DNA of 64,000 nucleotides from Lentisphaerota bacterium (GTDB taxonomy: Bacteria; Verrucomicrobiota; Lentisphaeria; Victivallales; Victivallaceae). The DNA is taken from positions 1 through 64,000 of the forward strand of contig SUWB01000006.1 of assembly GCA_015061745.1 (NCBI GenBank), written 5' to 3'. Below the pieces are notes generated by a model. It did not search any database and had not been told where the DNA came from. It saw only the letters and a list, made by a program, of their open reading frames with translations. Shown one piece after another: positions 1 through 64,000 of this stretch; the stretch's first letter is position 1; each line of letters begins with the position of its first letter. The translations under genes were made by a program, and so were the position numbers.

Positions 1-22
1 TAGCCTTGAGAATTTGTAAAAT

Positions 23-50
23 AAGCTATGATTTTCTCCTATCATAACTT
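23..50. repeat. Imperfect inverted repeat in the leading intergenic region
   Basis: The arms AAGCTATGAT (23-32) and ATCATAACTT (41-50) pair with one mismatch around an 8-nt loop. There is no T-run on either side, so it is not an obvious terminator. It could be an operator or a chance repeat. The rest of 1-83 shows no gene that I can support. Confidence 0.3.
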
Positions 51-83
51 ATTATACCTCCAACTTTCTGCTCAAACAATAGA

Positions 84-124
84 AAAAGGCTGTTGCTCAC
101 CTTTTTTGAGGTTTTGCAACAGCC
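84..124 (-). terminator. Rho-independent terminator behind the aldolase remnant
   Basis: The perfect 9-bp stem GGCTGTTGC (88-96) / GCAACAGCC (116-124) is followed, on the minus strand, by a run of five T. It lies just beyond the stop codon of the minus-strand aldolase stub at 147 and fits as its original terminator. Confidence 0.6.
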
Positions 125-146
125 CCCTTTGATTTGAAACTTTTAC

Positions 147-200
147 TTATTTGCCGTATTCACGGAAAGAGAAAAGTCCTGCCTGACTTGTATTTTTGAG
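147..200 (-). pseudogene. 3'-terminal stub of an HpcH/HpaI-type aldolase gene
   Basis: Read on the minus strand, this stretch ends in QAGLFSFREYGK followed by TAA. The same C-terminus ends the intact aldolase gene at 6423-7229. Similarity stops around position 200, where the promoter and leader of the next, divergently oriented gene begin, so the body of the gene is missing. The stop codon and a following terminator hairpin are kept. The likely explanation is a second aldolase copy truncated by deletion or recombination. It is also possible that this is a conserved 3' end captured by rearrangement. Confidence 0.6.
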
Positions 201-204
201 AAAG

Positions 205-233
205 TTGGTGTATTTTAAATAAATCTGTATAAT
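205..233 (+). promoter_or_regulatory. Putative promoter of the first pseudopilin operon
   Basis: A -35 TTGGTG (205-210) and a -10 TATAAT (228-233) are separated by 17 nt. The predicted start near 240 leaves a leader of about 135 nt before the preferred ATG at 375. An AGGAGG at 238-243 precedes an in-frame GTG at 252, so a longer product is possible. Confidence 0.4.
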
Positions 234-374
234 GAGCAGGAGGAATATATTGTGAAATCATACTTTGCTTTTTCGGACCGGACCGCAGAATGGATGAATT
301 TTCTGAGCTTTGCTTCTATTGAGCTGCCGGTAAAGAGATCACGTCTCGGCAGTGATTGTACAGAGGGAACTGAG

Positions 375-1406
375 ATGAGATATTCACCTGCCCATAGGCA
401 GGGTAAAGCACGCTTTACCCTTATAGAGCTTCTCGTAAACAAAACTTGTCAAATATGTGTTTATATCCTGCGAAAAATTGCTTCTTGCCTTGATACTTGC
501 CGTTGCAATTCTTCAAAATGCGGGATTGTCGGTTTTGCGGATGCAAAAACGGCAATCCACCAAAAGTTTTTGGCAAGGATGGATGGGGTTCGGGGAAGGA
601 AGGGAGAACCTTTTTTCAAAAAGGGTTCCCTTCCTTCCCCGGTTCCTTTCACCTTGATCGAACTTCTGGTTGTTATTGCTATTATTGCCATTCTGGCTGC
701 TATGCTTCTGCCTGCCTTGCAGCAGGCCCGGGGACGTGCTCAGACAACTCACTGCGCCAATAATCTTATTTCAGTGGGCAAGGCGGGACTCTTTTACAGC
801 GACGACAACAAGGGATTTTATCCTATGCTCTACAACGCCAAGACCAAAAAGACCAGCGACCGTTATGTTCTTTACGGTTCCAAGAGTTCAGGTATGCTTG
901 CTCCCTATCTTGGCATTGATGAAAGTGCTCCCATCGGCGGTTGGTACAAGAAAAAGAAGGAGCCCTTCAAAGTCAGCAAGTTTGCCTGTCCTGCAGTGAA
1001 CGGTATGGATCGTTTCAGACTGGACACTGATGTTGATTACAGCCGCTACGGTTATGCGATCAATACCAACGTGGCCCAGGTTCCCGGCAGCGGCAAGGTG
1101 GTTCACTCATCCAAGGTCAAGAAACCCTCACGTACCAACTTCTTCGGCGAAGGCTCCCAGCCCCGTATCTGGTACCAGACGGAAAGCAGCTGTTCTTTCC
1201 CGTTGCCTGTTCACGGAGGTTCCGGAGCGATCCAAGATTTGGGCACTTTGCTGCTTTCCAGTCAGGGCAAGTTCAACGCAGTTATGCTTGACGGCCATCT
1301 GGAAGCAGTTAAGGTTTCCCGGTTGCCTTTCAAAAACCTCAACAAGGTTGAGATATTGGACTATAACTACTTCTGGTTCCCTGTCAAAGGCGATAAAGAC
1401 TGGTAA
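375..1406 (+). CDS. Pseudopilin-like protein with duplicated FTLIELLV motif and 70-residue in-frame insert
   Basis: The protein belongs to the prepilin-type N-terminal cleavage/methylation group: a short basic leader, FTLIELLV, then [20 protein letters not shown] and a soluble C-terminal domain. Such proteins are processed by a prepilin peptidase and act in type II secretion or pilus-like assemblies; the exact role here is unknown. FTLIELLV occurs twice, at residues 14-21 (414-437) and 92-99 (648-671). Only the second copy continues into the hydrophobic helix. The 210 nt between them (438-647) form an open, palindrome-rich insert. I prefer ATG 375, with GAGGGA about 6 nt upstream. A GTG at 252 with AGGAGG is in frame and would add 41 residues. 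Part of that extension (ASIELPV) resembles the sensor-domain tail of the regulator at 19407, so it may be a regulator remnant. The gene heads an operon with the secreted enzyme 28 nt downstream. Confidence 0.8.
387..420 (+). repeat. Two adjacent palindromes in the leader codons of the pseudopilin gene
   Basis: CCTGCC-cata-GGCAGG (387-402) is immediately followed by GGGTAAAGC-ac-GCTTTACCC (401-420). The second palindrome runs into the first FTLIELLV motif. The pseudopilin gene at 34497 has a comparable pair of palindromes in the same position. Confidence 0.7.
438..647 (+). repeat. In-frame palindromic insert, copy 1 (210 nt)
   Basis: This stretch lies between two FTLIELLV coding motifs and has no stop in the gene's frame. 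It holds two hairpins. Hairpin A has arms at 523-538 and 543-558 (14 of 16 pairs, loop ggat). Hairpin B has arms at about 591-610 and 623-641, with a perfect 15-bp purine-rich base followed by a small bulge. Copy 2 is at 19135-19344 on the minus strand, with the same length and closely similar DNA. Similarity between the copies starts at ACTTGTCAAATA just after the first motif and runs into the second motif, while the first motifs themselves differ. This looks like a mobile or recombining DNA unit rather than an ancestral protein domain. Confidence 0.75.
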
Positions 1407-1433
1407 GAGCGATTTGTAAGGAATTTGTAAAAG

Positions 1434-4400
1434 ATGAAAACTTTTTTCTTTTTTCTGACGGCAGTTTTCTGTTTGGTTCAGCTTCAGGGCGCAGATGTTT
1501 TCACCTCAGGCGGAATTGAGACAGACTGGTCGAAATATCAAACCCGGGACGAAGCAGAAGTAAAAAGCACCATCAATTTTGTCCGCAACGGTTCTTTTGA
1601 AAAGCCTGTCAACTTTGGCGAGCGGAAAAGCATTTGGAGAGCCCAGACCCGCACTCACGGTATGAAGAAAACTCCTGAAGCTCTGGCGTTTCAGGCCCGT
1701 TTCGCCAAGGCAGGGACACGGAAGATTACTCAGATTTCAGCTGCTGATGGGAAAAGTTGCATTCTCATCAAGACACCTGATGAGGTAAAAGAGTGGTTCA
1801 AGCCCTTTCCGCAGATTTCCAACCGTCTTATCCAGAAGGTTCCGGTTCAGGTAAACGAGGAGGGAACTTTCCGTCTGAGCTTCAAGGCCAAAGGGTATCA
1901 CACGCCGACAGCTCCCAACCGGGGATTGTTTCTGGTACAGGTCACCCCTGTGGGCTTCGTGCAGAAATCCAGATCAAGAAAGAATATGCGCTACGGTATC
2001 CAGAGGTTCTTTTCACTCCGCTCAGAGTGGAGCACCCATAACTTTGACTTCTCTCTGCCCGCAGGATGCAAGGCGGCCAACGTCACTCTTTCCCTTTACG
2101 GTGCCGGTGAAGCCTGTCTCGATGATGTGCGGCTTTTCCCTGTGAAATTCACGGGCGATCCTCTTCAGGTGCGGCTTATGCCCTATGCGCTTCTTGACAA
2201 TACCTTTTGTCTCGGCGAAAAACTGCCCGGGGTTATGAACTTTGCCTTCAATTCTCCTGATAAAAAATTCAAAGCAAAGAAGATGACTCTTGAATTGCGT
2301 CTGCCTGAAGGTTTCAAAATAACCGACGTGCGCCAGAACTGTACCCTTGTCTCCAAAGGGAAGGGCGTATGGGAAATAGGGCTTACCCGGCTGCTGCCTG
2401 CGGCTCTTAAACGCCCCTGGTATGTTCAGCACGGATGTTCGGTGATGGTGGAAAGCACCCTGCCTGCTTCCGGAAAACTCTATGCTCTGCGCTACCGTCT
2501 CAAGGACGGAAAATGGCAAGGCAGGGAAAATACCGTTTACCTGAAAGTTATTCCTGCAGTTCAGGGGAACCGCCCTGAAAAGTTCCGTTCATCAGCTATG
2601 CTGAATAATGAATGGTCTTTTGAAAAGGCCGGTGTCGAAAAGATTGCCGACTTCTATATGACCAGTGGTTTCTCCGCCATTTTCGGAGCCAAAGGTCCCG
2701 TTTCAAAGGCTATGAAAGCCCGTAAGATCCACCGCTATCTGCAAAACTCTCATCTGGCCAACGGATTCCGTCTGGGGGAAGGGGAAAAACCTGAATTTGC
2801 CCAGTTCAAGATGGTTGACGGCAAGCCCTATTCCCGCAAGGTCTGCCCTGTGGAAGTCTACACCAGAGGCCCTTACTATATGGAGGCTGTCTATAACAAA
2901 CTGCTCAAATCTCTCATCGCCGATCAGGATCTCACTGACAGCTTTATGCCCAACTGGGAGCCTTACTATCTGGACTCCAAAGGCTGTTTCTGTAACCGCT
3001 GCCGGGAGGAGTTCGTGAAATATTATGCAAAGCAGATCCCCAAAGAAGAGGTTATGAAAGTATGGCCGGGGGAATTGCTTCAGAAGTATGCTGAGGAGTA
3101 TTTTGCTTTCCGTTCCTGGCAGCACGGAAAATTGATTGAGACTCTCCATAAGGATGTGACTGCCATCGGCAAAAGTGTCGGCAAAGAGAGCTTCTTTATC
3201 CCCGAACTCTCCTGGAAGTGCGGTACGCACAAACATAACTACTACTGCAAACAGTACAATATCAAAGAGTTTATGCACAAACTCCCCTGGCTTGAACTGT
3301 GGGGGCCTTATATCTATCACCGGGCTGGGCAGATCTATGACTATTTCCCCACCCGCCATCTGGTCACTTACAATGCCGCAGGGATGATGAAGGAATTTTT
3401 CCGGGATCACAGTGCCAAAGGGCCTGTTGCCAGGCTCATTGCCTTCCCTCACGGTTACCAGAGCAACGACTGGGTGACGGAACCTGAAGCACTCGCCTTT
3501 GAGACATTGAGTTTCTTTGTCTGGGGATTTGAAGGGGTTTTCTGCTACTATTTCCCCCGGGGATATGATTACCGGCACTGGGCAGCTATGGCACGGACCA
3601 ATACCTTGATCGCCCGGTATGAAAACTTTATATTTGAAGGAAAAAATGACAATAAAGGTGTTTCAGTTCTCCCCCTGACTCCGGGGCCTGAAAAGCTTTT
3701 CTACCCCCCGGGGGCTGAGGAACCCGCTGGTGGAAGCGGAAACTTCCCCGGCTTGAGCAAAATGAAAATTCTCCAGTTCCAGGTCTGGCGGAAAAACAAT
3801 GAAATGCTCATCTGTACCGGAAACTTCTGGCAGAAAGGGGAACATTTTTTCAAACTTTCCATTGCCGGACTTGAACCGGGAAAAAAATACGGCGTTGAAG
3901 TCTCCGGCAAGGGGTACGGCAACTTCACCGGCAGAGAGCTTGCGCAGGGTATTGTGATGCAGACCGGTGCATTGCGCTGGCAGTTCATCCGTGTGGGAGC
4001 TTCCGCAGTTAATGAGGAGGTTTCACAAAGTTCCCTCAGGAAACTTATGGAATCCCGTCTGCCCCTTATCCGCAAGGCAGTTGAGTGGGAGAAAGCCCAT
4101 TACAAAAAGGTAAGTGCCTACACGGCGGCGGATAACCCCAAAGTGGATTACAATGCCCTCAAAAAAGTCACTTCAGCAGGCGTTACTGTTGCTCCCGGAA
4201 AGAGATCGTTGCAAATTTCCACCGCAAATTATACCCTTACTCTGGAGCCTTCTCAGGGAGGACGGATCCATAACTGGAAGTGCGGTTCTGATGTTATGAT
4301 CGGCAAACGCCCGCGATGGGGGTATGCTGTCCCGGCAGTCTGGTATCCTGCGGATGCGGCTCTGATGCTCCGTTCCGGTATGAAACTTGAATGGATCAAA

Positions 4401-4949
4401 AAGACAGACAAAGGTGTTTCCGTGAAACTTTCCCGTGTTATTTCTGCCAAGGATAACAGCCGTCTCGCGGGAAACAAATTGGAATTGACACACAGTTTTG
4501 CACCTTCATCTGTTGTGACCACGCTCCGTTTCACCAATTTGAGCCACGATGGAGTTGAATTTGCTTTCCGCTATCACAATATGTCTTCATTGCTGAGCAG
4601 GCAGAAGAGACAAACAGGAGAAGTCCTCTTTGCGTCCGGTGAAAGGTTCCCCCGCAGTTATGTTCAGAAATTCATTCGCACCTCTGCTCCTGATCCTTTG
4701 CTGGAAAAGGCCTACAAAAGAACCAAACACATAAGCACTGCCCGGGAATTTCCCGTTGTCCTTCAGGCCCCCTGGAGCAAGAACGCGTTGAAATTCTCCT
4801 TTGCTCCCCGTCCCCACTCCATTATGGTCTGGGATGAGGAAAAAATGGATTGCTCCACCTTTGAGCCGGTATATCCCAGAGTTCAGCTGGCTCCGGGAAC
4901 CAGTGCTGAGTTCACTATGTCAGCAGAAATCGTGAAGAGCTCCAAATAA
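1434..4949 (+). CDS. Large secreted glycoside-hydrolase-like protein
   Basis: The protein has 1171 residues with a clear signal peptide (hydrophobic residues 2-16, ending LQGA). The N-terminal third looks like beta-sandwich modules. The middle (about residues 390-800) resembles a TIM-barrel glycoside hydrolase and includes PNWEPYYLDSKGCFCNRC near residue 518, reminiscent of the cysteine cluster and DE/WEP acidic residues of GH42-type enzymes. The C-terminal third (SQGGRIHNWKCG onward) resembles a mutarotase-like beta-sandwich. Substrate is not known; plant or host glycans are likely from the neighbourhood. It follows a pseudopilin-like gene by 28 nt and precedes a Gfo/Idh/MocA gene by 61 nt with no terminator, so one operon is likely. 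The family assignment is tentative; a pure carbohydrate-binding scaffold cannot be excluded. Confidence 0.65.
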   Translation: MKTFFFFLTAVFCLVQLQGADVFTSGGIETDWSKYQTRDEAEVKSTINFVRNGSFEKPVNFGERKSIWRAQTRTHGMKKTPEALAFQARFAKAGTRKITQISAADGKSCILIKTPDEVKEWFKPFPQISNRLIQKVPVQVNEEGTFRLSFKAKGYHTPTAPNRGLFLVQVTPVGFVQKSRSRKNMRYGIQRFFSLRSEWSTHNFDFSLPAGCKAANVTLSLYGAGEACLDDVRLFPVKFTGDPLQVRLMPYALLDNTFCLGEKLPGVMNFAFNSPDKKFKAKKMTLELRLPEGFKITDVRQNCTLVSKGKGVWEIGLTRLLPAALKRPWYVQHGCSVMVESTLPASGKLYALRYRLKDGKWQGRENTVYLKVIPAVQGNRPEKFRSSAMLNNEWSFEKAGVEKIADFYMTSGFSAIFGAKGPVSKAMKARKIHRYLQNSHLANGFRLGEGEKPEFAQFKMVDGKPYSRKVCPVEVYTRGPYYMEAVYNKLLKSLIADQDLTDSFMPNWEPYYLDSKGCFCNRCREEFVKYYAKQIPKEEVMKVWPGELLQKYAEEYFAFRSWQHGKLIETLHKDVTAIGKSVGKESFFIPELSWKCGTHKHNYYCKQYNIKEFMHKLPWLELWGPYIYHRAGQIYDYFPTRHLVTYNAAGMMKEFFRDHSAKGPVARLIAFPHGYQSNDWVTEPEALAFETLSFFVWGFEGVFCYYFPRGYDYRHWAAMARTNTLIARYENFIFEGKNDNKGVSVLPLTPGPEKLFYPPGAEEPAGGSGNFPGLSKMKILQFQVWRKNNEMLICTGNFWQKGEHFFKLSIAGLEPGKKYGVEVSGKGYGNFTGRELAQGIVMQTGALRWQFIRVGASAVNEEVSQSSLRKLMESRLPLIRKAVEWEKAHYKKVSAYTAADNPKVDYNALKKVTSAGVTVAPGKRSLQISTANYTLTLEPSQGGRIHNWKCGSDVMIGKRPRWGYAVPAVWYPADAALMLRSGMKLEWIKKTDKGVSVKLSRVISAKDNSRLAGNKLELTHSFAPSSVVTTLRFTNLSHDGVEFAFRYHNMSSLLSRQKRQTGEVLFASGERFPRSYVQKFIRTSAPDPLLEKAYKRTKHISTAREFPVVLQAPWSKNALKFSFAPRPHSIMVWDEEKMDCSTFEPVYPRVQLAPGTSAEFTMSAEIVKSSK

Positions 4950-5010
4950 GCAAAGCAATTACAAAATTTATTGAAAAAACACCTCCTAAATATAAGGAAT
5001 TTTCAGTATT

Positions 5011-6342
5011 ATGCTTACCGCAATCATCGTTGGAGCCGGGCATCGTGCCCTGGCTTATGCACAACTTGCCAAAATCAAGGGAGAATCACTCAAGATCGTT
5101 GGTGTGGCGGATCCTCTGCCTGAACGGAGAAAATACACCCGTGAGTATTTTTCTTTCGGAGAGGAGATGTGCTTTGAAAGTGCTGAAGAACTGGCTGCCC
5201 GGGGAAAACTTGCTGATGTGATCATCAACGGAACTATGGATCAGCAGCACGTGGCAACTTCCATTCCCTTGCTTGAAGCAGGATATGATATGCTGCTTGA
5301 AAAACCCTTTGCCGTCAATGAAGCAGAGCTGCAGCAGCTTGCTGAAGCGGTCAAAAAGACGAACCGCAAGGTGATGATCTGTCATGTGCTGCGTTATGCA
5401 CCTTTTTATGCCGAGATAAAAAAACGCATCCTTAAGGGGGATATCGGCAGGATCCTCAATATCCAGACTGCCGAACACGTGAGCTATCATCACTTCTCAG
5501 CCTGTTATGTCCGGGGAAAATGGTCAAAGCACAGCGAATGCGGCGCATCAAGCCTCCTTGCCAAGTGCTGCCATGATATCGACTTGATCACCTGGTTCAA
5601 AAGCGGCGTGGAGCCTGTTTCTGTGGACAGTATGGGAGGCATCACCTTTTTCAATGCCGCCAATGCCCCTGCTGATTCAGGGAATTACTGTCTCATTGAC
5701 TGCCCCTTGGAGCATACCTGCGACTTTTCCGTGCGCCGTCTGCATTTGGACAACCCTGTCAGGTGGCGGAGCTACATCTGGCCCAAGAGTGCCTACTGTC
5801 CCGAAGCCAATACCCCTGAGTATCGTGAAGCCGCTTTGAAAGACCCCAATCATTCTCACTCCCGGTGTGTCTGGAAATGTGACAACGACCAGCCTGACAA
5901 TCAGGCGGTCGTGATCACCTTTGCAGACGGAACTGTTGCCACCCATACCATGGCTGCCAACACCGCCCGTCCCATGCGAAAGATCCACATCATCGGTACC
6001 GAAGGTGAGATCGAAGGTATTTTTGATGACAACAAATTTGTTGTCCGCCGCAGAGATCTGACACCCGGCCATCTGCAGCCCGGTCAGAAAGAGTATACTG
6101 AAGAGGTGGTGGATTTGGGCAATATGGGAGATACTACCGGCGCATTCGGTGACCACGGCGGCGGCGACTTGCGTCTGGCTATGGACTTTGTGGAATTTGT
6201 GGAGGGAGGGACTCCTTCCATTTCCTGCACTCAGCTTGCTGACTCCATCAACGGTCATTTGATCGTCTTTGCCGCTGATGAGGCACTGCAGAATGAAACA
6301 CGGCAATTCTTTTCCGAAGGGAAATTTGCTCCCCGCCGCTGA
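5011..6342 (+). CDS. Gfo/Idh/MocA family oxidoreductase
   Basis: A cytoplasmic NAD(P)-dependent sugar or inositol dehydrogenase-like protein of 443 residues. The N-terminal Rossmann motif reads VGAGHRA (residues 7-13), and the family signature EKPF appears near residue 96 (LLEKPFAVNE). The C-terminal alpha/beta domain is complete. The length is at the upper end for the family. It probably oxidises or rearranges a sugar released by the enzyme encoded just upstream. The start is an ATG with AAGGAA about 12 nt upstream. A strong bidirectional terminator follows at 6381. The substrate cannot be told from sequence. Confidence 0.85.
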   Translation: MLTAIIVGAGHRALAYAQLAKIKGESLKIVGVADPLPERRKYTREYFSFGEEMCFESAEELAARGKLADVIINGTMDQQHVATSIPLLEAGYDMLLEKPFAVNEAELQQLAEAVKKTNRKVMICHVLRYAPFYAEIKKRILKGDIGRILNIQTAEHVSYHHFSACYVRGKWSKHSECGASSLLAKCCHDIDLITWFKSGVEPVSVDSMGGITFFNAANAPADSGNYCLIDCPLEHTCDFSVRRLHLDNPVRWRSYIWPKSAYCPEANTPEYREAALKDPNHSHSRCVWKCDNDQPDNQAVVITFADGTVATHTMAANTARPMRKIHIIGTEGEIEGIFDDNKFVVRRRDLTPGHLQPGQKEYTEEVVDLGNMGDTTGAFGDHGGGDLRLAMDFVEFVEGGTPSISCTQLADSINGHLIVFAADEALQNETRQFFSEGKFAPRR

Positions 6343-6374
6343 AGAAAAAGCTGTTTTTTCAAAATCAGGACAAT

Positions 6375-6407
6375 AAAAAAACACCGGTTCGCCCGGTGTT
6401 TTTTTTG
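6375..6407. terminator. Bidirectional rho-independent terminator
   Basis: The stem ACACCGG (6381-6387) / CCGGTGT (6393-6399) has a 5-nt loop, with an A-run on the left and a T-run on the right. It serves both the dehydrogenase gene (plus) and the converging aldolase gene (minus). Confidence 0.85.
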
Positions 6408-6422
6408 TCGGAAAACAGCAGC

Positions 6423-7229
6423 TTATTTTCCGTATTCACGGAAGGAGAAAAGACCTGCCTGCTTGTATTTTTCCACATCGGCTTTGAATCCGCTGTAACA
6501 GATGCCCCAGTCAGAGGGGCCGCCCAGGAATTTGACACCCATATCAATCATCTTGCGGCAGAAATCAGGTTCACCGAAGCCCACGGTTCCGCAGTAGATA
6601 TTGTGTTTTTCACAGATACCGGCCAGCTTTTCAATGGCAGCCAGAACTTCAGGACAGCGGAACTGTCCGGGTTTGCCGATGCTGTGACAGAAGTCAGAAG
6701 GTCCGAGGAAGAGCACATCGACACCTTTGACAGAAGCCAGTTCGTCAGCTTTTTCAAGAGCTTCGGGGTCTTCGATCTGAGCAACGATAAAGGTATTGTC
6801 GTTGGCAAATTTCATATAGTCAAGCAAGGGAGCATAGCCCTGGTCGGCATCCTGATTGACCGCATCAACGCCGCGGAGACCCAGGGGGTGGAATTTGCAC
6901 TCTTTGACGATGAATTCCAGCTGGGATTTGTCGTGGATGTGAGGGATCATCAAACCCTGAGCTCCTGCTTCGAGGGGCTGGATCAAATCGGTGTAGTCCC
7001 CTTTGCCGTAGGAGGTGCGGATCATCATATCAATGCCGGTGATCTTGGCAGTACGCAGAATGTTTTTCAAAGTGTCGGGATCCACATAAGCGTGTTCGTT
7101 GCAGATCCAAAGCACATCGTAACCGGCATAGCCGATCATTTCGGCCATATCGGGATTCATAAAGTTGATCTTGGCCATAAGGATGGGTTCACCCCGGCGC
7201 ATTTTTTCTCTGACAATACTGGTCTTCAT
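6423..7229 (-). CDS. HpcH/HpaI-type aldolase
   Basis: A class II, metal-dependent aldolase-like TIM barrel of 268 residues, the usual length of the HpcH/HpaI family, which cleaves 2-keto-3-deoxy or hydroxy-acid substrates to pyruvate and an aldehyde. Visible family features are NEH near residue 44 (catalytic His region), MIRTSYGKG, the metal-binding glutamate in VAQIEDPEA and the aspartate in FLGPSDF. The start ATG has AAGGAA upstream, and a TATATT promoter lies at 7273-7301. Its C-terminus is duplicated as a stub at 147-200. Context suggests a role in sugar-acid catabolism. Confidence 0.85.
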   Translation of the reverse strand: MKTSIVREKMRRGEPILMAKINFMNPDMAEMIGYAGYDVLWICNEHAYVDPDTLKNILRTAKITGIDMMIRTSYGKGDYTDLIQPLEAGAQGLMIPHIHDKSQLEFIVKECKFHPLGLRGVDAVNQDADQGYAPLLDYMKFANDNTFIVAQIEDPEALEKADELASVKGVDVLFLGPSDFCHSIGKPGQFRCPEVLAAIEKLAGICEKHNIYCGTVGFGEPDFCRKMIDMGVKFLGGPSDWGICYSGFKADVEKYKQAGLFSFREYGK

Positions 7230-7272
7230 AAAAATCGTTCCTTAATTCTTAAACTGGATTTGAAGTTTGGAT

Positions 7273-7301
7273 AATATACACTCATTTGGGGAAAAGTGCA
7301 A
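7273..7301 (-). promoter_or_regulatory. Promoter of the aldolase gene
   Basis: On the minus strand: -35 TTGCAC, 17-nt spacer, -10 TATATT. The start codon lies about 44 nt downstream. Confidence 0.6.
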
Positions 7302-7369
7302 GCAGGATTTGACCCCGGAATGGACATTTCCCGTCTGCGGAAAAAGGGGCAGACGGAAAATGTGAAAAT

Positions 7370-9226
7370 TTACCTTTCTTCAATGTTGAAGTAGCCGTAG
7401 CCTGACAGGAATTTTATTGTACGGGCAATCTGTTCCGTATCATTGGCTCGGGGCGTGCGTTCCAGAAGGAAATTGCTGATGATGAAAGAATCATAGCAGG
7501 AGCGTTTTCCGTCCAGCAAGGCAAGCAGCAGCATTTCCGGCATACGCAGAACCGTGTAACGTTCCGGAATCGGTACCTTTGCCAAAGACATCAGATGTGT
7601 AAAACCTTTTGCCCGGGTGACGATCATTTGTGCCAGAGGATCCGCCGGGGCACTGACACTGCTGCAGGAAACAGGAACAATTGCGTTTTGAAGTTCCCCT
7701 ATCTTCCGGCTGATTTCGGATTCATTCACGCTCCCCGGCAGGAAACGGTTGAAGGAGGCAATTCGGCCGGTGTGAAAACTTGTCAAAAATGTTCCGATGA
7801 CAGAGTTGTCGTATTCAGAACAGCTCATTGCAGCAAGACGTTTGAAATCTTCTTCCGCATCGGCAGTGACGCCTGAAATGATTTCATCAAGAACCTCCTG
7901 GGTGTTGACTCCGGCGGCAGCGGCATTGACTTTGGCGTGATAGGCTGTGACTGCTGCCGTAATGGCAATGCCCACTTCCCAGTCGGGCTGGTCAAAAATG
8001 GCGTTGGTATTGTGATGACAGCCGGGAACATAGTGGGTGTAGAACCAGCTGCAGGGGATCCCGTAGGTGGAGTCTGCCATAAAGGTGTCATCTGAAAGGC
8101 AGCCGGGATTTTTGACAAAGGGCAGATCAGGATAATTTTCCGCAAAGTAGTTCCCCATAATAACGGTGTCAAAATGAGGTGCAGAAGCCGCACTGCGGCG
8201 CAATCTTGCAGGAATTCCGGCCATCTTGAATGTGGCGTGGCTGATACTGTCCATATTGACGGCACTGATGACCTTGCCGCCCCGGGCGGGATTGAGGAAA
8301 TATTCCGAGAAACCGTAACGTTCCATTGAGAAAACCACTCTCAAACTCTTTTCAAGGGGCGGGATCGCTCCTTGATCGACCATAGCTTTCAAAGCCTTGC
8401 CGGCGGCAATGGAAAGGACGGTACCTGCGGCATCATCGGGAACGAAAGGCTCATACATATGGGCAACAAGAGCCATTTCTTCCTTGCTTTTGCCGGGGAT
8501 GACTCCAGTGACGGTGTAGACTTTTCCGTCGGAAATACGGGTGTTCATAACCGCTTTGACGGTGATTTTTTCACCGGCGGCAAGCCGTTGTTCCAGTTCC
8601 CGTCCCTTGCGGGGCGTAATGGAAAAGACCCAAATCTTCTGGTCTGCTTTGGTATAATACCAGCCCCGGAGTCCGGAACCGTTCATCCAGCGGATGTCAT
8701 CGGGGGTGCGGTCATAGATGGAATCAACAAAGGCGACGATACCCAAAGCACCGCTGCGGGTGACTTTCAGTTTCTCTGCGGGGCTGGGGGAGTTGTCCCA
8801 CAAAACGATTTTTCCGGCAAGTTCGTGCCAATCCTCTGACTGGACACTGCGGAGACTTACCAGTTCAGCGGTCACGCCTTCAGGGGGTGTCGGAGGACTC
8901 CAGATGACAGCGTGGATAGGTTCAGCGTCACTGTCGGCGATAAGTTCTTTTTCAGGGGAAACGATTTCCAGTGTGGATCGTCCGGTACGGTCCCAGGCCT
9001 GGGGCATAATGCAGTCATCATAGACGGTTGTGCCGTCGCAGGGCAGGGCATAACGTTCAATTTCGGAAAAACCTGCTTCACGCATCAATTCAAGAACGTA
9101 ATCAGTGGAAATCAGAAAATCATCGTTGGCAGTGGAGCGTTCAAGGCGGTTGAGTTCAAAAGAATGTTTGTTGACCCATTCTCTGTCTATATGGGCCGCG
9201 GCAAGTTTAAGAAGGTTGTTTTGCAT
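7370..9226 (-). CDS. M28-like peptidase (DUF4910-type aminopeptidase fold)
   Basis: A 618-residue protein without signal peptide, so probably cytoplasmic. The N-terminal part contains a PA-like insertion (GKIVLWDNS ... LGIVAF). The catalytic part shows the zinc-binding pattern expected of the co-catalytic M28 fold: VAHMYEPFVPDDAAGT (His and Asp), VVFSMERYG (Glu), VNMDSI (Asp) and GCHHNTN (His). The likely role is aminopeptidase-type hydrolysis; the substrate is unknown. It is transcribed alone from a good promoter at 9270-9298. The 140 nt between it and the aldolase gene hold only that gene's promoter. Confidence 0.75.
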   Translation of the reverse strand: MQNNLLKLAAAHIDREWVNKHSFELNRLERSTANDDFLISTDYVLELMREAGFSEIERYALPCDGTTVYDDCIMPQAWDRTGRSTLEIVSPEKELIADSDAEPIHAVIWSPPTPPEGVTAELVSLRSVQSEDWHELAGKIVLWDNSPSPAEKLKVTRSGALGIVAFVDSIYDRTPDDIRWMNGSGLRGWYYTKADQKIWVFSITPRKGRELEQRLAAGEKITVKAVMNTRISDGKVYTVTGVIPGKSKEEMALVAHMYEPFVPDDAAGTVLSIAAGKALKAMVDQGAIPPLEKSLRVVFSMERYGFSEYFLNPARGGKVISAVNMDSISHATFKMAGIPARLRRSAASAPHFDTVIMGNYFAENYPDLPFVKNPGCLSDDTFMADSTYGIPCSWFYTHYVPGCHHNTNAIFDQPDWEVGIAITAAVTAYHAKVNAAAAGVNTQEVLDEIISGVTADAEEDFKRLAAMSCSEYDNSVIGTFLTSFHTGRIASFNRFLPGSVNESEISRKIGELQNAIVPVSCSSVSAPADPLAQMIVTRAKGFTHLMSLAKVPIPERYTVLRMPEMLLLALLDGKRSCYDSFIISNFLLERTPRANDTEQIARTIKFLSGYGYFNIEER

Positions 9227-9269
9227 AGAATTGTTCCTTGATTAAGGTTATCTGGAATACTTTTCAGTT

Positions 9270-9298
9270 AATATAGCATCTCAAATTCCTGATTTCAA
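9270..9298 (-). promoter_or_regulatory. Promoter of the M28-like peptidase gene
   Basis: Minus strand TTGAAA, 17-nt spacer, TATATT, preceded by GC as in several other promoters of this window. Confidence 0.65.
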
Positions 9299-9359
9299 AT
9301 ACGCAAGGAGGCAATACCCCTTTTTGCAAGTGAAGAAAGAAAAATTTATCTGTAATCTC

Positions 9360-9388
9360 TTGACTTTGCAACTTCATCCGGTTATATT
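9360..9388 (+). promoter_or_regulatory. Promoter of the FTR-like/thioredoxin operon
   Basis: TTGACT (9360-9365), 17-nt spacer, TATATT (9383-9388). The first start codon is at 9436 with AAGGAGA upstream. No other feature is seen in 9227-9435 apart from this and the divergent peptidase promoter. Confidence 0.7.
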
Positions 9389-9435
9389 AACTTTGTGGAA
9401 CACTGCTGTATCTGAAAACAAGGAGAAAGTTTAAT

Positions 9436-9645
9436 ATGGATCTGCCTGAAAATGTGCGGCTCAATGAAGATGCCGCTTATGTGGAAAAATTGAAAAAAGT
9501 TATGGCCGGAAACGGCGGCTACTGTCCCTGCCGGATCCAGCATACTCCGGAAAATCTTTGTATCTGCAAGGAGTTTCAGGAACAACTCGCCGACCCCGGG
9601 TTTACCGGTTTCTGTCACTGCAAACTTTATTATAAGGAGAAATAA
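9436..9645 (+). CDS. Ferredoxin:thioredoxin reductase catalytic-subunit-like protein
   Basis: A 69-residue protein with three C-x-C pairs: CPC (30-32), CIC (42-44) and CHC (60-62), ending in LYY. This is the pattern of the catalytic subunit of ferredoxin:thioredoxin reductase, whose six cysteines hold a [4Fe-4S] cluster and an adjacent redox-active disulfide. It is smaller than the plant subunit. The thioredoxin gene starts 5 nt downstream, so the product probably passes electrons from ferredoxin to that thioredoxin. This fits an anaerobe with PFOR (47279). Confidence 0.85.
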   Translation: MDLPENVRLNEDAAYVEKLKKVMAGNGGYCPCRIQHTPENLCICKEFQEQLADPGFTGFCHCKLYYKEK

Positions 9646-9650
9646 GCGTT

Positions 9651-9968
9651 ATGGATATACTTCACCTCAACAAAGAATCTTTTGACAAGCTCACCGCTCA
9701 GAGTGAAAAGGCTGTTCTTATTGACTTCTGGGCCACCTGGTGCGGTCCCTGTCAGAAATTGACTCCGGAACTGGAAAAACTTGCCGCGGAATTTCCGGAT
9801 CTTGTTATTGGAAAAATCAGCGTCGAAGATGCTGAAAATGTCCAGCTTGCCGCTTCTTTAGGTGTCAATGCCATTCCGGCTCTTTTCTTTTACCGCAACG
9901 GTAAACTGGAAAAACAGCTGACTGGATTTATGACCAAAGATCAGCTCAAAGCTCAGTTGGGCCTGTAA
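9651..9968 (+). CDS. trxA: Thioredoxin
   Basis: A 105-residue single-domain thioredoxin with active site WCGPC (redox cysteines 31 and 34) and the cis-proline region NAIPALFFY. It is normal in length and cytoplasmic. It sits 5 nt after the FTR-like gene and 19 nt before an amidohydrolase gene in one apparent operon. Reduction by the FTR-like partner, not by an NADPH thioredoxin reductase, is inferred from context. Confidence 0.92.
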   Translation: MDILHLNKESFDKLTAQSEKAVLIDFWATWCGPCQKLTPELEKLAAEFPDLVIGKISVEDAENVQLAASLGVNAIPALFFYRNGKLEKQLTGFMTKDQLKAQLGL

Positions 9969-9987
9969 CACAAAGAAGGTGAAAATT

Positions 9988-11127
9988 ATGGAATACTGGA
10001 TCGTTAACGGAACTGTTTTTGACGGAATCAACCCGGAACCCCGTCAGGTCGATATCAAAGTGGTCGATGGGAAAATTGCTGAAATAGGCACTTATTCCGG
10101 CGGCGAAAAAATTGATGTTGCAGGGTTGCAGATCGTGCCCGGTCTGGTGGAAGCTCATTGCCATTTGGGTATGGCCGGTTGGGGAAACCGTTACGACGGG
10201 GCTGATTACAACGAAAAAAATGATTGTGTCACTCCGGAACTCAACCCTATTGATGCCATCAATCCTTTTGATGAGACAATGCGTTTCGCTCTGGAAGGCG
10301 GCGTGACCTGTGTCGGTACCGGACCGGGAAGCTCCAATGTGCTGGGAGGAAGCTTTATTGCCATCAAGACCCACGGCAGCCGGGTTGATGATATGGTGGT
10401 CAGGGAAAAGGTGGCTATGAAATGTGCGTTCGGAGAGAACCCCAAAAATCTTTACCAGAGCAAATTTATTTCCAGCCGTATGACCACAGCCGCCAAACTG
10501 CGGGAAACTCTGGCAAAGGCACGGGAGTATATGGAAAAACTTGATGCCGCTGAAAAAGATCCCAACTGCAAGAAGCCGGATTTCAACTTCAAACTTCACG
10601 CAATGCTTCCTGTTATGCGCCGGGAAATCCCCCTCAAGGCACACGCTCACCAGGCTAATGATCTTTTTACAGCCATCCGTATTGCTAAAGAGTTCAACGT
10701 GAAGCTCACTCTTGAACATTGTACCGAAGGCCATCTCATTGCCGATCAGCTGGCTGCTGAGGGATTCCCGTTGGCAGTCGGACCCGCCCTTACCCATTCC
10801 GGAAAGCCCGAAATGCGTAAAAAGACTTACGCCACCGCAGGGATACTTCACCGGGCGGGCTGTCAGGTCTCCATTATTACCGACTCCAATGTGATTCCGC
10901 AGGAGCATCTGGCTTTGTGTGCAGGATTGGCTGTCAAAGCCGGAATGGATCCTTTTGCTGCATTGCAGGCGATCACCATCAATCCCGCCCGTCATTTGGG
11001 GATTGAAGACCGGGTGGGGTCGATCGAAGTGGGCAAAGATGCTGACATTGTGGTCTGTGACGGATGTATCCTTGAAAGCTCCACAAAGGTCTGTATGGTC
11101 TTTGTCAACGGCGAACAGGTGGTCTGA
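9988..11127 (+). CDS. Amidohydrolase family protein
   Basis: A metal-dependent hydrolase of the amidohydrolase superfamily (379 residues), similar in layout to imidazolonepropionase-like or N-acetylglucosamine-6-phosphate deacetylase-like enzymes. It shows the HxH metal motif in VEAHCHLG, further histidines in PLKAHAHQ and LEHCTEGH, the catalytic aspartate in IITDSN, and the C-terminal ADIVVCDG strand. ATG 9988 is preferred because AGAAGGTG lies 7 nt upstream; an in-frame GTG at 9979 is part of that ribosome site. The substrate is unknown, and its link to the thioredoxin genes is only positional. Confidence 0.85.
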   Translation: MEYWIVNGTVFDGINPEPRQVDIKVVDGKIAEIGTYSGGEKIDVAGLQIVPGLVEAHCHLGMAGWGNRYDGADYNEKNDCVTPELNPIDAINPFDETMRFALEGGVTCVGTGPGSSNVLGGSFIAIKTHGSRVDDMVVREKVAMKCAFGENPKNLYQSKFISSRMTTAAKLRETLAKAREYMEKLDAAEKDPNCKKPDFNFKLHAMLPVMRREIPLKAHAHQANDLFTAIRIAKEFNVKLTLEHCTEGHLIADQLAAEGFPLAVGPALTHSGKPEMRKKTYATAGILHRAGCQVSIITDSNVIPQEHLALCAGLAVKAGMDPFAALQAITINPARHLGIEDRVGSIEVGKDADIVVCDGCILESSTKVCMVFVNGEQVV

Positions 11128-11143
11128 ATCCCGCAGAAGACCG

Positions 11144-11181
11144 TACCCCCCGCAGGCTTGGGCTTGCAGGGGGATTTTTTT
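11144..11181 (+). terminator. Rho-independent terminator after the amidohydrolase gene
   Basis: The arms CCCCCGCAGGC and GCTTGCAGGGGG pair with one mismatch around TTGG and are followed by a T-run of eight. Confidence 0.8.
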
Positions 11182-11190
11182 TGAGCTTGT

Positions 11191-11979
11191 TTATTTGTCA
11201 GTACGGTATGCTTCTGAGAATTTCCATTGGTGATCGGTGCGGAGTTTGTAAGCGACCGGAATGGGAAAAATCTTGAGATATTCGGCAAGGAGCATATCCA
11301 GTTCAGCCTGAGTGAGCTTAAAGAGTTCACAAAAATCACTTAAATCGGTGAGCAGATACTTCCATTTTTTCTTACCTCCGGGCATTTTTCTGAGAGAGGC
11401 CAGATCGAGCCAGATAGATTCCGGCTTTCCTTCTGTATTGTCTTTCCAGAGGAAATTACGCGGATGTGCTCCGCAGTGGACATAGCCTGCGGCGTGGAGT
11501 TTTGCCAGACGGACGATGTTTTCTTTCAGCAGAAAGAGCAGTTTTTCCCGATCCTCATAATTTTCTCTGAAAAACAGCATCGTCTGGGTGTTTTCTTCAA
11601 AAGCGGTAATAAAGAACGCACTTTCCAAATTCAGGAATTTGCGTTTTTCTCCGAATGCCAGCACCTTGACGACGGGAATATCGAGAGATGCGGCAACGGC
11701 AAAACCTTTGGCTTCACGGGCAGCAAGAGAAGGACGCAGAAAATAACGGAAGAAACGTTTTTCCCGGTAGGTCTTGAATGCAATACGGAATGGAGTGCCT
11801 GTTTCAGAGGGGACTTCCAAAAGCCGCACATCGGTGAAACCGCTTTCCCAAATGGGTTTTTCATCGGTGTGAGCAGAAGAAGTACTGAGAGTTTCCCAGC
11901 CTTTTGTGAACTCACTGCTGATCCAGTTCCAGGAAAAAAGCCGTGAAGCAGCTTTTGTATCGGCGTATTCTGTCTTCAT
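11191..11979 (-). CDS. Lipopolysaccharide kinase (WaaP/InaA-like) family protein
   Basis: A 262-residue protein with a eukaryotic-kinase-like fold. The catalytic loop reads YVHCGAHPRNFLW and the metal-binding segment WLDLASLRK, which matches the Kdo/WaaP kinase family that phosphorylates lipopolysaccharide core sugars at the inner membrane. It suggests a Gram-negative envelope with LPS. It is a lone gene, and no clear promoter is seen upstream, where a terminator sits. Confidence 0.75.
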   Translation of the reverse strand: MKTEYADTKAASRLFSWNWISSEFTKGWETLSTSSAHTDEKPIWESGFTDVRLLEVPSETGTPFRIAFKTYREKRFFRYFLRPSLAAREAKGFAVAASLDIPVVKVLAFGEKRKFLNLESAFFITAFEENTQTMLFFRENYEDREKLLFLLKENIVRLAKLHAAGYVHCGAHPRNFLWKDNTEGKPESIWLDLASLRKMPGGKKKWKYLLTDLSDFCELFKLTQAELDMLLAEYLKIFPIPVAYKLRTDHQWKFSEAYRTDK

Positions 11980-11993
11980 AAAAAAATGTTTCT

Positions 11994-12033
11994 GAAAAAA
12001 ATCCCGGAAATGTGTCTCTCCGGGATTTTTTTG
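11994..12033. terminator. Bidirectional-type terminator hairpin
   Basis: The stem ATCCCGG (12001-12007) / CCGGGAT (12020-12026) has A-runs and T-runs on its outer sides. It ends the minus-strand Gfo/Idh/MocA gene at 12048. Confidence 0.8.
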
Positions 12034-12047
12034 TTGTTAATGCGATA

Positions 12048-13046
12048 TCAGCGGTTTTTGTCAGCCATAGCCTGAAGGGTCAGGCACTTTTCGGTGACAT
12101 CCATAATGTGTGCGCTGCCAAAGGGCAGATTGGCTCCGGTGGTGATTTCCTGAGTAAAAATCTTCAGGTAGTCAGAGCCGTCGGTGGCGGCGGGAACAGT
12201 TTCCACAGCTTCAGCACCGGTAAGATAGAGTTTGCATCCGGGTTCGGCGTTGCAGAACTCCATTACACCGTTGCGGCCCCAAATGGTGAAACGCCAGTAG
12301 AAAGGATTGGCAAAACCGGTTTTTTCAGGAGCGAAATAGGAAACGTCAAACATTACACCGCACTTGTTGTCAAGGACAAACATACCCTGTGCCGCATCCT
12401 GAAAGACCACAGGAGCCCAGGTGGCAAAGGCGTTCCAGGTACGGGCTGCGGTAAATTCTGTAATGGCGTGACCGGTCATAAATTCAACGGCATCAAGGCC
12501 GTGGATAGCGATATCATTGATGGTGCCGCCCTGTTTTCCCTGTTCAAAGTACCAGCCGGGACGGGTTCCGTAAGAAATGGGGTGCTGGCCGCCGAAAGAA
12601 ATGGCGTGGATCTCACCCAGACGGCCGGAGTCGATCACAGCTTTGGCGGCATTGACATTGCCGTTCAGACGCATATCCAGCATACAGCCAACTTTCAGAT
12701 TGCGGGTCTGGGCGAGATGACGGATCTCACGCAATTCAGCCAGAGAGGTGCACAGCGGTTTGTCGGCGATAACGTGTTTTCCGGCAACGAGAGCTGAAAT
12801 GGCACGGGCTCCGCGGATGCCGAAATAGTCACCGATGGCAAGGATATCAAAATCGCACTGCTGCATCATTTCGTGGAAATCAGTGAAAGTGATGTCGATC
12901 CCCCGCTCTTTGGCGGCGGCAGCAGCTTCGGCGTTTTCTTCACAGGCGGCAACGATGGTATACTGTTCAGAATTTTTCATTCTGTCATAAAGACCATTGA
13001 TGTGACTGTGGCGGAATCCGACGAATGCGACTTTAAACTTTTCCAT
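12048..13046 (-). CDS. Gfo/Idh/MocA family oxidoreductase (second)
   Basis: A 332-residue NAD(P)-dependent sugar dehydrogenase-like protein of typical length. The N-terminal Rossmann segment FKVAFVGFRHSHI is followed by the family motif in HVIADKPLCTSLAEL, with K and P at the active-site position. The start has AAGGAGG upstream. It has its own promoter (13089-13117) and terminator, so it is a separate unit from the operon before it. The substrate is unknown. Confidence 0.87.
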   Translation of the reverse strand: MEKFKVAFVGFRHSHINGLYDRMKNSEQYTIVAACEENAEAAAAAKERGIDITFTDFHEMMQQCDFDILAIGDYFGIRGARAISALVAGKHVIADKPLCTSLAELREIRHLAQTRNLKVGCMLDMRLNGNVNAAKAVIDSGRLGEIHAISFGGQHPISYGTRPGWYFEQGKQGGTINDIAIHGLDAVEFMTGHAITEFTAARTWNAFATWAPVVFQDAAQGMFVLDNKCGVMFDVSYFAPEKTGFANPFYWRFTIWGRNGVMEFCNAEPGCKLYLTGAEAVETVPAATDGSDYLKIFTQEITTGANLPFGSAHIMDVTEKCLTLQAMADKNR

Positions 13047-13088
13047 AATGAATTTCCTCCTTGGGTTGGGATTTTACATTCCGCTATT

Positions 13089-13117
13089 AAGATAACTCCG
13101 CAGAATTGAAATGTCAA
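13089..13117 (-). promoter_or_regulatory. Promoter of the second Gfo/Idh/MocA gene
   Basis: Minus strand TTGACA, 17-nt spacer, TATCTT. Confidence 0.65.
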
Positions 13118-13151
13118 GCTCGATTTGAGGGATTTTTGCCGAAAATCCATA

Positions 13152-14042
13152 CTATGCCCCACCGGAGGAGGCTGCGTTGCAGTGAAACCTGACCGGAAGC
13201 TCTTTTATGATCCGTTCTGCCTCGGCATTGGAAGTCCCCTTGAAGTCAAAGAGCACAAAGGGCATAGGACCTTTCCCTGTGAGAGTGACGTTGCAGCCGT
13301 AATTGAGGACTCCGACGGAGCATTTTGAGAATTTGGGGTCATAGATCACGCCGCAGGGGCCTTCACCCCGGTTGGAGGCCGGATCAAAATAGGAGTCCGC
13401 AAGGAGAATGTAATACTCTTTGGCATCAAGAGCGACCCGGCTTTTCCCCATAGGAAGGCGGCGGCTGGGGGTGAGGCCGTAACGCTTCCGCAAATGGAGG
13501 CCCTTTTTGTGGCTGCCTGCGTAGCTTGAGGGATAAGCTGTCAGCTGAACCGCCGTCTCTTGGGGGGAGTTGAAAAGGACGTAGAGCCTGTCATCATCCT
13601 TTTTAAGTTCCATACGGCATTGGGCCGTGTAATCGGGAGCTGTGTAGGTGATGGTGAATCCACCATTTTCCACATCGGTCACCCGGGCGGAACAGCGTTG
13701 GGAGGTCAGCTTGCCGCTTTTGAAGTTGAAAAATCCGCTGGCACCCCAGTTGGCTTTGGAGGGTTTCACCATACCGATGACGGGAAACCATTCACCTTTG
13801 ACATTCTTTTTGCCGAAGAAAAAGAAAACGTAGCGGGTGCGGGAGTTGGTCAGAGTGATGATTTTGCCGAACTCATCATTTTTGACCGGGTACTGACCAC
13901 GGCCCCACCAACTGTAAGGCTGGGCAAGGTAACGTTTTTTTGCCGCAGGAGTGCTGTCGAAGTCAAGCTGGGTGATTGCAACATCAGAGGCTTGGCACAC
14001 AAGAAGTGCAAAAAATGAAACAAGGATAAAAATTTTCTTCAT
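13152..14042 (-). CDS. Secreted protein of unknown function
   Basis: A 296-residue protein with a signal peptide (MKKIFILVSFFALLVCQA). The remainder looks rich in beta strands, without a motif I recognise. Its start lies 15 nt after the stop of the GH42-like gene, so it is the last gene of the regulator-pseudopilin-GH42-like operon. A role in glycan binding or breakdown is only inferred from position. Confidence 0.7.
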   Translation of the reverse strand: MKKIFILVSFFALLVCQASDVAITQLDFDSTPAAKKRYLAQPYSWWGRGQYPVKNDEFGKIITLTNSRTRYVFFFFGKKNVKGEWFPVIGMVKPSKANWGASGFFNFKSGKLTSQRCSARVTDVENGGFTITYTAPDYTAQCRMELKKDDDRLYVLFNSPQETAVQLTAYPSSYAGSHKKGLHLRKRYGLTPSRRLPMGKSRVALDAKEYYILLADSYFDPASNRGEGPCGVIYDPKFSKCSVGVLNYGCNVTLTGKGPMPFVLFDFKGTSNAEAERIIKELPVRFHCNAASSGGA

Positions 14043-14057
14043 TTTCAGAGTATGACC

Positions 14058-17000
14058 TTAGTAATTGAGTTTTTTTCCGTCCATAATGTTCAAGAGGCGG
14101 ATTTCACATTTTCCTTTGCAGTTCAAACCGAAATTGAACTCAGCTTTGTCATTTTTATCCAGCACAACAGTGCGGGAGAGACTTTTCAATTCAACGCCGT
14201 CTCTGAACATCTGAACAAACCAGAGACCGGAGTCGGAGCCGGAAAGAATTTCCACAATCCCATTACGGCACTTGACGGTGAAACGGGGATCCTGGAGGGG
14301 CTTTTCCGTGGCAATGAGTGTTTTGACATCATAACTTTTGAAGGAAAATTCCGCATTGCTGCTCCGGGAGATGAATTTGTGAAGCAATGTGTCATAGAGA
14401 TAATAACTCTTTGTCAGAGAATACACACTTTTTTCGCATCCAGCTCCCTGACGGCGGGTTCCGACGAACATTCTGTATCGGCCTTTGGTGTATTCCGCAA
14501 TGCTGATATCGCTGCCGCCGGTATGAAATGCCCTGACACCGGCTTTCTCAAAGAGAGTCCGGAAGGCTTCAAGCAGAGGACGTGCCTGAGCGGGATCATT
14601 GAGGACAGAGGGGAGCCCGTGGAAAAGAGCGTTGATGTAAATAACCTTGCCTTTTCCGGCATTGCAGCTGAAAAAGGCTCCGCCCAGAGTCCGTTTGACG
14701 GGGCCGAGTTCAATCGAGTTGAACCGGGCACCGGGAGTGTTGACAGATACTGCTCCAAGAACTTTTGCCCCGGCAGCTTTTGCAGCTGCTCCCGCAGGGA
14801 CAAGACGCACAGGGAGATTTCCGAAGTGAAGCGTTCCGCCGGAAGTCCCTTTGGCAAGGGGGACTTTTACTCCCGCAAGCTTCAGCAGGGGATTTTCTTT
14901 GCGCAAGGTGTAAAATTCATCAAAAATGCCTGCTTGTGCATCCACAACAAGGATTCCTCCTGCAAGAACATATTTTCTGATATGTTCGACCTGAGCATTG
15001 CTCATAAGCTGAAGCAGAGGCAGAACCAGCACTCTGGTGTTTTGGGGAGTGACCCGGAAAATATGATCGTCGCCGATGATTTGGGGAGCCGGGAATCCCG
15101 CACTGCGGAGCAGGCGCACCCAGCCGGTCAGATTGCCGTTATAGGTACCGCTGTTGATGGCAGAAAAGTTTCCTGTAACTGCGGCCGCAACAAGAGATTC
15201 CGGTGAGTAGACCAGTGTGAAGGGGGAGAGAACCCTTTTCCCTGTGGTCATCAGTGGATCGGCTCCGGACTGTTTGATTTCGGAGATCACATCTTTCATA
15301 TGGAGCCCCGCTTCATTGAGGGCGTTGTCGCCCCGGCGGAAGAAGTAGCAGTCATACCAGTAAGCAGGAGCAAACATACCGTCGGCAATATCATTCCAGG
15401 TGGTGAAGCGGATCTGGGGCAGGGGCCTACCGTAACCGTTCCAGTTGCCTGCGGCATATCCGGGCCGGGTGGTGCGGATATAGTCGGGAAGTCCTCCTAT
15501 GCGGGCGTAAAGGTTGGAAAGAGAGTAGTGATCGAGCATTTTCCGCCAGTCCCAACCGTCATTGATACGGGTGAGTCCCTGACCGGAATGGGCAAGTTTT
15601 GCCTGGGGATCGATTTTGCGCAATTCATCAAGAAGAGTTGTCATACCGTCGTTGAGGGCTCCGAGCATATAGATCCGGTGGGCCATCCAAGCTGCGAAAT
15701 GGCCGGTTTTCCGGGCTTCGCTCAAGGTGGGAGGAGTGACATCCTGCCAGGTTTTGAATTTTGTGTTCCAGCTGCTGTTGAGTTTGGCAAGTGTGCCGTA
15801 ATGTTTTTTCATTGCCTTGCGGAATCCTGCCAGACAGTGAGGCGTGCGGCAGTAGTCGTGCTGGACATCGTGCCATCCGAGAGAATTTTCGTCAGAAGAG
15901 TAATAACGGACGGGGAAGTTCTGAATATGTTTCCCGGCACGGAGTGCTGTTTTCTGACGGATCGTCTGCAGCCCTTTGGGGTCACGGAGACAGGGATTGC
16001 GGAAAACCTTCTCTTTATGGATCTGACTCTGGAAGAAACGGTAGAGGGTATTGACCATATACCGGGCTCCTGTCTGCTGAATGGCTTCAGCACCGAGTCG
16101 GCTTTCCAGATGGGCCATAGCGTGCCCCTGGCTGCCCATAAGATGGGTGAATCCCATTTCACGGGCTCCCTGATGACGGATCATAGCGGTGGGAGAGATA
16201 CGGGAGTTGTGCCAGAGGATAAATTGAATTTTTGAATCGTCAGGTGTGCGCCGGGAGAGCGTCAGTGAACGTACTTCTGTACACTTTCCTTTCCGGGAGA
16301 GCTGTGCTTCAAGGCGGCAGAAAGAGTTGACACCGGAAAAGGCCGCTTTAAGGGCAAAGTTCACCTTTCCGGAAACATTCTTTTTGATCTCCTGACCGAT
16401 GACACGTTTTTCCGCATCCAGAAGAGAAAGGATCACATCCCCTTTGCCTTCAAGTTCAAGAGAGCCTTTGACCGCCTCGTTGGTTTCGTGGGCGTATTTT
16501 TCTGTTGTAAAAGAACGCAGAGCAGGGAGATTTTTTATTTCATACTGTGCAATGAAAATGTCTGCGGTGTGGCCGTTCACATCGAGGATCAGGGGCAAAT
16601 CATATTTTCCGTTGAGAGTTTCTGCTTTGAAGGGGAAAATGATCTTGTTGGCCCCTTTGACAAGAGTGTACTTCCGGCCATTGACAGCTGCGGGGGCGGC
16701 AACGGTTGAAACAATGGTCAGTTCAGCTTTGTTTCCCTTGATTTTGACGGCGTTGAGAGAGGCCGGAGCTTTGAAGTTCAAAGCGTAACGCAGCAGACGG
16801 CAGTAGGCGGCATAAATGTATTCGTGGGAAACGGCATTTTCTTCCGGGGCGGGCAGCAGCAGATTGTGCTGTGACCACATACGGTTGTTCAAATGAAGCC
16901 TGAAGGGAACGAAAAATACTTTCCCTTTGCCCACTTTGAATTCACGGATATTGGTTTTGAAAGGGATCCCTCTGAAAATTTCAGCAGGAACGCTTTTGCC

Positions 17001-18338
17001 TCCCCGGGCAGGGAAAAGGTCGGTAAAACGGTTGCGGTCGGAAACATAAATGACGACAGCTCCTTTTTTGACCTTGTCGATCAGCTGTTCTTTCAGGGCT
17101 TTGGGCATAGTGGTGTTGGTGAAGCCGGGAATGAAAATCACGTCGACTTTGCCTTTGAGCATTTTTTCTGTCATAGCAATGGGGGAGGGAATGGCATACC
17201 CGGCATAAACCGTATCGCCGCTGCCGCCCATACGCCACCCTTCAATGATTTCAGAATTACTTTTGAAGCGGCGCAAAAAGTCAAAGGCTTCAGCAGAAAT
17301 ATTGTGCCCGGCAAAGAAAATCATTCCGGGGGATTCTTTCTGATTGGCAAACCAGGGCACTGCGGGGAGTGTTGCAAATTCCATATGGGCTTTGCCAGCC
17401 GTCAGTACCGGCAGAAAACGGGTATTCTTTTTGGCAGTGGGGAGAGGACGGTTTTTTCCGGCATCTTCAGGGGTGGTCAGAGCAATTGAAGTTTCAAAAC
17501 GGACAATGTAGTCCTGCAGGGGATCTTCCAGTTCAGGGTGGTTGACAGCATCAGCTTTGCCGACGGCAAGGGGTTTGATGTGGAGAGGAAAAGTCATCCA
17601 TTCCATTGTGGGGGCATCAGCCCCTTTGCTCTGGGCAATGTGACAGTAAAAGGTTCCCAGAAATTCAAAAGGGGCCGCCAGAAGTGCGCCTGTTTTGTCA
17701 TCTGTGACACTGCCCCATTCTGCTTGAGGTTCCAGGATCCAGTGATTCCCGGGGAGGGGATTGGCGGGAGTGTGGGAGAGGATCACCTTTTTCTCAGGGC
17801 CTTTGCGCCCGTTGTCGCTGTAATATCCCCGGGGAAGAGTGATGGTCCATTTTTTGCCGGGAGGTGTAATGACGGAGTTAGACCAGAAACGGCCGGTAAA
17901 GGCTTCGCTGCCGGGATTGCTTAAGGCATAACGCACACGCAGGACGGCTTCTTTTTCGTTGAGGATATAGGTTTTTTCAATATCCAGAGGTTTGGATTCA
18001 CAAAGAAGTTTCAGTTCGGCACGGTTTTTGTCTGATTTGACGCTGACGACTTTGTAGGGGGTTGTTTCGTAGTGACGGTACTGTCTGCCCCGGGTGGGCC
18101 ACAATCTTTCGGCAAAAAGGCCGCTTCCGGCGGGAGCTTCAAGGGCTGAGTAGGCTTTGGCCAGTTCCGCTTTGTTTTTTTTGTCGTGAAGGCGGATAAC
18201 TTTTCCTCCCTGTGCCGGGTTGATTTCAGCGGTAAGAAAAGAGTTGCTCAGAATATAGATGCCGTTTTTGTTCACGGCTTCTGCGCCCTGAAGAGCAGAA
18301 AAAAGCAATATCGCTGTTGCAGTAAAAATCTTTTTCAT
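14058..18338 (-). CDS. Large secreted GH42-like glycoside hydrolase
   Basis: A 1426-residue protein. The start chosen at 18338 gives a clean signal peptide (MKKIFTATAILLFSALQGAEA) with AAGG 6 nt upstream; an ATG 42 nt earlier lacks this. The N-terminal region (residues 20-280) is a mutarotase-like beta-sandwich. A barrel in the second half contains RYYSSDENSLGWHDV and HDYCRTPHCLAGFRK, resembling GH42 beta-galactosidases with their acidic pair and metal cysteines. It is followed by a GATase-like segment (RVLVLPLLQLMSNAQVEHI) like the GH42 trimerisation domain. It belongs to the operon starting at 20501. Exact activity is unknown. Confidence 0.7.
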   Translation of the reverse strand: MKKIFTATAILLFSALQGAEAVNKNGIYILSNSFLTAEINPAQGGKVIRLHDKKNKAELAKAYSALEAPAGSGLFAERLWPTRGRQYRHYETTPYKVVSVKSDKNRAELKLLCESKPLDIEKTYILNEKEAVLRVRYALSNPGSEAFTGRFWSNSVITPPGKKWTITLPRGYYSDNGRKGPEKKVILSHTPANPLPGNHWILEPQAEWGSVTDDKTGALLAAPFEFLGTFYCHIAQSKGADAPTMEWMTFPLHIKPLAVGKADAVNHPELEDPLQDYIVRFETSIALTTPEDAGKNRPLPTAKKNTRFLPVLTAGKAHMEFATLPAVPWFANQKESPGMIFFAGHNISAEAFDFLRRFKSNSEIIEGWRMGGSGDTVYAGYAIPSPIAMTEKMLKGKVDVIFIPGFTNTTMPKALKEQLIDKVKKGAVVIYVSDRNRFTDLFPARGGKSVPAEIFRGIPFKTNIREFKVGKGKVFFVPFRLHLNNRMWSQHNLLLPAPEENAVSHEYIYAAYCRLLRYALNFKAPASLNAVKIKGNKAELTIVSTVAAPAAVNGRKYTLVKGANKIIFPFKAETLNGKYDLPLILDVNGHTADIFIAQYEIKNLPALRSFTTEKYAHETNEAVKGSLELEGKGDVILSLLDAEKRVIGQEIKKNVSGKVNFALKAAFSGVNSFCRLEAQLSRKGKCTEVRSLTLSRRTPDDSKIQFILWHNSRISPTAMIRHQGAREMGFTHLMGSQGHAMAHLESRLGAEAIQQTGARYMVNTLYRFFQSQIHKEKVFRNPCLRDPKGLQTIRQKTALRAGKHIQNFPVRYYSSDENSLGWHDVQHDYCRTPHCLAGFRKAMKKHYGTLAKLNSSWNTKFKTWQDVTPPTLSEARKTGHFAAWMAHRIYMLGALNDGMTTLLDELRKIDPQAKLAHSGQGLTRINDGWDWRKMLDHYSLSNLYARIGGLPDYIRTTRPGYAAGNWNGYGRPLPQIRFTTWNDIADGMFAPAYWYDCYFFRRGDNALNEAGLHMKDVISEIKQSGADPLMTTGKRVLSPFTLVYSPESLVAAAVTGNFSAINSGTYNGNLTGWVRLLRSAGFPAPQIIGDDHIFRVTPQNTRVLVLPLLQLMSNAQVEHIRKYVLAGGILVVDAQAGIFDEFYTLRKENPLLKLAGVKVPLAKGTSGGTLHFGNLPVRLVPAGAAAKAAGAKVLGAVSVNTPGARFNSIELGPVKRTLGGAFFSCNAGKGKVIYINALFHGLPSVLNDPAQARPLLEAFRTLFEKAGVRAFHTGGSDISIAEYTKGRYRMFVGTRRQGAGCEKSVYSLTKSYYLYDTLLHKFISRSSNAEFSFKSYDVKTLIATEKPLQDPRFTVKCRNGIVEILSGSDSGLWFVQMFRDGVELKSLSRTVVLDKNDKAEFNFGLNCKGKCEIRLLNIMDGKKLNY

Positions 18339-18369
18339 AAAAAACCTTAACATTTTATGTGGAGAAAAA

Positions 18370-19410
18370 TCAGAATTCACGCCATTTGTAAGTGGTACTG
18401 TTCAGCCAGTCGTGGCGGCGGTAGTAGTAAGAGCCCAGAATGTTGCTCCCGCTTCCGTTGGTGGTTATTCCGGAGGCTTCGTAGAACCACTCATTGGGAA
18501 TCTGCTTGTAGCTGCCCCAGGAGGCGTGAAGATCGAGATAGACTGAATTGACTCCCCGCATATGGCGGAATCTGCGGGAAGGCGCATTCCAGCGGGTGGC
18601 TCCGTCATAGTAGGCGTAGTAGCAGTTTTTTGCTCCGGGATTTTTGTCTGAAAAATACATAGTCTTGGAAGGTTTGTCCATATGTTCATTGCTGCGCCAG
18701 GTGTAGGTAAGAAGGGAGGCGTTGGAAGTCGCCCAATACCGGGCAAGACAGTAGTTGATGCCGTAATGAGAACCGGCAAAGTTGTTCTGGGAGCTGGAGG
18801 TGTTTTTAATATGGATCTTATTGGCAGGGCAGATATCCACCTTGGAAGTGGGGTTGCGGCTGGGCTCGTTGTCCCGGGTATTTTCGGGAAGATACTTCAA
18901 AATGCCCAGTCCTTCCCGCCATTGTTTGACTCCGGCATTGGTATTGACCGAATACGCGACCCGGAGCACTTTGTTGTCTTCGCTGTACAGAGCGGAGGCC
19001 TGGGCAATGGAACGGAGGTTGCTCAGGCAGTTGGGGATATAGGAGCGTTCTCTTGCCTGCTGTAAGGCGGGCAGCAGCATAGAGGCAAGAATGGCAATAA
19101 TCGCAATAACGACAAGAAGTTCTATCAAGGTGAAAGGAGCCGGGGAAGGAAGGGAACCCTTTTTGAAAAAAGGTTCTCCCTTCCTTCCCCGGGCCCCATC
19201 CATCCTTGCCAAAAACTTTTGGTGGATTGCCGTTTTTGCATTTGCAAAACCGACAATCCCGCATTTTGCAGGATTGCAATGGCAAATATTAAGGCAAGAG
19301 GCAATTTTTCGCAAAGTATAAACACCTATTTGACAAGTAGTACTCACCAGCAATTCAATCAACGTGAATGAGCAACGGCTTGGACACACGGCAGGATGAG
19401 AGTTTTTCAT
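18370..19410 (-). CDS. Pseudopilin-like protein with duplicated FTLIELLV motif and 70-residue insert
   Basis: A 346-residue prepilin-type protein. The first FTLIELLV is at residues 15-22 (19345-19368). The second is at 93-100 and continues into [20 protein letters not shown]. The insert between them (19135-19344) is 210 nt, exactly as in the gene at 375. The C-terminus carries [13 protein letters not shown], a degenerate form of the H-x9-DG motif. The ATG overlaps the stop of the upstream GntR gene (ATGA), suggesting translational coupling. AAGGAG lies 10 nt upstream. The GH42-like gene follows 31 nt downstream. Confidence 0.85.
19135..19344 (-). repeat. In-frame palindromic insert, copy 2 (210 nt)
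   Basis: Second copy of the element at 438-647, same length and no stop in the host frame. Both hairpins are kept; hairpin B is identical in sequence. I count roughly 20 base differences between copies, of which only about three are silent, so the DNA rather than the encoded peptide appears conserved. Confidence 0.75.
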
Positions 19411-20501
19411 ATAGTTGTTTCTCCTTGAATGAGGGTTGCTTCAAGTATGGTTTTCCGGGGGATCTCCCTGCCGGAAAGTATTTTTTCAGTCAGATGCTCC
19501 ACCGCTCTTCTTCCGATAGCGGCGTGGGGAAGTTCAATATAGGTCAGCTCCGGAATAGTCCGGCGCATATTCATATTATTGGCGTAGCCCATAATCTGGA
19601 CTTTTTCGGGGATTTGCCAGTGCCGTTCTGCGGCAATGTGAAGCAGTCCGAAGGATACCATAGGGGTGGCGGTGAAAAAACTGTCCGGCAGAGGCCGATC
19701 CTCGGGGAGGATCTTCCTCAGAGCGGGCAGGATTTCCATATCTTCACAGGGAAGTTCGATGATGTTCTCCTCAGGAATGGGAAATCCTGCGGCCTTAAAC
19801 TTACTTTTGAAAATTTCGACTTTGGTTTCCCAGGTGGAGAAAGTGTTTTTTCTCCGGCTTTTATTCAATGAGAGCATAATGACTGAACGGCAGCGGTTGC
19901 TGAGCAATTTGCTTGCGGCCGCTGCGGCGGCTCCTGCCACATCGTAAAAAATGCAGGGGAAACGTTCTGAAAGGTCGGTAAAGCAGAAAGGAAAATTCTC
20001 CTGAGTAAGAAGTTCAGCCAGCTCTTCAAATTCGTGTGAAGGCAATATGACTGCGGAACACTTCTCTCTGAGTCTTGCCAATATTTCTCTGTTGGTTTTT
20101 GCTGAACCGTGAGATTGCGCCGGAATAAAGGAAGCAACGACTCCCCGGGCGGCGCAGCACTCCATAATGCCCCGCCACACTTCGGAGTTGATGGCGTAGT
20201 TTGAGTAATTCTGAAAGACCAGAGAAATTTCAGGCTCAGGAAAGAGGTAGCCGATGGTTATATTGCGGACAGTTATGCCGTTGTCGCGGATAAAGGTCCC
20301 TTTGCCGGGAACACGCAGCAGAAAATTGCGTTTTTCCAACTCTTCAAGGGCACTGCGCAAAGTTCCCCGTGAAACCTGAAGTTCACAGGCAAGCTGGCGT
20401 TCACCGGGAATCCGGCTCCCTCTTTTCAGGATGCCCTTTTTCAGCCTCTCTTCCAGTTCACGTTCCACCTTGCGGTAGAGCAGTATTTCATTTTCTGTCA
20501 T
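19407..20501 (-). CDS. GntR-family regulator with LacI-type sensor domain
   Basis: A 364-residue transcription factor: an N-terminal winged helix of the GntR type (residues 1-75, [33 protein letters not shown]) fused to a periplasmic-binding-protein-like sensor (about 85-364), as in AraR. The ATG at 20501 puts the HTH at the N-terminus; an upstream in-frame start would add 17 unlikely residues. It heads the minus-strand operon and is divergent from the PL26/GH78 operon. A direct repeat of TGTACC overlaps its own start region, consistent with autoregulation and control by a sugar ligand. Confidence 0.88.
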
Positions 20502-20544
20502 AGAACAAAATATCTCCCACAAGTCAATGTTGTTAAAACAAAAA

Positions 20545-20561
20545 TGGTACACTCTGGTACA
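20545..20561. promoter_or_regulatory. Candidate operator for the GntR regulator
   Basis: TGGTACA occurs twice (20545-20551 and 20555-20561), spaced 10 nt centre to centre, so on one face of the helix. It lies just downstream of the -10 of the regulator's promoter and between the two divergent operons. AraR-type regulators bind GTAC-containing operators, which supports but does not prove the role. Confidence 0.5.
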
Positions 20562-20562
20562 T

Positions 20563-20591
20563 ACTATAGCCTTTCAATTCCTCTTTGTCAA
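20563..20591 (-). promoter_or_regulatory. Promoter of the GntR-pseudopilin-GH42 operon
   Basis: Minus strand TTGACA, 17-nt spacer, TATAGT, running directly into the repeat proposed as operator. Confidence 0.7.
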
Positions 20592-20720
20592 GGAAGGAGG
20601 AGAAAAAATGCAAAAATTTTTTTTACGGGCTTGAAAATTTCTGATTTGCAACTAAATTATTCTCCGTTAATCAATAATGATAAGGACAGAAGCATAGAAA
20701 AATCAAACAGAGGTTTATAA

Positions 20721-23558
20721 ATGAGAATTTTTTATTTCTTTCTTTTACTTTGTTTCTTTACCGCAGCCGGATCATACGGCAACGTAATTACCTACAAAGG
20801 CCCTGCGGGGCCTGTGACTTTTGGGCTGCCTTTCAAACAGGGAGCTGTGAAAGATGCTTCAAAACTTAATTTGAACGGCAAACCCCTTCAAGTCAAAGTC
20901 AACGGCCGCTGGCCGGACGGTTCTGTCAAATGGGCCCTTTTTGATACGGATCTTCCCCGCAGCTTCAAAGGGGATTTTACTGTGGGAAAGGCTCATACGG
21001 GAGAGCCTCTCTACAAAAACGGTCTCCTTTCCAATGGACGGGTCAGGATCACTTTCCCGCAGTCAGGACCTCTTTTTTACTACGAAGCTCCCGGCGAAAA
21101 GGGGAATGTGGAATTGCTGACAAAGTTTCAGCTTGACGATCCCGGCGTCTGCGAAGGGGAAAACTGGATGAAAAATGCCGGAAAAGCCAAAAAGTTCCGT
21201 CACTTTTCTTCAAAAGGAAAGCGAACTGTGACCGTTGAGACCAACGGCCCCCAGCGGGCAGTGGTGCGTATTGCAGGAGACGCCGGGTACAAATATATCA
21301 TCCGTGTTTCTCTCTGGAAGAATGAAGATACTGTGAGAATCCAGACCACCTTTATCTGTTCTCTGGATCCCAATTACAATTTTTTGCGTTCTATGATCCT
21401 CAAGGTCAACCGTCCGGGAAAAACGGTGCAGCGTGAATTTGTGAAGGGAACGCCAAGATTTCATCATATGGTTTCGTGGCGGAAGAAAAGTTCCCCTGCC
21501 GGGAAAGGGGTGATCCGCGACGGAAAACTTACCGCCGTGGTCAAGGATTTTGCCAGACTTTTCCCAAAAGAGATCGCCTGTGACAAAAAGGCTCTTTCTT
21601 TTCACATCTGGCCCGAAAGTACCGGGGCGGTGCTGGATTTGCGCCGCCGGGAAAAGGTGGACCGCCGTTACCTTGATTATGTGAATCCCGCCGGCGGTTA
21701 CGGAGTGGCCAAAACTCACGACCTTTATCTTTCCTGGAGCAATCCCCGCATTGCCGACAGGATTAACAAACTTGAACTGCCCACAAAATCTCCTCGCTAC
21801 TGGCGCAATACTTTGGCTTGCGGAGAGTATATGCTCAAAGGCGCAGCTTTCCCCAAGCTGGATGCTTTGCTCGACTTCAGTTTTGAATATCTGTATAATC
21901 TTAAACGTCAGGGGCACTTCGACGGTATGATGGACTGGGGAGATATCCCGCTCGGGGCTCACGGAATGAAAGATCATATGGGGGAAGGGTCTCCTGAAAG
22001 TTCTCCTTTCCGCGGCTATACCGGCTGGAGCAACGGTGACTTTTCAATGGCAACCGGGTACTATATGCATTTTATGCGTACCGGAGATCAGCGGATACTG
22101 CGGGACGGATTGGATTTTTCGTGGCATCTTGCAGATGTGGACACCGTTCACTACTGGCCCCGGGACAAAAAATACTGCTACTGGCCCGGGACTCCTATGG
22201 TGGGCAGGGGACGCCGTCACGATCAGCAGCACTGGGGAACTCCCCCCGTTGCCTACGGATATACTTCAGATGACGGCGTTTATGCCTATTTGCTCACCGG
22301 GGAAGAACGTTTCCTTGAAGTGCTTGACCTTGTTGCATCCAATGAAACATCTTATTACGGCCGCTTTATAGCTCTGCGGCTCTATGAGATCACCGGCAGG
22401 GAAAAATATTTGAAACGATTTGAAAAAGAGCTCAAAGCCGAGAAAAAAGTTCCGCTTTACGATAATTTCAGAGGCAATTCCTACGATGCTCCCGGATACA
22501 TCTTTATTGAATCCATTATGCCGGGACTCCTTAAAGAACGTGTCCTGAAAGGAGCCGGACTCTATGCTCCCCGTTACCGTTCGCCCTTGCTCCCCAAAGG
22601 ATATCCCCCTTATACGGCAGCTGTGCTTGCCTGTAAGTATGAACCTTCAGCTTACAATTATGAAACGCTGAAAGGAATGATCTATCTGCTCAAGGCAACG
22701 GCTGAAAAAGATCATACCCTCCCCGAAAATACCTCTATGGACAAGCTCGATAAAAAATGGAATATCGCCAATTTGAGCGTGGGAAGCCTTCTTTACTGGA
22801 ACACGCTGCCCTACGCCCTTGAAACTTTGCGGAAAGCCGGCATTACTGAGAAAGAATGTTTCAGCTATAAATACCGTTGGCAGGATGTGGAATCGCGGAC
22901 CGAAGTGATTAAAAAGATCGCCCGTTCCGCTTATCCGCAGAATAGATATAGTGTCGCTCAGTTCCAAAAGCCTCTGTTTCGGGACTGGGGGCTGGAAAAG
23001 AATCTGGATGCTGAAGGCGTGATCCGTTACCGGCTTGCTATCAAGCGGATGCGTCTTTATGAGGACGGAAAGGTGATCGGCCCCGGAGCTTTTCCCCACG
23101 TCTGCATCAGGGAGAATGGATATCCCGGCTGGAGCTGCACCGGAGAGGGGTTGATGATGAATACTTCTGACAACAGTGATCCTGCCAAAAACGGCAGAAA
23201 ATATGTTTTCAAATATACTTCAGAGAAAGATTGGAAATGGGAAGACAAACCCTCTTTCAATGAAAAACTTGAAAAAATAATCCCTATGCCCGGTGCCAAA
23301 GATTCCGGGGAGTGGTGCTCCTCTCTGAAAAATGAATCTCCTGAAGAAGTGTTGGTCTATCCAGCTCCGCCGGCTGTTAAAGCTGAGGCTGATGCCGCTC
23401 TGAAACGGCATATTTTTACCGAAAACGGCAAGCCTCTGAAAAAATGGAGACGCTGGCAGAATTTGGTCATATTCCAAACTTCAGACGGCAGTGATCCCCG
23501 GACTAACGGCCGGGAATACAGACTCATTTATACAAACAAAAAAGATGCCGAAAAATAA
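20721..23558 (+). CDS. Secreted YetA/PcRGLX-like (PL26-type) rhamnogalacturonan lyase
   Basis: A 945-residue protein with a signal peptide (hydrophobic residues 4-17). The start of the mature protein (ITYKGPAGPVTFGLPFKQG ... GRWPDGSVKWALFD) matches the RIFT-barrel domain of the PcRGLX/YetA family. A beta-sandwich and an alpha/alpha-barrel region (about residues 350-720) follow, as in exo-rhamnogalacturonan lyases of PL26, which remove unsaturated disaccharides from rhamnogalacturonan I. It starts an operon with the GH78-like gene 35 nt downstream and is divergent from the GntR regulator. No convincing promoter was found; TTGAAA and TAAATT with a 16-nt spacer near 20632-20659 are the best I see. 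Confidence 0.75.
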   Translation: MRIFYFFLLLCFFTAAGSYGNVITYKGPAGPVTFGLPFKQGAVKDASKLNLNGKPLQVKVNGRWPDGSVKWALFDTDLPRSFKGDFTVGKAHTGEPLYKNGLLSNGRVRITFPQSGPLFYYEAPGEKGNVELLTKFQLDDPGVCEGENWMKNAGKAKKFRHFSSKGKRTVTVETNGPQRAVVRIAGDAGYKYIIRVSLWKNEDTVRIQTTFICSLDPNYNFLRSMILKVNRPGKTVQREFVKGTPRFHHMVSWRKKSSPAGKGVIRDGKLTAVVKDFARLFPKEIACDKKALSFHIWPESTGAVLDLRRREKVDRRYLDYVNPAGGYGVAKTHDLYLSWSNPRIADRINKLELPTKSPRYWRNTLACGEYMLKGAAFPKLDALLDFSFEYLYNLKRQGHFDGMMDWGDIPLGAHGMKDHMGEGSPESSPFRGYTGWSNGDFSMATGYYMHFMRTGDQRILRDGLDFSWHLADVDTVHYWPRDKKYCYWPGTPMVGRGRRHDQQHWGTPPVAYGYTSDDGVYAYLLTGEERFLEVLDLVASNETSYYGRFIALRLYEITGREKYLKRFEKELKAEKKVPLYDNFRGNSYDAPGYIFIESIMPGLLKERVLKGAGLYAPRYRSPLLPKGYPPYTAAVLACKYEPSAYNYETLKGMIYLLKATAEKDHTLPENTSMDKLDKKWNIANLSVGSLLYWNTLPYALETLRKAGITEKECFSYKYRWQDVESRTEVIKKIARSAYPQNRYSVAQFQKPLFRDWGLEKNLDAEGVIRYRLAIKRMRLYEDGKVIGPGAFPHVCIRENGYPGWSCTGEGLMMNTSDNSDPAKNGRKYVFKYTSEKDWKWEDKPSFNEKLEKIIPMPGAKDSGEWCSSLKNESPEEVLVYPAPPAVKAEADAALKRHIFTENGKPLKKWRRWQNLVIFQTSDGSDPRTNGREYRLIYTNKKDAEK

Positions 23559-23593
23559 AAGGAAAATCTCTTTTTACTTCAGAAAGGAAAAAA

Positions 23594-25579
23594 ATGTTGT
23601 CCCGTGCACATACAGAATCTGCAATGTTCAATATAGATCCCGCTTATTCTGCAGAAGGTCAATACCCGATTGAATTTCCGGGGAAGGGCGTGTGGTTTTA
23701 CGGGCATTATGAACGGGAAGCCTTTATTCTCGAACGGATGTGCCGGGAAAAAAATGAAGCAAAACTCAAGGTCGGTTATACCGAGTTCCGCCGGGTCCCC
23801 GGCGCAAGAGCATTTTTCAAAAACAGTTTTGAAAAAAATGAGATTTTCATATTCAGGACGACCGGGGCTTTTGAACTTTGGGTCAACGGCAGAAAAATCC
23901 TGACTGCTGCAGAGCCGGAAAAGGAACATTCAGTACTTATACCGGAAGATGCAGAGGTGGTTTTGTGCATCCAATGTGAAGATATAACCCGGGAACTTCC
24001 CGCACTCTGGTGTCCTGTAAAAAAAGAAAACTGGTCCTATTCTCCCGACGGCCGGGAATACAGTACCGCCGTCAATTGTGCCGCAAGAGCTGACGGTATT
24101 GCTCCGCATCACGCTCCTATGGCTCAAATGGAACTTTGCCCCCGGCAAATCGCAGAAAATGTGTGGGATTTCAACACCGAGGTGCTGGGGATCGTTGAGA
24201 TCCGCTGTGCTGCAGAGGAAAAGCCGGAGATCTATGTGGGCGAAAGCCGGGCCGAAATGGAAAACCGTGATCCCGGCGTTGAAGAACAGACCAGAGAACT
24301 GATTTCCAGGGAACCCGGATGTTTTGTCAGTAAAGTTCCGCTGGCATTGAGATATATCCAGATTGAAAATGCTTCTGCTCCGGAAGTGAAACTTAAAGGT
24401 TTCTTTCAGCCTGCTGAGTACAAGGGGGCCTTTGCCCTTCCGGAAGACGGGGAAATGACAAAGATCTGGATGCACAGTGCTTACACTTTGCGCTTGTGTA
24501 TGATGAATTTTCTGCTCGACGGCATTAAACGGGACCGGCTGCCCTGGGCTGGAGATCTTGCTGTTTCTCTGCTGGGCAATGCTTATTCTTTTGGAAACAG
24601 CCAGCTTGTCAGAGATACGCTCTCTATTCTTGGCGCAGTCAGTGTCAAGGTCGCCCACATCAACACTATTGTGGATTATACCCTCTGGTACATTATCAAT
24701 CACGACCTTTATCAACTTTACTTTGCGGACCGGGAGTTTCTGGAACTGGAATACCCCCGCATCAGTGAAACGTTGGATTTTTTGCTGACACTCCGGGAGG
24801 AAAGAGGATTTCTCCGTGCAGACCGTCCGGGAGATTGGCTTTTTATTGACTGGGTCCCCGGGGAAAAAATAACTGCATTGCAGATGTTGTTTGTTATGGC
24901 CTTGCGCGCAGGTTCCCGACTTGCCCGGAGAATGAACGATTCCATACGGAGCGAAATACTTGAAAACACTGCCGCACAGCTTGTCACTGTTGTAAAGGAA
25001 AAGTGTTTTGATTCTGAAAAAGGACTTTTTACCGTTGCTCCGGATGCAAAGGAATTTTCACGTCACGCCAATTTGCTTGCCGTGACAGCCGGAGCTGCTG
25101 AGGGGATAAGTACAGAGTTTATAAAAAAGGCATTGACAGAAAAAAAATTGCCCCCTGTGGGAACGCCTTATATGTCGGTGTTTGAAGCAATGGCCTTGAG
25201 TTGCTGCAACGCCCCTTGGGAAGCTGTCGCCAAGGTCAGAGAAATCTGGGGAGGTATGCTCAGAGAGGGGGCTTCCACTTTCTGGGAAGGCTTTGATCCG
25301 GCACATTCCGGAAATGAACATCTTGCATTTTACAACCGGCCTTTCGGCAAAAGTCTCTGCCACGCCTGGAGCGCAGGTCCCCTCTTTCTGCTGCCTCAAC
25401 TTTTTCTGGGCATTGAAGTTCTTGAAGATGGCTGGCGCAAATTCCGTGTCGCTCCCCTGCCGGGAATCACGGCGTCGGCTGCAGTGCCTACTCCGTGGGG
25501 AAAGATCCTGATCGACGTTGTTGATGGTAAACTTGTTTCACTTTCTGCCCCTGAACAATGTACAAAAGTGAACGATTGA
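23594..25579 (+). CDS. GH78-like alpha-L-rhamnosidase
   Basis: A 661-residue protein lacking a signal peptide, so probably cytoplasmic. The catalytic six-hairpin domain includes the family signature DGIKRDRLPWAGD (about residues 310-322), and aromatic and acidic positions follow through the barrel. GH78 enzymes cleave alpha-L-rhamnose by inversion. The N-terminal beta domains are shorter than in many GH78 members. The start has GAAAGGA upstream. Its partner is the PL26-like lyase, which would supply rhamnose-containing products to be trimmed inside the cell. Confidence 0.85.
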   Translation: MLSRAHTESAMFNIDPAYSAEGQYPIEFPGKGVWFYGHYEREAFILERMCREKNEAKLKVGYTEFRRVPGARAFFKNSFEKNEIFIFRTTGAFELWVNGRKILTAAEPEKEHSVLIPEDAEVVLCIQCEDITRELPALWCPVKKENWSYSPDGREYSTAVNCAARADGIAPHHAPMAQMELCPRQIAENVWDFNTEVLGIVEIRCAAEEKPEIYVGESRAEMENRDPGVEEQTRELISREPGCFVSKVPLALRYIQIENASAPEVKLKGFFQPAEYKGAFALPEDGEMTKIWMHSAYTLRLCMMNFLLDGIKRDRLPWAGDLAVSLLGNAYSFGNSQLVRDTLSILGAVSVKVAHINTIVDYTLWYIINHDLYQLYFADREFLELEYPRISETLDFLLTLREERGFLRADRPGDWLFIDWVPGEKITALQMLFVMALRAGSRLARRMNDSIRSEILENTAAQLVTVVKEKCFDSEKGLFTVAPDAKEFSRHANLLAVTAGAAEGISTEFIKKALTEKKLPPVGTPYMSVFEAMALSCCNAPWEAVAKVREIWGGMLREGASTFWEGFDPAHSGNEHLAFYNRPFGKSLCHAWSAGPLFLLPQLFLGIEVLEDGWRKFRVAPLPGITASAAVPTPWGKILIDVVDGKLVSLSAPEQCTKVND

Positions 25580-25632
25580 GGGGGAATTTATTAAAAAGAT
25601 TGATTTATCTTAAGAAATATACTGTATTTTAT

Positions 25633-25661
25633 TTGTAATGTTGGCATTGAAGTAATATATT
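25633..25661 (+). promoter_or_regulatory. Promoter of the sigma/anti-sigma/kinase operon
   Basis: TTGTAA (25633-25638), 17-nt spacer, TATATT (25656-25661). It has the housekeeping form, so autoregulation by the encoded sigma factor is not evident. Confidence 0.6.
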
Positions 25662-25677
25662 AAAAAACGATACATTA

Positions 25678-26259
25678 ATGCAGACAGGTGGAAGAGTGTC
25701 TTTTACAACAGATGTTTCTTTTTTGGAAAAAATAAGTGACGGAGATGAGATTTCCTGGAGTAAATTTCACGATATCTATTCTCCGTTGATCCGGTATTGC
25801 GGTCGTGAGTGGGGATTGAGTGAAAGTGAAAATGATGAGCTTGTTCAGGATGTGATGATCGGTTTTTTTATGGGATCAAAGACCTTTCGTTATGATCGTT
25901 CCAAAGGGAAATTCCGTTCTTATCTTCAGGAAATCGCCAAGACAAAAATCTTTGCCATACTTAAGAAACGTTCTCCTGTTTCCGCAGAAAAATTTGCAAA
26001 TCCCGCCCTGATGGACTTTGCATTTGATGAAAAATGGGATGCAGAATGGCATAATTATCTTTGTGCAGAGGCATTTAAATTGCTGCAGAAAGAGATGGAA
26101 GAACTTTCGTTCCGTTCCTTTTATATGTATGTTATGCAGAATCTTCCTCCAGCTGAGGTCGCTGCAGCTTTGGGCATTTCGGTCAACGCTGTCTACATCA
26201 ACAAATGCCGGGCACTGGAATTTCTGCGGCGGACTGTACACGAGTTGGAAAAATTGTGA
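25678..26259 (+). CDS. ECF-like RNA polymerase sigma factor
   Basis: A 193-residue sigma-70 family protein with region 2 (DELVQDVMIGFFMGSKTFRYDRSKGKFRSYL split over residues 60-90) and region 4 (LPPAEVAAALGISVNAVYINKCRALEFLRR split over residues 155-185). Regions 1 and 3 are absent, as in ECF factors. The ATG at 25678 is close to the promoter; an in-frame GTG at 25696 has AGGTGGAA upstream and may be the true start. Its stop overlaps the next start (GTGA). It is coupled with an anti-sigma-like protein and a kinase. Confidence 0.85.
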   Translation: MQTGGRVSFTTDVSFLEKISDGDEISWSKFHDIYSPLIRYCGREWGLSESENDELVQDVMIGFFMGSKTFRYDRSKGKFRSYLQEIAKTKIFAILKKRSPVSAEKFANPALMDFAFDEKWDAEWHNYLCAEAFKLLQKEMEELSFRSFYMYVMQNLPPAEVAAALGISVNAVYINKCRALEFLRRTVHELEKL

Positions 26260-26501
26260 CAAATTTGGTTATGAGACACTTTGAAGAATACGAAATAGAA
26301 CATCTTGTCAATTCCACGGGAACTTTGTGGTTCCGGCTGCTTTGCCGGATGCACTTGAAAAACTGTGCTCTCTGCCGCCAGCGTTATGCACGGGTCATTG
26401 AAGGAAAAAAGAGTGCTGAAAAGTTCCGGACGGCGATATTGCGTTTTTCTGCTGACAGTTCTTCTCCTGCCGGCGGAGAATATTCCGGAGATAAACAATG
26501 A
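26256..26501 (+). CDS. Small zinc-finger anti-sigma-like protein
   Basis: An 81-residue protein starting at a GTG that overlaps the sigma-factor stop. It contains H-L-K-N-C-A-L-C, the H-x3-C-x2-C signature of zinc-binding anti-sigma domains, but no membrane segment, so it would be a soluble regulator. Its own stop overlaps the kinase start (ATGA), so all three genes are translationally coupled. An ATG 15 nt further in is a possible start. Function is inferred from the motif and position. Confidence 0.65.
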   Translation: MTNLVMRHFEEYEIEHLVNSTGTLWFRLLCRMHLKNCALCRQRYARVIEGKKSAEKFRTAILRFSADSSSPAGGEYSGDKQ

Positions 26502-29182
26502 TTTCCGGGGGAGAAATCTGCCCTAAATGCTTCCTGCAGCTTGAAAAGAACAGTTCCGGAGAATATTGCTGTCCCCGGTGCGGAACTGCTGCCGGAATTT
26601 CGGCAAATGAAAAAAAAACTGAATCTCTGTTAACTCCAGGAACTGTCTTTGATAAGTACCGAATCGTCCGCATCGTCGGTTACGGCGGTATGGCTGAAGT
26701 TTACGAAGCACAGCATTTGCTTTTGCACCAGACCTTTGCTCTCAAGGTTATCAAGAATTTCGGCAGCGAAAAACAATCTCACGCCAATAAAAGATTTTTG
26801 AGAGAGGCCAAGTGTTTTCATCTGCTTGAACATCCCAATATTGTCCGGGTTTATGATATCGGATGTGATGCCAATACGGGATTTCTTTATATTGCGATGG
26901 AATTCCTTGAGGGAGGGAACCTGCTGCTGGAAGATGGAAAAACTCTGCCGGAAAAGGAACTGCTCAATATTGCCCGGGATATAGCTTTGGCTCTGACTGA
27001 GCTGGAAAAACAGCAGATGGTGCACCGGGATATAAAACCTTCAAATATTATGCGTACCGCAGACGGCAGTTATAAACTTATGGATCTCGGTATTGCCAAA
27101 ACCGCTTGGGAAGAACCCGCAGAAGGGTACACAATCACGCTGGATGATGTGGTCATAGGAACACCTGCTTACGCCAGTCCTGAGCAGTGCCGTTCTCCTC
27201 ATAATGTGGATATCAGGGCTGATATCTATTCATTGGGAGTGACCTTGTATCAGTTGGCAAGCGGCGTAAAACCTTACAACGGCATTACGCCGGTGGAAAC
27301 GATACTCAATGTTTTGAACACAGTCCCCAGACCCTTGGCTGTGATGTCAAAGGAGCTGAGTGTCCCTTTTATGGAACTGATCGAGGCGATGATGGCAAAA
27401 AATCCCGACGATCGTCCCCCGGATGCCGGAACTTTGTCTGCGATGATCGAAAATGTCAGACAAGGGAAACGTTGTGTTATCCGGCGCAAAAGATTCTGGA
27501 AGAACGGACTTTTTACGGGAGCTGCTTTTTTTCTGCTGCTGATTATTATTGCTGTTGTTGTTGTTTCAGTCCGGGATCACAGGGAACGAAAGAGAGTTTT
27601 GACTGAACTCAATCACATATCGCAGATTGCAGCGAATGAAAAAAATTCTGCACCTGCCGTGTTGCCGGAAAAAATAAAAACGCCTGAAAAAGAGTTTCTT
27701 ATTGCTCCTTTTATTGACACTTCACAACCGAGAGGCCTGGCTGTCCGTTTGAATGAAAGCCGGAAGATTCTTGCATACCTAAAATCTCCGGAGGCGAAAG
27801 GGATTGCATTTTCTGAGGAAAGAAAAAAATTCTTTTCTGAGCGGGTGCGCACTCTTGAAAATCTGATAAGGCGCAAAAATAAACGCAAAGAAAGAGCCTG
27901 CCGTATCAGCTGTTCACCGGAACTGCATAAAGAGATCCGGGATTGCCTGAAAAACTGTAAAGAACCTTTCAGATTCAATAAGCTCAAAGCACACATCTCC
28001 AATGGAATAATGCGCGCTCTGCAGGCAGGGGAGATAGATCCGGATTCTCTCTTTACCGATGGAAGAAATGAGAAACGCTCTCTGACGGGCATCGCCCTGA
28101 GCGGATTTCTGCCCTGGTCTGAGGAGATGTTGAAACTCCTGATATTTTCCGGAGCTGATATCGACAATAATCTGGGAACTCCTGTCGCATTTCCGCCCGG
28201 GCCCCGGGAAACAAAAATCTGGGAACGGCTCACTGGAATATGTGTCTTTAACGGAGTTGATAATATTGACACCGGAATCCACGGTCCTCTGCTGCTCTCA
28301 GTGGTCAATCCCCGCCATACCTATCTGGTCTGCCGTCCTGAAAAAAACAGCATTGACTGGAATCTTGCCAATTTTCTGGTCGATACGGGAACTTTGCTGG
28401 ATGCAGAAGATCCCCAGGGACGGACTGCCTTGCACTATGCGGCACTTCATAACCGGGGGGAACTTATTACCCGGATGCTTCTTGCCGGAGCTCTTTCCGG
28501 CAGACACCGCGATCAGGACGGCAATACACCTTATCATTATGCTATCAGAAATCACGCTGCTTCGGCTGTTGCCGCATTGGAGCGTTTCGGACTGAGTGTG
28601 CCTGTCTCCCGGGAGGATCGGGCTCAGGGAGCATTGCTCAAAGGGATTATGAGTAATATCCCTTTGCAGGTCGAACAGGCTCTTGATGGGGGGGCTTCAC
28701 TTGATTATGTTTACTGCAACGGTCTTAATGCTCTGCAATGTGCTGTACTTGTGAAAAATCTGCAGTTGGTGAAGTTTCTTATGTCAAAGGGAGCTTCTCC
28801 CCGGAGCAATGCCGGACGCATTTCCATACTTGGTATTGCTGTTTGCACAGGGGCCCCGGAAATACTGGAGTATCTGATCCAAAAGATCAAGCTCAAAAAT
28901 ATGACGTGGCAGTATGGGCAGAAAAAACTTTATCTGCCTGATGCCATTCTTTCCCATTACAGAAAGGATCCGGAAAAGGCCAAACCTTTCTTTTCTGCGT
29001 TACTCCGTAACAAGTGGGATATCAATATGCTTTCTCCCACAAAGAAAACAGCCTTGCAGCAGGCTCTCAGCTATGGGGACGTTCATCCGGATGTGGTCCG
29101 TTTTCTCCTTGATTCCGGAGCTGAAAAGAAAGGCATCCTGACTCACCGCAATCCGGAAATCCGCCGATTGCTTCAGAAATAA
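26498..29182 (+). CDS. Membrane Ser/Thr protein kinase with zinc ribbon and ankyrin repeats
   Basis: An 894-residue protein. It has a zinc ribbon (C8, C11, C25, C28) and a PknB-type kinase domain (about 50-325) with glycine loop VGYGGMAEVYEA, lysine in FALKVIK, catalytic HRDIKPSN near 176, metal motif DLG in place of DFG, and SPE. A single transmembrane helix follows (about 345-365), then a basic linker. A C-terminal ankyrin-like region runs from about 610 to 890 (DAEDPQGRTALHYAALHNRGEL, DYVYCNGLNALQCA). Whether the ankyrin part is outside the cytoplasm depends on topology. It probably controls the sigma factor by phosphorylation. Confidence 0.88.
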   Translation: MISGGEICPKCFLQLEKNSSGEYCCPRCGTAAGISANEKKTESLLTPGTVFDKYRIVRIVGYGGMAEVYEAQHLLLHQTFALKVIKNFGSEKQSHANKRFLREAKCFHLLEHPNIVRVYDIGCDANTGFLYIAMEFLEGGNLLLEDGKTLPEKELLNIARDIALALTELEKQQMVHRDIKPSNIMRTADGSYKLMDLGIAKTAWEEPAEGYTITLDDVVIGTPAYASPEQCRSPHNVDIRADIYSLGVTLYQLASGVKPYNGITPVETILNVLNTVPRPLAVMSKELSVPFMELIEAMMAKNPDDRPPDAGTLSAMIENVRQGKRCVIRRKRFWKNGLFTGAAFFLLLIIIAVVVVSVRDHRERKRVLTELNHISQIAANEKNSAPAVLPEKIKTPEKEFLIAPFIDTSQPRGLAVRLNESRKILAYLKSPEAKGIAFSEERKKFFSERVRTLENLIRRKNKRKERACRISCSPELHKEIRDCLKNCKEPFRFNKLKAHISNGIMRALQAGEIDPDSLFTDGRNEKRSLTGIALSGFLPWSEEMLKLLIFSGADIDNNLGTPVAFPPGPRETKIWERLTGICVFNGVDNIDTGIHGPLLLSVVNPRHTYLVCRPEKNSIDWNLANFLVDTGTLLDAEDPQGRTALHYAALHNRGELITRMLLAGALSGRHRDQDGNTPYHYAIRNHAASAVAALERFGLSVPVSREDRAQGALLKGIMSNIPLQVEQALDGGASLDYVYCNGLNALQCAVLVKNLQLVKFLMSKGASPRSNAGRISILGIAVCTGAPEILEYLIQKIKLKNMTWQYGQKKLYLPDAILSHYRKDPEKAKPFFSALLRNKWDINMLSPTKKTALQQALSYGDVHPDVVRFLLDSGAEKKGILTHRNPEIRRLLQK

Positions 29183-29187
29183 GAACA

Positions 29188-29222
29188 AAAAAACGCCCTG
29201 CCGGTTAAAGCAGAGCGTGGAA
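29188..29222 (-). terminator. Terminator of the M20 peptidase operon
   Basis: On the minus strand ACGCTCTGC pairs with GCAGGGCGT (one mismatch) and is followed by seven T. Confidence 0.65.
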
Positions 29223-29233
29223 CCTTCAAAACG

Positions 29234-30370
29234 TTACTGCCGGAAAAGGAAATCCAGCAGCAGTTTGCAGCCGTCCTGCAGGCTGGCTGTTTCAAGTTTT
29301 TCCTCTCTGGTATGGGCCCCGGAGCCCCGGCAGACGCCGAAACAGATAGCGGGGATCCCCATAGAAAGGGGGATATTGCAGTCTGTTGAACCGGAATTTT
29401 CGATCATTTCCAGATTGAGTGTTTCTTTGACAGCCTCTCCGGCCCGGTTTTTCAGAGTTTCAAAACATTCCTGATCCACGTCGCCGGAACAGGGGCGGTC
29501 GCCGATCTTGTCCACTTCAACTTCCACGCCCATAGCCCGGAAGGATTCGACGGTTTTCTCAAACATATTCTGCATTTTTGCCAGACAAATTTTATTGTCT
29601 GAGCGGTATTCATACATCATAGATGCTTCCTGAGCAATGGTGTTGACTGAAGTTCCCCCTGAGATGATCCCCACATTATAGGTGGTTTTGCTGGAGCCTT
29701 CCTGAGGAACTTTGACAGAATAGAGTGAGGTGATCATCGTGCTGAGAATGTGGATGGCGTTCCGGTTGCCGAAACTGCCGAAGGAGTGGCCCCCTTCAGT
29801 GCGGACGGTCACATTGTAACGGTGGGAGCCCACGGCTTCACAGACCATATGGTTCATAGAAGCTGAGTCCAGAGAGATGAACTCTTTGACCCGTGAACCG
29901 TAATCCGCCATAAGCTGCCGGGTCCCTTTAAGGTTGCCCAAGCCCTCTTCACAGGAATTGGCCACAAAGAGAAATCCTCTGCTGCCAAAGGGGTACTTTT
30001 CTTTGAAATATCTTGCACAGACCATAAGCACTGCCAGATTGGCGGTGTCATCAGTGACTCCGGGGGAGTACATAAACCCCTCTTTTTCTTCAAATGCCAT
30101 AGGCTCCATATCGGGAAAAACCGTATCCGTATGAGCCATAACCACTGTAATGTCACAGCTCTCTGTCATATTGACAGGAGCGATCACATTGAGAGCTTTG
30201 TCAATGGCAACATCGGTGAAACCATTGTTGTCAAACCATTTTTTGCAGTATTCCGCCCGGCGTTCCTCGTGATGAGAGGGGGCGGGTATCTTGCAGAGAT
30301 CACGGACGATCTGAGCGGCTTCTTCCCAGGCTGCAGCAGCATAGGCGGTCATTTCAGAATTGAGTGCCAT
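29234..30370 (-). CDS. M20 family metallopeptidase (peptidase T-like)
   Basis: A 378-residue cytoplasmic zinc peptidase of normal family length. Metal and catalytic motifs are visible: VMAHTDTVF (His and Asp), GVTDDTANLA (bridging Asp), NSCEEGLGN (catalytic Glu pair) and LDSASM. A dimerisation domain with GGHSFGSFGN follows. It starts 21 nt after the CapA-like gene and is likely in its operon. Substrates are probably peptides or N-acyl amino acids. Confidence 0.87.
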   Translation of the reverse strand: MALNSEMTAYAAAAWEEAAQIVRDLCKIPAPSHHEERRAEYCKKWFDNNGFTDVAIDKALNVIAPVNMTESCDITVVMAHTDTVFPDMEPMAFEEKEGFMYSPGVTDDTANLAVLMVCARYFKEKYPFGSRGFLFVANSCEEGLGNLKGTRQLMADYGSRVKEFISLDSASMNHMVCEAVGSHRYNVTVRTEGGHSFGSFGNRNAIHILSTMITSLYSVKVPQEGSSKTTYNVGIISGGTSVNTIAQEASMMYEYRSDNKICLAKMQNMFEKTVESFRAMGVEVEVDKIGDRPCSGDVDQECFETLKNRAGEAVKETLNLEMIENSGSTDCNIPLSMGIPAICFGVCRGSGAHTREEKLETASLQDGCKLLLDFLFRQ

Positions 30371-30391
30371 ATTGTAAAGTTCCTTTTGATT

Positions 30392-31705
30392 TCAGAGTTG
30401 GACAACGCCGATACCGTTTTCGATCTTTATGTCTACGCCCCAGGGCTTTGACATTTCGGCGAAGCGTTCAATAATATTGGATTGAGTATCTTTTTTAGGC
30501 CAGCCGTTCCGGGAACGGGGCAATGCAAAGTGTTCTTCAATGGGGAGGAAAATCAGTTTTTTCAGTTCGCCGTTTTCCGCTTCCCAGTAGGGAATGACCG
30601 ATTCAAACATCACTTTGCTGTAACTTAATCCTCTTTTTCCGTTGGCTGAACGGTTGTTGAAAAGCACGTCAAGCCGTTCATTGCCGTTGAGTTTCTGCTT
30701 GGCAAACATACCGTCGGGGGCTCTGAGGATCGTTTCCAGCTGATTGATGAAATCACCCAGACAGTAGAAAATGGGTTTGCCTTTGTAAATTTCCACGGGA
30801 CGCAGCAAGTGGGGGCCGGTTCCGATAATGGCATCGGCTCCCGCATCAATACACTTGTAGGAAAACTCCGTTGAAACTTTGTCAACGGATTCCTTGATCG
30901 TGCCGTCGATTTGATGATTGTGCATAGCGATCACCACATAGTCTGCCATAAAGCGTGCTTCAGCAATGGCATCGGTGATCCGTTTCATATCGGTGTCGTT
31001 GATGATCGAAACGACTTCTGCTTTGTCGGCAGCTTCAAACATCATCTGAGCAAAGGGCTGCTCCCCTTCTTTCAGCTGAGGCAGATAGCCCTCGGCACGG
31101 ATAATGTCGGAACTTGCGTTGAGGGAAAGGGAATCGGCGATCCGCTTGAGATGTTCCAGTTCTTCCTGAGGAACGCGATATTTTTTGGTGACTCTGATGC
31201 CGTTGACTCCGGGACGGCCGGGGAGGGAGGCGGTTTGTTCTCCTGCCATACCTTCGGGGTTGAAGGTCATTGTACAGGCGATCAAGGCGTAACGGCCGCT
31301 GACGGTGTCGAGATAGACGGGCCGTGAAGCATCAGAAAGAGTACGGCCCGTGCCGGTAAAGAGGAACTCCTCTTTTTCAAGATTTTCGAGGGTTTTGATA
31401 AGCCCGTCATAAGCGTAATCCAGGGCGTGATTGTTGGCGGTACTTAAGATATTCACCCCGAATTTCCGCATATCTCTGATGACTCCCGGGGGAGAACAGA
31501 GCCAGCTGCCCCCTGATTGGGCTGCACCGTAAGATTCAAAGTTGTGGACGGTGGTTTCCAGATTGCCGAAACGGAAATCTCCTTTAAGGATAAAATCTCT
31601 TACTTCGCTGAAGCCGTCGTATTCACCCTCAAAGGGCAGCCTGCGGGTGATCATCGCATCGCCGGTCGCGGTACATTTGAAAACCGGATTGGAAATGTTG
31701 GACAT
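30392..31705 (-). CDS. CapA family protein
   Basis: A 437-residue protein of the CapA/PgsA metallophosphatase-like family. It shows TGDAMITRR, FGNLETTV, STANNHALDYAYDG, AMHNHQID and GTGPHLLRPVEIYKGKPIFYC split over the last third. CapA proteins take part in poly-gamma-glutamate capsule assembly, but many members have other, unknown roles. The start at 31705 has AAGGA upstream. No signal peptide or membrane segment is seen, unlike classical CapA. It is promoted from 31750-31778 and followed by the M20 peptidase gene. Confidence 0.82.
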   Translation of the reverse strand: MSNISNPVFKCTATGDAMITRRLPFEGEYDGFSEVRDFILKGDFRFGNLETTVHNFESYGAAQSGGSWLCSPPGVIRDMRKFGVNILSTANNHALDYAYDGLIKTLENLEKEEFLFTGTGRTLSDASRPVYLDTVSGRYALIACTMTFNPEGMAGEQTASLPGRPGVNGIRVTKKYRVPQEELEHLKRIADSLSLNASSDIIRAEGYLPQLKEGEQPFAQMMFEAADKAEVVSIINDTDMKRITDAIAEARFMADYVVIAMHNHQIDGTIKESVDKVSTEFSYKCIDAGADAIIGTGPHLLRPVEIYKGKPIFYCLGDFINQLETILRAPDGMFAKQKLNGNERLDVLFNNRSANGKRGLSYSKVMFESVIPYWEAENGELKKLIFLPIEEHFALPRSRNGWPKKDTQSNIIERFAEMSKPWGVDIKIENGIGVVQL

Positions 31706-31749
31706 TATTTGTTCCTTTTTTGAACTTGAAATAAAAAATCTTTTCAGGT

Positions 31750-31778
31750 AATATAGCATAAACTTTTAACTATTTCAA
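31750..31778 (-). promoter_or_regulatory. Promoter of the CapA-like/M20 operon
   Basis: Minus strand TTGAAA, 17-nt spacer, TATATT, with GC before the -10. Confidence 0.65.
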
Positions 31779-31821
31779 CAACAAAAGTTCTTTTCTCTGT
31801 GCTGAATCATCGAAAATCAAT

Positions 31822-31856
31822 ATAAAAAGGCGGCTTCTTTGAGGGAAACCGCCTTG
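31822..31856 (-). terminator. Terminator of the first DUF4838 gene
   Basis: On the minus strand AAGGCGG pairs with CCGCCTT, followed by a T-rich tail. Confidence 0.7.
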
Positions 31857-31872
31857 AGCCGTCTGTAAAAGA

Positions 31873-34389
31873 TTATTTCAGATCGGTCAGTTTTTCAAGT
31901 TTTACATTCATCAGCCGATCCCAGGAGTTGGGAAGCCGGGAAGGGGTGGCAATGAAAAGAGCGTACCACGCTTCTTTTTCGATGATAAGTGTCTGTGAAA
32001 CCCCTTGAGTTTTGGGGGCAGGCAGATGATTGTAACTGAATATGGCAGGGCTTTTGACCTTGTATGAGCGTAACGTTTCAACCGTGCTGAAAGCCGCCTT
32101 GTTCAAATTGGGGATCTCATACAGATTGAAATTCATCGTGTTGACCCCCATACGCTGGAAAGAGAATCGGTAGATCCCGGCGGGCAGATAGATATACTGG
32201 CGGATCTCAGGATATCTCCCCATTCCAAATCCCAGCTGGTAGGAGCCGTATCTGGGTTTGACAAGTTTCCAGTAGTTTTTATAAGCATCTGTCCGGACAT
32301 CACCGATCTGCTCATAGAAGTACCAGTTTTCAAGTTTGGGGTGGTCGCCTTTGACCTTGGGATCACCGGGAGTTCCTTTTTTGAAGTCACCGTTTTGAAT
32401 ATAATTTTTAAGAGCCCCGCCGGAGTTGTTGCCGATCATCGTGGTAACAGGCATAAGAGCGGGATATTTTTTGAAGGCATCGTTCCAGTACTGCAGCCGG
32501 GCCTTGCGTTTCATAGAAACACAGACTCTTTTCTGAAGTGACTGCAAGGCCTTTTCTGCAGACTCGTAAACGTATGCCTTGATGGCGGTGCGGTAGAGAC
32601 CGTAAATGGGGTTCACCCGCTTACGTCGGTGGGCTCCGGGAACGTAACGGTAGAGGCCGATTTTATCCTGACTGACAAGAGTTTTCCACATTTTTTCAAA
32701 TGCGGCATCACGGGCAAGGGTGCGGGTGTAAATGGCATTGATCTTTTCAAGTGTCAAGGAGTTGTCATTTCTCAAAGTGACACCGTCCAGATAGTTTTCC
32801 GCAAGGCAGCGGATGTAGGCAAAATAGTTGGAAATAACTTGAAGCCGCTGTTTTTCAAGAGCCGTCATCGGGGACTTTGCCGCAAGGAGCAGCTGTTTTT
32901 CCATTGCTTCAATATCACCGTGGCGCAGACCGATGAATTTCTCTGCACCATAACTTCTGATAGAGATCTTGCCTTTTCCTTTGTTGGCTTCATTCTCACG
33001 GATGCAGATTTTTTCCCAGAGGTCGTAATATTTTTTGACATAGGGACCTGCTTTGGGGCCGAAAGCCTTGTCGCAGTATTCAGCAAGGACTTTGTCAGGG
33101 TCGCTTTTCAAATTCCAGAGAAGCCTGCCGAGAATATATTGTTTGGGGGAGTTTGCGGCACCGATCATATAGACTTCACCAAAATACTCCCGGACACCGA
33201 TGCGGTGAAGATCCCGGAGTTTTTCAGCCATAGCGTGAGGATAGTGCCGGGGCAGGGGATACCACTGGTCAAGCTGATGTTCCCAGAAGCCCAGCTGCTT
33301 CATTCCTTTTTTGGCGAAATCACGGACAGTTTGTTCAACGGTACTCATCCCGATCAGCCCGGGGTGGATCTCAACTTTGGCAGGGACTACGCTTGTGGCA
33401 TCGCTGTAAAGGAGGATGATTCCCTTGACTTCAGGATTGACCTTGCGTGCGGCATCAAGGATTTTCTTGTAAAAGGTGAAATAACGGTTGGAGTAGAAGC
33501 CTTTTGCTTTTTCTCCGGGATCGTCCCAGGCGGTACACCCGGTACATTCGCAGTGATGTCCGGCACCGTCGTTGACAGAAAGTTCAACGCCGTCAGAGCT
33601 GCCCGTGCCGTATCTGGCAAGAATGTGCTGCACAAAGATTTTCTGCACATCGGGATTGCTCACACAGGGCGACCAGTCGCACAGCTGTTTGTTGGGTTTG
33701 TTGTGTCTTTTACCCCGGATGAGGGGGAAATATTCGGGATGTGTTTTGCCGTATTTTTTAGGATTGATGATAACACCGAAAGAGTGCCAGGAAATGTTGC
33801 GGCGGCTTTCGGCAAGATACATACGGGACAGTTCCTTGTTCACATAGGAGTTCATTGTCCAGGCCCGGGTGTTGAAGTCGGGGCTTTCTTTGACAGCGAT
33901 TTTTTTCGGCATCTGCCACTTGGAATTGTCAGGGATGACCAGCCCCAGATCACCGGGAAGAACGATATCCACCCCCAGATATTTCCGCAGAAAATAGTTT
34001 CCGGGGTAGCAGTAGCCCCAGGCATCCCGGCTCATCAGCAGACAGACATTCTTTTTGCCCCTGACGGTCACAGGATAGCGGATGATAAAACTGTCTTTGG
34101 GTTTGCCTGCAAGAACTTTGCTGTAATCCCCCCCTGCCACAGCTTCACGGGTGATCAGAAAAATGGTTTCGGCATCGGCCTTTTCAAAGGGGACGACTTT
34201 GACTTCCTGTTTCAATGTCTGGGAAAGGCGTTTGGCAAAAAGGGCGGCTGTGGCTTCAAGAGTCACCTCTTTACGCAAACGGGGTTCAGAAGCATCTTTG
34301 AGGAAACTTACCTGAAACTTTTCCGCTCCGGAAAGGGCGGTGCACAGCAAAAGCAGTGCTGTGCAAAGTTGTAAAGAGAGTTTTGTCAT
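31873..34389 (-). CDS. Secreted DUF4838-family protein (paralogue A)
   Basis: An 838-residue protein with a signal peptide (LCTALLLLCTALSGA). The N-terminal alpha/beta domain contains [23 protein letters not shown] (residues about 118-140), as in alpha-glucuronidase-like N-domains. The central barrel with [25 protein letters not shown] and FGEVYMIGAANSPKQYILGRLLW is the DUF4838 region. A C-terminal beta-sandwich ([18 protein letters not shown] onward) looks carbohydrate-binding. The enzymatic activity is uncharacterised; action on uronic-acid glycans is a guess. It is highly similar to the 834-residue protein at 35473, and a pseudopilin gene lies between them. Confidence 0.8.
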   Translation of the reverse strand: MTKLSLQLCTALLLLCTALSGAEKFQVSFLKDASEPRLRKEVTLEATAALFAKRLSQTLKQEVKVVPFEKADAETIFLITREAVAGGDYSKVLAGKPKDSFIIRYPVTVRGKKNVCLLMSRDAWGYCYPGNYFLRKYLGVDIVLPGDLGLVIPDNSKWQMPKKIAVKESPDFNTRAWTMNSYVNKELSRMYLAESRRNISWHSFGVIINPKKYGKTHPEYFPLIRGKRHNKPNKQLCDWSPCVSNPDVQKIFVQHILARYGTGSSDGVELSVNDGAGHHCECTGCTAWDDPGEKAKGFYSNRYFTFYKKILDAARKVNPEVKGIILLYSDATSVVPAKVEIHPGLIGMSTVEQTVRDFAKKGMKQLGFWEHQLDQWYPLPRHYPHAMAEKLRDLHRIGVREYFGEVYMIGAANSPKQYILGRLLWNLKSDPDKVLAEYCDKAFGPKAGPYVKKYYDLWEKICIRENEANKGKGKISIRSYGAEKFIGLRHGDIEAMEKQLLLAAKSPMTALEKQRLQVISNYFAYIRCLAENYLDGVTLRNDNSLTLEKINAIYTRTLARDAAFEKMWKTLVSQDKIGLYRYVPGAHRRKRVNPIYGLYRTAIKAYVYESAEKALQSLQKRVCVSMKRKARLQYWNDAFKKYPALMPVTTMIGNNSGGALKNYIQNGDFKKGTPGDPKVKGDHPKLENWYFYEQIGDVRTDAYKNYWKLVKPRYGSYQLGFGMGRYPEIRQYIYLPAGIYRFSFQRMGVNTMNFNLYEIPNLNKAAFSTVETLRSYKVKSPAIFSYNHLPAPKTQGVSQTLIIEKEAWYALFIATPSRLPNSWDRLMNVKLEKLTDLK

Positions 34390-34424
34390 TGTTAATTCCT
34401 TGATTTTGGGGGAGATATAATGTC

Positions 34425-34467
34425 TGAAAAAAAGGAAGAAAATTTGATCAGAGATTTTCTTCCTTGT
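34425..34467 (-). terminator. Terminator between the pseudopilin and the first DUF4838 gene
   Basis: On the minus strand AAGGAAGAAAATC pairs with ATTTTCTTCCTT and is followed by T-rich sequence. It suggests at least partial termination after the pseudopilin gene. A weak TATATC -10 near 34414 may restart transcription for the DUF4838 gene. Confidence 0.65.
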
Positions 34468-34496
34468 TAAATGAACGCAACAGTTATTACAGAGTT

Positions 34497-35450
34497 TTAC
34501 GGTTTTTCAGCACTGGGGCTCCAGGTCAAGCCGTTGTATCGGACCTTGTCAGAGTCAGGATAGGCAGCATATCTTATAAATTTTACGTGACCGTCTGCAT
34601 AAAGAAAGTTGGCTCCACCAGTATGCCGGGGGGGCACAGATTTGCCTTTGCCGTCTTCACTGTACTTGTCTTTATAAGTACAGCGGTAGTCAATATTTCC
34701 CCAGCCGCAGTTATCAGCCATATAAATAGTATATGCAGGACGTTTCACCCTGACACTGTGAATCGTGTTATCTTTGCCATCGTGAAAATGGCGGTTGAAT
34801 CCGATAGTCACATAAAGTTCCCCTTCAATAGCAGGACGGCATACCGTCATACCGTCACCGTCGGATTTGACAAAACAGGAGGGGGCAGCAGGAGCAGCCG
34901 GACAGGCATACGCACTGACAACAAGTTTTTTCTTGTTGTAAAGATATATACTTGCAAAACGCTCATTACTTACCTTTTTGGGGGCATACTGGAAAAAAGC
35001 ACTGTAATGGAACCAGAGATAAGGATCACCGGCAGCAAAGCCTGCTTTACTGGTGTGCCGGGGATAGTAGCCCTTGTAGTCAGAGATGTACTGTTGGGTC
35101 ATCTTGCCGATTTGAGAAAAGTTATTGAGACACTTGATCGATTTGCCCTTGTCACGTGCCTGCTGCAAGGCAGGCAGCAGCATAGCGGCAAGAATGGCAA
35201 TGATGGCAATAACAACCAGAAGTTCAATCAGCGTGAACGCTGATTGAGTGAAGATGTGAAGGTGTGAAGAGCTTTTTTTGCATCCGCAAAAAAATCGTGA
35301 AGTGCGCCCCACCGGGCGTAAGGATGTGTATTTTTTTATTTTTGAAAAACAGTTCTGTTGTGCAGTAGTAACAAGGAGTTCAATCAAAGTGAAGCCTATA
35401 GGCTTCCTCCCTGTGCACAGGGAGGAATGAACAAACTTAATGCGTTTCAT
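34497..35450 (-). CDS. Pseudopilin-like protein with duplicated FTLIELLV motif and 44-residue insert
   Basis: A 317-residue prepilin-type protein. The first FTLIELLV is at residues 20-27 (35370-35393) and the second at 72-79 (35214-35237), which continues into [20 protein letters not shown]. The insert of 132 nt (35238-35369) differs from the 210-nt type but shares its palindromic core. The C-terminus has [12 protein letters not shown], an intact H-x9-DG motif of these proteins. ATG 35450 with AAGGA upstream is preferred over a TTG 9 nt earlier. The gene lies between two DUF4838 genes on the same strand. Confidence 0.85.
35224..35247. repeat. Palindrome over the second FTLIELLV motif
   Basis: TCAATCAGCG and CGCTGATTGA form a 10-bp stem with a 4-nt loop. 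The palindrome covers the first half of the second motif coding sequence of the pseudopilin gene. Confidence 0.6.
35238..35369 (-). repeat. In-frame palindromic insert, short type (132 nt)
   Basis: An open-reading insert between two FTLIELLV motifs. Its first 13 or so residues ([13 protein letters not shown]) align weakly with those of the 210-nt copies ([13 protein letters not shown]). It contains the palindromic core TTTTGCGGATGCAAAAA also found in copy 1, but read one nucleotide out of phase relative to that copy. It is otherwise different in sequence and lacks hairpin B. Confidence 0.6.
35391..35427. repeat. Two overlapping perfect palindromes in the pseudopilin leader
   Basis: A 16-bp perfect palindrome (35391-35406, GAAGCCTATAGGCTTC) overlaps by three bases a 24-bp perfect palindrome (35404-35427, centre TGCA). 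Together they encode most of the residues between the start codon and the first FTLIELLV. Confidence 0.8.
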
Positions 35451-35472
35451 AGTTGTCAAATCCTTATTTTTA

Positions 35473-37977
35473 TCAGGGGATCAGTTTTTCCATTTTCACG
35501 TCCATCAGGTGATCCCAGGTGTTGGGAACACGGGAGTGGGTGGCGATCATAAACACATACCAGGCACTCTTTTCAACCAGCACCAGCTGGCTGAAGCTCC
35601 GGACACCTGCTCCCGGCTGGTGATTGCAGCTGAAAACCGCAGGACTTTTGATCCTGTGAGAACGCAGGGTCATCACGCTTTTGAAAGCATCTTTGGTAAA
35701 GGTGGGCACTTCGTACATATTGAAACTGAAGATGCTTTCACCAGTCCGGCGGAAGGAGAAGCGGTACACGCCGGCAGGCAGATAGATGAACTGACGGATC
35801 TCAGGATATTTCCCTTCACCGAAACAAAGGTGGTTGGAACCTTTGGCGTTTCTGACAAGATCCCAGTGATTTTTGTAGTCATCAGCAAGGATGTCGCCGA
35901 TCTGCTCATAGAAGTACCAGTTGTCAAGTTTTGGGTGGGCACCTTTGACTTTGGGATTGCCGGGCGTACCCTTTTTGAAGTCGCCGTTCTGGATATAGTT
36001 CTGCAGTTTTTGATCAGAATTGTCACCGATCATCAAGGCCACAGGCATCAGTGTGGGAAACTTTTTGTAGGCTTCCTGCCAGTATTTCAGCCGGGCGGAG
36101 CGGTTCATCTTGGCACAGGCACTTGTCTGGTGGTTGCGCAGGGCAGTTTCCACTGATTCCAGCACATAAGCCTTGATAGCGTTGCGGTAAAGCACGAAAA
36201 CAGTGTCACTCCGCTTACCTTTAGAGGACATTCTGCGGTAAAATCCGAGCTTGTCTTTGCTGACGATCTTATCCCACAGTGAAGCAAATTCTGCATCACG
36301 GGCCTCGCAGCGTTTGAAGATCTTGTGGATCTCATCGACAGAAAGTTTTTTGCTGTTTCTCAAGGTCACGCCGTCAAGATAATTTTCAACCAGACAACTG
36401 ATGTAGGAAAAGTGATTTTTGATGACTTCAAAACGTTTTCTTTCAACAGCGGTCATCTTGGATTTTTCTGCTGCCGCAAGAGAGTTTTTCAGCACTTTTA
36501 CATCATCGTGGCGCAAGCCGACAAACCATTCAGGGCCATAGTTCATAATCCGGGGTTTTGATTTGCCCTGTCTGGCAATACATTCACGGGTGTAAACTTT
36601 TTCCCAAACATCGTAGTATTTCTTCATATAGGGACCGGCCTGAGGTCCATAGGCTTTGTTGCAATATTCGACCATAACCTTGTCGGGATCGGTGTTCAAA
36701 TCCCAGAGAAGCCTGCCGAGGACATACTGTTTGGGGGCATTGGCAGCGGCGATCATATAGACTTCACCGAAGTATTCCCTGACGCCGATCTTGTGCATTT
36801 CACGGAGTTTTGCAGCCATAGCCCGCGGATAGTGGCGGGGCAGCGGATAGAGATAGTCCAGCTGATGCTGCCAGAATCCCAGACGCTTCATCCCATTCTT
36901 TGCAAAGTTGCGCAATGTGTTTTCTTTGGTACTCATACCCACCAGACCGGGGTGCAGTTTGAGGTTTTTGGGAACCAGGGTTGTGGCATCGCTGTAAAGC
37001 AGAATACAAGCTTTGACATCGGGATTGATCTTTTGGGCGGCTTCCAGAACTTTGTTGTAAAAGGTGAAGTAACGCTTTGAGTAGAAGCCTTTGGCTTTTT
37101 CGGCAGGATCATCCCAGGCAGTACACCCGGCACATTCGCAGTGATTGCCTGAACCGTCGTTGACTGAAAGTTCAACTGCATCGGAACCGTGGTTGCCGTA
37201 GTTCCTGATAAGGTAGTTCACAAAGAGTTTCTGCACGTCGGGATTGCTGACGCAGGGAGACCAGTCGCAACGCTGTTTTTTGGGGGCATTGTGCCGTTTG
37301 CCCCGGACAAGGGGGAAGTATTCAGGGTGTTTTTTGCCGTATTTTTTAGGATCGATGACCCGTCCGAAAGTGTGCCAGGAAATGTTCCGGCGGCTTTCAG
37401 CCAGGTTCATACGGGCGAAATCCTTGTCAACAACGGTGTTCATCGTCCAGGCACGGGTGTTGAAATCGGGACTTTCTTTAACTGCGATCTTTGAGGGCAT
37501 CCGCCACTTTGAGTTGTCCGGGATCACCTCGCCGAATTCCCCCGGGAACACGATGTCATACCCCAGATATTGACGCAGGAAGTAGTTTCCGGGATAGCAG
37601 TAACCCCAGGCATCCCGTCCCATCAGGAGACAGACATTCTTTTTTCCTTTGATCGTTACAGGATAGCGGATCAGAAAACTGTCCAGCGGCAAACCCGCAA
37701 GAATCTTGCTGTATTCCTTGCCGAGAGCCCCTTCGCGGGTGATGAGAAAGATTGTTTCAGCATCAGCTTTATCAAAGGGGACGACTTTGATTGTCTGTTT
37801 TAAGGTCTGAGAAAGCCTTTTGGCAAAAACATCCGCCGTATTGACCAGGGTATGCACTTGCCGCATACGGGGTTCAGAAGGCCCTGTTAAATAGGTGACC
37901 TGAAATTTCTCTGCTCCGCACAGCAATAGGGTGAAGCCGCAAAGAAATGTAAAAAAACAACTTTTCAAAAAACGCAT
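35473..37977 (-). CDS. Secreted DUF4838-family protein (paralogue B)
   Basis: An 834-residue protein with a signal peptide ([12 protein letters not shown]). It is collinear with the paralogue at 31873 over the whole length, including [37 protein letters not shown] and the C-terminal [18 protein letters not shown] segment. Conserved cysteines in the HCECxGC motif suggest a metal or disulfide site. It starts the minus-strand unit DUF4838-B, pseudopilin, DUF4838-A. The paralogues probably arose by tandem duplication around the pseudopilin gene and may differ in substrate. Confidence 0.8.
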
Positions 37978-38022
37978 TTTATATCTCCTTTTATTGAAAG
38001 GACTATTTTTTTCTTCCCAATT

Positions 38023-38051
38023 AATATACTGTTTGAAGATAGAAATTACAA
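38023..38051 (-). promoter_or_regulatory. Promoter of the DUF4838-B unit
   Basis: Minus strand TTGTAA, 17-nt spacer, TATATT. Confidence 0.6.
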
Positions 38052-38054
38052 GTA

Positions 38055-38065
38055 CTGCAGTGCAG
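38055..38065. promoter_or_regulatory. Candidate operator between divergent promoters
   Basis: The palindrome CTGCA-G-TGCAG sits in the 19 nt separating the two back-to-back -35 elements, an ideal place for shared regulation of DUF4838-B and the isomerase gene. No regulator is identified. Confidence 0.35.
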
Positions 38066-38070
38066 AATGC

Positions 38071-38099
38071 TTGAATTTTTGTTTCTGAGGTGCTATATT
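38071..38099 (+). promoter_or_regulatory. Promoter of the sugar isomerase/epimerase gene
   Basis: TTGAAT (38071-38076), 17-nt spacer, TATATT (38094-38099). Confidence 0.65.
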
Positions 38100-38136
38100 A
38101 TTCTTGAACCGTATTATAAAAATCAAGGAGTTTATT

Positions 38137-38943
38137 ATGGATTTTACAGTGTCTGTTTACGGTGCCCATATGCTTGTCCCCGAAGAAGGACGTACTGTGG
38201 CCGGGATTATGCGTGCTGCTGCCGGATTGGGGTTTGACGGTATCGACCTCGGTTACTATTGGAACGAGGAAAAGAAAGCACAGGAATTAACTGATGCTAA
38301 AAAACTGGCTGAAGACCTGAATTTGAAACTTATCAACTATGTTTCCGGAAACAACTTCGGAAACGCTATTGCCGAGAACCGCTTGCAAGCTGAGATCGAC
38401 AAAGTCAAGACAGCCCTCGACGAAGCCGCCTTTTTCGGATGCAGAAATTTGCGGGTTTTTGCCGGAGGATATGATCTGGAATGGGAAAAATACAGCCAGG
38501 GCATTGCCGATGCTCTCGCCGTTTGTGCCGAACACGCCGCCAAAAACAATGTGGTGATGGCTATTGAAGATCACGGTGCTCTTTGTAAAGATTCAAGCGA
38601 ACAGCTTTTTTACATCAGCACGATTGATTCTCCTTTCCTCCGTGCCACAGCTGACATCGGCAACTATTGGACTCACGGTAATGAACTTCCTGAACAGGGC
38701 GTGGCTGCGATTGCTGATCTTGCTGCGATGGTTCACGTCAAAGATTATCTGATCATCAACAATAAATTTACTTCAGTTCCCACAGGGGAAGGAGTTATTG
38801 ACCTGAAGCAGTGTTTCCGGATCCTTAAGGATGCCGGTTACAAAGGTACACTCTCTCTGGAATATGAGTGTTCCATCGGCGAGGGCCGTCACGGTATCAC
38901 CACCAGTCTGGTGAATATGCGCCGTGCTTACGCCGGCTGCTGA
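38137..38943 (+). CDS. Sugar phosphate isomerase/epimerase family TIM barrel
   Basis: A 268-residue cytoplasmic protein of the xylose-isomerase-like/AP-endonuclease-2 superfamily. Visible features are GFDGIDLGYYW near the N-terminus, AIEDHGALC, ATADIGNYW, MVHVKDYL and SLEYECSIGEG, the last three holding typical metal-binding Asp, His and Glu residues. Start ATG 38137 has AAGGAG 6 nt upstream. It is divergent from the DUF4838 gene and probably processes a sugar or sugar acid it releases. The substrate is not predictable. Confidence 0.82.
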   Translation: MDFTVSVYGAHMLVPEEGRTVAGIMRAAAGLGFDGIDLGYYWNEEKKAQELTDAKKLAEDLNLKLINYVSGNNFGNAIAENRLQAEIDKVKTALDEAAFFGCRNLRVFAGGYDLEWEKYSQGIADALAVCAEHAAKNNVVMAIEDHGALCKDSSEQLFYISTIDSPFLRATADIGNYWTHGNELPEQGVAAIADLAAMVHVKDYLIINNKFTSVPTGEGVIDLKQCFRILKDAGYKGTLSLEYECSIGEGRHGITTSLVNMRRAYAGC

Positions 38944-38956
38944 ATATAAAAGCATT

Positions 38957-39009
38957 AAAAAAACTGTCCTGCGTTCCGTTTCATACGGAAGACACAGGGC
39001 AGTTTTTTG
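38957..39009. terminator. Long bidirectional terminator hairpin
   Basis: The arms AACTGTCCTG and CAGGGCAGTT, with inner TTCCGT/ACGGAA pairing, are flanked by an A-run and a T-run. It lies between two convergent genes. Confidence 0.8.
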
Positions 39010-39028
39010 TTGGATGAAAAAAGTTTTT

Positions 39029-39856
39029 TCAGCTTAAAGTCGAAGGTGCATTCATTGCCGCAATGAAGCTTGTCGGATGCCGCCGAAAGAGTACGGAAGG
39101 CAGATCCGGATTTTTCTCTGATTTGCGGAATCTTGTAACGATTTCATAGGGGGGCGCAATGACTTTTGTCTTAAAAGAATCCGGAGCCGTTTTCAACTTG
39201 ATTGCTGCCTCTTTTGCCCCTGTCCGTAGCAGTTCCCGGGAACGGGCGGGGGAAAGGTGGATCGCTGAAAGTTTCGCTCTGCTGTAACTTTCTGCTGTGA
39301 CATCTTCCAGGCCTTCTTCACTGTTGCATCCCCGCTTGACAGCTGCGGTAATGACACCGGGGGCGAGGGCTTCAGCTTCTCTGGTAAAGGCTTCTTCTCC
39401 GGCAGCAAAAATGACGGGAACTTTCAATTCTGCGGCACAGAGGGCCAATTGTCCGAATTCCCCTACGGCAATGCCGTTTGCGGTTGCTTCAAAGACTTCA
39501 AAACTGCCTGTATGGGAAATATGACTGTAAGGCGTCCGGGACATAGCGTGCTGGCCCACCCAGGCGATGCCGTCAAAACTGTCGTCAAGCGTAAAGGGCC
39601 AAATGGGGGAAGCTGCTCCCCGCTGCAGTTCAACTCTTTCGTCCAGGAGTTCCGGATCAATGGCTCCCGGGCCGTGACCGTCCACCACCCGGATCTCTGT
39701 GGCTCCGCCTGCAAAAAAACCTTCGACAGCCGCATTGGTTTCAAGAGTCAGCAGTTTTTTTGCCTTTTCATAATAGGGGGATGAAAGAGTGCACCAGTCG
39801 GCAAAGTTCATTACGCCTGCGACTCCTTCAAGGTCGGTGACGATCATAATTTTCAT
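39029..39856 (-). CDS. M55 family (DppA-like) metallopeptidase
   Basis: A 275-residue zinc peptidase of the D-aminopeptidase DppA family. The N-terminal IVTDLEGVAGV holds the metal-binding Asp and Glu, and RVVDGHGPGAI and GQHAMS add histidines. DppA forms a decameric ring and cleaves D-amino-acid peptides, so a role in cell-wall peptide recycling is possible. The start at 39856 has GGAGG 8 nt upstream; an earlier in-frame ATG adds a hydrophobic stretch and is less likely. Its promoter lies inside a hairpin. Confidence 0.85.
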   Translation of the reverse strand: MKIMIVTDLEGVAGVMNFADWCTLSSPYYEKAKKLLTLETNAAVEGFFAGGATEIRVVDGHGPGAIDPELLDERVELQRGAASPIWPFTLDDSFDGIAWVGQHAMSRTPYSHISHTGSFEVFEATANGIAVGEFGQLALCAAELKVPVIFAAGEEAFTREAEALAPGVITAAVKRGCNSEEGLEDVTAESYSRAKLSAIHLSPARSRELLRTGAKEAAIKLKTAPDSFKTKVIAPPYEIVTRFRKSEKNPDLPSVLFRRHPTSFIAAMNAPSTLS

Positions 39857-39886
39857 AAGTTGTTCCTCCGGAAAATGCGGGAATAA

Positions 39887-39939
39887 AAAAACGATCCCCA
39901 TACACTGTGTAATATAACACCCGGGGATCGTTTTTACAA
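39887..39939 (-). terminator. Terminator hairpin enclosing the M55 promoter
   Basis: AAACGATCCCC (39889-39899) pairs perfectly with GGGGATCGTTT (39923-39933) and has a T-run on the minus side, ending the upstream FAD-oxidoreductase gene. The -10 (AATATA on plus, 39911-39916) of the next gene lies in the 23-nt loop and its -35 (39934-39939) just outside the stem, with a 17-nt spacer. Confidence 0.7.
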
Positions 39940-39952
39940 GAAGGAAAATGGA

Positions 39953-41512
39953 TTATTCCAGATTGGTACCCACATCACCGCCGTTGTCGGTGTAACCGTT
40001 CTTGTTCAGATACTGTTCCATACGTTCAGCTTCGATGGCACGGACGTCGACCATATATTTTATTGCTGCTTCTTCGGTCAGAACAACGTTCATCTGGCCC
40101 GTAGGATTGTTTTCAGGATAGATCAGATCCTGAGGAGTGAGCTTGGTGCTTCCGGGAATATTAGCGGAACCGTAGGCAGGATTATTAAACAAATTGATAC
40201 CCATTTCCACCAGGCGGGTACGGAGTTTCTGCACATCCAGCTGACGGACGGTCACATTGTCTTTGACTGAAAGGGCAGCGGCAGTACCGGCGGCCTGTCC
40301 CATATTGAGACATTCCAGCACCAGACGGATACCGCTCTGGCCCATAAAGTCAGCGGAAACATTACGGCCTGCCACAAGCATATTTTCAATGTTTTTGGTC
40401 ACAAGGGCACGATAGGGGATCTCGCGCCATTTGCCGGGATTGACATAACACTTTTCTTCCACGCCATCGGCATTTTTACGGATGATGTGTTTGATGTGAC
40501 CGGGATCGGTGGGGTGGTGGGCATCAAAGGCGTGCATAGCACGGGCGACGGCATCGTCGAAGCGGGCACCGTCCACCAGGTCATCAGCGGTGACTTTGTA
40601 ATCGCACATAATACGGCGGGATTCACGGACACCCAGCAGAGGAGCTGAGTCGATGAGCCAGGCATCGGCGAAACCGGGCAGATATCTGCGGCAGAAACCG
40701 ATGGTCCACTGGCACTGCTGACGCTGTTCGATGAGCTGACGGGTCAGGTCGAAACCGTCCAGACAGCGGCAGTTGCGGCTGTGGGCGTAGCAGATGTAAT
40801 ATTCAGCGTGTTTGGGATCACGGCCCGGCACTTTGACCAGCCAGTTGACCCGCTTGTCGATCATATAGGGATATTCTTTATTTTCGAGGGCCTTCTCGAT
40901 GGATTCACGCCAGACGGTGGCAAGGGAGATATTGGCCAGTTCTTCGCTGTTCACGTTACCGACGTGCATCACCAGACTGGTGGCCTGATTGTAGTTGTTC
41001 AGTTCGGGGCAGCCGCATTCAAAGGGGACACCGGCATAGGCGGCAAGGTCGCCGTCACCGGAAGCGTCCACAGAACGTTTGGCTTTAATGGCCTGGAAGC
41101 CGCTCTTGTTAAAGATCACAGCACCCACAGCGGTATTGTTTTCAACGATGGCATCCACGATACTGGTGCAGTAGAGGATCTCAACACCTTCTTTGAGCAG
41201 CATCTGTTCAAGGATGACTTTGGCTTTTTCCAGGTCGAGAAAACGTCCGACCACAGCACCGTTCTGCTTCAGGGCGTGGAAAAGTTCAAAACCGATACCT
41301 TCGATGTAGCTGAAGGTCAGAGCCACATACCCCATAGTGACCAGACCGCCCAGAGCGGAAAGCTGTTCCACCAGGATGACCTTGGCACCGTTGCGGGCGG
41401 CACACATAGCAGCACCGAAACCGGCATAACCGCCACCTGCCACCAGAACATCGACTTCACGGACGACGGGAATTTCTTTATTCCCCCAGCTGATTGTTTT
41501 GATTTCGCTCAT
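39953..41512 (-). CDS. FAD-dependent oxidoreductase
   Basis: A 519-residue protein with an N-terminal FAD-binding Rossmann motif (VLVAGGGYAGFGAAMCAARNG split around residues 20-40) followed by LVEQLSALGGLVTMGY, the pattern of the FAD_oxidored/GG-red family. The C-terminus has NMLVAGRNVSADFMGQSGIR, a second FAD contact. No signal or membrane segment is present. It starts 17 nt after an IclR regulator and is probably its target in the same operon. Substrate is unknown; members often lie near carbohydrate genes. Confidence 0.85.
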   Translation of the reverse strand: MSEIKTISWGNKEIPVVREVDVLVAGGGYAGFGAAMCAARNGAKVILVEQLSALGGLVTMGYVALTFSYIEGIGFELFHALKQNGAVVGRFLDLEKAKVILEQMLLKEGVEILYCTSIVDAIVENNTAVGAVIFNKSGFQAIKAKRSVDASGDGDLAAYAGVPFECGCPELNNYNQATSLVMHVGNVNSEELANISLATVWRESIEKALENKEYPYMIDKRVNWLVKVPGRDPKHAEYYICYAHSRNCRCLDGFDLTRQLIEQRQQCQWTIGFCRRYLPGFADAWLIDSAPLLGVRESRRIMCDYKVTADDLVDGARFDDAVARAMHAFDAHHPTDPGHIKHIIRKNADGVEEKCYVNPGKWREIPYRALVTKNIENMLVAGRNVSADFMGQSGIRLVLECLNMGQAAGTAAALSVKDNVTVRQLDVQKLRTRLVEMGINLFNNPAYGSANIPGSTKLTPQDLIYPENNPTGQMNVVLTEEAAIKYMVDVRAIEAERMEQYLNKNGYTDNGGDVGTNLE

Positions 41513-41529
41513 TTTTTGTTTTCCTTGGG

Positions 41530-42255
41530 TTATTCAAAACGTTGTGCTGCCTGATGCAGCAATTCAAGAAACTTCTCTTTTTTATTTTTATCAGCAGCCC
41601 TGCTGCCGATACCGATGGCCAGCGGCATCGCTTCGGGCGTTTCCCGGGGAGCCGCACAGGCAATATAGTAATTGGAAGCATTCCTCCGGCAGACCTCTGC
41701 ATAGTTCTGACGGCGGATTTTTTCCAATTCTGCAAGCAATGACTCCTGATCTGCTGATGCTTCGGGCCATTCCTGTTCAGAAGGCAGCCCCAGATTGTCG
41801 ATGATCCTGAGCCGCAGGGAGGCCGGAGCATTGGCAAGAAGCACTCTGCCCGTGGCATTGCCGTAGAAATTTTCCTCATCCGGAGCCGTCGGCGTCAGCC
41901 GGGTCACACGGAATGTGCAGCAGGAAAAAAGCCGTCTGTACTTGCTGTCCCGTATGGTCGCCACCGTCACATTGCCACCGCTGGCGGTGGTAATGTCAAC
42001 AGCAATGGATTCAATCAATTTCTGCTGCCGGAGTTTTTCATCACGCTCACCGGAAAGGTCGCTGAAAAGGGGACCGATATGGTATTCTCCTTTACTGTCC
42101 CGCAGAAGCAGTCCTGTTTCCACCATTGAACGCAGCATTTGACACAAGGCCGATTTTTTACTGCCTGTTGCTGTGCAAAGTGTTTTCAAAGTGCAATGCT
42201 CCTGAGAAGCCACAAGTTTAAGCACCTGAACAGTTTTTTTTATGACCAGACCCAT
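41530..42255 (-). CDS. IclR family transcriptional regulator
   Basis: A 241-residue regulator with an N-terminal winged helix (VIKKTVQVLKLVASQEHCTL, then GSKKSALCQMLRSMVETGLL) and a GAF-like effector domain (about 80-240). The length is typical. The start codon is 15 nt from the nearest AAGGAG, so spacing is longer than usual. It is first in an operon with the FAD oxidoreductase and probably senses its substrate. Confidence 0.87.
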   Translation of the reverse strand: MGLVIKKTVQVLKLVASQEHCTLKTLCTATGSKKSALCQMLRSMVETGLLLRDSKGEYHIGPLFSDLSGERDEKLRQQKLIESIAVDITTASGGNVTVATIRDSKYRRLFSCCTFRVTRLTPTAPDEENFYGNATGRVLLANAPASLRLRIIDNLGLPSEQEWPEASADQESLLAELEKIRRQNYAEVCRRNASNYYIACAAPRETPEAMPLAIGIGSRAADKNKKEKFLELLHQAAQRFE

Positions 42256-42295
42256 AAGTCTATGAAAAAACTCCTTTTTATTTCTTCATAAAAGT

Positions 42296-42324
42296 AATAT
42301 ACACGGAAGAAAAAAAGATTGCCA
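42296..42324 (-). promoter_or_regulatory. Promoter of the IclR operon
   Basis: Minus strand TGGCAA, 17-nt spacer, TATATT. The rest of 42256-42465 is AT-rich and, apart from the next terminator, shows nothing I can support. Confidence 0.5.
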
Positions 42325-42411
42325 GTTAAAAAAGACAGGAAAATAAAAAAATATTGAAAAGTTTAAAATAATTAAACGTCAATCCTTTCCCGTTCCGGGG
42401 AAGATCCGCAC

Positions 42412-42445
42412 AAAAAAAGCCGGAACCTGTGAAGATCCCGGCCTT
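42412..42445 (-). terminator. Terminator of the acetyl esterase operon
   Basis: On the minus strand GCCGG pairs with CCGGC across a loop and is followed by seven T. Confidence 0.75.
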
Positions 42446-42465
42446 TTGATCAGCATACGGCGTAA

Positions 42466-42996
42466 TCAGTAAGTAATGACCACATCAGTAATGGCAAAGA
42501 TATCCTTGAGACCGATATTGGGGTAGTCAAAACCGAAATGGACATAGGCACTGACTGCTTTGGCAGGAACGGGAGCTTCCTTGGTCACGCTCTGCCACTC
42601 ACCTGTGGCAACCGGCATCGTCAGCGGAACGGCAGGAGTGACCTCTTTGTTGGCAGCATCATACCAGCGAACAGCACTGTTCCACCAGCCGCCGCCGGTA
42701 TAGCCCTTCATACCTTTGGTAGCAAGAAAGGTGAATTTGACGGTAATGGATTTTTTCCCTTTGACAGAAAATCGGGGCGTTGCCAGGCTGAGAGCTGTAT
42801 CCGCAGGTTTGGTTTTGGGGGCAAGAGTAACAACCGTTGCCTTTTTACCTTTGAACTCTTTGGTTTCAAATTGCAGTCTTTTGCTGTGGTTGCGGATCTC
42901 TTTCCAGGGCGTTGCCGCATTGAAATCGATCTTGAGTTCTGCTGCGAAACTTGCTGCAGCAAAAAGGACAGCGGTCAGGAGTAACATCTTTTTCAT
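42466..42996 (-). CDS. Small secreted protein, possibly carbohydrate-binding
   Basis: A 176-residue protein with a signal peptide (MKKMLLLTAVLFAAASFAA). The mature part reads as a single beta-sandwich (SITVKFTFLATKGM, GWWNSAVRWYDAANKEV, AVSAYVHFGFDYP) like a carbohydrate-binding module. It is last in the acetyl esterase operon, 33 nt after the rhamnogalacturonan acetylesterase gene. The binding role is inferred from fold impression and position only. Confidence 0.65.
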   Translation of the reverse strand: MKKMLLLTAVLFAAASFAAELKIDFNAATPWKEIRNHSKRLQFETKEFKGKKATVVTLAPKTKPADTALSLATPRFSVKGKKSITVKFTFLATKGMKGYTGGGWWNSAVRWYDAANKEVTPAVPLTMPVATGEWQSVTKEAPVPAKAVSAYVHFGFDYPNIGLKDIFAITDVVITY

Positions 42997-43029
42997 AATA
43001 AAAATTTCCTTTCTTTAATGAGTTTGTGA

Positions 43030-43749
43030 TTATTTGAAACAGGCGGCAATGCTGAGTTTCTGCTGTTTGGCTGCATTGACAAACAGTTTGGAAATTTCTT
43101 CAGCACCCTGTTTGTTTACGTGAGTGATATCATTTTTACGTTTGGGATCGCCGGAAGTACACATAAAGAGTTTGCGGGTCGCATCCTTTTTAAGTGTATT
43201 GAAAAGTTTGACAGTTGCTCCGTTAAGGTCGATCAGTTCAACCTTTTCAGCTTTGGCAACGGCAGTTGAGGCATTGCAGTAATTTTTGAGGTTGCCCACA
43301 ACGATGACACCCTGCTTGTTGAAAGAAGCACGGGCAATGCTGGTGGCAATAATGGGAGTTGCTCCCTTGGCACGGACATCAGCAATAAATTTTTTCAAAT
43401 TGGCATCATAAGTTCCGCCGGGAACGGTGTGCTTTTTGGCATTTTTCTTATTGCCGTCGTTGTGTCCGAACTGGATGACCACAAAGTCGCCTTTTTTGAC
43501 TTTTGCAATAAGTTTGTCCCACGCTTTGGTGTCAATAAAGGTTTTGGTACTGGCTCCGGAAATGGCCAGATTGTTGACCTTGACTCCGGCTTTGCAGAAT
43601 CCCTGGAGCACCTGTCCCCAGCCGGTCAGAGGGGCACGAGTTGCAGGATAACTTGCACAGGTGGAGTCTCCGGCAAGAAAGATATCCGCACCAGAGAGAA
43701 TTGAGCCGCAAAGAGCAACAACTGCGAGTGTCAATACGTTTTTGATCAT
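43030..43749 (-). CDS. Secreted rhamnogalacturonan acetylesterase-like SGNH hydrolase
   Basis: A 239-residue protein with a signal peptide. SGNH blocks are clear: AGDSTCASY (nucleophile Ser), NLAISGAST (Gly), IQFGHNDGN (Asn) and the C-terminal DITHVNKQG with Asp and His of the triad. This matches CE12 enzymes that remove acetyl groups from rhamnogalacturonan. The start at 43749 puts the signal peptide at the N-terminus with AAGGAAAAG upstream. It follows the AXE1-like gene by 28 nt. Confidence 0.87.
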   Translation of the reverse strand: MIKNVLTLAVVALCGSILSGADIFLAGDSTCASYPATRAPLTGWGQVLQGFCKAGVKVNNLAISGASTKTFIDTKAWDKLIAKVKKGDFVVIQFGHNDGNKKNAKKHTVPGGTYDANLKKFIADVRAKGATPIIATSIARASFNKQGVIVVGNLKNYCNASTAVAKAEKVELIDLNGATVKLFNTLKKDATRKLFMCTSGDPKRKNDITHVNKQGAEEISKLFVNAAKQQKLSIAACFK

Positions 43750-43777
43750 TTTTTTCTTTTCCTTGAAATTGTGTTGT

Positions 43778-45136
43778 TTATTTCTTATCAGCAAGCTGGT
43801 CAATAAGATATTTGCTGATCATTTCAGAATATCCTTCGGGGCTGTCGCCGTGACCGTTGCGGATCTTTGCAAAGAAAGTTTTTTTGCCTTCCGGAATGGC
43901 ATTGTAGAAAGAGTAAACACCGGTGGGAGGACAGGAACGGTCGATGTAACCTGCAGTCACCAGTACGGGGCATTTGATTCTGGGGGCGAAATAGACCAGA
44001 TCAAAGTAGTCGGTGACCTTCCAGTTGTTTTTCCACTCTTTGGCCGCAGAACCGTATCTGCCTTCCAGGTGTGCGTTGATCTCACAGGATGAGGGTACGC
44101 CGAGGAAGGCCGCTTTGAGCGGGAAGAAAGCCGCAATGTAGGCCCCGATTTTTCCCCCGTGACTGGCTCCGCTGAAAAGCACTTTTGTTTTGTCGATCTC
44201 AGGGCGTTCTGCTACCGCATTCAGCAGTCTCAGGCAGCCGTGGATCGTGGGATAGGCGTAGAATTTCTTGGGGGAGGGGGCTTTATAGTTAATGATGATA
44301 TAGCGGCGCAATCCCAGCTCTTTAAGAAATTTCTTGTGCATCGTGCGAGCCTCCTGCCGGGTCATCGCAGGACGGTAGGGAGGCAGGTGATAGTAGAGTA
44401 CGGCCATAGGCTGTTTAAAAGATCTGGCAAGTCTGATTGCTATATTGGGGTGTGAAGCAGCGGTCGCATAAGCTTCACCGCCGCCGAAATAGACCATCAA
44501 GGGAATTTTACCCTTGACTTTTTTAGGTGCAGTATAAAGGGCGTAGGCCCTTTTCCCATTCACATTGGCACAGCTCAGGATAAAACTGTTGTAATCCGGG
44601 TTGGGGTTGATCGGTTCCGCTTTCAGATCCAGGGGCAGTTTTGCCGCTTCTTTGAAAGAATCTGCCCAGAACTTGTCAAAATCCGCAGGAGCTTTTCTGG
44701 CATAGCGGATCTTTTCCGGAGCGACGGCCACCGCCTGACGGGCGACTGCACCGTAACTCCGGGCGGTGCACATCAGGAAACCCGGGTAGGAAAGTGAAGA
44801 TGTTACAACAGCAGGAGATTTCACAGTCAGAGTCTTGAAAATCTTTTGATCGCTTCCGTCAAGGGAAATGACCACAGAAATCGGTTTGTCTGAGGTGGAA
44901 GTAATGGCGAATTTTACCGTTTCACCTTCTTTGACCACGTGGGAAGCAGGAGTGCAGGTGATGTTCAGTTTAGGAGCAGTTCTTTTAGCCTTTTTGCCCG
45001 ATTGGGAAGCAACTTGCTTTTTGACCTCTTTACTTTTGGCGGGGGCCGCTTGCTTTGAGGCCTCTTTTTGAGGCGCAGGAGCTGCTGCGAGGCCAAGGAC
45101 GCTCAAAGAGAGCAGACAGAGTGAGATTTTTTTCAT
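43778..45136 (-). CDS. Secreted acetylxylan-esterase-like (AXE1) hydrolase
   Basis: A 452-residue protein with a signal peptide, a Lys/Ala-rich linker (about 20-55) and a beta-sandwich before the catalytic domain. The alpha/beta hydrolase shows RKAPADFDKFWADSFKEA, typical of AXE1, nucleophile elbow GASHGGK, Asp in AGYIDRSCPP and His in NGHGDSPEG. It removes acetyl groups from xylan or other sugars in related enzymes. It is in an operon between two other esterase genes. A weak ribosome site suggests coupling to the gene upstream. Confidence 0.85.
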   Translation of the reverse strand: MKKISLCLLSLSVLGLAAAPAPQKEASKQAAPAKSKEVKKQVASQSGKKAKRTAPKLNITCTPASHVVKEGETVKFAITSTSDKPISVVISLDGSDQKIFKTLTVKSPAVVTSSLSYPGFLMCTARSYGAVARQAVAVAPEKIRYARKAPADFDKFWADSFKEAAKLPLDLKAEPINPNPDYNSFILSCANVNGKRAYALYTAPKKVKGKIPLMVYFGGGEAYATAASHPNIAIRLARSFKQPMAVLYYHLPPYRPAMTRQEARTMHKKFLKELGLRRYIIINYKAPSPKKFYAYPTIHGCLRLLNAVAERPEIDKTKVLFSGASHGGKIGAYIAAFFPLKAAFLGVPSSCEINAHLEGRYGSAAKEWKNNWKVTDYFDLVYFAPRIKCPVLVTAGYIDRSCPPTGVYSFYNAIPEGKKTFFAKIRNGHGDSPEGYSEMISKYLIDQLADKK

Positions 45137-45148
45137 AGAAATATATCT

Positions 45149-47107
45149 TTACTTTTGGGGAATGAGGATCGCTGCAAAAGGAGCCGCAGGGAAGCCTGCT
45201 TTGTTGTACAAATTGGTGTTGGGATTATTCTGCCAGGCGTAGCGGACTGCCGCAGGTTCAGGAACTTTGCTTGAGGAAACAACAACAGTATCCTTGTCGA
45301 TGACTGCTTTGTCTGCCCAATACCATTTTTTATCCTTGCCGCAGACGGCAAAACCTTCAAGCTGGGTGTTGGGAGCGTTGCGTACCAGAGGAGCCTTTTT
45401 GCCCTGACGCTTCACAACATCATAAAAAGCAGGCACAGGAGCGGCAACAAGACCGCCGTAAAGATTGTTCCAACTGATCCGCACAGAGCTGCCCTCACGG
45501 ACAACTTTTGTCACCGCCGGACTTGCATAGGGGACTTTTTTACCATACACTTTGGCAAGGGCAATGGCAGCGAGTCTTTCGCCGGGAACGACTTTGTTGA
45601 TGGGGTGGATGTCGCCGGATTCGCCCACATCAATGAGAATGGCCTGACCGGTATGGGGGACGTCAAGGGCAGCTGTCTGGGCGGCTCTCAAATAGGACCA
45701 GGAGGGGTCGTCGGCAGGGTTTTTGCTCTTGTAATAAAAGTTGGGCAGCTGGCACCAGTAGAAAGGCAGATCAGCTGTTTCAAAGGCTTTTCGCCAATCC
45801 TTTACAAGAGCCCGCTGCAAAGCGGCATACTCATTGTGGCGTCTGGAATTGGATTCCCCCTGATACCAGATGACACCGTCAAGGGCGTAGGGAGCGATCG
45901 GAGCGATACAGCCGTTATAGACACGCTGACCGTTGAAAAATTCTCTGGGGGGGATGCCGGGATTTTTCGGGGCGGGAGCGGCTTTTCCGGTGTAGGCTTT
46001 TTCCTGATAGAACTCCCATTCAACGCCGTCAAAGCTCTGCTGGCAAATGACCACAGCCTGGTGGAGAGTTGTTCTGTTGTTCAGGGGATTGTAGAAACGG
46101 AACATAAATTCGTGTTTCCCGGGAGCAAGTTTCGGAACTTTGAATTTGGGATAAATGTTCCGGACACATTTTTCAAGAGGCCAGTCGGCGATTTTTTTGC
46201 CGTCGCACCAGACGGTGAAAGGCTCTTTGTGACGGGGCATCGTAATGGTAAAGACCTTGTGGTTTGCAGGAATCGTTACGGTACGGCGTACCCAGACAAC
46301 ACCGCCGGGAAGACGGCCGGTGGCAGATTTTTTCCACACTGCATTGGCTGCGGGATATTTGAGAGGAGTGTCCTGACGGTTGTTGGCCTTTTCCCACACG
46401 GCCCGGTCGGCAATATATTTTTTGACGGCGGCAGGATAAAGTTTCAGGCGTTTTGAAACATCGGCATCCCGCTCAAGAACGGCAGGAACAGACTCTTTCA
46501 AAGCTCCGATGGTCATCCAGGTTTCAATGGGAGAACCACCCCAGGCGTTATTGATCAGCCCCACAGGGGTTTTGAGTTCTTTAAGAAGTTTCACGCCGAA
46601 ATAGTAGGCGACTGCGGAAAAACTCGCAATATTTGCTGTATCAGCATAAACCCATTTGCCGGGGCCGTAGAACTGAGGCGTGGCAGCACTGCGGGAAGAG
46701 GCATTGAAACTGCGCAGACGGCTGCCGGCGGGTTTGGCTTTGACTGCAGCATAACCTTCGCTGCGGGGCATACGCAGATCCATATTGGACTGTCCGGAAC
46801 AGAGCCATACTTCACCAACAAGCACATCTTTGATGACCAGATTGTTGATCTTGAGTTCAAAGGGACCTTCAGGGGAGTTGGCCAGATTCAGATCCACCCG
46901 CCATTTTCCGTCTTTACCGGCGGCGGTGGTACGTTTCTGACCGTTGAATTCCACAGTGACTTTTTCACCGGGAGCCGCTTTGCCGAAAACCGGCACCTTG
47001 GCACGCCGGGCAAGAACTGCGTGATCAGAGAAAATCGTCGGAAGTTTTACTGCCGCACTGAGGGAAAATGCAGCAGCAGCGAAAATAAGAGCAAAAACTT
47101 TCTTCAT
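45149..47107 (-). CDS. Secreted sialate O-acetylesterase-like protein
   Basis: A 652-residue protein with a signal peptide (MKKVFALIFAAAAFSLSAA). The SGNH-type domain carries WLCSGQSNMDLRM with the nucleophile serine, NNAWGGSPIETWM, and IWYQGESNSRR. A beta-sandwich is inserted in the middle (about 280-390), as in bacterial sialate O-acetylesterases, many of which act on acetylated plant sugars. The start at 47107 has AAAGG upstream. First gene of the esterase operon. Confidence 0.88.
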   Translation of the reverse strand: MKKVFALIFAAAAFSLSAAVKLPTIFSDHAVLARRAKVPVFGKAAPGEKVTVEFNGQKRTTAAGKDGKWRVDLNLANSPEGPFELKINNLVIKDVLVGEVWLCSGQSNMDLRMPRSEGYAAVKAKPAGSRLRSFNASSRSAATPQFYGPGKWVYADTANIASFSAVAYYFGVKLLKELKTPVGLINNAWGGSPIETWMTIGALKESVPAVLERDADVSKRLKLYPAAVKKYIADRAVWEKANNRQDTPLKYPAANAVWKKSATGRLPGGVVWVRRTVTIPANHKVFTITMPRHKEPFTVWCDGKKIADWPLEKCVRNIYPKFKVPKLAPGKHEFMFRFYNPLNNRTTLHQAVVICQQSFDGVEWEFYQEKAYTGKAAPAPKNPGIPPREFFNGQRVYNGCIAPIAPYALDGVIWYQGESNSRRHNEYAALQRALVKDWRKAFETADLPFYWCQLPNFYYKSKNPADDPSWSYLRAAQTAALDVPHTGQAILIDVGESGDIHPINKVVPGERLAAIALAKVYGKKVPYASPAVTKVVREGSSVRISWNNLYGGLVAAPVPAFYDVVKRQGKKAPLVRNAPNTQLEGFAVCGKDKKWYWADKAVIDKDTVVVSSSKVPEPAAVRYAWQNNPNTNLYNKAGFPAAPFAAILIPQK

Positions 47108-47149
47108 CTTGCATACCTTTTGGTTAAGTGAAAAGTGGTCGTTGCTTAT

Positions 47150-47178
47150 AAGATACTTCACAAAAGGGGAATTGTCAA
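47150..47178 (-). promoter_or_regulatory. Promoter of the acetyl esterase operon
   Basis: Minus strand TTGACA, 17-nt spacer, TATCTT. Confidence 0.65.
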
Positions 47179-47216
47179 TAGAAAAAATGAAAATTGAAAC
47201 ATATACACTGCAAAAT

Positions 47217-47254
47217 AAAGAAAAACGCCCCGGAAAAATTCCGGAGCGTTTTTA
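47217..47254. terminator. Terminator of the PFOR gene
   Basis: ACGCCCCGGA pairs with TCCGGAGCGT (one mismatch), with an A-run and a T-run on the outer sides. Confidence 0.8.
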
Positions 47255-47278
47255 ACTGCTTGTAATGTCAGTCGTTGA

Positions 47279-50200
47279 TTACTGCATCACATCGCCGAGG
47301 GTCTTGTAGAAGGTCATACGGCGTTTCGCATCTTCTTCAGCCTGAGCGAGCAGAGCATCGGCATTGGCAGGATCAGCCTTGAGAAGCTGTTTGTAACGGT
47401 TCTCACTGCGGATGAAGTCCTGATAAGCGATGGTGGGTTCTTTGGATTCCCAGACGAAGGGCTTTTCAGCGTTCGCGGGGTTGTAGCGGTAGAGAGGCCA
47501 GTAACCGGCTTCCACAGCACGCTTGCCTTCTTCCTGGCTCTTGGTCATATTGATACCGTGGAGCATACAGGGAGCGTAAGCGAGGATGATGGAAGGACCA
47601 TTGTGGGCTTCAGCTTCACGGATGGCGGTCAGAGTCTGCTGACGGTTGGCACCCATAGAGATGGAGGCAACGTAGACATTGCCGTAGCTCATACACATAA
47701 AGCCGAGGTTCTTCTTGGTCATACGCATACCGGAAGCGGCGAAGAGGGCCACAGCACCGATAGGAGTGGACTTGGAAGCCTGACCGCCGGTGTTGGAGTA
47801 GATTTCGGTGTCGAGCACGAGGATGTTGACGTTACGATCCTGAGCGACAACGTGGTCCAGACCGCCGTAACCGATGTCATAGGCCCAGCCGTCACCGCCG
47901 ATAATCCACACGGACTTGTCAACGAAGTAGTCCTTGAGTTCGGCGATCTTGGTGATGACCTGTTTGATTTCGCCTTCGCATTTGCAATCAGCGGCTTTGG
48001 CGAGCATTTCGCCCAGTTTCTTCTGGTTGGCGATAGCGGCATCATCTTTGGCATCCCAGTTGGCCAGAGCGTATTCAAAACCGGCTTTCATATCGGGGCA
48101 GGCAACGCCCAGTTCCAGAGCACGGTTGACCAGGTTCTTCAGCTGTTCACGGTTGGTGTCAACAGCGACACGCATACCGAAACCGTATTCAGCGTTGTCC
48201 TCAAAGAGGGAGTTGGCCCACGCGGGACCGCGGCCTTCTTTGTCCTTGCAGTAGGGCAAGCTGGGGAAGGAACCGGAGTAGATGGAGGAGCAGCCGGTAG
48301 CGTTGGCAACGATCATACGGTTACCGAAAAGCTGGCTGATCAGACGGACATAGGGAGCTTCACCGCAACCGGCGCAAGCACCGCTGAATTCGAAGTAAGG
48401 CTGCTTGAAGCCCACGCCCTTGACGTTGGCTTCGGTGGTGCCGCCCATTTCACCGTCGGGCAGAGCGGTGAAGAAGTCAAGGTTGGCCTGCTGACCGGCT
48501 TTGCGTTCGCCGGCGGCGGAAACCATTGAAAGAGCTTTTTCTTTGGCGATACAGCTTTCGACGCAGACGCCGCAGCCGAGACAGTCGTCAACGTAGACCT
48601 GCAGACGGTACTTGAGACCCAGTTCCTTCTTGACGGGGGGCTTGGCGTCCACGGTGGTGAAGGTGGCAGGAGCAGCGGCCAGATCAGCGGGAGCGATCAG
48701 TTTGGCACGGATGGCAGCGTGGGGGCAAGCCATTACGCACTGGTTGCACTGGATACACTTGGAGGAATCCCAGGTGGGAACTTTGGGGGCAACGCCGCGT
48801 TTTTCAAAACGGGCGGTACCGATGGGCATAGAACCATCGTAGCTCATAGCGGAAACAGGAACGGTGTCACCCTTCTGTTCCAGCACGGGCTTCATCAATT
48901 TGACAGCAAATTCACCCATTTCAGCGGTGAACTTGGGAGCGGGCTCATAGCACTCGCCGGCAGCGGCGGGCACAGCAACCTGAGTCAGACCGTCAAGAGC
49001 CTTGTCAACGCAGAGCTTGTTCTGATCGACCACTTCCTGGCCCTTCTTGGCGAATTTCTTTTCGATACCCTTCTTGATGTAGCCGATGGCTTCAGCTTCG
49101 GGGATGATGTCTGCCAGCTTGAAGAAGCAGGTCTGCATAATGGTGGAAATGTATTTGGGGCTTCCGACTTCAAGAGCGACCTTGAGAGCGTCCACCACAT
49201 AGAACTTCACGTTCTTGGCGATGATGGTTTCCTGCATTTCCCTGGTCAAAGTGGCGAAGGCCTTGTCTGCGGGAGCATTGGTGTTCAGCAGGAAGGTACC
49301 GCCTTCTTTGATGGAGGAGATCATATCGTACATACCGATATAGGCCTGGTTGTGGCAAGCCACGAAATCAGGGCTGGTGATCAGGTATTCACTGGTGATG
49401 GGCTTGTCACCGAAGCGCAGATGGCTGATGGTGATACCGCCGGACTTCTTGGAGTCGTAGGAGAAATAAGCCTGGACGTACTTGTCGGTGTTGTCACCGA
49501 TGATAGCCACGGAGTTCTTGTTGGAACCCACGGTACCGTCGGAACCCAGACCCCAGAACATACAGCTGGTGGTGCCGGCAGGTTCGGTGACGATGACTTC
49601 GTCAACGGGCAGTGAGAGGTTGGTGACGTCGTCTTCGATACCAACGGTGAAGTTGTGGGTGCATTTGCCGTCGAGGTGCTTGTAGATAGCGAGGACCATA
49701 GAAGGAGTGAACTCCTTGCTGGCCAGACCATAACGTCCGCCGATGACGGTGATGTCGCGGTCGGCGAGAGCGGCCTTGACGTCGAGGTAGAGAGGTTCGC
49801 CGTAGCAGCCGGGTTCTTTGCAGCGGTCAAGGACAGCGATCTTCTTGACGGTGGCAGGAATGGCAGCGGAAAGGGCGGAAATGTCAAAGGGACGATAGAG
49901 ACGGACTTTGACCAGACCCAGTTTGGCACCTTTGGCGTTGAGGTAGGTGATAGCTTCTTCGATGGTTTCGCAACCGGAACCCATAGCGACGATCACCTTG
50001 TCGGCATCAGCAGCACCGACGTAGTCAAAGAGGTGGAGAGGACGGCCGGTCAGAGCAGCGACTTTGTCCATATATTTCTGAACGACACCGGGAAGATCAG
50101 CGTAGATCTTGTTGGTGGTTTCACGGCCCTGGAAGTAGACGTCGGGGTTCTGGGCGGCCATCTTGGCGTAGGGAGCCTCAGGACGCAGAGCGCGCTGACG

Positions 50201-50809
50201 GAAGCGTTCGATATATTTCATATCGACCAGGGATTTCATATCAGCATAGTCGAGGAGTTCGACCTTCTGGTATTCGTGAGAGGTACGGAATCCGTCGAAG
50301 AAAGCGAGGAAAGGAACTTCGCTTTCGAGGGTGGCCAGATGAGCAACCAGAGCCAGGTCGTGAGTTTCCTGAATTGAAGCAGCGGAGGTCATAGCATAAC
50401 CGGTAGCACGGCAGGCCATAACGTCGGAGTGGTCACCGAAGATTGACAGAGACTGAGCTGCGAGAGCACGGGCGGACACGTGGAAGACGGTGGGCAGCAT
50501 TTCGCCGGCGATCTTGTACATATTCGGGATCATCAGCAGCAGGCCCTGGCTGGCGGTGTAGGTGACGGTGAGAGCACCGGCACTCAGTGAACCGTGAGCA
50601 GCACCGGCAGCACCGGCTTCGGACTGCATTTCGACGATCCGGAGGGGTTCGCCGAACATGTTTTTCATACCCTTGCTGGCCCAGGCATCAGCGTACTCAC
50701 CCATAGGTGAGGACGGGGTGATGGGGTAGAGGGCGGCGACTTCGCTGAAAGCGTAAGCGACGTAACTGGCGGCGTGATTGCCGTCGATGGTCTCCATTCT
50801 TTTGCCCAT
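47279..50809 (-). CDS. nifJ: Pyruvate:ferredoxin (flavodoxin) oxidoreductase
   Basis: A 1176-residue single-chain PFOR of normal length. It oxidises pyruvate to acetyl-CoA and CO2 and reduces ferredoxin. Domains in order: pyrimidine-binding PFOR domain (YPITPSSPMGEYAD near residue 26), gamma-like domain, two ferredoxin-type clusters (CIQCNQCVMACPH near 685, CLGCGVCVESC near 745), CAGCGEAP near 811 for the third cluster, and the thiamine diphosphate site (GDGWAYDIGYGG near 971, IYSNTGGQ). It is monocistronic with GGAG upstream. Codon use is strongly biased, in line with high expression. An inverted repeat covers its promoter. Confidence 0.97.
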   Translation of the reverse strand: MGKRMETIDGNHAASYVAYAFSEVAALYPITPSSPMGEYADAWASKGMKNMFGEPLRIVEMQSEAGAAGAAHGSLSAGALTVTYTASQGLLLMIPNMYKIAGEMLPTVFHVSARALAAQSLSIFGDHSDVMACRATGYAMTSAASIQETHDLALVAHLATLESEVPFLAFFDGFRTSHEYQKVELLDYADMKSLVDMKYIERFRQRALRPEAPYAKMAAQNPDVYFQGRETTNKIYADLPGVVQKYMDKVAALTGRPLHLFDYVGAADADKVIVAMGSGCETIEEAITYLNAKGAKLGLVKVRLYRPFDISALSAAIPATVKKIAVLDRCKEPGCYGEPLYLDVKAALADRDITVIGGRYGLASKEFTPSMVLAIYKHLDGKCTHNFTVGIEDDVTNLSLPVDEVIVTEPAGTTSCMFWGLGSDGTVGSNKNSVAIIGDNTDKYVQAYFSYDSKKSGGITISHLRFGDKPITSEYLITSPDFVACHNQAYIGMYDMISSIKEGGTFLLNTNAPADKAFATLTREMQETIIAKNVKFYVVDALKVALEVGSPKYISTIMQTCFFKLADIIPEAEAIGYIKKGIEKKFAKKGQEVVDQNKLCVDKALDGLTQVAVPAAAGECYEPAPKFTAEMGEFAVKLMKPVLEQKGDTVPVSAMSYDGSMPIGTARFEKRGVAPKVPTWDSSKCIQCNQCVMACPHAAIRAKLIAPADLAAAPATFTTVDAKPPVKKELGLKYRLQVYVDDCLGCGVCVESCIAKEKALSMVSAAGERKAGQQANLDFFTALPDGEMGGTTEANVKGVGFKQPYFEFSGACAGCGEAPYVRLISQLFGNRMIVANATGCSSIYSGSFPSLPYCKDKEGRGPAWANSLFEDNAEYGFGMRVAVDTNREQLKNLVNRALELGVACPDMKAGFEYALANWDAKDDAAIANQKKLGEMLAKAADCKCEGEIKQVITKIAELKDYFVDKSVWIIGGDGWAYDIGYGGLDHVVAQDRNVNILVLDTEIYSNTGGQASKSTPIGAVALFAASGMRMTKKNLGFMCMSYGNVYVASISMGANRQQTLTAIREAEAHNGPSIILAYAPCMLHGINMTKSQEEGKRAVEAGYWPLYRYNPANAEKPFVWESKEPTIAYQDFIRSENRYKQLLKADPANADALLAQAEEDAKRRMTFYKTLGDVMQ

Positions 50810-50877
50810 TTCATTTCTCCTTTTGAGGGGTTAAAAAATGTTTACTTTAGAAGTAAAACCTGAAAACTGTTTCATAT

Positions 50878-50912
50878 AATATACACCGCTTGAGACAAAT
50901 TTTCAAGCGGTG
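50878..50912 (-). promoter_or_regulatory. nifJ promoter within an inverted repeat
   Basis: Minus strand TTGAAA (50901-50906), 17-nt spacer, TATATT (50878-50883). The spacer region is covered by CACCGCTTGA (50884-50893) / TCAAGCGGTG (50903-50912), a perfect 10-bp inverted repeat with 9-nt loop that overlaps the -35. No T-run follows, so an operator is more likely than a terminator. Confidence 0.6.
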
Positions 50913-50936
50913 CTTATAGATTCCGTATTTTTTTAC

Positions 50937-52031
50937 TCAACTTTTTGGGGCCAGTGCAAATTGCAGTATAGTGATGACCGTCAACTGCAGAAGTGCCTGA
51001 ATGACCAATATGGCCGCTGTACGGAAATCTCCCCAGAAAATCGGCAGAGCCGTGATTCCGATTGAAAGTGAAAGCAAATGGACCAGCAGAACTGCCTGGG
51101 GACGGGATAAGCCCATTCTGACAAAACGGTGGGAAATATGATTGTGGTCACCGATCCAGAAGGGCTTTTTGTTAATGGTCCTTATGATGACCACCATTGC
51201 TGTGTCAAAGAGGGGCAGGGCCAGTACCAGGAGCGGGATCAGTACCGGGAAACGGGAAAGTGAGTAACTGATGTCAAAAAAGCTGACCTCAGTTGCTGTG
51301 ACGGCGGCGAGAAAACCCAGAAAGTGACTTCCGGAATCCCCCATAAAAATCTTTGCCGGAGCCGCATTGTAGAACCAGAATCCGCAGCACACACCGCAGC
51401 TCAGTGAAGATATGGCTGCAATGAAAAATTGTCCGTTCAGCCCTGCGATGACTGCAAAGATCCCGAGAGCAATGGCAATGACTCCGGCGGCAAGACCGTC
51501 CATATTGTCGAAAAAGTTGATGGAATTCATCATCAGCATAATCCAGAATACCGTCGCCGCCATAACCGCATACTGATTGGTGATGAAAATATTGAGCCTG
51601 ACTCCGCCATAGAGAGTGACCAGCAGGGCAATAATGAACTGACCGCCGAACTTTGCGGCGGCAGACATTGCAAATTTATCATCCCAGAGACCGAGAAGTA
51701 CCGCCAGGGCGGCACAGCCTGCGATAACTGCCAGATTGGGAAGTGCGGAAATTAACCCTGGCATAATGCCGTTGAAATGAGGTAATGCAGGCAAAAGATT
51801 GCTTCTGACAACGATGATACCGGCAATGATGGCGATGATCCAGGCGGTAAACATTGCAGCTCCCCCCAGAAGGGGAGTGGCATTCTGGTGTTTTTTGTGA
51901 TTTGATGCGGGGACATCAAGAAAGCCGGTCTTTCTTGCTATAAAGGCAAAGACCGGTGTCAGGAAAAGAGCAAGTGATGCTCCGCCGCAAAAAACGGCTG
52001 TGTATATCCAAATCCAACTGTTCATACGCAT
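50937..52031 (-). CDS. MraY/WecA-like glycosyl-1-phosphate transferase
   Basis: A 364-residue integral membrane protein with about ten hydrophobic segments. Family motifs: LGLWDDKFAMSAAAKFGGQ (the catalytic Asp pair), NSINFFDNMDGLAAGV, FMGDSGSHFLGF and the cytoplasmic GDHNHISHRFVRMGLSR loop. This fits a WecA-type enzyme that transfers a sugar-1-phosphate to undecaprenyl phosphate for O-antigen or other surface glycans, rather than MraY of peptidoglycan synthesis. ATG 52031 or 52025 are both possible. The ribosome site is weak. Confidence 0.87.
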   Translation of the reverse strand: MRMNSWIWIYTAVFCGGASLALFLTPVFAFIARKTGFLDVPASNHKKHQNATPLLGGAAMFTAWIIAIIAGIIVVRSNLLPALPHFNGIMPGLISALPNLAVIAGCAALAVLLGLWDDKFAMSAAAKFGGQFIIALLVTLYGGVRLNIFITNQYAVMAATVFWIMLMMNSINFFDNMDGLAAGVIAIALGIFAVIAGLNGQFFIAAISSLSCGVCCGFWFYNAAPAKIFMGDSGSHFLGFLAAVTATEVSFFDISYSLSRFPVLIPLLVLALPLFDTAMVVIIRTINKKPFWIGDHNHISHRFVRMGLSRPQAVLLVHLLSLSIGITALPIFWGDFRTAAILVIQALLQLTVITILQFALAPKS

Positions 52032-52079
52032 AATTTATCACTTAACAGGGAAAAATGCAAGTTTTTTTTCTTTTGCAAG

Positions 52080-52108
52080 TGGAAATAAGTTTTTTTCCGC
52101 ATTATATT
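52080..52108 (+). promoter_or_regulatory. Putative promoter of the antiporter-panB operon
   Basis: TGGAAA, 17-nt spacer, TATATT. The -35 is weak. No other feature was found in 52032-52183. Confidence 0.45.
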
Positions 52109-52183
52109 ATAGGAAGAACCTGTAAAAAGGTTTTTATGGGATTTTTTTGTTTTTTTAATGTTGAAAGCTGAAGCAAAGGTATT

Positions 52184-53734
52184 ATGGAACTTTCGTTTGG
52201 AGTTATTGTGACTTTTGTAGGCGTGCTTCTGCTTGCCGGGGTCTTGTCCAATAAACTTTCCAGTAAATTCAATATGCCTATCCTGCTGCTCTTTCTGGCA
52301 GTGGGAATGACTGTGGGAGCTCACGGTTTGGGAATCGTGCATCTGGAGCCTGAAAAACACGCAGGCCCCATCAATTCTCTCGGTACCGTAGCAATGTGCT
52401 TCATTCTTTTTGCCGGCGGTCTGGGGACCAGTTTTCGTTCCATCCGCCCTGTTATCCGCAGTGGAGTCACTCTGGCTACGGCGGGAGTTATTCTGACAGC
52501 GATTTTTCTGGGAATCTGCGGATATCTGATTTGTCTGGCTTTCAATCACAATACCGGTTTTGCCTGGTGGATGCTTATGGCCTCTATTATTTCTTCCACA
52601 GATGCGGCGGCTATGTTTGCCATCTTGCGGGGCAACGGCGTGAATCTTTCCGGTGATCTGCAGCCTCTGCTTGAACTTGAATCCGGCAGCAACGACCCTA
52701 TGGCCGCATTGCTGACCCTGGTTATGCTGCAAATCGTCACGGCTTCAAGCGGATTTTCTTTCTGGCAGATACCTCTGCTCTTTTATAAGATCATTGTCGG
52801 GGCTGTGCTGGGTTTTTTTATGGGGGTTGCCGGGAAAAAACTCTTTGGGCAGCGTTTTGAATACGAAGGATTGTATTATGTCCTTGGTGTGGCTTTGGTG
52901 CTGATTTGCTTCGGTTTTGCTGAATTGTGCCATACTAATGGCTTTCTCGCCGTTTATGTCTGCGGCGTGACGATGGGGAATTTGAAGTACAATTTCCGGG
53001 GCGGACTTGCCAAATTCAACGAAGGAATCGCCTGGCTGATGCAAGTGATCCTCTTTACCTCTCTCGGCGTGCTGGTGAATCCCCGGGAATTGATCGAACT
53101 TCCTGTGCTGATTCCCGGAATCCTGCTTTCTTTGTGTATGATGTTCATTGCCCGTCCGGGGGCTGTGTTTCTCTCTCTTATTCCGAGCAAATTCACTTTC
53201 AAGGAAAAGGTGTTGATCTCCTGGGCAGGTTTGCGGGGGGCCGCCCCCATCGTACTTGCCACGTTCCCTCTTGTTGCGCGGGTGGAAAACTCAAAATTGA
53301 TGTTCAATATGGTCTTTTTTATGGTGATCGGCTCGGTTTTGGCACAGGGGATCACTCTGATGCCCCTGGCCCGGAAATTGGGACTTGCCCGGGCGTTCCG
53401 CAGTAAAAGCCGGGTGCCGGTGGAAGTCGAAACAATGGATGGGGTCAACTACGATCTGCACGAATTTGAAGTCGGTTCCGGGTCGCTTCTGGTCGGTATG
53501 ACTCTGGCTGAAGCCAAACTTCCGCCGGGGGCACTTGTGACGATGATCCGCCGGGGGAAGGGGTTTATTCCCGCTTGCGGCAGTACTGTTATTGAGGAAG
53601 GGGACGATCTTGTGGTTATGGGAGCCCCTGAAAAGCTGTACGAACTGTCTGAAAAATATTTTCCGGATTCCGGTTACGCGGAAAAACATCAATTGCCCGG
53701 ATTTTTGAAAAAAGAGATTTTTAAACGGAATTAA
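52184..53734 (+). CDS. K+/H+ antiporter, CPA1 type with TrkA-C domain
   Basis: A 516-residue membrane protein with about 12 helices (residues 5-395) of the CPA1/NhaP2 family; ILLLFLAVGMTVGAHG, SSTDAAAMFAIL and LELESGSNDPMAALLT are conserved core motifs, including the ion-binding ND pair. The C-terminus (about 420-490, FEVGSGSLLVGMTLAEAKLPPG ... GDDLVVMG) is an RCK_C/TrkA-C ligand-binding domain. It exchanges protons for potassium or sodium at the inner membrane. panB follows 27 nt later. Confidence 0.9.
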   Translation: MELSFGVIVTFVGVLLLAGVLSNKLSSKFNMPILLLFLAVGMTVGAHGLGIVHLEPEKHAGPINSLGTVAMCFILFAGGLGTSFRSIRPVIRSGVTLATAGVILTAIFLGICGYLICLAFNHNTGFAWWMLMASIISSTDAAAMFAILRGNGVNLSGDLQPLLELESGSNDPMAALLTLVMLQIVTASSGFSFWQIPLLFYKIIVGAVLGFFMGVAGKKLFGQRFEYEGLYYVLGVALVLICFGFAELCHTNGFLAVYVCGVTMGNLKYNFRGGLAKFNEGIAWLMQVILFTSLGVLVNPRELIELPVLIPGILLSLCMMFIARPGAVFLSLIPSKFTFKEKVLISWAGLRGAAPIVLATFPLVARVENSKLMFNMVFFMVIGSVLAQGITLMPLARKLGLARAFRSKSRVPVEVETMDGVNYDLHEFEVGSGSLLVGMTLAEAKLPPGALVTMIRRGKGFIPACGSTVIEEGDDLVVMGAPEKLYELSEKYFPDSGYAEKHQLPGFLKKEIFKRN

Positions 53735-53761
53735 TAATTCTTGGAGGAGTATTAAGGTCCT

Positions 53762-54559
53762 ATGTTGAAAAGAACTACTGTTGCCGCTTTTGCAAAACGC
53801 AAGCGGGAAGGCGAAAAAATCGTTATGATAACAGCTTACGATGCTCCCGGTGCTGCTGCTGCCGCAGATGCGGGGATCGATATTCTGCTGGTGGGGGATT
53901 CTCTTGCTCCTACGGTTCTCGGGTATCGCAATACTTTGCCTGTGACGATGGAGCAGATGCTTCATCACGCTGCGGCTGTCCGGCGGGGAGCCCCCGGAAG
54001 TTTTGTGGTCTTTGATTTGCCTTTTATGAGTTATCAGGAAAGTCTTGAAAAAGCACTTCACAATGGGGGACGGGCTCTGAAAGAAGCTGACTGCGATGCT
54101 GTTAAACTTGAAGGCGGTGCAGAAATGGCTCCTCTGGTCGATGCACTGGTGGGGGCCGGGATCCCTGTTATGGCTCACGTTGGACTGCTCCCTCAGCGGG
54201 TGCAGACAATGGGGGGGTACAGGATCCAGGGACGTACACCTGATGCGGCGGAACGGATCCTTGCTGATGCCAAAGCTCTTGAAGCGGCGGGGGCCTTTTC
54301 TGTCGTTTTGGAGTGCGTGCCTGCTGAATTGGGTAAAACGGTCACTGAAGCCTTGAGTATTCCCACTATCGGTATCGGTTCCGGGGATGGGTGTTCAGGA
54401 CAGGTGCAAGTGATGAACGATGTGCTTGGGCTCTTTGAAAATACTCCGAAGCACGCCAAGCGTTATGCAGAAGTGGGGCGTATCATCCGTGAAGCCCTGG
54501 GAAATTATGCTGCCGAAGTCCGGGGAGGTGTATTTCCTGATGATGAGCACAGCTTCTAA
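53762..54559 (+). CDS. panB: 3-methyl-2-oxobutanoate hydroxymethyltransferase
   Basis: A 265-residue cytoplasmic enzyme of pantothenate and CoA synthesis that adds a hydroxymethyl group from methylene-tetrahydrofolate to ketoisovalerate. Visible motifs are MITAYDAPGAAAAADAG, ILLVGDSLAPTVLGY (metal Asp), KLEGG, VMAHVGLLPQ and GIGSGDGCSGQVQVMND. The length is typical. AAGG lies 5 nt before the start. A lipoprotein gene overlaps its last 20 nt. Confidence 0.95.
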   Translation: MLKRTTVAAFAKRKREGEKIVMITAYDAPGAAAAADAGIDILLVGDSLAPTVLGYRNTLPVTMEQMLHHAAAVRRGAPGSFVVFDLPFMSYQESLEKALHNGGRALKEADCDAVKLEGGAEMAPLVDALVGAGIPVMAHVGLLPQRVQTMGGYRIQGRTPDAAERILADAKALEAAGAFSVVLECVPAELGKTVTEALSIPTIGIGSGDGCSGQVQVMNDVLGLFENTPKHAKRYAEVGRIIREALGNYAAEVRGGVFPDDEHSF

Positions 54560-55298
54560 AATATTATTATATCTTCTTATTTTTGTGCTGGGGGGCTGTG
54601 CACTTTTTCAGCCGCAGAAAATAGAATTGTCTGTTATGCAGCAGGCGGTGCGTGACCGTCTGCTCAGACTTCAGGTAACTGAATTTCTTGCTCAAACGGC
54701 AAGAGAGCACTTTCAATCAGAAAAAGCGGTTGCTCTGTTTTCACTGAAGACCGGCTACCGGGATTCCTGGGGCGTTGAAAAAGATCCGGCACTTGAAGTG
54801 CTGGAAGAAGCGATCCGGTACGGTCTGACTGTGCTTGCTTCAGATCCTCAAGCGACGGCTGAAAAACTCATTGGAGAAAAGCTGGATTTTTTAACGGCCT
54901 GTGCCTTGCTGAATTTGAAACACGCTCCCCTTGGCAATTCAGACGGCAATTACAGAGATTATCTGTCTGCTCTTGGGATGATGACGGGGTGGAAGTCAAA
55001 AAAAATTCTTGAATATGCAGTATTAGCTCTGGAAGAAGGTGAAGTTTCTCCTTTCCGCATAGATCCCGCCTCGGAGCGTCTTTTGGATGAAAAAGGTAAT
55101 GCAGCTGCATTTGATACGGCTTCAGAACTTTACCGGCGTCCCGATGAAGCAAGGCTCCGCCGTGCGGAACTGCTCCGCCGTGCGATGCTCAACCGTTATC
55201 TGCTGCAAATAAAAAGCTCCGGAAGCGTCAACTATCCGGAGCTGAAAATCGCCGTCTGGCGGGGAAAACTCTTTTCAGGAGTTTTTAAGGGACTGTAA
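54540..55298 (+). CDS. Predicted lipoprotein of unknown function
   Basis: A 252-residue protein with a lipoprotein signal (ILLYLLIFVLGGC, lipobox cysteine near residue 20). The remainder looks helical, with no recognised domain. It overlaps panB by 20 nt and uses GGAGG inside that gene, so the start at 54540 or 54543 is likely. It converges with the SIS-domain gene, with three bases between their stops. The 3' end holds two terminator-like hairpins, one for each strand. Confidence 0.75.
   Translation: MMSTASKILLYLLIFVLGGCALFQPQKIELSVMQQAVRDRLLRLQVTEFLAQTAREHFQSEKAVALFSLKTGYRDSWGVEKDPALEVLEEAIRYGLTVLASDPQATAEKLIGEKLDFLTACALLNLKHAPLGNSDGNYRDYLSALGMMTGWKSKKILEYAVLALEEGEVSPFRIDPASERLLDEKGNAAAFDTASELYRRPDEARLRRAELLRRAMLNRYLLQIKSSGSVNYPELKIAVWRGKLFSGVFKGL
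55207..55243 (-). terminator. Terminator of the SIS-domain gene, inside the converging gene
   Basis: AGCTCCGGA (55215-55223) and TCCGGAGCT (55235-55243) pair perfectly, and on the minus strand are followed by TTTTTATTT. It lies within the coding end of the lipoprotein gene. Confidence 0.75.
55263..55289 (+). terminator. Terminator within the 3' end of the lipoprotein gene
   Basis: AAAACTC pairs with GAGTTTT across TTTTCAG, with T residues at the 3' side. It is short and AT-rich, so tentative. Confidence 0.4.
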
Positions 55299-55301
55299 CT
55301 T

Positions 55302-56975
55302 TTACAGCCGTTCCAGTACATACTGTACGGCGGATTGTTTTTCGGCACCGGGAGGCGTGGTTGAAGCGATGATCTCAAGAGCTTCAAAGAGTTTTTCGCA
55401 GCTCTCCTCGTAACTGAGATTTCCGATTTCAGCCACCAGCCGGGTACCTCTGTCCATCAGTTTCTTGTTGGTGCAGTCCACCCAGCTCATCCAGTTGCCG
55501 GTGACACGACCCAAGACCACCATTGTGCCGGTGGAAATATTATTCAGCACCAGTTTGACCGCCATATGGCGGATCAGGCGCAGCGGTGAATCAGGAATGG
55601 TACATTCAACGGTGAAATCCCCTTGGCCGCAGCCGATGAAAAGGCGTTTGCCGCAAGCAAATTTCTGTGCGTAAAGACTAAAAGCCTTTTCCAGTTCATT
55701 CCGGTTGTCGGCAATGCCGGTTTCGATCAGAACGGCTCCATCGTTTCCGGTGGCGTAACGCTCAGGAGATTCTTCGTTGCCGATAGCGATTTTAAGCAGA
55801 TTGGCACTGCCGATTTTAGGCGGATTGTTCTGGATCTTTTCAGCAGCTCCCAAACGGATGTAATCCTCTTTTGTCCATTCCAGACAGCGCAGGGGACGGC
55901 GCATATTGCGATTCCACACCGTTGCCGTATCAAAAAGAGGATTTTTAACAAATGCCCAGGGCACAGGAGCACTCAAATCATCTGACGGACGGAAAGGGGG
56001 CAGCATAAAGGTTGGAGAACGTTCCGTGGTATCAGTAAAGATATCCAGCAGGCAGTCGTCGGCACAATAGGTGATACGGCCGTGTTTGCGGTAGGTTTCA
56101 GCTTCAAAGTCGATGTAATCTGCCATTGCTTTCCGGGAAGCGGGGCTTTCAAGTTCATTGAGCAGTTTTTCAAAGTCAGCTGCCACATCGGGGACGGGAG
56201 TTCCCATTAAATTGGCAGCAATGTATTCCAGTGCCGCTCCGGCAATAAGCTGTTCGGAACTGGTGGCCTGCATACGGGTGGAACCGGCAAGGCCCATAGG
56301 TCCGCAGTAAAGGTCGAGGACGGTGACTCTGGGGTCGTTGATCGCCCGGGCGGAACGTTCGATGCGTTCGGCAAGCAGATCGGCAGGGTTGTTGAAAAGG
56401 AGAAACCCTTTTGCTCCCCGGTTGACCGCTTCTTCAAGAGTGCCCAGCACGGAAGATGTTTCACCGCCTTCGGTAATGGCGACGATCATATCATCTTTGC
56501 CGATATTGAGGGCGCGGAGCTGTTCCCGGCCGAATTCAAGATAGTCTTCAAAAAATTCAACAGAGCGGACAAGGGCAAAATCGCCCCCTGTCATAATGCT
56601 GAACACCTGATCGGCATATTGATTGAGAGGAGCATATTTTTCAGCAGTTTCCCGCCACATTCCTTCCAGAAGGATACTCAAGCGTCCAGTGGCTCCGCAG
56701 CCGGAAAAGACGATTTTCTGTCCGTTTTTCAAAGTTTCGAGTCCGTCTGCGACCATTTTTTCAAACTGGGCACTTTTGAGAACTTTTCTGGCCATATCAA
56801 GCACGTTCCGGTCCACCAGCTGCAAATTGGCAATGCCGTCAACGGTGGAACGGGCGAATTCCTTGTCCAGATTGCGGGTCTGGGGATTGGATTGTTCGGT
56901 GGGCAGGAATCCCAGATGAAACTGGGTCTCTTTGGTGATAAATTCTCTGGCTTGAGCCTGGGATGTGGCACTCAT
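55302..56975 (-). CDS. Two-SIS-domain protein related to MurQ/glucokinase regulatory protein
   Basis: A 557-residue protein. The start at 56975 has AGGAG 9 nt upstream; an upstream in-frame extension is not supported. The N-terminal half resembles N-acetylmuramic acid 6-phosphate etherase (VFSGCGATGRLSILLEGMWRE near 90-110, ITEGGETSSVLGTLEEAVNRGA near 180, a SIS motif). The second half forms another SIS-like domain. MurQ is about 300 residues, so this double-length form is closer to the GKRP layout. It may bind or process sugar phosphates in amino-sugar metabolism. The etherase activity is not certain. Confidence 0.8.
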   Translation of the reverse strand: MSATSQAQAREFITKETQFHLGFLPTEQSNPQTRNLDKEFARSTVDGIANLQLVDRNVLDMARKVLKSAQFEKMVADGLETLKNGQKIVFSGCGATGRLSILLEGMWRETAEKYAPLNQYADQVFSIMTGGDFALVRSVEFFEDYLEFGREQLRALNIGKDDMIVAITEGGETSSVLGTLEEAVNRGAKGFLLFNNPADLLAERIERSARAINDPRVTVLDLYCGPMGLAGSTRMQATSSEQLIAGAALEYIAANLMGTPVPDVAADFEKLLNELESPASRKAMADYIDFEAETYRKHGRITYCADDCLLDIFTDTTERSPTFMLPPFRPSDDLSAPVPWAFVKNPLFDTATVWNRNMRRPLRCLEWTKEDYIRLGAAEKIQNNPPKIGSANLLKIAIGNEESPERYATGNDGAVLIETGIADNRNELEKAFSLYAQKFACGKRLFIGCGQGDFTVECTIPDSPLRLIRHMAVKLVLNNISTGTMVVLGRVTGNWMSWVDCTNKKLMDRGTRLVAEIGNLSYEESCEKLFEALEIIASTTPPGAEKQSAVQYVLERL

Positions 56976-57021
56976 AGCTTTTTTCTCCTGAAAAATGTTA
57001 AAAATCAAGTTCAATGCAGAT

Positions 57022-57050
57022 AATATAACCCATAGTGAGCTCATTTTCAA
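57022..57050 (-). promoter_or_regulatory. Promoter of the SIS-domain gene
   Basis: Minus strand TTGAAA, 17-nt spacer, TATATT. Confidence 0.7.
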
Positions 57051-57104
57051 GGAAAGTAGAACACTCTGACCGGGTGAAATTAAGGAAAATGACAGATGTT
57101 TTGT

Positions 57105-57133
57105 TTGCATTTGAAAAAAAGGACGGTTATATT
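57105..57133 (+). promoter_or_regulatory. Promoter of the MBL-fold gene
   Basis: TTGCAT (57105-57110), 17-nt spacer, TATATT (57128-57133). Confidence 0.6.
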
Positions 57134-57171
57134 ACATATAAATATAAACTTTTTTTGAAAGGCATTATACC

Positions 57172-57975
57172 GTGAGAAATCATCCGTGGCAGGGGGCAAT
57201 GAAGCCCTTTCAGGTTTTTGGGAATACCTGGTTTGTGGGACTGAAGCAGGCCTCAACTCATCTGATCGATACCGGTGACGGCCTGATCCTTTTGGACAGC
57301 GGCTATCAGGAAAGTCTTTATTATGTGCTGGATTCCATTTATCAATGCGGTTTTTCGCCATACGATATCAAATATATCATCCATTCCCACGGTCACATCG
57401 ACCACGCCGCAGCGACCAGAGCTCTGGTCGAATTGACCGGAGCTGAAACTTTTATCGGTGAAAACGACCGGGAAATGGTCAACGGAACCCGGCCGGAATT
57501 GACCTGGGGACCTGAATACAATATGGCTTTCAACGGCACTTTTGAACCGGATCATCTGCTCAAAGACGGCGACAAGATCGCTTTGGGGGATGTTGTGATC
57601 GACTGTGCGGCAACGCCGGGACATACGGCCGGGACATTTTCTTTTTTCTGGGATATAAAGGATGAAGGCAAAATTTACCGTGCCGGAACGATGGGGGGGG
57701 CCGGGATCAATTCAATGGCAAGTTCCTACCTTAAAAAATATGATCTTCCCCCGGAACAGTGGCGGGGAGCTTTCGGGTCGAGTATTGCCCGCTGCCGCCT
57801 GGAAAAGGTGGACGTTTTTATCGGTAATCACGCCAAGCAGAATAATACTCCTGAACGGTATGAAAAATTGATCGCCGGGGATAAATTGGCCTTTTATGAT
57901 CCTGAAGCGTGGGGGGATTTTCTGGATCAGTGTCAGAAAAATCTTGATAAACTTAATGCTGAAGATCCTTTGTGA
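57172..57975 (+). CDS. MBL-fold metallo-hydrolase
   Basis: A 267-residue protein with a GTG start and GAAAGG upstream. The metallo-beta-lactamase motif is IIHSHGHIDHAAA (HxHxDH near residue 77), and the further metal histidines lie in ATPGHTAGT and IGNHAKQNN. The pattern is like subclass B3, but without a signal peptide, so a cytoplasmic hydrolase rather than a secreted beta-lactamase. Substrate unknown. It is a lone gene divergent from the SIS-domain gene. Confidence 0.87.
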   Translation: MRNHPWQGAMKPFQVFGNTWFVGLKQASTHLIDTGDGLILLDSGYQESLYYVLDSIYQCGFSPYDIKYIIHSHGHIDHAAATRALVELTGAETFIGENDREMVNGTRPELTWGPEYNMAFNGTFEPDHLLKDGDKIALGDVVIDCAATPGHTAGTFSFFWDIKDEGKIYRAGTMGGAGINSMASSYLKKYDLPPEQWRGAFGSSIARCRLEKVDVFIGNHAKQNNTPERYEKLIAGDKLAFYDPEAWGDFLDQCQKNLDKLNAEDPL

Positions 57976-58000
57976 ATCTGAGAAATCGTCCCTTTACTTC

Positions 58001-58029
58001 TTGAAAAAAGTGGTAAATGGTGCTATATT
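58001..58029 (+). promoter_or_regulatory. Promoter of accD
   Basis: TTGAAA (58001-58006), 17-nt spacer, GC then TATATT (58024-58029). Leader of about 90 nt. Confidence 0.7.
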
Positions 58030-58124
58030 ATAGGAACAATAAAAAACTGTAAACGGTTTTTCCGGCAAAAAAACAAATGATACAGATGCCGGAACCAGAC
58101 CACAAAAAGACCAAAGAGGTATTT

Positions 58125-58979
58125 ATGGCTCTCTTCAGCAGCGGAAAATATTCGACTTTACGCGTTGTGTCTCCTCAGGCTCGCAAGATGGTTATTCCGG
58201 ACGGCTCCTGGGTGAAATGCCGGAACTGCGGTCAGACTCTTTACACCGAGAAACTTGAGGATAATCTTAACGTTTGCTGGAATTGCGGCTGCCACTTGAG
58301 TGTCACCGCGCCCGACCGTATCAAACAGCTTGCCGATGCGGACAGTTTCGAGGAGTTTGACAAGAACCTGAAATCCGTGGATCTGCTGGGATTTGTTGAC
58401 TCCAAGCCTTATTCCAAACGACTTGATGAAAGCGTGACGAAAACCGGTCTTGCAGAAGCTGTCGTCTGCGGTAAATGCACGATCGAAGGGCACCCTTGCG
58501 CTATCGGTGTTATGGATTTCCGTTTTATGGGAGCTTCAATGGGTTCCGTGGTCGGCGAAAAGATCGTCCGTATGGTGGAGCGCGCCATTGCTGAAAAATT
58601 GCCCGTGATTATGGTAACAGCTTCAGGCGGTGCCAGAATGCAGGAAGGTGTGGTCAGTCTGATGCAGATGGCCAAAACCTGCGGTGCATTTGAAAAACTT
58701 GCCGCAGCAGGATTGCCCTACTTTGCCGTGCTGACTAATCCCACCTATGGCGGTGTCAGTGCCAGCTTTGCCACCATTGCCGACGTGATTATTGCTGAAC
58801 CTGAAGCGATGATCGGTTTTGCCGGACAGCGGGTTATTGCAGAAACGACCAATGCAAAATTGCCTGAAAATTTCCAGAAAGCTGAGTTCCTCTGGGAAAA
58901 AGGTTTGATTGACCGGGTTACTGAAAGAAAAAAATTACGAAAAGAATTGGGATTTTTGCTTGAAATTTTCAAAAACTGA
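58125..58979 (+). CDS. accD: Acetyl-CoA carboxylase carboxyltransferase subunit beta
   Basis: A 284-residue subunit of acetyl-CoA carboxylase, which makes malonyl-CoA for fatty acid synthesis. It has the N-terminal zinc ribbon (C32, C35, C51, C54) and the crotonase-like core with MVTASGGARMQEG and NPTYGGVSASFA. ATG 58125 is preferred for AAAGAGGT upstream and because it gives the usual N-terminus; an earlier in-frame ATG adds 16 residues. The -35 of the SRP RNA promoter lies within its last codons. Confidence 0.96.
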   Translation: MALFSSGKYSTLRVVSPQARKMVIPDGSWVKCRNCGQTLYTEKLEDNLNVCWNCGCHLSVTAPDRIKQLADADSFEEFDKNLKSVDLLGFVDSKPYSKRLDESVTKTGLAEAVVCGKCTIEGHPCAIGVMDFRFMGASMGSVVGEKIVRMVERAIAEKLPVIMVTASGGARMQEGVVSLMQMAKTCGAFEKLAAAGLPYFAVLTNPTYGGVSASFATIADVIIAEPEAMIGFAGQRVIAETTNAKLPENFQKAEFLWEKGLIDRVTERKKLRKELGFLLEIFKN

Positions 58980-58988
58980 GTATATATT
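58960..58988 (+). promoter_or_regulatory. Promoter of the SRP RNA gene
   Basis: TTGAAA (58960-58965, inside the end of accD), 17-nt spacer, TATATT (58983-58988). Confidence 0.65.
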
Positions 58989-59007
58989 GTAATATTGTCA
59001 CTTTTTG

Positions 59008-59125
59008 ATGCCGGGACGGACCCCGTGTGTTGTCAAAAGCGCCAACCGGGTCAGGTGGGGAACCAAGCAGCCCTACGCGATTTTTGACAGGCCTCGGGTA
59101 ATCTGTTCCGGCTCTTTTTATTTTT
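59008..59125 (+). ncRNA. ffs: Signal recognition particle RNA, small bacterial type
   Basis: About 103 nt from 59010 to 59112, followed by a T-rich terminator tail. The hallmark domain IV reads GGTCAGGTGGGGAACCAAGC then AGCC, with a GGAA tetraloop closed by GG/CC and the asymmetric AGCA side of the Ffh site. The ends GCCGGGAC and GTTCCGGC pair. No Alu domain is present. It binds Ffh for co-translational membrane targeting. Exact ends are estimated. Confidence 0.93.
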
Positions 59126-59158
59126 CTGTTTCAAGCCGGATCAAGGAAAAGGAGCACT

Positions 59159-59881
59159 ATGGAACGAATTGACGGGCGCAGACCCGATGAACTGCGTAAA
59201 TGGAGTATTGTCCCCAACTTTCTTTCTCATCCCGCAGGCTCCGCTTTGATCAGTTGCGGCGGAACCAGAGTGGTGTGTGCCGTGAGTTCTGAAAACCGCG
59301 TTCCGTCGTGGATGAAAAGTCAGGGTAAAACCGGCGGCTGGATCACCTGCGAATACGGAATGTTGCCCGCTTCCACTCACGACCGTATGAAACGGGAGGC
59401 ATCTTCCGGCAAACAGGGGGGGCGTACTGTGGAGATACAACGTCTTATCGGCCGTTCTCTGCGGATGTGTGCCGATTTGGAAAAAATGGGCGAAAATACC
59501 TTTTTTGTTGACTGCGATGTGATTGATGCCGACGGCGGAACCCGCTGCGGAGGAATTTCAGGTGCCGCCGCCGCCCTTGCAATGGCGTGTTGCAGACTTT
59601 ATCCTGAAGTGTCTCCTTTCAAGCAGCTTGTGGCAGCTGTCAGTGTGGGGATCGTGGACGGGACTCCTGTCCTTGACCTCTGTTACGAAGAAGATTCCCG
59701 GGCTGAAGTCGATATGAATGTGGTTATGGCTGAGTCCGGAGAATTTATTGAGATCCAGGGTACTGCTGAACACGGTACTTTTTCCAGAAGCCGTATGAAT
59801 GAACTGCTCGATCTTGCCGAACACGGCCTGCGTCAGATTTTCAAGATCCAGCACGAATGTATCGAGGCGGGGTTGAAGTGA
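59159..59881 (+). CDS. rph: Ribonuclease PH
   Basis: A 240-residue phosphorolytic 3'-5' exoribonuclease that trims tRNA 3' ends. Typical features are RIDGRRPDELR at the N-terminus, GGWITCEYGMLPASTHDR, GRTVEIQRLIGRSLR, VDCDVIDADGGTRC and VDLNV-like DMNVVM with catalytic aspartates. The length matches. AAGGAG lies before the start. Its stop overlaps the GTG start of dnaX. Confidence 0.97.
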   Translation: MERIDGRRPDELRKWSIVPNFLSHPAGSALISCGGTRVVCAVSSENRVPSWMKSQGKTGGWITCEYGMLPASTHDRMKREASSGKQGGRTVEIQRLIGRSLRMCADLEKMGENTFFVDCDVIDADGGTRCGGISGAAAALAMACCRLYPEVSPFKQLVAAVSVGIVDGTPVLDLCYEEDSRAEVDMNVVMAESGEFIEIQGTAEHGTFSRSRMNELLDLAEHGLRQIFKIQHECIEAGLK

Positions 59882-61659
59882 GTGAATATCAGGTAATTGC
59901 CAGAAAATGGCGTCCTCAGCGTTTTGCAGATGTGGTGGGGCAGCAGCACGTTGTCCGCACTTTGCGTAACGCCATCACCAAAAACCGTACGGGGCACGCC
60001 TACCTTTTTGTGGGCCCCCGGGGAATCGGGAAAACCACTTTGGCCCGTATTTTTGCCAAAGCTCTCAACTGTCTGGCTCCTGTTGACGGCGAACCCTGCT
60101 GTCAGTGCGAAAACTGCCGTGCAATGGCAGAGGAACGTTCCCTTGATGTGATTGAAATCGACGCCGCCAGCCGCAATAACGCTGAATCTATGCGGGAACT
60201 GGCTGAAGATGTGCTGCCGAGTCCGGTGGGGGGCAAATATAAGGTCTATATTATCGACGAAGTCCATATGCTTTCAAAAGTGGCTTGGAACGTTTTGCTC
60301 AAGACTGTTGAAGAACCCCCGGCTCACGTTAAATTTATCTTTGCTACCACTGAAGTTCATCAGGTGCTGCCCACCATTATTTCCCGGTGTCAGCGTTTTG
60401 ATTTGCAGCCTATCCCCACAAAACTTATTGCCGAGCGTCTGGCACTGATTGCCAAAACTGAAAATGTGGCCGTTGAACCTGCGGCAGTTGCCGCTATTGC
60501 CCGTGCTGCTGAGGGGGGAATGCGTGATGCCCAGTCTCTTTTGGATCAGATGATCGCCTTTTTTCTGCACGGTGACGGCGGAGTCGTTACCGGGGAGCAG
60601 GTGCTTTCGCTTTTCGGTCTGACCGATAAGGGAGAACTGGACAATCTGGTCGGTTCAATGCTGCGTAATGATCCTGCGGGAGTTATTACCATTGTGGCGA
60701 AACTGGCGAAAAAGGGTAAAAATCTTGAAACCCTTTTTGAAGAACTGCTGGGGGCTATCCGGGCGGTGGAGCTGTGCAGTCTGCTGCCGCAGCCGGAACT
60801 GGTGCTTGATGAAACTCCCGAAGCTGTGGCAGAATACCGTCAACTGGGAACGCTGGCTCCCAACAGCGATGTGGTGCGTATACTCCTTGAGCAGCTTGCT
60901 CCGGCGGGCAGGGTGCTCCGGGATGCTCTTGACCGGCAAATCGTTCTTGAAACATTGATATTGAAGGCAATGCGTGAAGCTCACGCTGTGCGGATCGATG
61001 ATATCTTGCGCCGCTTGAATCAGTTGCGGACAGCTGGAGAATTGAAATTTCTTGAAAAACTCCCTGCGGTGGAATCTCCTTTGCCTATTCCCGGAGCTTT
61101 GACTGCTCATATTCAAGCTGCCCCTGCTGCCGCTCCTGTTGCTGAGGCTGCTCCTGCTGCAGAGGCTGCTCCTGTTATTGAGCCGACTCCTGCTCCTGAA
61201 GCTGCTCCTGTTGCAGAGGCTGCTCCTGCTGCAGAGGCTGCTCCTGTTATTGAGCCGACTCCTGCTCCTGAGGCCGCCCCTGCTGTTGAGGCCGCTTCTG
61301 CTGCTGAGCCGACTCCTGTTGCAGAGGCTGCTCCTGCTGCTGAGCCGACTCCTGTTGCTGAGGCTGTTCCTGAAGTCGCGGCAGAAGAAAAAATTGTTTC
61401 TCCGGAAGCTGAAGTATCTGCCGTTTCCGGGGATGAGAAGTTCGTTGTTTCTCAGGACGAAAATCTTGAAAGTGCCACCATCGACAGCCGTGAACTTGGT
61501 GAAAGTGATGATGTGCAGCAGGCCCTTGATCGCAAAGTCAGGCACAGTGTCCTTGCTCACGATCCTGATGCAATGCGCCGCATTGTCTATGAAGACCCCA
61601 AGGTTGCAGAAGTTGTTGAACTTTTTAACGGCACAGTTATTGATATGCACGTTATGTGA
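59878..61659 (+). CDS. dnaX: DNA polymerase III subunits gamma/tau
   Basis: A 593-residue clamp-loader ATPase. GTG 59878 overlaps the rph stop (GTGA) and gives the usual N-terminus SEYQVIARKWRPQ. Walker A GPRGIGKTT is near residue 46, a four-cysteine zinc module (NCLAPVDGEPCCQCENC) follows, Walker B reads VYIIDEVHML, then the lid and collar domains. Residues 410-505 form an Ala/Pro/Glu-rich repeat linker. The short acidic C-terminus would be the tau-like tail. No convincing programmed frameshift site for a separate gamma form was seen. Confidence 0.95.
   Translation: MSEYQVIARKWRPQRFADVVGQQHVVRTLRNAITKNRTGHAYLFVGPRGIGKTTLARIFAKALNCLAPVDGEPCCQCENCRAMAEERSLDVIEIDAASRNNAESMRELAEDVLPSPVGGKYKVYIIDEVHMLSKVAWNVLLKTVEEPPAHVKFIFATTEVHQVLPTIISRCQRFDLQPIPTKLIAERLALIAKTENVAVEPAAVAAIARAAEGGMRDAQSLLDQMIAFFLHGDGGVVTGEQVLSLFGLTDKGELDNLVGSMLRNDPAGVITIVAKLAKKGKNLETLFEELLGAIRAVELCSLLPQPELVLDETPEAVAEYRQLGTLAPNSDVVRILLEQLAPAGRVLRDALDRQIVLETLILKAMREAHAVRIDDILRRLNQLRTAGELKFLEKLPAVESPLPIPGALTAHIQAAPAAAPVAEAAPAAEAAPVIEPTPAPEAAPVAEAAPAAEAAPVIEPTPAPEAAPAVEAASAAEPTPVAEAAPAAEPTPVAEAVPEVAAEEKIVSPEAEVSAVSGDEKFVVSQDENLESATIDSRELGESDDVQQALDRKVRHSVLAHDPDAMRRIVYEDPKVAEVVELFNGTVIDMHVM
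61132..61375 (+). repeat. Tandem repeats in the dnaX linker
   Basis: Two near-perfect 72-nt copies (61132-61203 and 61204-61275) encode a 24-residue unit built from APVAEAAPAAEAAPV and IEPTPAPEA. They are followed by degenerate copies with AEPTPVAEA. Copy number probably varies between strains by slippage. Confidence 0.85.
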
Positions 61660-61689
61660 GAATATTTGTTATTCAGGAGAAAAAATATT

Positions 61690-62085
61690 ATGAAAATTGC
61701 AGTTACTTGTGAAAATCATCAGGTTTTTCAGCATTTTGGACATACGCCCGGTTTTGCTGTTTTTGAAGCAGAAGATGGTAAAATCATCAGTGAAAAACTC
61801 CTTTCTTCCGGTGATTCCGGCCACGGAGCTCTTGCCGCTTTGCTGGCTGAAGAAAAGGTGGATGTCCTTATCTGCGGCGGCATTGGCGGCGGAGCAATCA
61901 ATGCTTTGCAGTCAGCTTTCATTATGGTTGTGGGCGGAGCTGAAGGTGATGTCCGTGAAGTGGCTGAAGCCTTTGCCAACGGCACATTGAAAGTCCGTGA
62001 GAATTTTCACTGCAATCACCACCACCACGGTGAAGGACACACTTGCGGCAATCACGGTTGCGGCGGCGGCAGCTGCCACCACTGA
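61690..62085 (+). CDS. NifB/NifX-domain (dinitrogenase cofactor-like) metal-binding protein
   Basis: A 131-residue protein with the NifX/NifB C-terminal fold (MKIAVTCENHQVFQHFGHTPGF, VLICGGIGGGAINAL). The last 25 residues are very rich in His, Cys and Gly (HHHHGEGHTCGNHGCG then GGSCHH). Small proteins of this family bind iron-sulfur or molybdenum-containing clusters; no nitrogenase genes are nearby, so the role is not nitrogen fixation as far as can be seen. AGGAGA precedes the start, 30 nt after dnaX. Confidence 0.82.
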   Translation: MKIAVTCENHQVFQHFGHTPGFAVFEAEDGKIISEKLLSSGDSGHGALAALLAEEKVDVLICGGIGGGAINALQSAFIMVVGGAEGDVREVAEAFANGTLKVRENFHCNHHHHGEGHTCGNHGCGGGSCHH

Positions 62086-62102
62086 GATAAATCGTATTCC
62101 AA

Positions 62103-62128
62103 GGCGGCTCTTATGCCGCTTTTTTGTT
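62103..62128 (+). terminator. Terminator after the NifX-like gene
   Basis: GCGGC and GCCGC form a short stem followed by six T. Confidence 0.7.
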
Positions 62129-62146
62129 TCAAATAGAGGATAAAAA

Positions 62147-62791
62147 ATGATTAAGCATATAGCTTTTGATTTTGACGGAACTCTGGCCGACAGTGTAGAA
62201 TTCTGTCTTGCGGTATTTGAAAAAGTATTTGCCAAATATATGGGTGAAAAAGCTCCTGACCGGGAGGCGGTCTACAATAATTTCGGTATGAATGAACCGG
62301 GGGTGATCCGTTTTTTTATGGGGCAGGAAAATCCGGATGCGGAAAAAGATTTTTATGGATTTCACCGGGCTTTGCACCCTGAAATGTGTCCTGAACCTTT
62401 CCCCGGCGTGATAGGTCTGCTTGATTTTCTGAAATCAAAGGGAATTCCTATGACGATCCTGACGGGACGTTCTGAGACCACCTGTAATATTTCACTTGAC
62501 TTTTTGGGGATGCAGAAATACTTTGTTTCAGCCAAGTACGGTTCTCCTGAAAAAAATGACAAAGCAGGGCAATTGCGTGAAGTGATGTCAGCATACGGCT
62601 TGAAGGCTGATGAGATCCTTTATGTGGGGGATGCAGTTTCCGATGTGACCGCCTGCCGCAAGGCCGGAGTGGAATGTCTGACGGCGGCGTGGGCTTCATC
62701 TGCCCGGATCGGAGAACTTGAAAAAGTCAATCCCGGATTGATTTTTTATTCAGTGGAAGAAATGCTTTCCTGGTTGAAAGAAAGGGTTTGA
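62147..62791 (+). CDS. HAD family hydrolase (phosphoglycolate phosphatase-like)
   Basis: A 214-residue phosphatase-like protein with all four HAD motifs: DFDGTLADS (nucleophile Asp), ILTGRSE, the lysine in SPEKNDK, and YVGDAVSDVTACRKAG. The alpha-helical cap follows motif I. The family includes phosphoglycolate phosphatase and pyrophosphatase PpaX; substrate not assigned. It is cytoplasmic. It lies 62 nt after the NifX-like gene, beyond a terminator. Confidence 0.88.
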   Translation: MIKHIAFDFDGTLADSVEFCLAVFEKVFAKYMGEKAPDREAVYNNFGMNEPGVIRFFMGQENPDAEKDFYGFHRALHPEMCPEPFPGVIGLLDFLKSKGIPMTILTGRSETTCNISLDFLGMQKYFVSAKYGSPEKNDKAGQLREVMSAYGLKADEILYVGDAVSDVTACRKAGVECLTAAWASSARIGELEKVNPGLIFYSVEEMLSWLKERV

Positions 62792-62836
62792 AATAACTGC
62801 CAAAGAGAAAAGTTCTGCTTTTCTTTGAAAAAGCTC

Positions 62837-62865
62837 TTGACATTGTCGTTAATGGATACTATATT
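62837..62865 (+). promoter_or_regulatory. Promoter of tRNA-Gly
   Basis: TTGACA (62837-62842), 17-nt spacer, TATATT (62860-62865). It is the best match to the form seen across the window. Confidence 0.8.
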
Positions 62866-62878
62866 ATTAATATAGGTT

Positions 62879-62952
62879 GCGGGTGTAGCAAAACGGTTAT
62901 GCTCCAGCTTCCCAAGCTGGCGACGCCGGTTCGACTCCGGTCACCCGCTCCA
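62879..62952 (+). tRNA. tRNA-Gly (anticodon CCC)
   Basis: The cloverleaf is complete: acceptor GCGGGTG/CACCCGC, D arm with AGCAAAACGGTTATGCT, anticodon arm CCAGC-TTCCCAA-GCTGG with CCC at 34-36, T arm CCGGTTCGACTCCGG, discriminator T and an encoded CCA. A T-run follows as terminator. Confidence 0.95.
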
Positions 62953-62991
62953 TTTTTTTTTGCCTTTTTACAGTATTGAGGAGGAGTTTGT

Positions 62992-63375
62992 ATGAAAAAA
63001 ATTGCCTTGGTTCTGTTTGCTTTACTTGTTTTTGTGCTTTCCGGCTGTGCTGCAAAGCGTCTTCCTTCTGAGGATATAGAAGCTCCTGTGCTCAATGCCA
63101 GACTTATTTCTGTTCTCAAAGATCCGAAACTTGCTCCCAACACCAAAGAAAAATACGATGCCATCCGTGCATTGATCAAAAAGGTGGATTTTGAATTCAC
63201 CCGTGAGACCAAGACCATCAATGAATATCTTGCTCCGCAGGATGCTATTATCGACCTGCCTGAAGCTGTTGACCGCCGTATCACCTTTAACTACCAGTAC
63301 CGTGACCGCTATGTGCGTCTGGTGTTTTCCACCTACCGTGAGTTTGTGGTTCGGGTGGATGTTATTGAAAAATGA
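62992..63375 (+). CDS. Small predicted lipoprotein
   Basis: A 127-residue protein with a lipoprotein signal (LFALLVFVLSGC, lipobox cysteine near residue 19). The mature part has no domain I recognise; it ends in a strand-rich segment (RRITFNYQYRDRYVRLVFSTY broken near residue 105). GGAGGAG precedes the start. Its stop overlaps the tadA start (ATGA), so the two are coupled. Confidence 0.8.
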   Translation: MKKIALVLFALLVFVLSGCAAKRLPSEDIEAPVLNARLISVLKDPKLAPNTKEKYDAIRALIKKVDFEFTRETKTINEYLAPQDAIIDLPEAVDRRITFNYQYRDRYVRLVFSTYREFVVRVDVIEK

Positions 63376-63839
63376 GTGATGCTTCTTTTATGGCGGCGGC
63401 TATGGAAGAAGCCGCTGCTGCCGCTGCTGCGGGTGAAGTCCCTGTGGGAGCCGTTGCCGTTTGTGACGGTGTTATCATTGCCCGGGGACGCAACTGTGTG
63501 GAATCCCGGGGAGCTGTTGACGGGCACGCAGAGTTTGAATTGATGCGTGCTTTGTGTCAGCAAAGGGGGGACTGGCGGCTGGAAGATTGTGAAATCTTTG
63601 TGACCAAAGAACCCTGCTTTATGTGTACGGGAATGTTGATCAACGCCCGTGCCAAACGGATCGTCTACGGTTTTTCCGATCCGGCAACAGGGGGCTGCGG
63701 CGGCAGTTTGAATTTATGTGTCCACCCCGGGAATCTGTGGCATCCTGAAGTTGTGTCCGGAGTTCTTGCAGAAGAAACATTAGCACAATTTCGTCTTTTT
63801 TTCAAAGAAGTTCGCAAAAAAAACAAAAAACGCCCTTGA
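63372..63839 (+). CDS. tadA: tRNA adenosine(34) deaminase
   Basis: A 155-residue zinc-dependent deaminase that converts A34 to inosine in tRNA-Arg. The zinc site is H52-A-E54 with C82 and C85 (PCFMC), as in the cytidine deaminase-like fold. VPVGAVAV and NARAKRIVYG are typical. Other deaminases of this fold, such as guanine deaminase, are less likely. It overlaps the lipoprotein gene by four bases. The promoter of the next gene begins in its last codon. Confidence 0.92.
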   Translation: MSDASFMAAAMEEAAAAAAAGEVPVGAVAVCDGVIIARGRNCVESRGAVDGHAEFELMRALCQQRGDWRLEDCEIFVTKEPCFMCTGMLINARAKRIVYGFSDPATGGCGGSLNLCVHPGNLWHPEVVSGVLAEETLAQFRLFFKEVRKKNKKRP

Positions 63840-63864
63840 AAAATTGCTTTTCCGGGTTTATAGT
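63836..63864 (+). promoter_or_regulatory. Promoter of the fourth pseudopilin gene
   Basis: TTGAAA (63836-63841, over the tadA stop), 17-nt spacer, TATAGT (63859-63864). A leader of about 78 nt follows. Confidence 0.6.
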
Positions 63865-63948
63865 ATGCACTGTTGAACTGTGACAAACTGAGGGCAGGAA
63901 AGCTGTAAGGAATGCCTGAAGAATGTCCGCTTACCGGAGGGCACCCGA

Positions 63949-64000
63949 ATGAATATGAGACACAACAAATTCACACTGGTTGAGTTGCTGGTCGTAATTT
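63949..64000 (+). CDS. Pseudopilin-like protein, start only
   Basis: The first 17 codons (MNMRHNKFTLVELLVVI) are seen before the window ends. It has the ordinary architecture: a seven-residue leader directly followed by one FTLVELLVVI motif, with no insert. GGAGG lies 8 nt upstream. It serves as the internal reference for the three genes that carry a duplicated motif. Confidence 0.85.
   Translation, partial: MNMRHNKFTLVELLVVI

Follow-up and report, generated by a model that had tools for sequence, protein, structure and literature searches.

In a 64,000-nucleotide stretch of DNA (the window) from the 3.1-Mb draft genome of a gut Lentisphaeria bacterium, three co-directional genes on the forward strand encode an ECF sigma factor, a protein resembling small soluble zinc anti-sigma (ZAS) factors, and a kinase. 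We consider it reasonably probable that this operon constitutes an anti-sigma-gated, kinase-controlled ECF module, in which a receptor kinase controls the release of the sigma factor from a dedicated ZAS protein. In such a module the ZAS protein would bind and silence the sigma factor, the C-terminal domain of the kinase, located outside the membrane, would sense an envelope signal, and that signal would switch the kinase such that the sigma factor would be freed via phosphorylation of ZAS, of sigma, or of both; the zinc site might be structural, or might add a redox or zinc input. The nearest named relatives of the window genome are Lentisphaeria MAGs from the caecum or colon of deer, yak or sheep.

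The operon and its three products

The operon is preceded by a promoter-like element of the sigma-70 type, TTGTAA-17 bp-TATATT (25633-25661, forward strand), recognized by its consensus match alone. The position of this element is kept in the close orthologues L081-L083, while L085 has TTGACA-17-TATATT. The conserved sequence looks like a housekeeping promoter, and autoregulation of the operon by its ECF factor was rejected on that account. The gene 5' of the operon (23594-25579), by appearance that of a glycoside hydrolase, is the same neighbor that is found upstream of the trio in L081-L083, which is probably plain synteny of close species.

The sigma factor gene extends from 25696 to 26259 (forward strand). 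While the initial annotation began at the alternative start, ATG 25678, the GTG at 25696 is the more likely start, because orthologues align from VSFTT; that codon also has AGGTGG just 5' of it (25686-25691). For the second gene (26271-26501, forward strand; 76 residues), the same annotation had described a GTGA overlap with the sigma gene, which is probably wrong: homologues begin with M-R-H-F-E, so that ATG 26271, 11 nucleotides past the sigma stop codon, is most likely the start, and GTG 26256 probably lies in frame by chance. The ATGA overlap that had been described between the second and third genes does exist (26498-26501), and the third gene (26498-29182, forward strand) encodes a Hanks-type Ser/Thr kinase of 894 residues.

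The product of the first gene was correctly recognized at the outset as a sigma factor, and its sequence places it as a two-domain ECF sigma factor with regions 2 and 4 only. It was matched by Sigma70_r4_2 (E=5e-6) and by the sigma70-ECF model TIGR02937 (E=4e-11, at the cut-off), and its region 2 scored 23.5 bits in Pfam, just below the 24-bit cut-off.

Class-I zinc anti-sigma domains (ZAS, or ASD-I) are characterized by an Hx3Cx2C motif and an upstream ligand, carried on a three- to four-helix fold. The protein encoded by the second gene contains H-x3-C-x2-C and is devoid of a transmembrane helix, exactly as had been noted, and its putative ligands are H3, H28, C32 and C35. Scans of the single sequence against Pfam and NCBIfam gave no meaningful match, and an alignment profile and the predicted fold were informative instead. 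A profile of 13 sequences, including four planctomycete N-termini, matched ChrR (8e-5) and RslA (2e-4) in the PDB, and also DdvA and RsiW, and in the profile alignment the four ligands correspond to H6, H31, C35 and C38 of ChrR. The top PDB match, the collagen fusion protein 6mpx, was discarded as the sum of several short stretches, none of them significant alone. An AlphaFold2 model built from the profile alignment (pLDDT 82) contains helices at residues 6-13, 19-31 and 33-63, and among its best 10 Foldseek matches nine were chains of ChrR, RsiW or RslA, and the tenth was the AlgU-MucA complex. Taken one by one, the Foldseek E-values were weak (none better than 0.2), which is unsurprising for a protein of this length, and the weight of this comparison rests on the agreement among the matches. 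By profile, ligand register and fold, therefore, the protein is best described as a minimal soluble class-I zinc anti-sigma domain, with zinc binding and inhibition as predicted properties, and the initial description of it as ZAS-like is supported.

Among 93 ZAS relatives, His28, Cys32 and Cys35 are invariant, which is partly a consequence of how those relatives were selected; where position 3 could be aligned, it is His in 86 and Cys in 2. In the close orthologue L081 (5419-5628; G013:C201), the ZAS frame has an in-frame TAG directly after the CxxC, which represents either a real truncation or a draft-genome error. In L091 (3154-3399), from a Victivallis MAG, HxxxCxxC has been lost from the small gene that separates the sigma and kinase genes, both of which are retained.

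The zinc ribbon, single transmembrane helix and ankyrin-like repeats that had initially been ascribed to the kinase were all borne out. The ribbon, with C8, C11, C25 and C28 in a CxxC-x13-CxxC arrangement, was read directly from the sequence (26519-26581) and is found in the trio kinases of genomes G003, G012, G013, G178 and G181, the other trio kinases being without it. It is followed by the kinase domain (26657-27418, residues 54-307 in Pfam; Pkinase E=2e-43), in which the Hanks-type catalytic motifs are intact, including the ATP-site lysine, HRDIKPSN, DLG, and the SPEQ of GTPAYASPEQ. A single transmembrane helix at about residues 336-357 (27503-27568; hydropathy 3.06 over 19 residues) then leads, through a linker and helical region that appears in the AlphaFold2 model and is conserved in L081-L083 (27569-28039), to a solenoid of ankyrin repeats (28040-29179; Pfam Ank_2, E=2.5e-23). 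The AlphaFold2 model of the ankyrin part (pLDDT 73) was matched by ankyrins and DARPins in Foldseek. Each of these features lies on the forward strand.

The earlier suggestion that the ankyrin part faces outward is probably right. In 32 of 40 trio kinases a single transmembrane helix follows the kinase domain, and the mean number of lysine and arginine residues is 4.6 before that helix versus 2.6 after it (Wilcoxon p=2e-5 across the 32, a statistic that ignores kinship), a bias that fits a kinase domain inside, and a C-terminal part outside, the cytoplasmic membrane. The identity of that outer part is variable: ankyrin repeats are found in the window and in L081-L083, a thioredoxin-like match in L087 is weak and below the Pfam cut-off, and the C-termini of the remaining Lentisphaeria kinases that were scanned contain no recognized domain. 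Because the C-terminus varies among the trios in this manner, the ankyrin part is one of several exchangeable kinase ends rather than the core of the unit.

Conservation in Lentisphaeria and fusions in Planctomycetota

For the survey of genomes, a profile was made from the ZAS protein family only, using nine sequences that all came from trios and are all themselves among the resulting matches. This profile located 93 members of the family, distributed over 69 of the 198 Lentisphaeria genomes scanned, and among 388 sampled genomes of the phylum the family was seen in the class Lentisphaeria only. The trio, for which a survey had been proposed with the initial annotation, proved to be conserved: a sigma gene lies directly 5' of the ZAS gene in 81 of the 93 cases, and a kinase gene lies within 250 nucleotides 3' of it in 40. 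At 46 of the remaining places there was no kinase within that distance (one of these has a kinase at +269), and at seven the contig end was reached. Since the window's own genome contains nine kinase-domain matches in 3.1 Mb, chance adjacency of a ZAS gene and a kinase gene should occur in less than 1% of cases. The arrangement had first been called unusual, and it is indeed a real one; it is less singular than was thought, in that the set recurs across several Lentisphaeria families with the ankyrin part exchangeable.

The same genomes also contain sigma genes that overlap a kinase gene without a ZAS gene, sigma-ZAS pairs without a kinase, and sigma genes accompanied by an FHA protein; no common third gene was found at the kinase-less sigma-ZAS loci. 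At L086 (about 1559-6260; G178:C26), a ZAS-less sigma-kinase pair lies directly 5' of a sigma-ZAS-kinase trio, forming tandem kinase-linked ECF units. At L074, L077, L080 and L076 (G029, G036, G034 and G035, of other families), a small FHA (phosphothreonine-binding) protein or an FHA-kinase fusion is encoded behind a related sigma gene, in place of ZAS and kinase, which suggests another phosphorylation-dependent layout.

Scanning of genomes with the sigma factor alignment also returned Planctomycetota, in which the sigma gene is often followed by one for a kinase whose N-terminus carries HxxxCxxC. Across eight planctomycete genomes, a kinase gene comes next after 33 of 40 homologous sigma genes, and in 29 of those 33 kinases a ZAS-like motif, accompanied by an appropriately spaced Cys or His, lies N-terminal to the kinase domain; eight of nine such N-termini that were tested exceed the zf-HC2 cut-off. 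In a control set of 40 kinases, drawn in rank order from a single complete genome (Pan216), the motif was present in none of 34 without an adjacent sigma gene versus three of six with one (Fisher p=0.002). Profile alignment of the Lentisphaeria ZAS family with the planctomycete N-termini gave a probability of 86% (E=5e-6). These comparisons of sequence indicate that a ZAS-like unit forms part of the kinase polypeptide in Planctomycetota, and that unit and kinase are encoded by two neighboring genes in Lentisphaeria. That the domain is fused to the kinase in one lineage and encoded next to it in the other is good evidence that the two act together.

Probable coupling of the kinase to the sigma factor

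A precedent for kinase-controlled release is provided by RshA, the zinc anti-sigma factor that binds SigH: once phosphorylated by PknB, it does so less tightly (PMC4601284, PMC8999054). In the window operon, we infer the step from kinase to sigma release, and the direction of the switch, because no common phosphosite was found in ZAS: among the 93 relatives there was no Ser/Thr site specific to the kinase-linked members, and T16 was dropped as a candidate because its conservation does not extend beyond the window's own clade. Counting against the module are the absence of an adjoining kinase at about half of the ZAS genes and the presence of related sigma genes beside kinases without ZAS; both situations occur, and the parts can therefore work apart. 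The weakness of the single Foldseek E-values and the stop in the ZAS frame of L081 speak against it as well.

Such ZAS-less sigma-kinase neighbors, found in the same genomes, would also suit direct activation of the sigma factor through phosphorylation by the kinase, in the way that PknT acts on EcfP (ECF43), with the zinc protein as an accessory or a remnant. We regard this route, although it is the one published for kinase-linked ECF groups (PMC8999054), as quite unlikely here. The EcfP/ECF43 route proceeds by phosphorylation of a sigma factor without the acidic DAED motif (PMC8999054, PMC8103513), and requires that this motif be lost; the corresponding motif of the window sigma factor is ENDE, and two or three acidic residues occupy the DAED columns in 36 of 37 trio sigma factors. 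At least two acidic residues were likewise found in all 44 sigma factors from ZAS-only loci, in all 11 that are kinase-linked without ZAS, and in 39 of 40 from Planctomycetota. The known ECF43 pairs, EcfP-PknT of Vibrio parahaemolyticus and EcfK-PknS of Xanthomonas citri, resemble the window in that the ECF gene adjoins a gene for a transmembrane Hanks kinase, but their DAED motif is replaced by uncharged, phosphorylatable residues and they are reported to be without an anti-sigma factor, whereas at the window the acidic motif is kept and a ZAS gene sits between sigma and kinase. EcfP-like activation is disfavored by this retention of acidic residues, as is a merely accessory zinc protein by the clear constraint on the ZAS ligands; with its acidic motif kept, the sigma factor would be expected to work as soon as it is released.

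The 46 ZAS genes without a nearby kinase, together with the frequency of redox sensing among soluble ZAS proteins (PMC7406223), would fit two independent inputs, with ZAS sensing cytoplasmic redox or zinc in the manner of RsrA or ChrR and a kinase that is merely co-transcribed and has other substrates. This is nevertheless unlikely, given that the ZAS/kinase adjacency recurs in many families and that the planctomycete fusion is specific to sigma-adjacent kinases. That fusion is compatible with docking as much as with inhibition, and in the window clade the kinase carries its N-terminal zinc ribbon where planctomycete kinases have ZAS; both observations would accommodate a zinc protein that serves as an adaptor, bringing sigma to the kinase, and not as an inhibitor. 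An adaptor is very improbable, however, since the characterized class-I domains that were matched by profile and fold (ChrR, RsiW and RslA) are inhibitors, and since close to half of the ZAS genes stand without a neighboring kinase.

Relation to known kinase-linked sigma factors

Like the window, the systems SigH-RshA-PknB and SigE-RseA-PknB of Mycobacterium tuberculosis pair an ECF sigma factor with a zinc anti-sigma protein and add a Hanks kinase in the membrane (PMC4601284, PMC8999054, PMC10027907). In M. tuberculosis PknB phosphorylates the anti-sigma factor, as the window kinase may; PknB, however, acts as a general kinase and carries PASTA repeats, while the window kinase is encoded within the sigma operon, as its third gene, and has an outer domain of ankyrin repeats (other domains in relatives). 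A review names six ECF groups that are linked to kinases, several of which are planctomycete, and reports that an anti-sigma factor is usually not encoded with them (PMC8999054). Among the planctomycete groups, ECF59, ECF61, ECF62 and ECF217 are like the window in being kinase-adjacent ECF genes of the PVC group, a likeness by gene neighborhood; they too are described as usually without a co-encoded anti-sigma factor (PMC8999054), whereas here a ZAS-like domain is either fused to the kinase or separate. Soluble ZAS proteins such as ChrR and RsrA have the class-I anti-sigma fold that is predicted for the ZAS protein of the window, in which the zinc ligands follow the ChrR register; unlike them, the latter has only 76 residues and no sensory domain, and the neighboring kinase would be the sensor.

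None of the components is new by itself, be it the ECF sigma factor, the ZAS domain, the receptor kinase or the kinase-adjacent sigma gene. What the present comparisons indicate to be new is an anti-sigma-like domain inside a kinase, at least in the planctomycete relatives of the window sigma factor, and its Lentisphaeria version as a tiny separate gene. No paper describing the ZAS-kinase arrangement was found in the open-access literature; an earlier description is possible, and novelty is to that extent uncertain. We give about an even chance to the broader proposition that the 'kinase-only' ECF loci of Planctomycetota and their Lentisphaeria relatives conceal a zinc anti-sigma factor, either at the kinase N-terminus or in a tiny gene, and form a receptor-kinase/anti-sigma class with exchangeable C-termini (ankyrin, thioredoxin-like, WD40, PEGA and FGE-like).

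Kinase-linked ECF groups are now explained mostly by direct phosphorylation of sigma, with EcfP as the model, and a restraining step may have been overlooked in systems credited to the kinase alone. If ZAS, beside or inside such kinases, is the real gate, sigma factors of the PVC group would be held by the anti-sigma domain of a receptor kinase, providing a short route from membrane to promoter and explaining why kinase-linked sigma factors retain a normal RNA-polymerase-binding motif; such a gate also offers a defined interface and defined fusion proteins for testing. The ankyrin repeats, for their part, would serve as an extracytoplasmic sensor part in a bacterium. As a minor observation, the ZAS profile weakly matched the N-terminus of a CHAT-domain protein (PDB 8rot/8rw5; E=0.06), which is possibly another ZAS fused to an effector.
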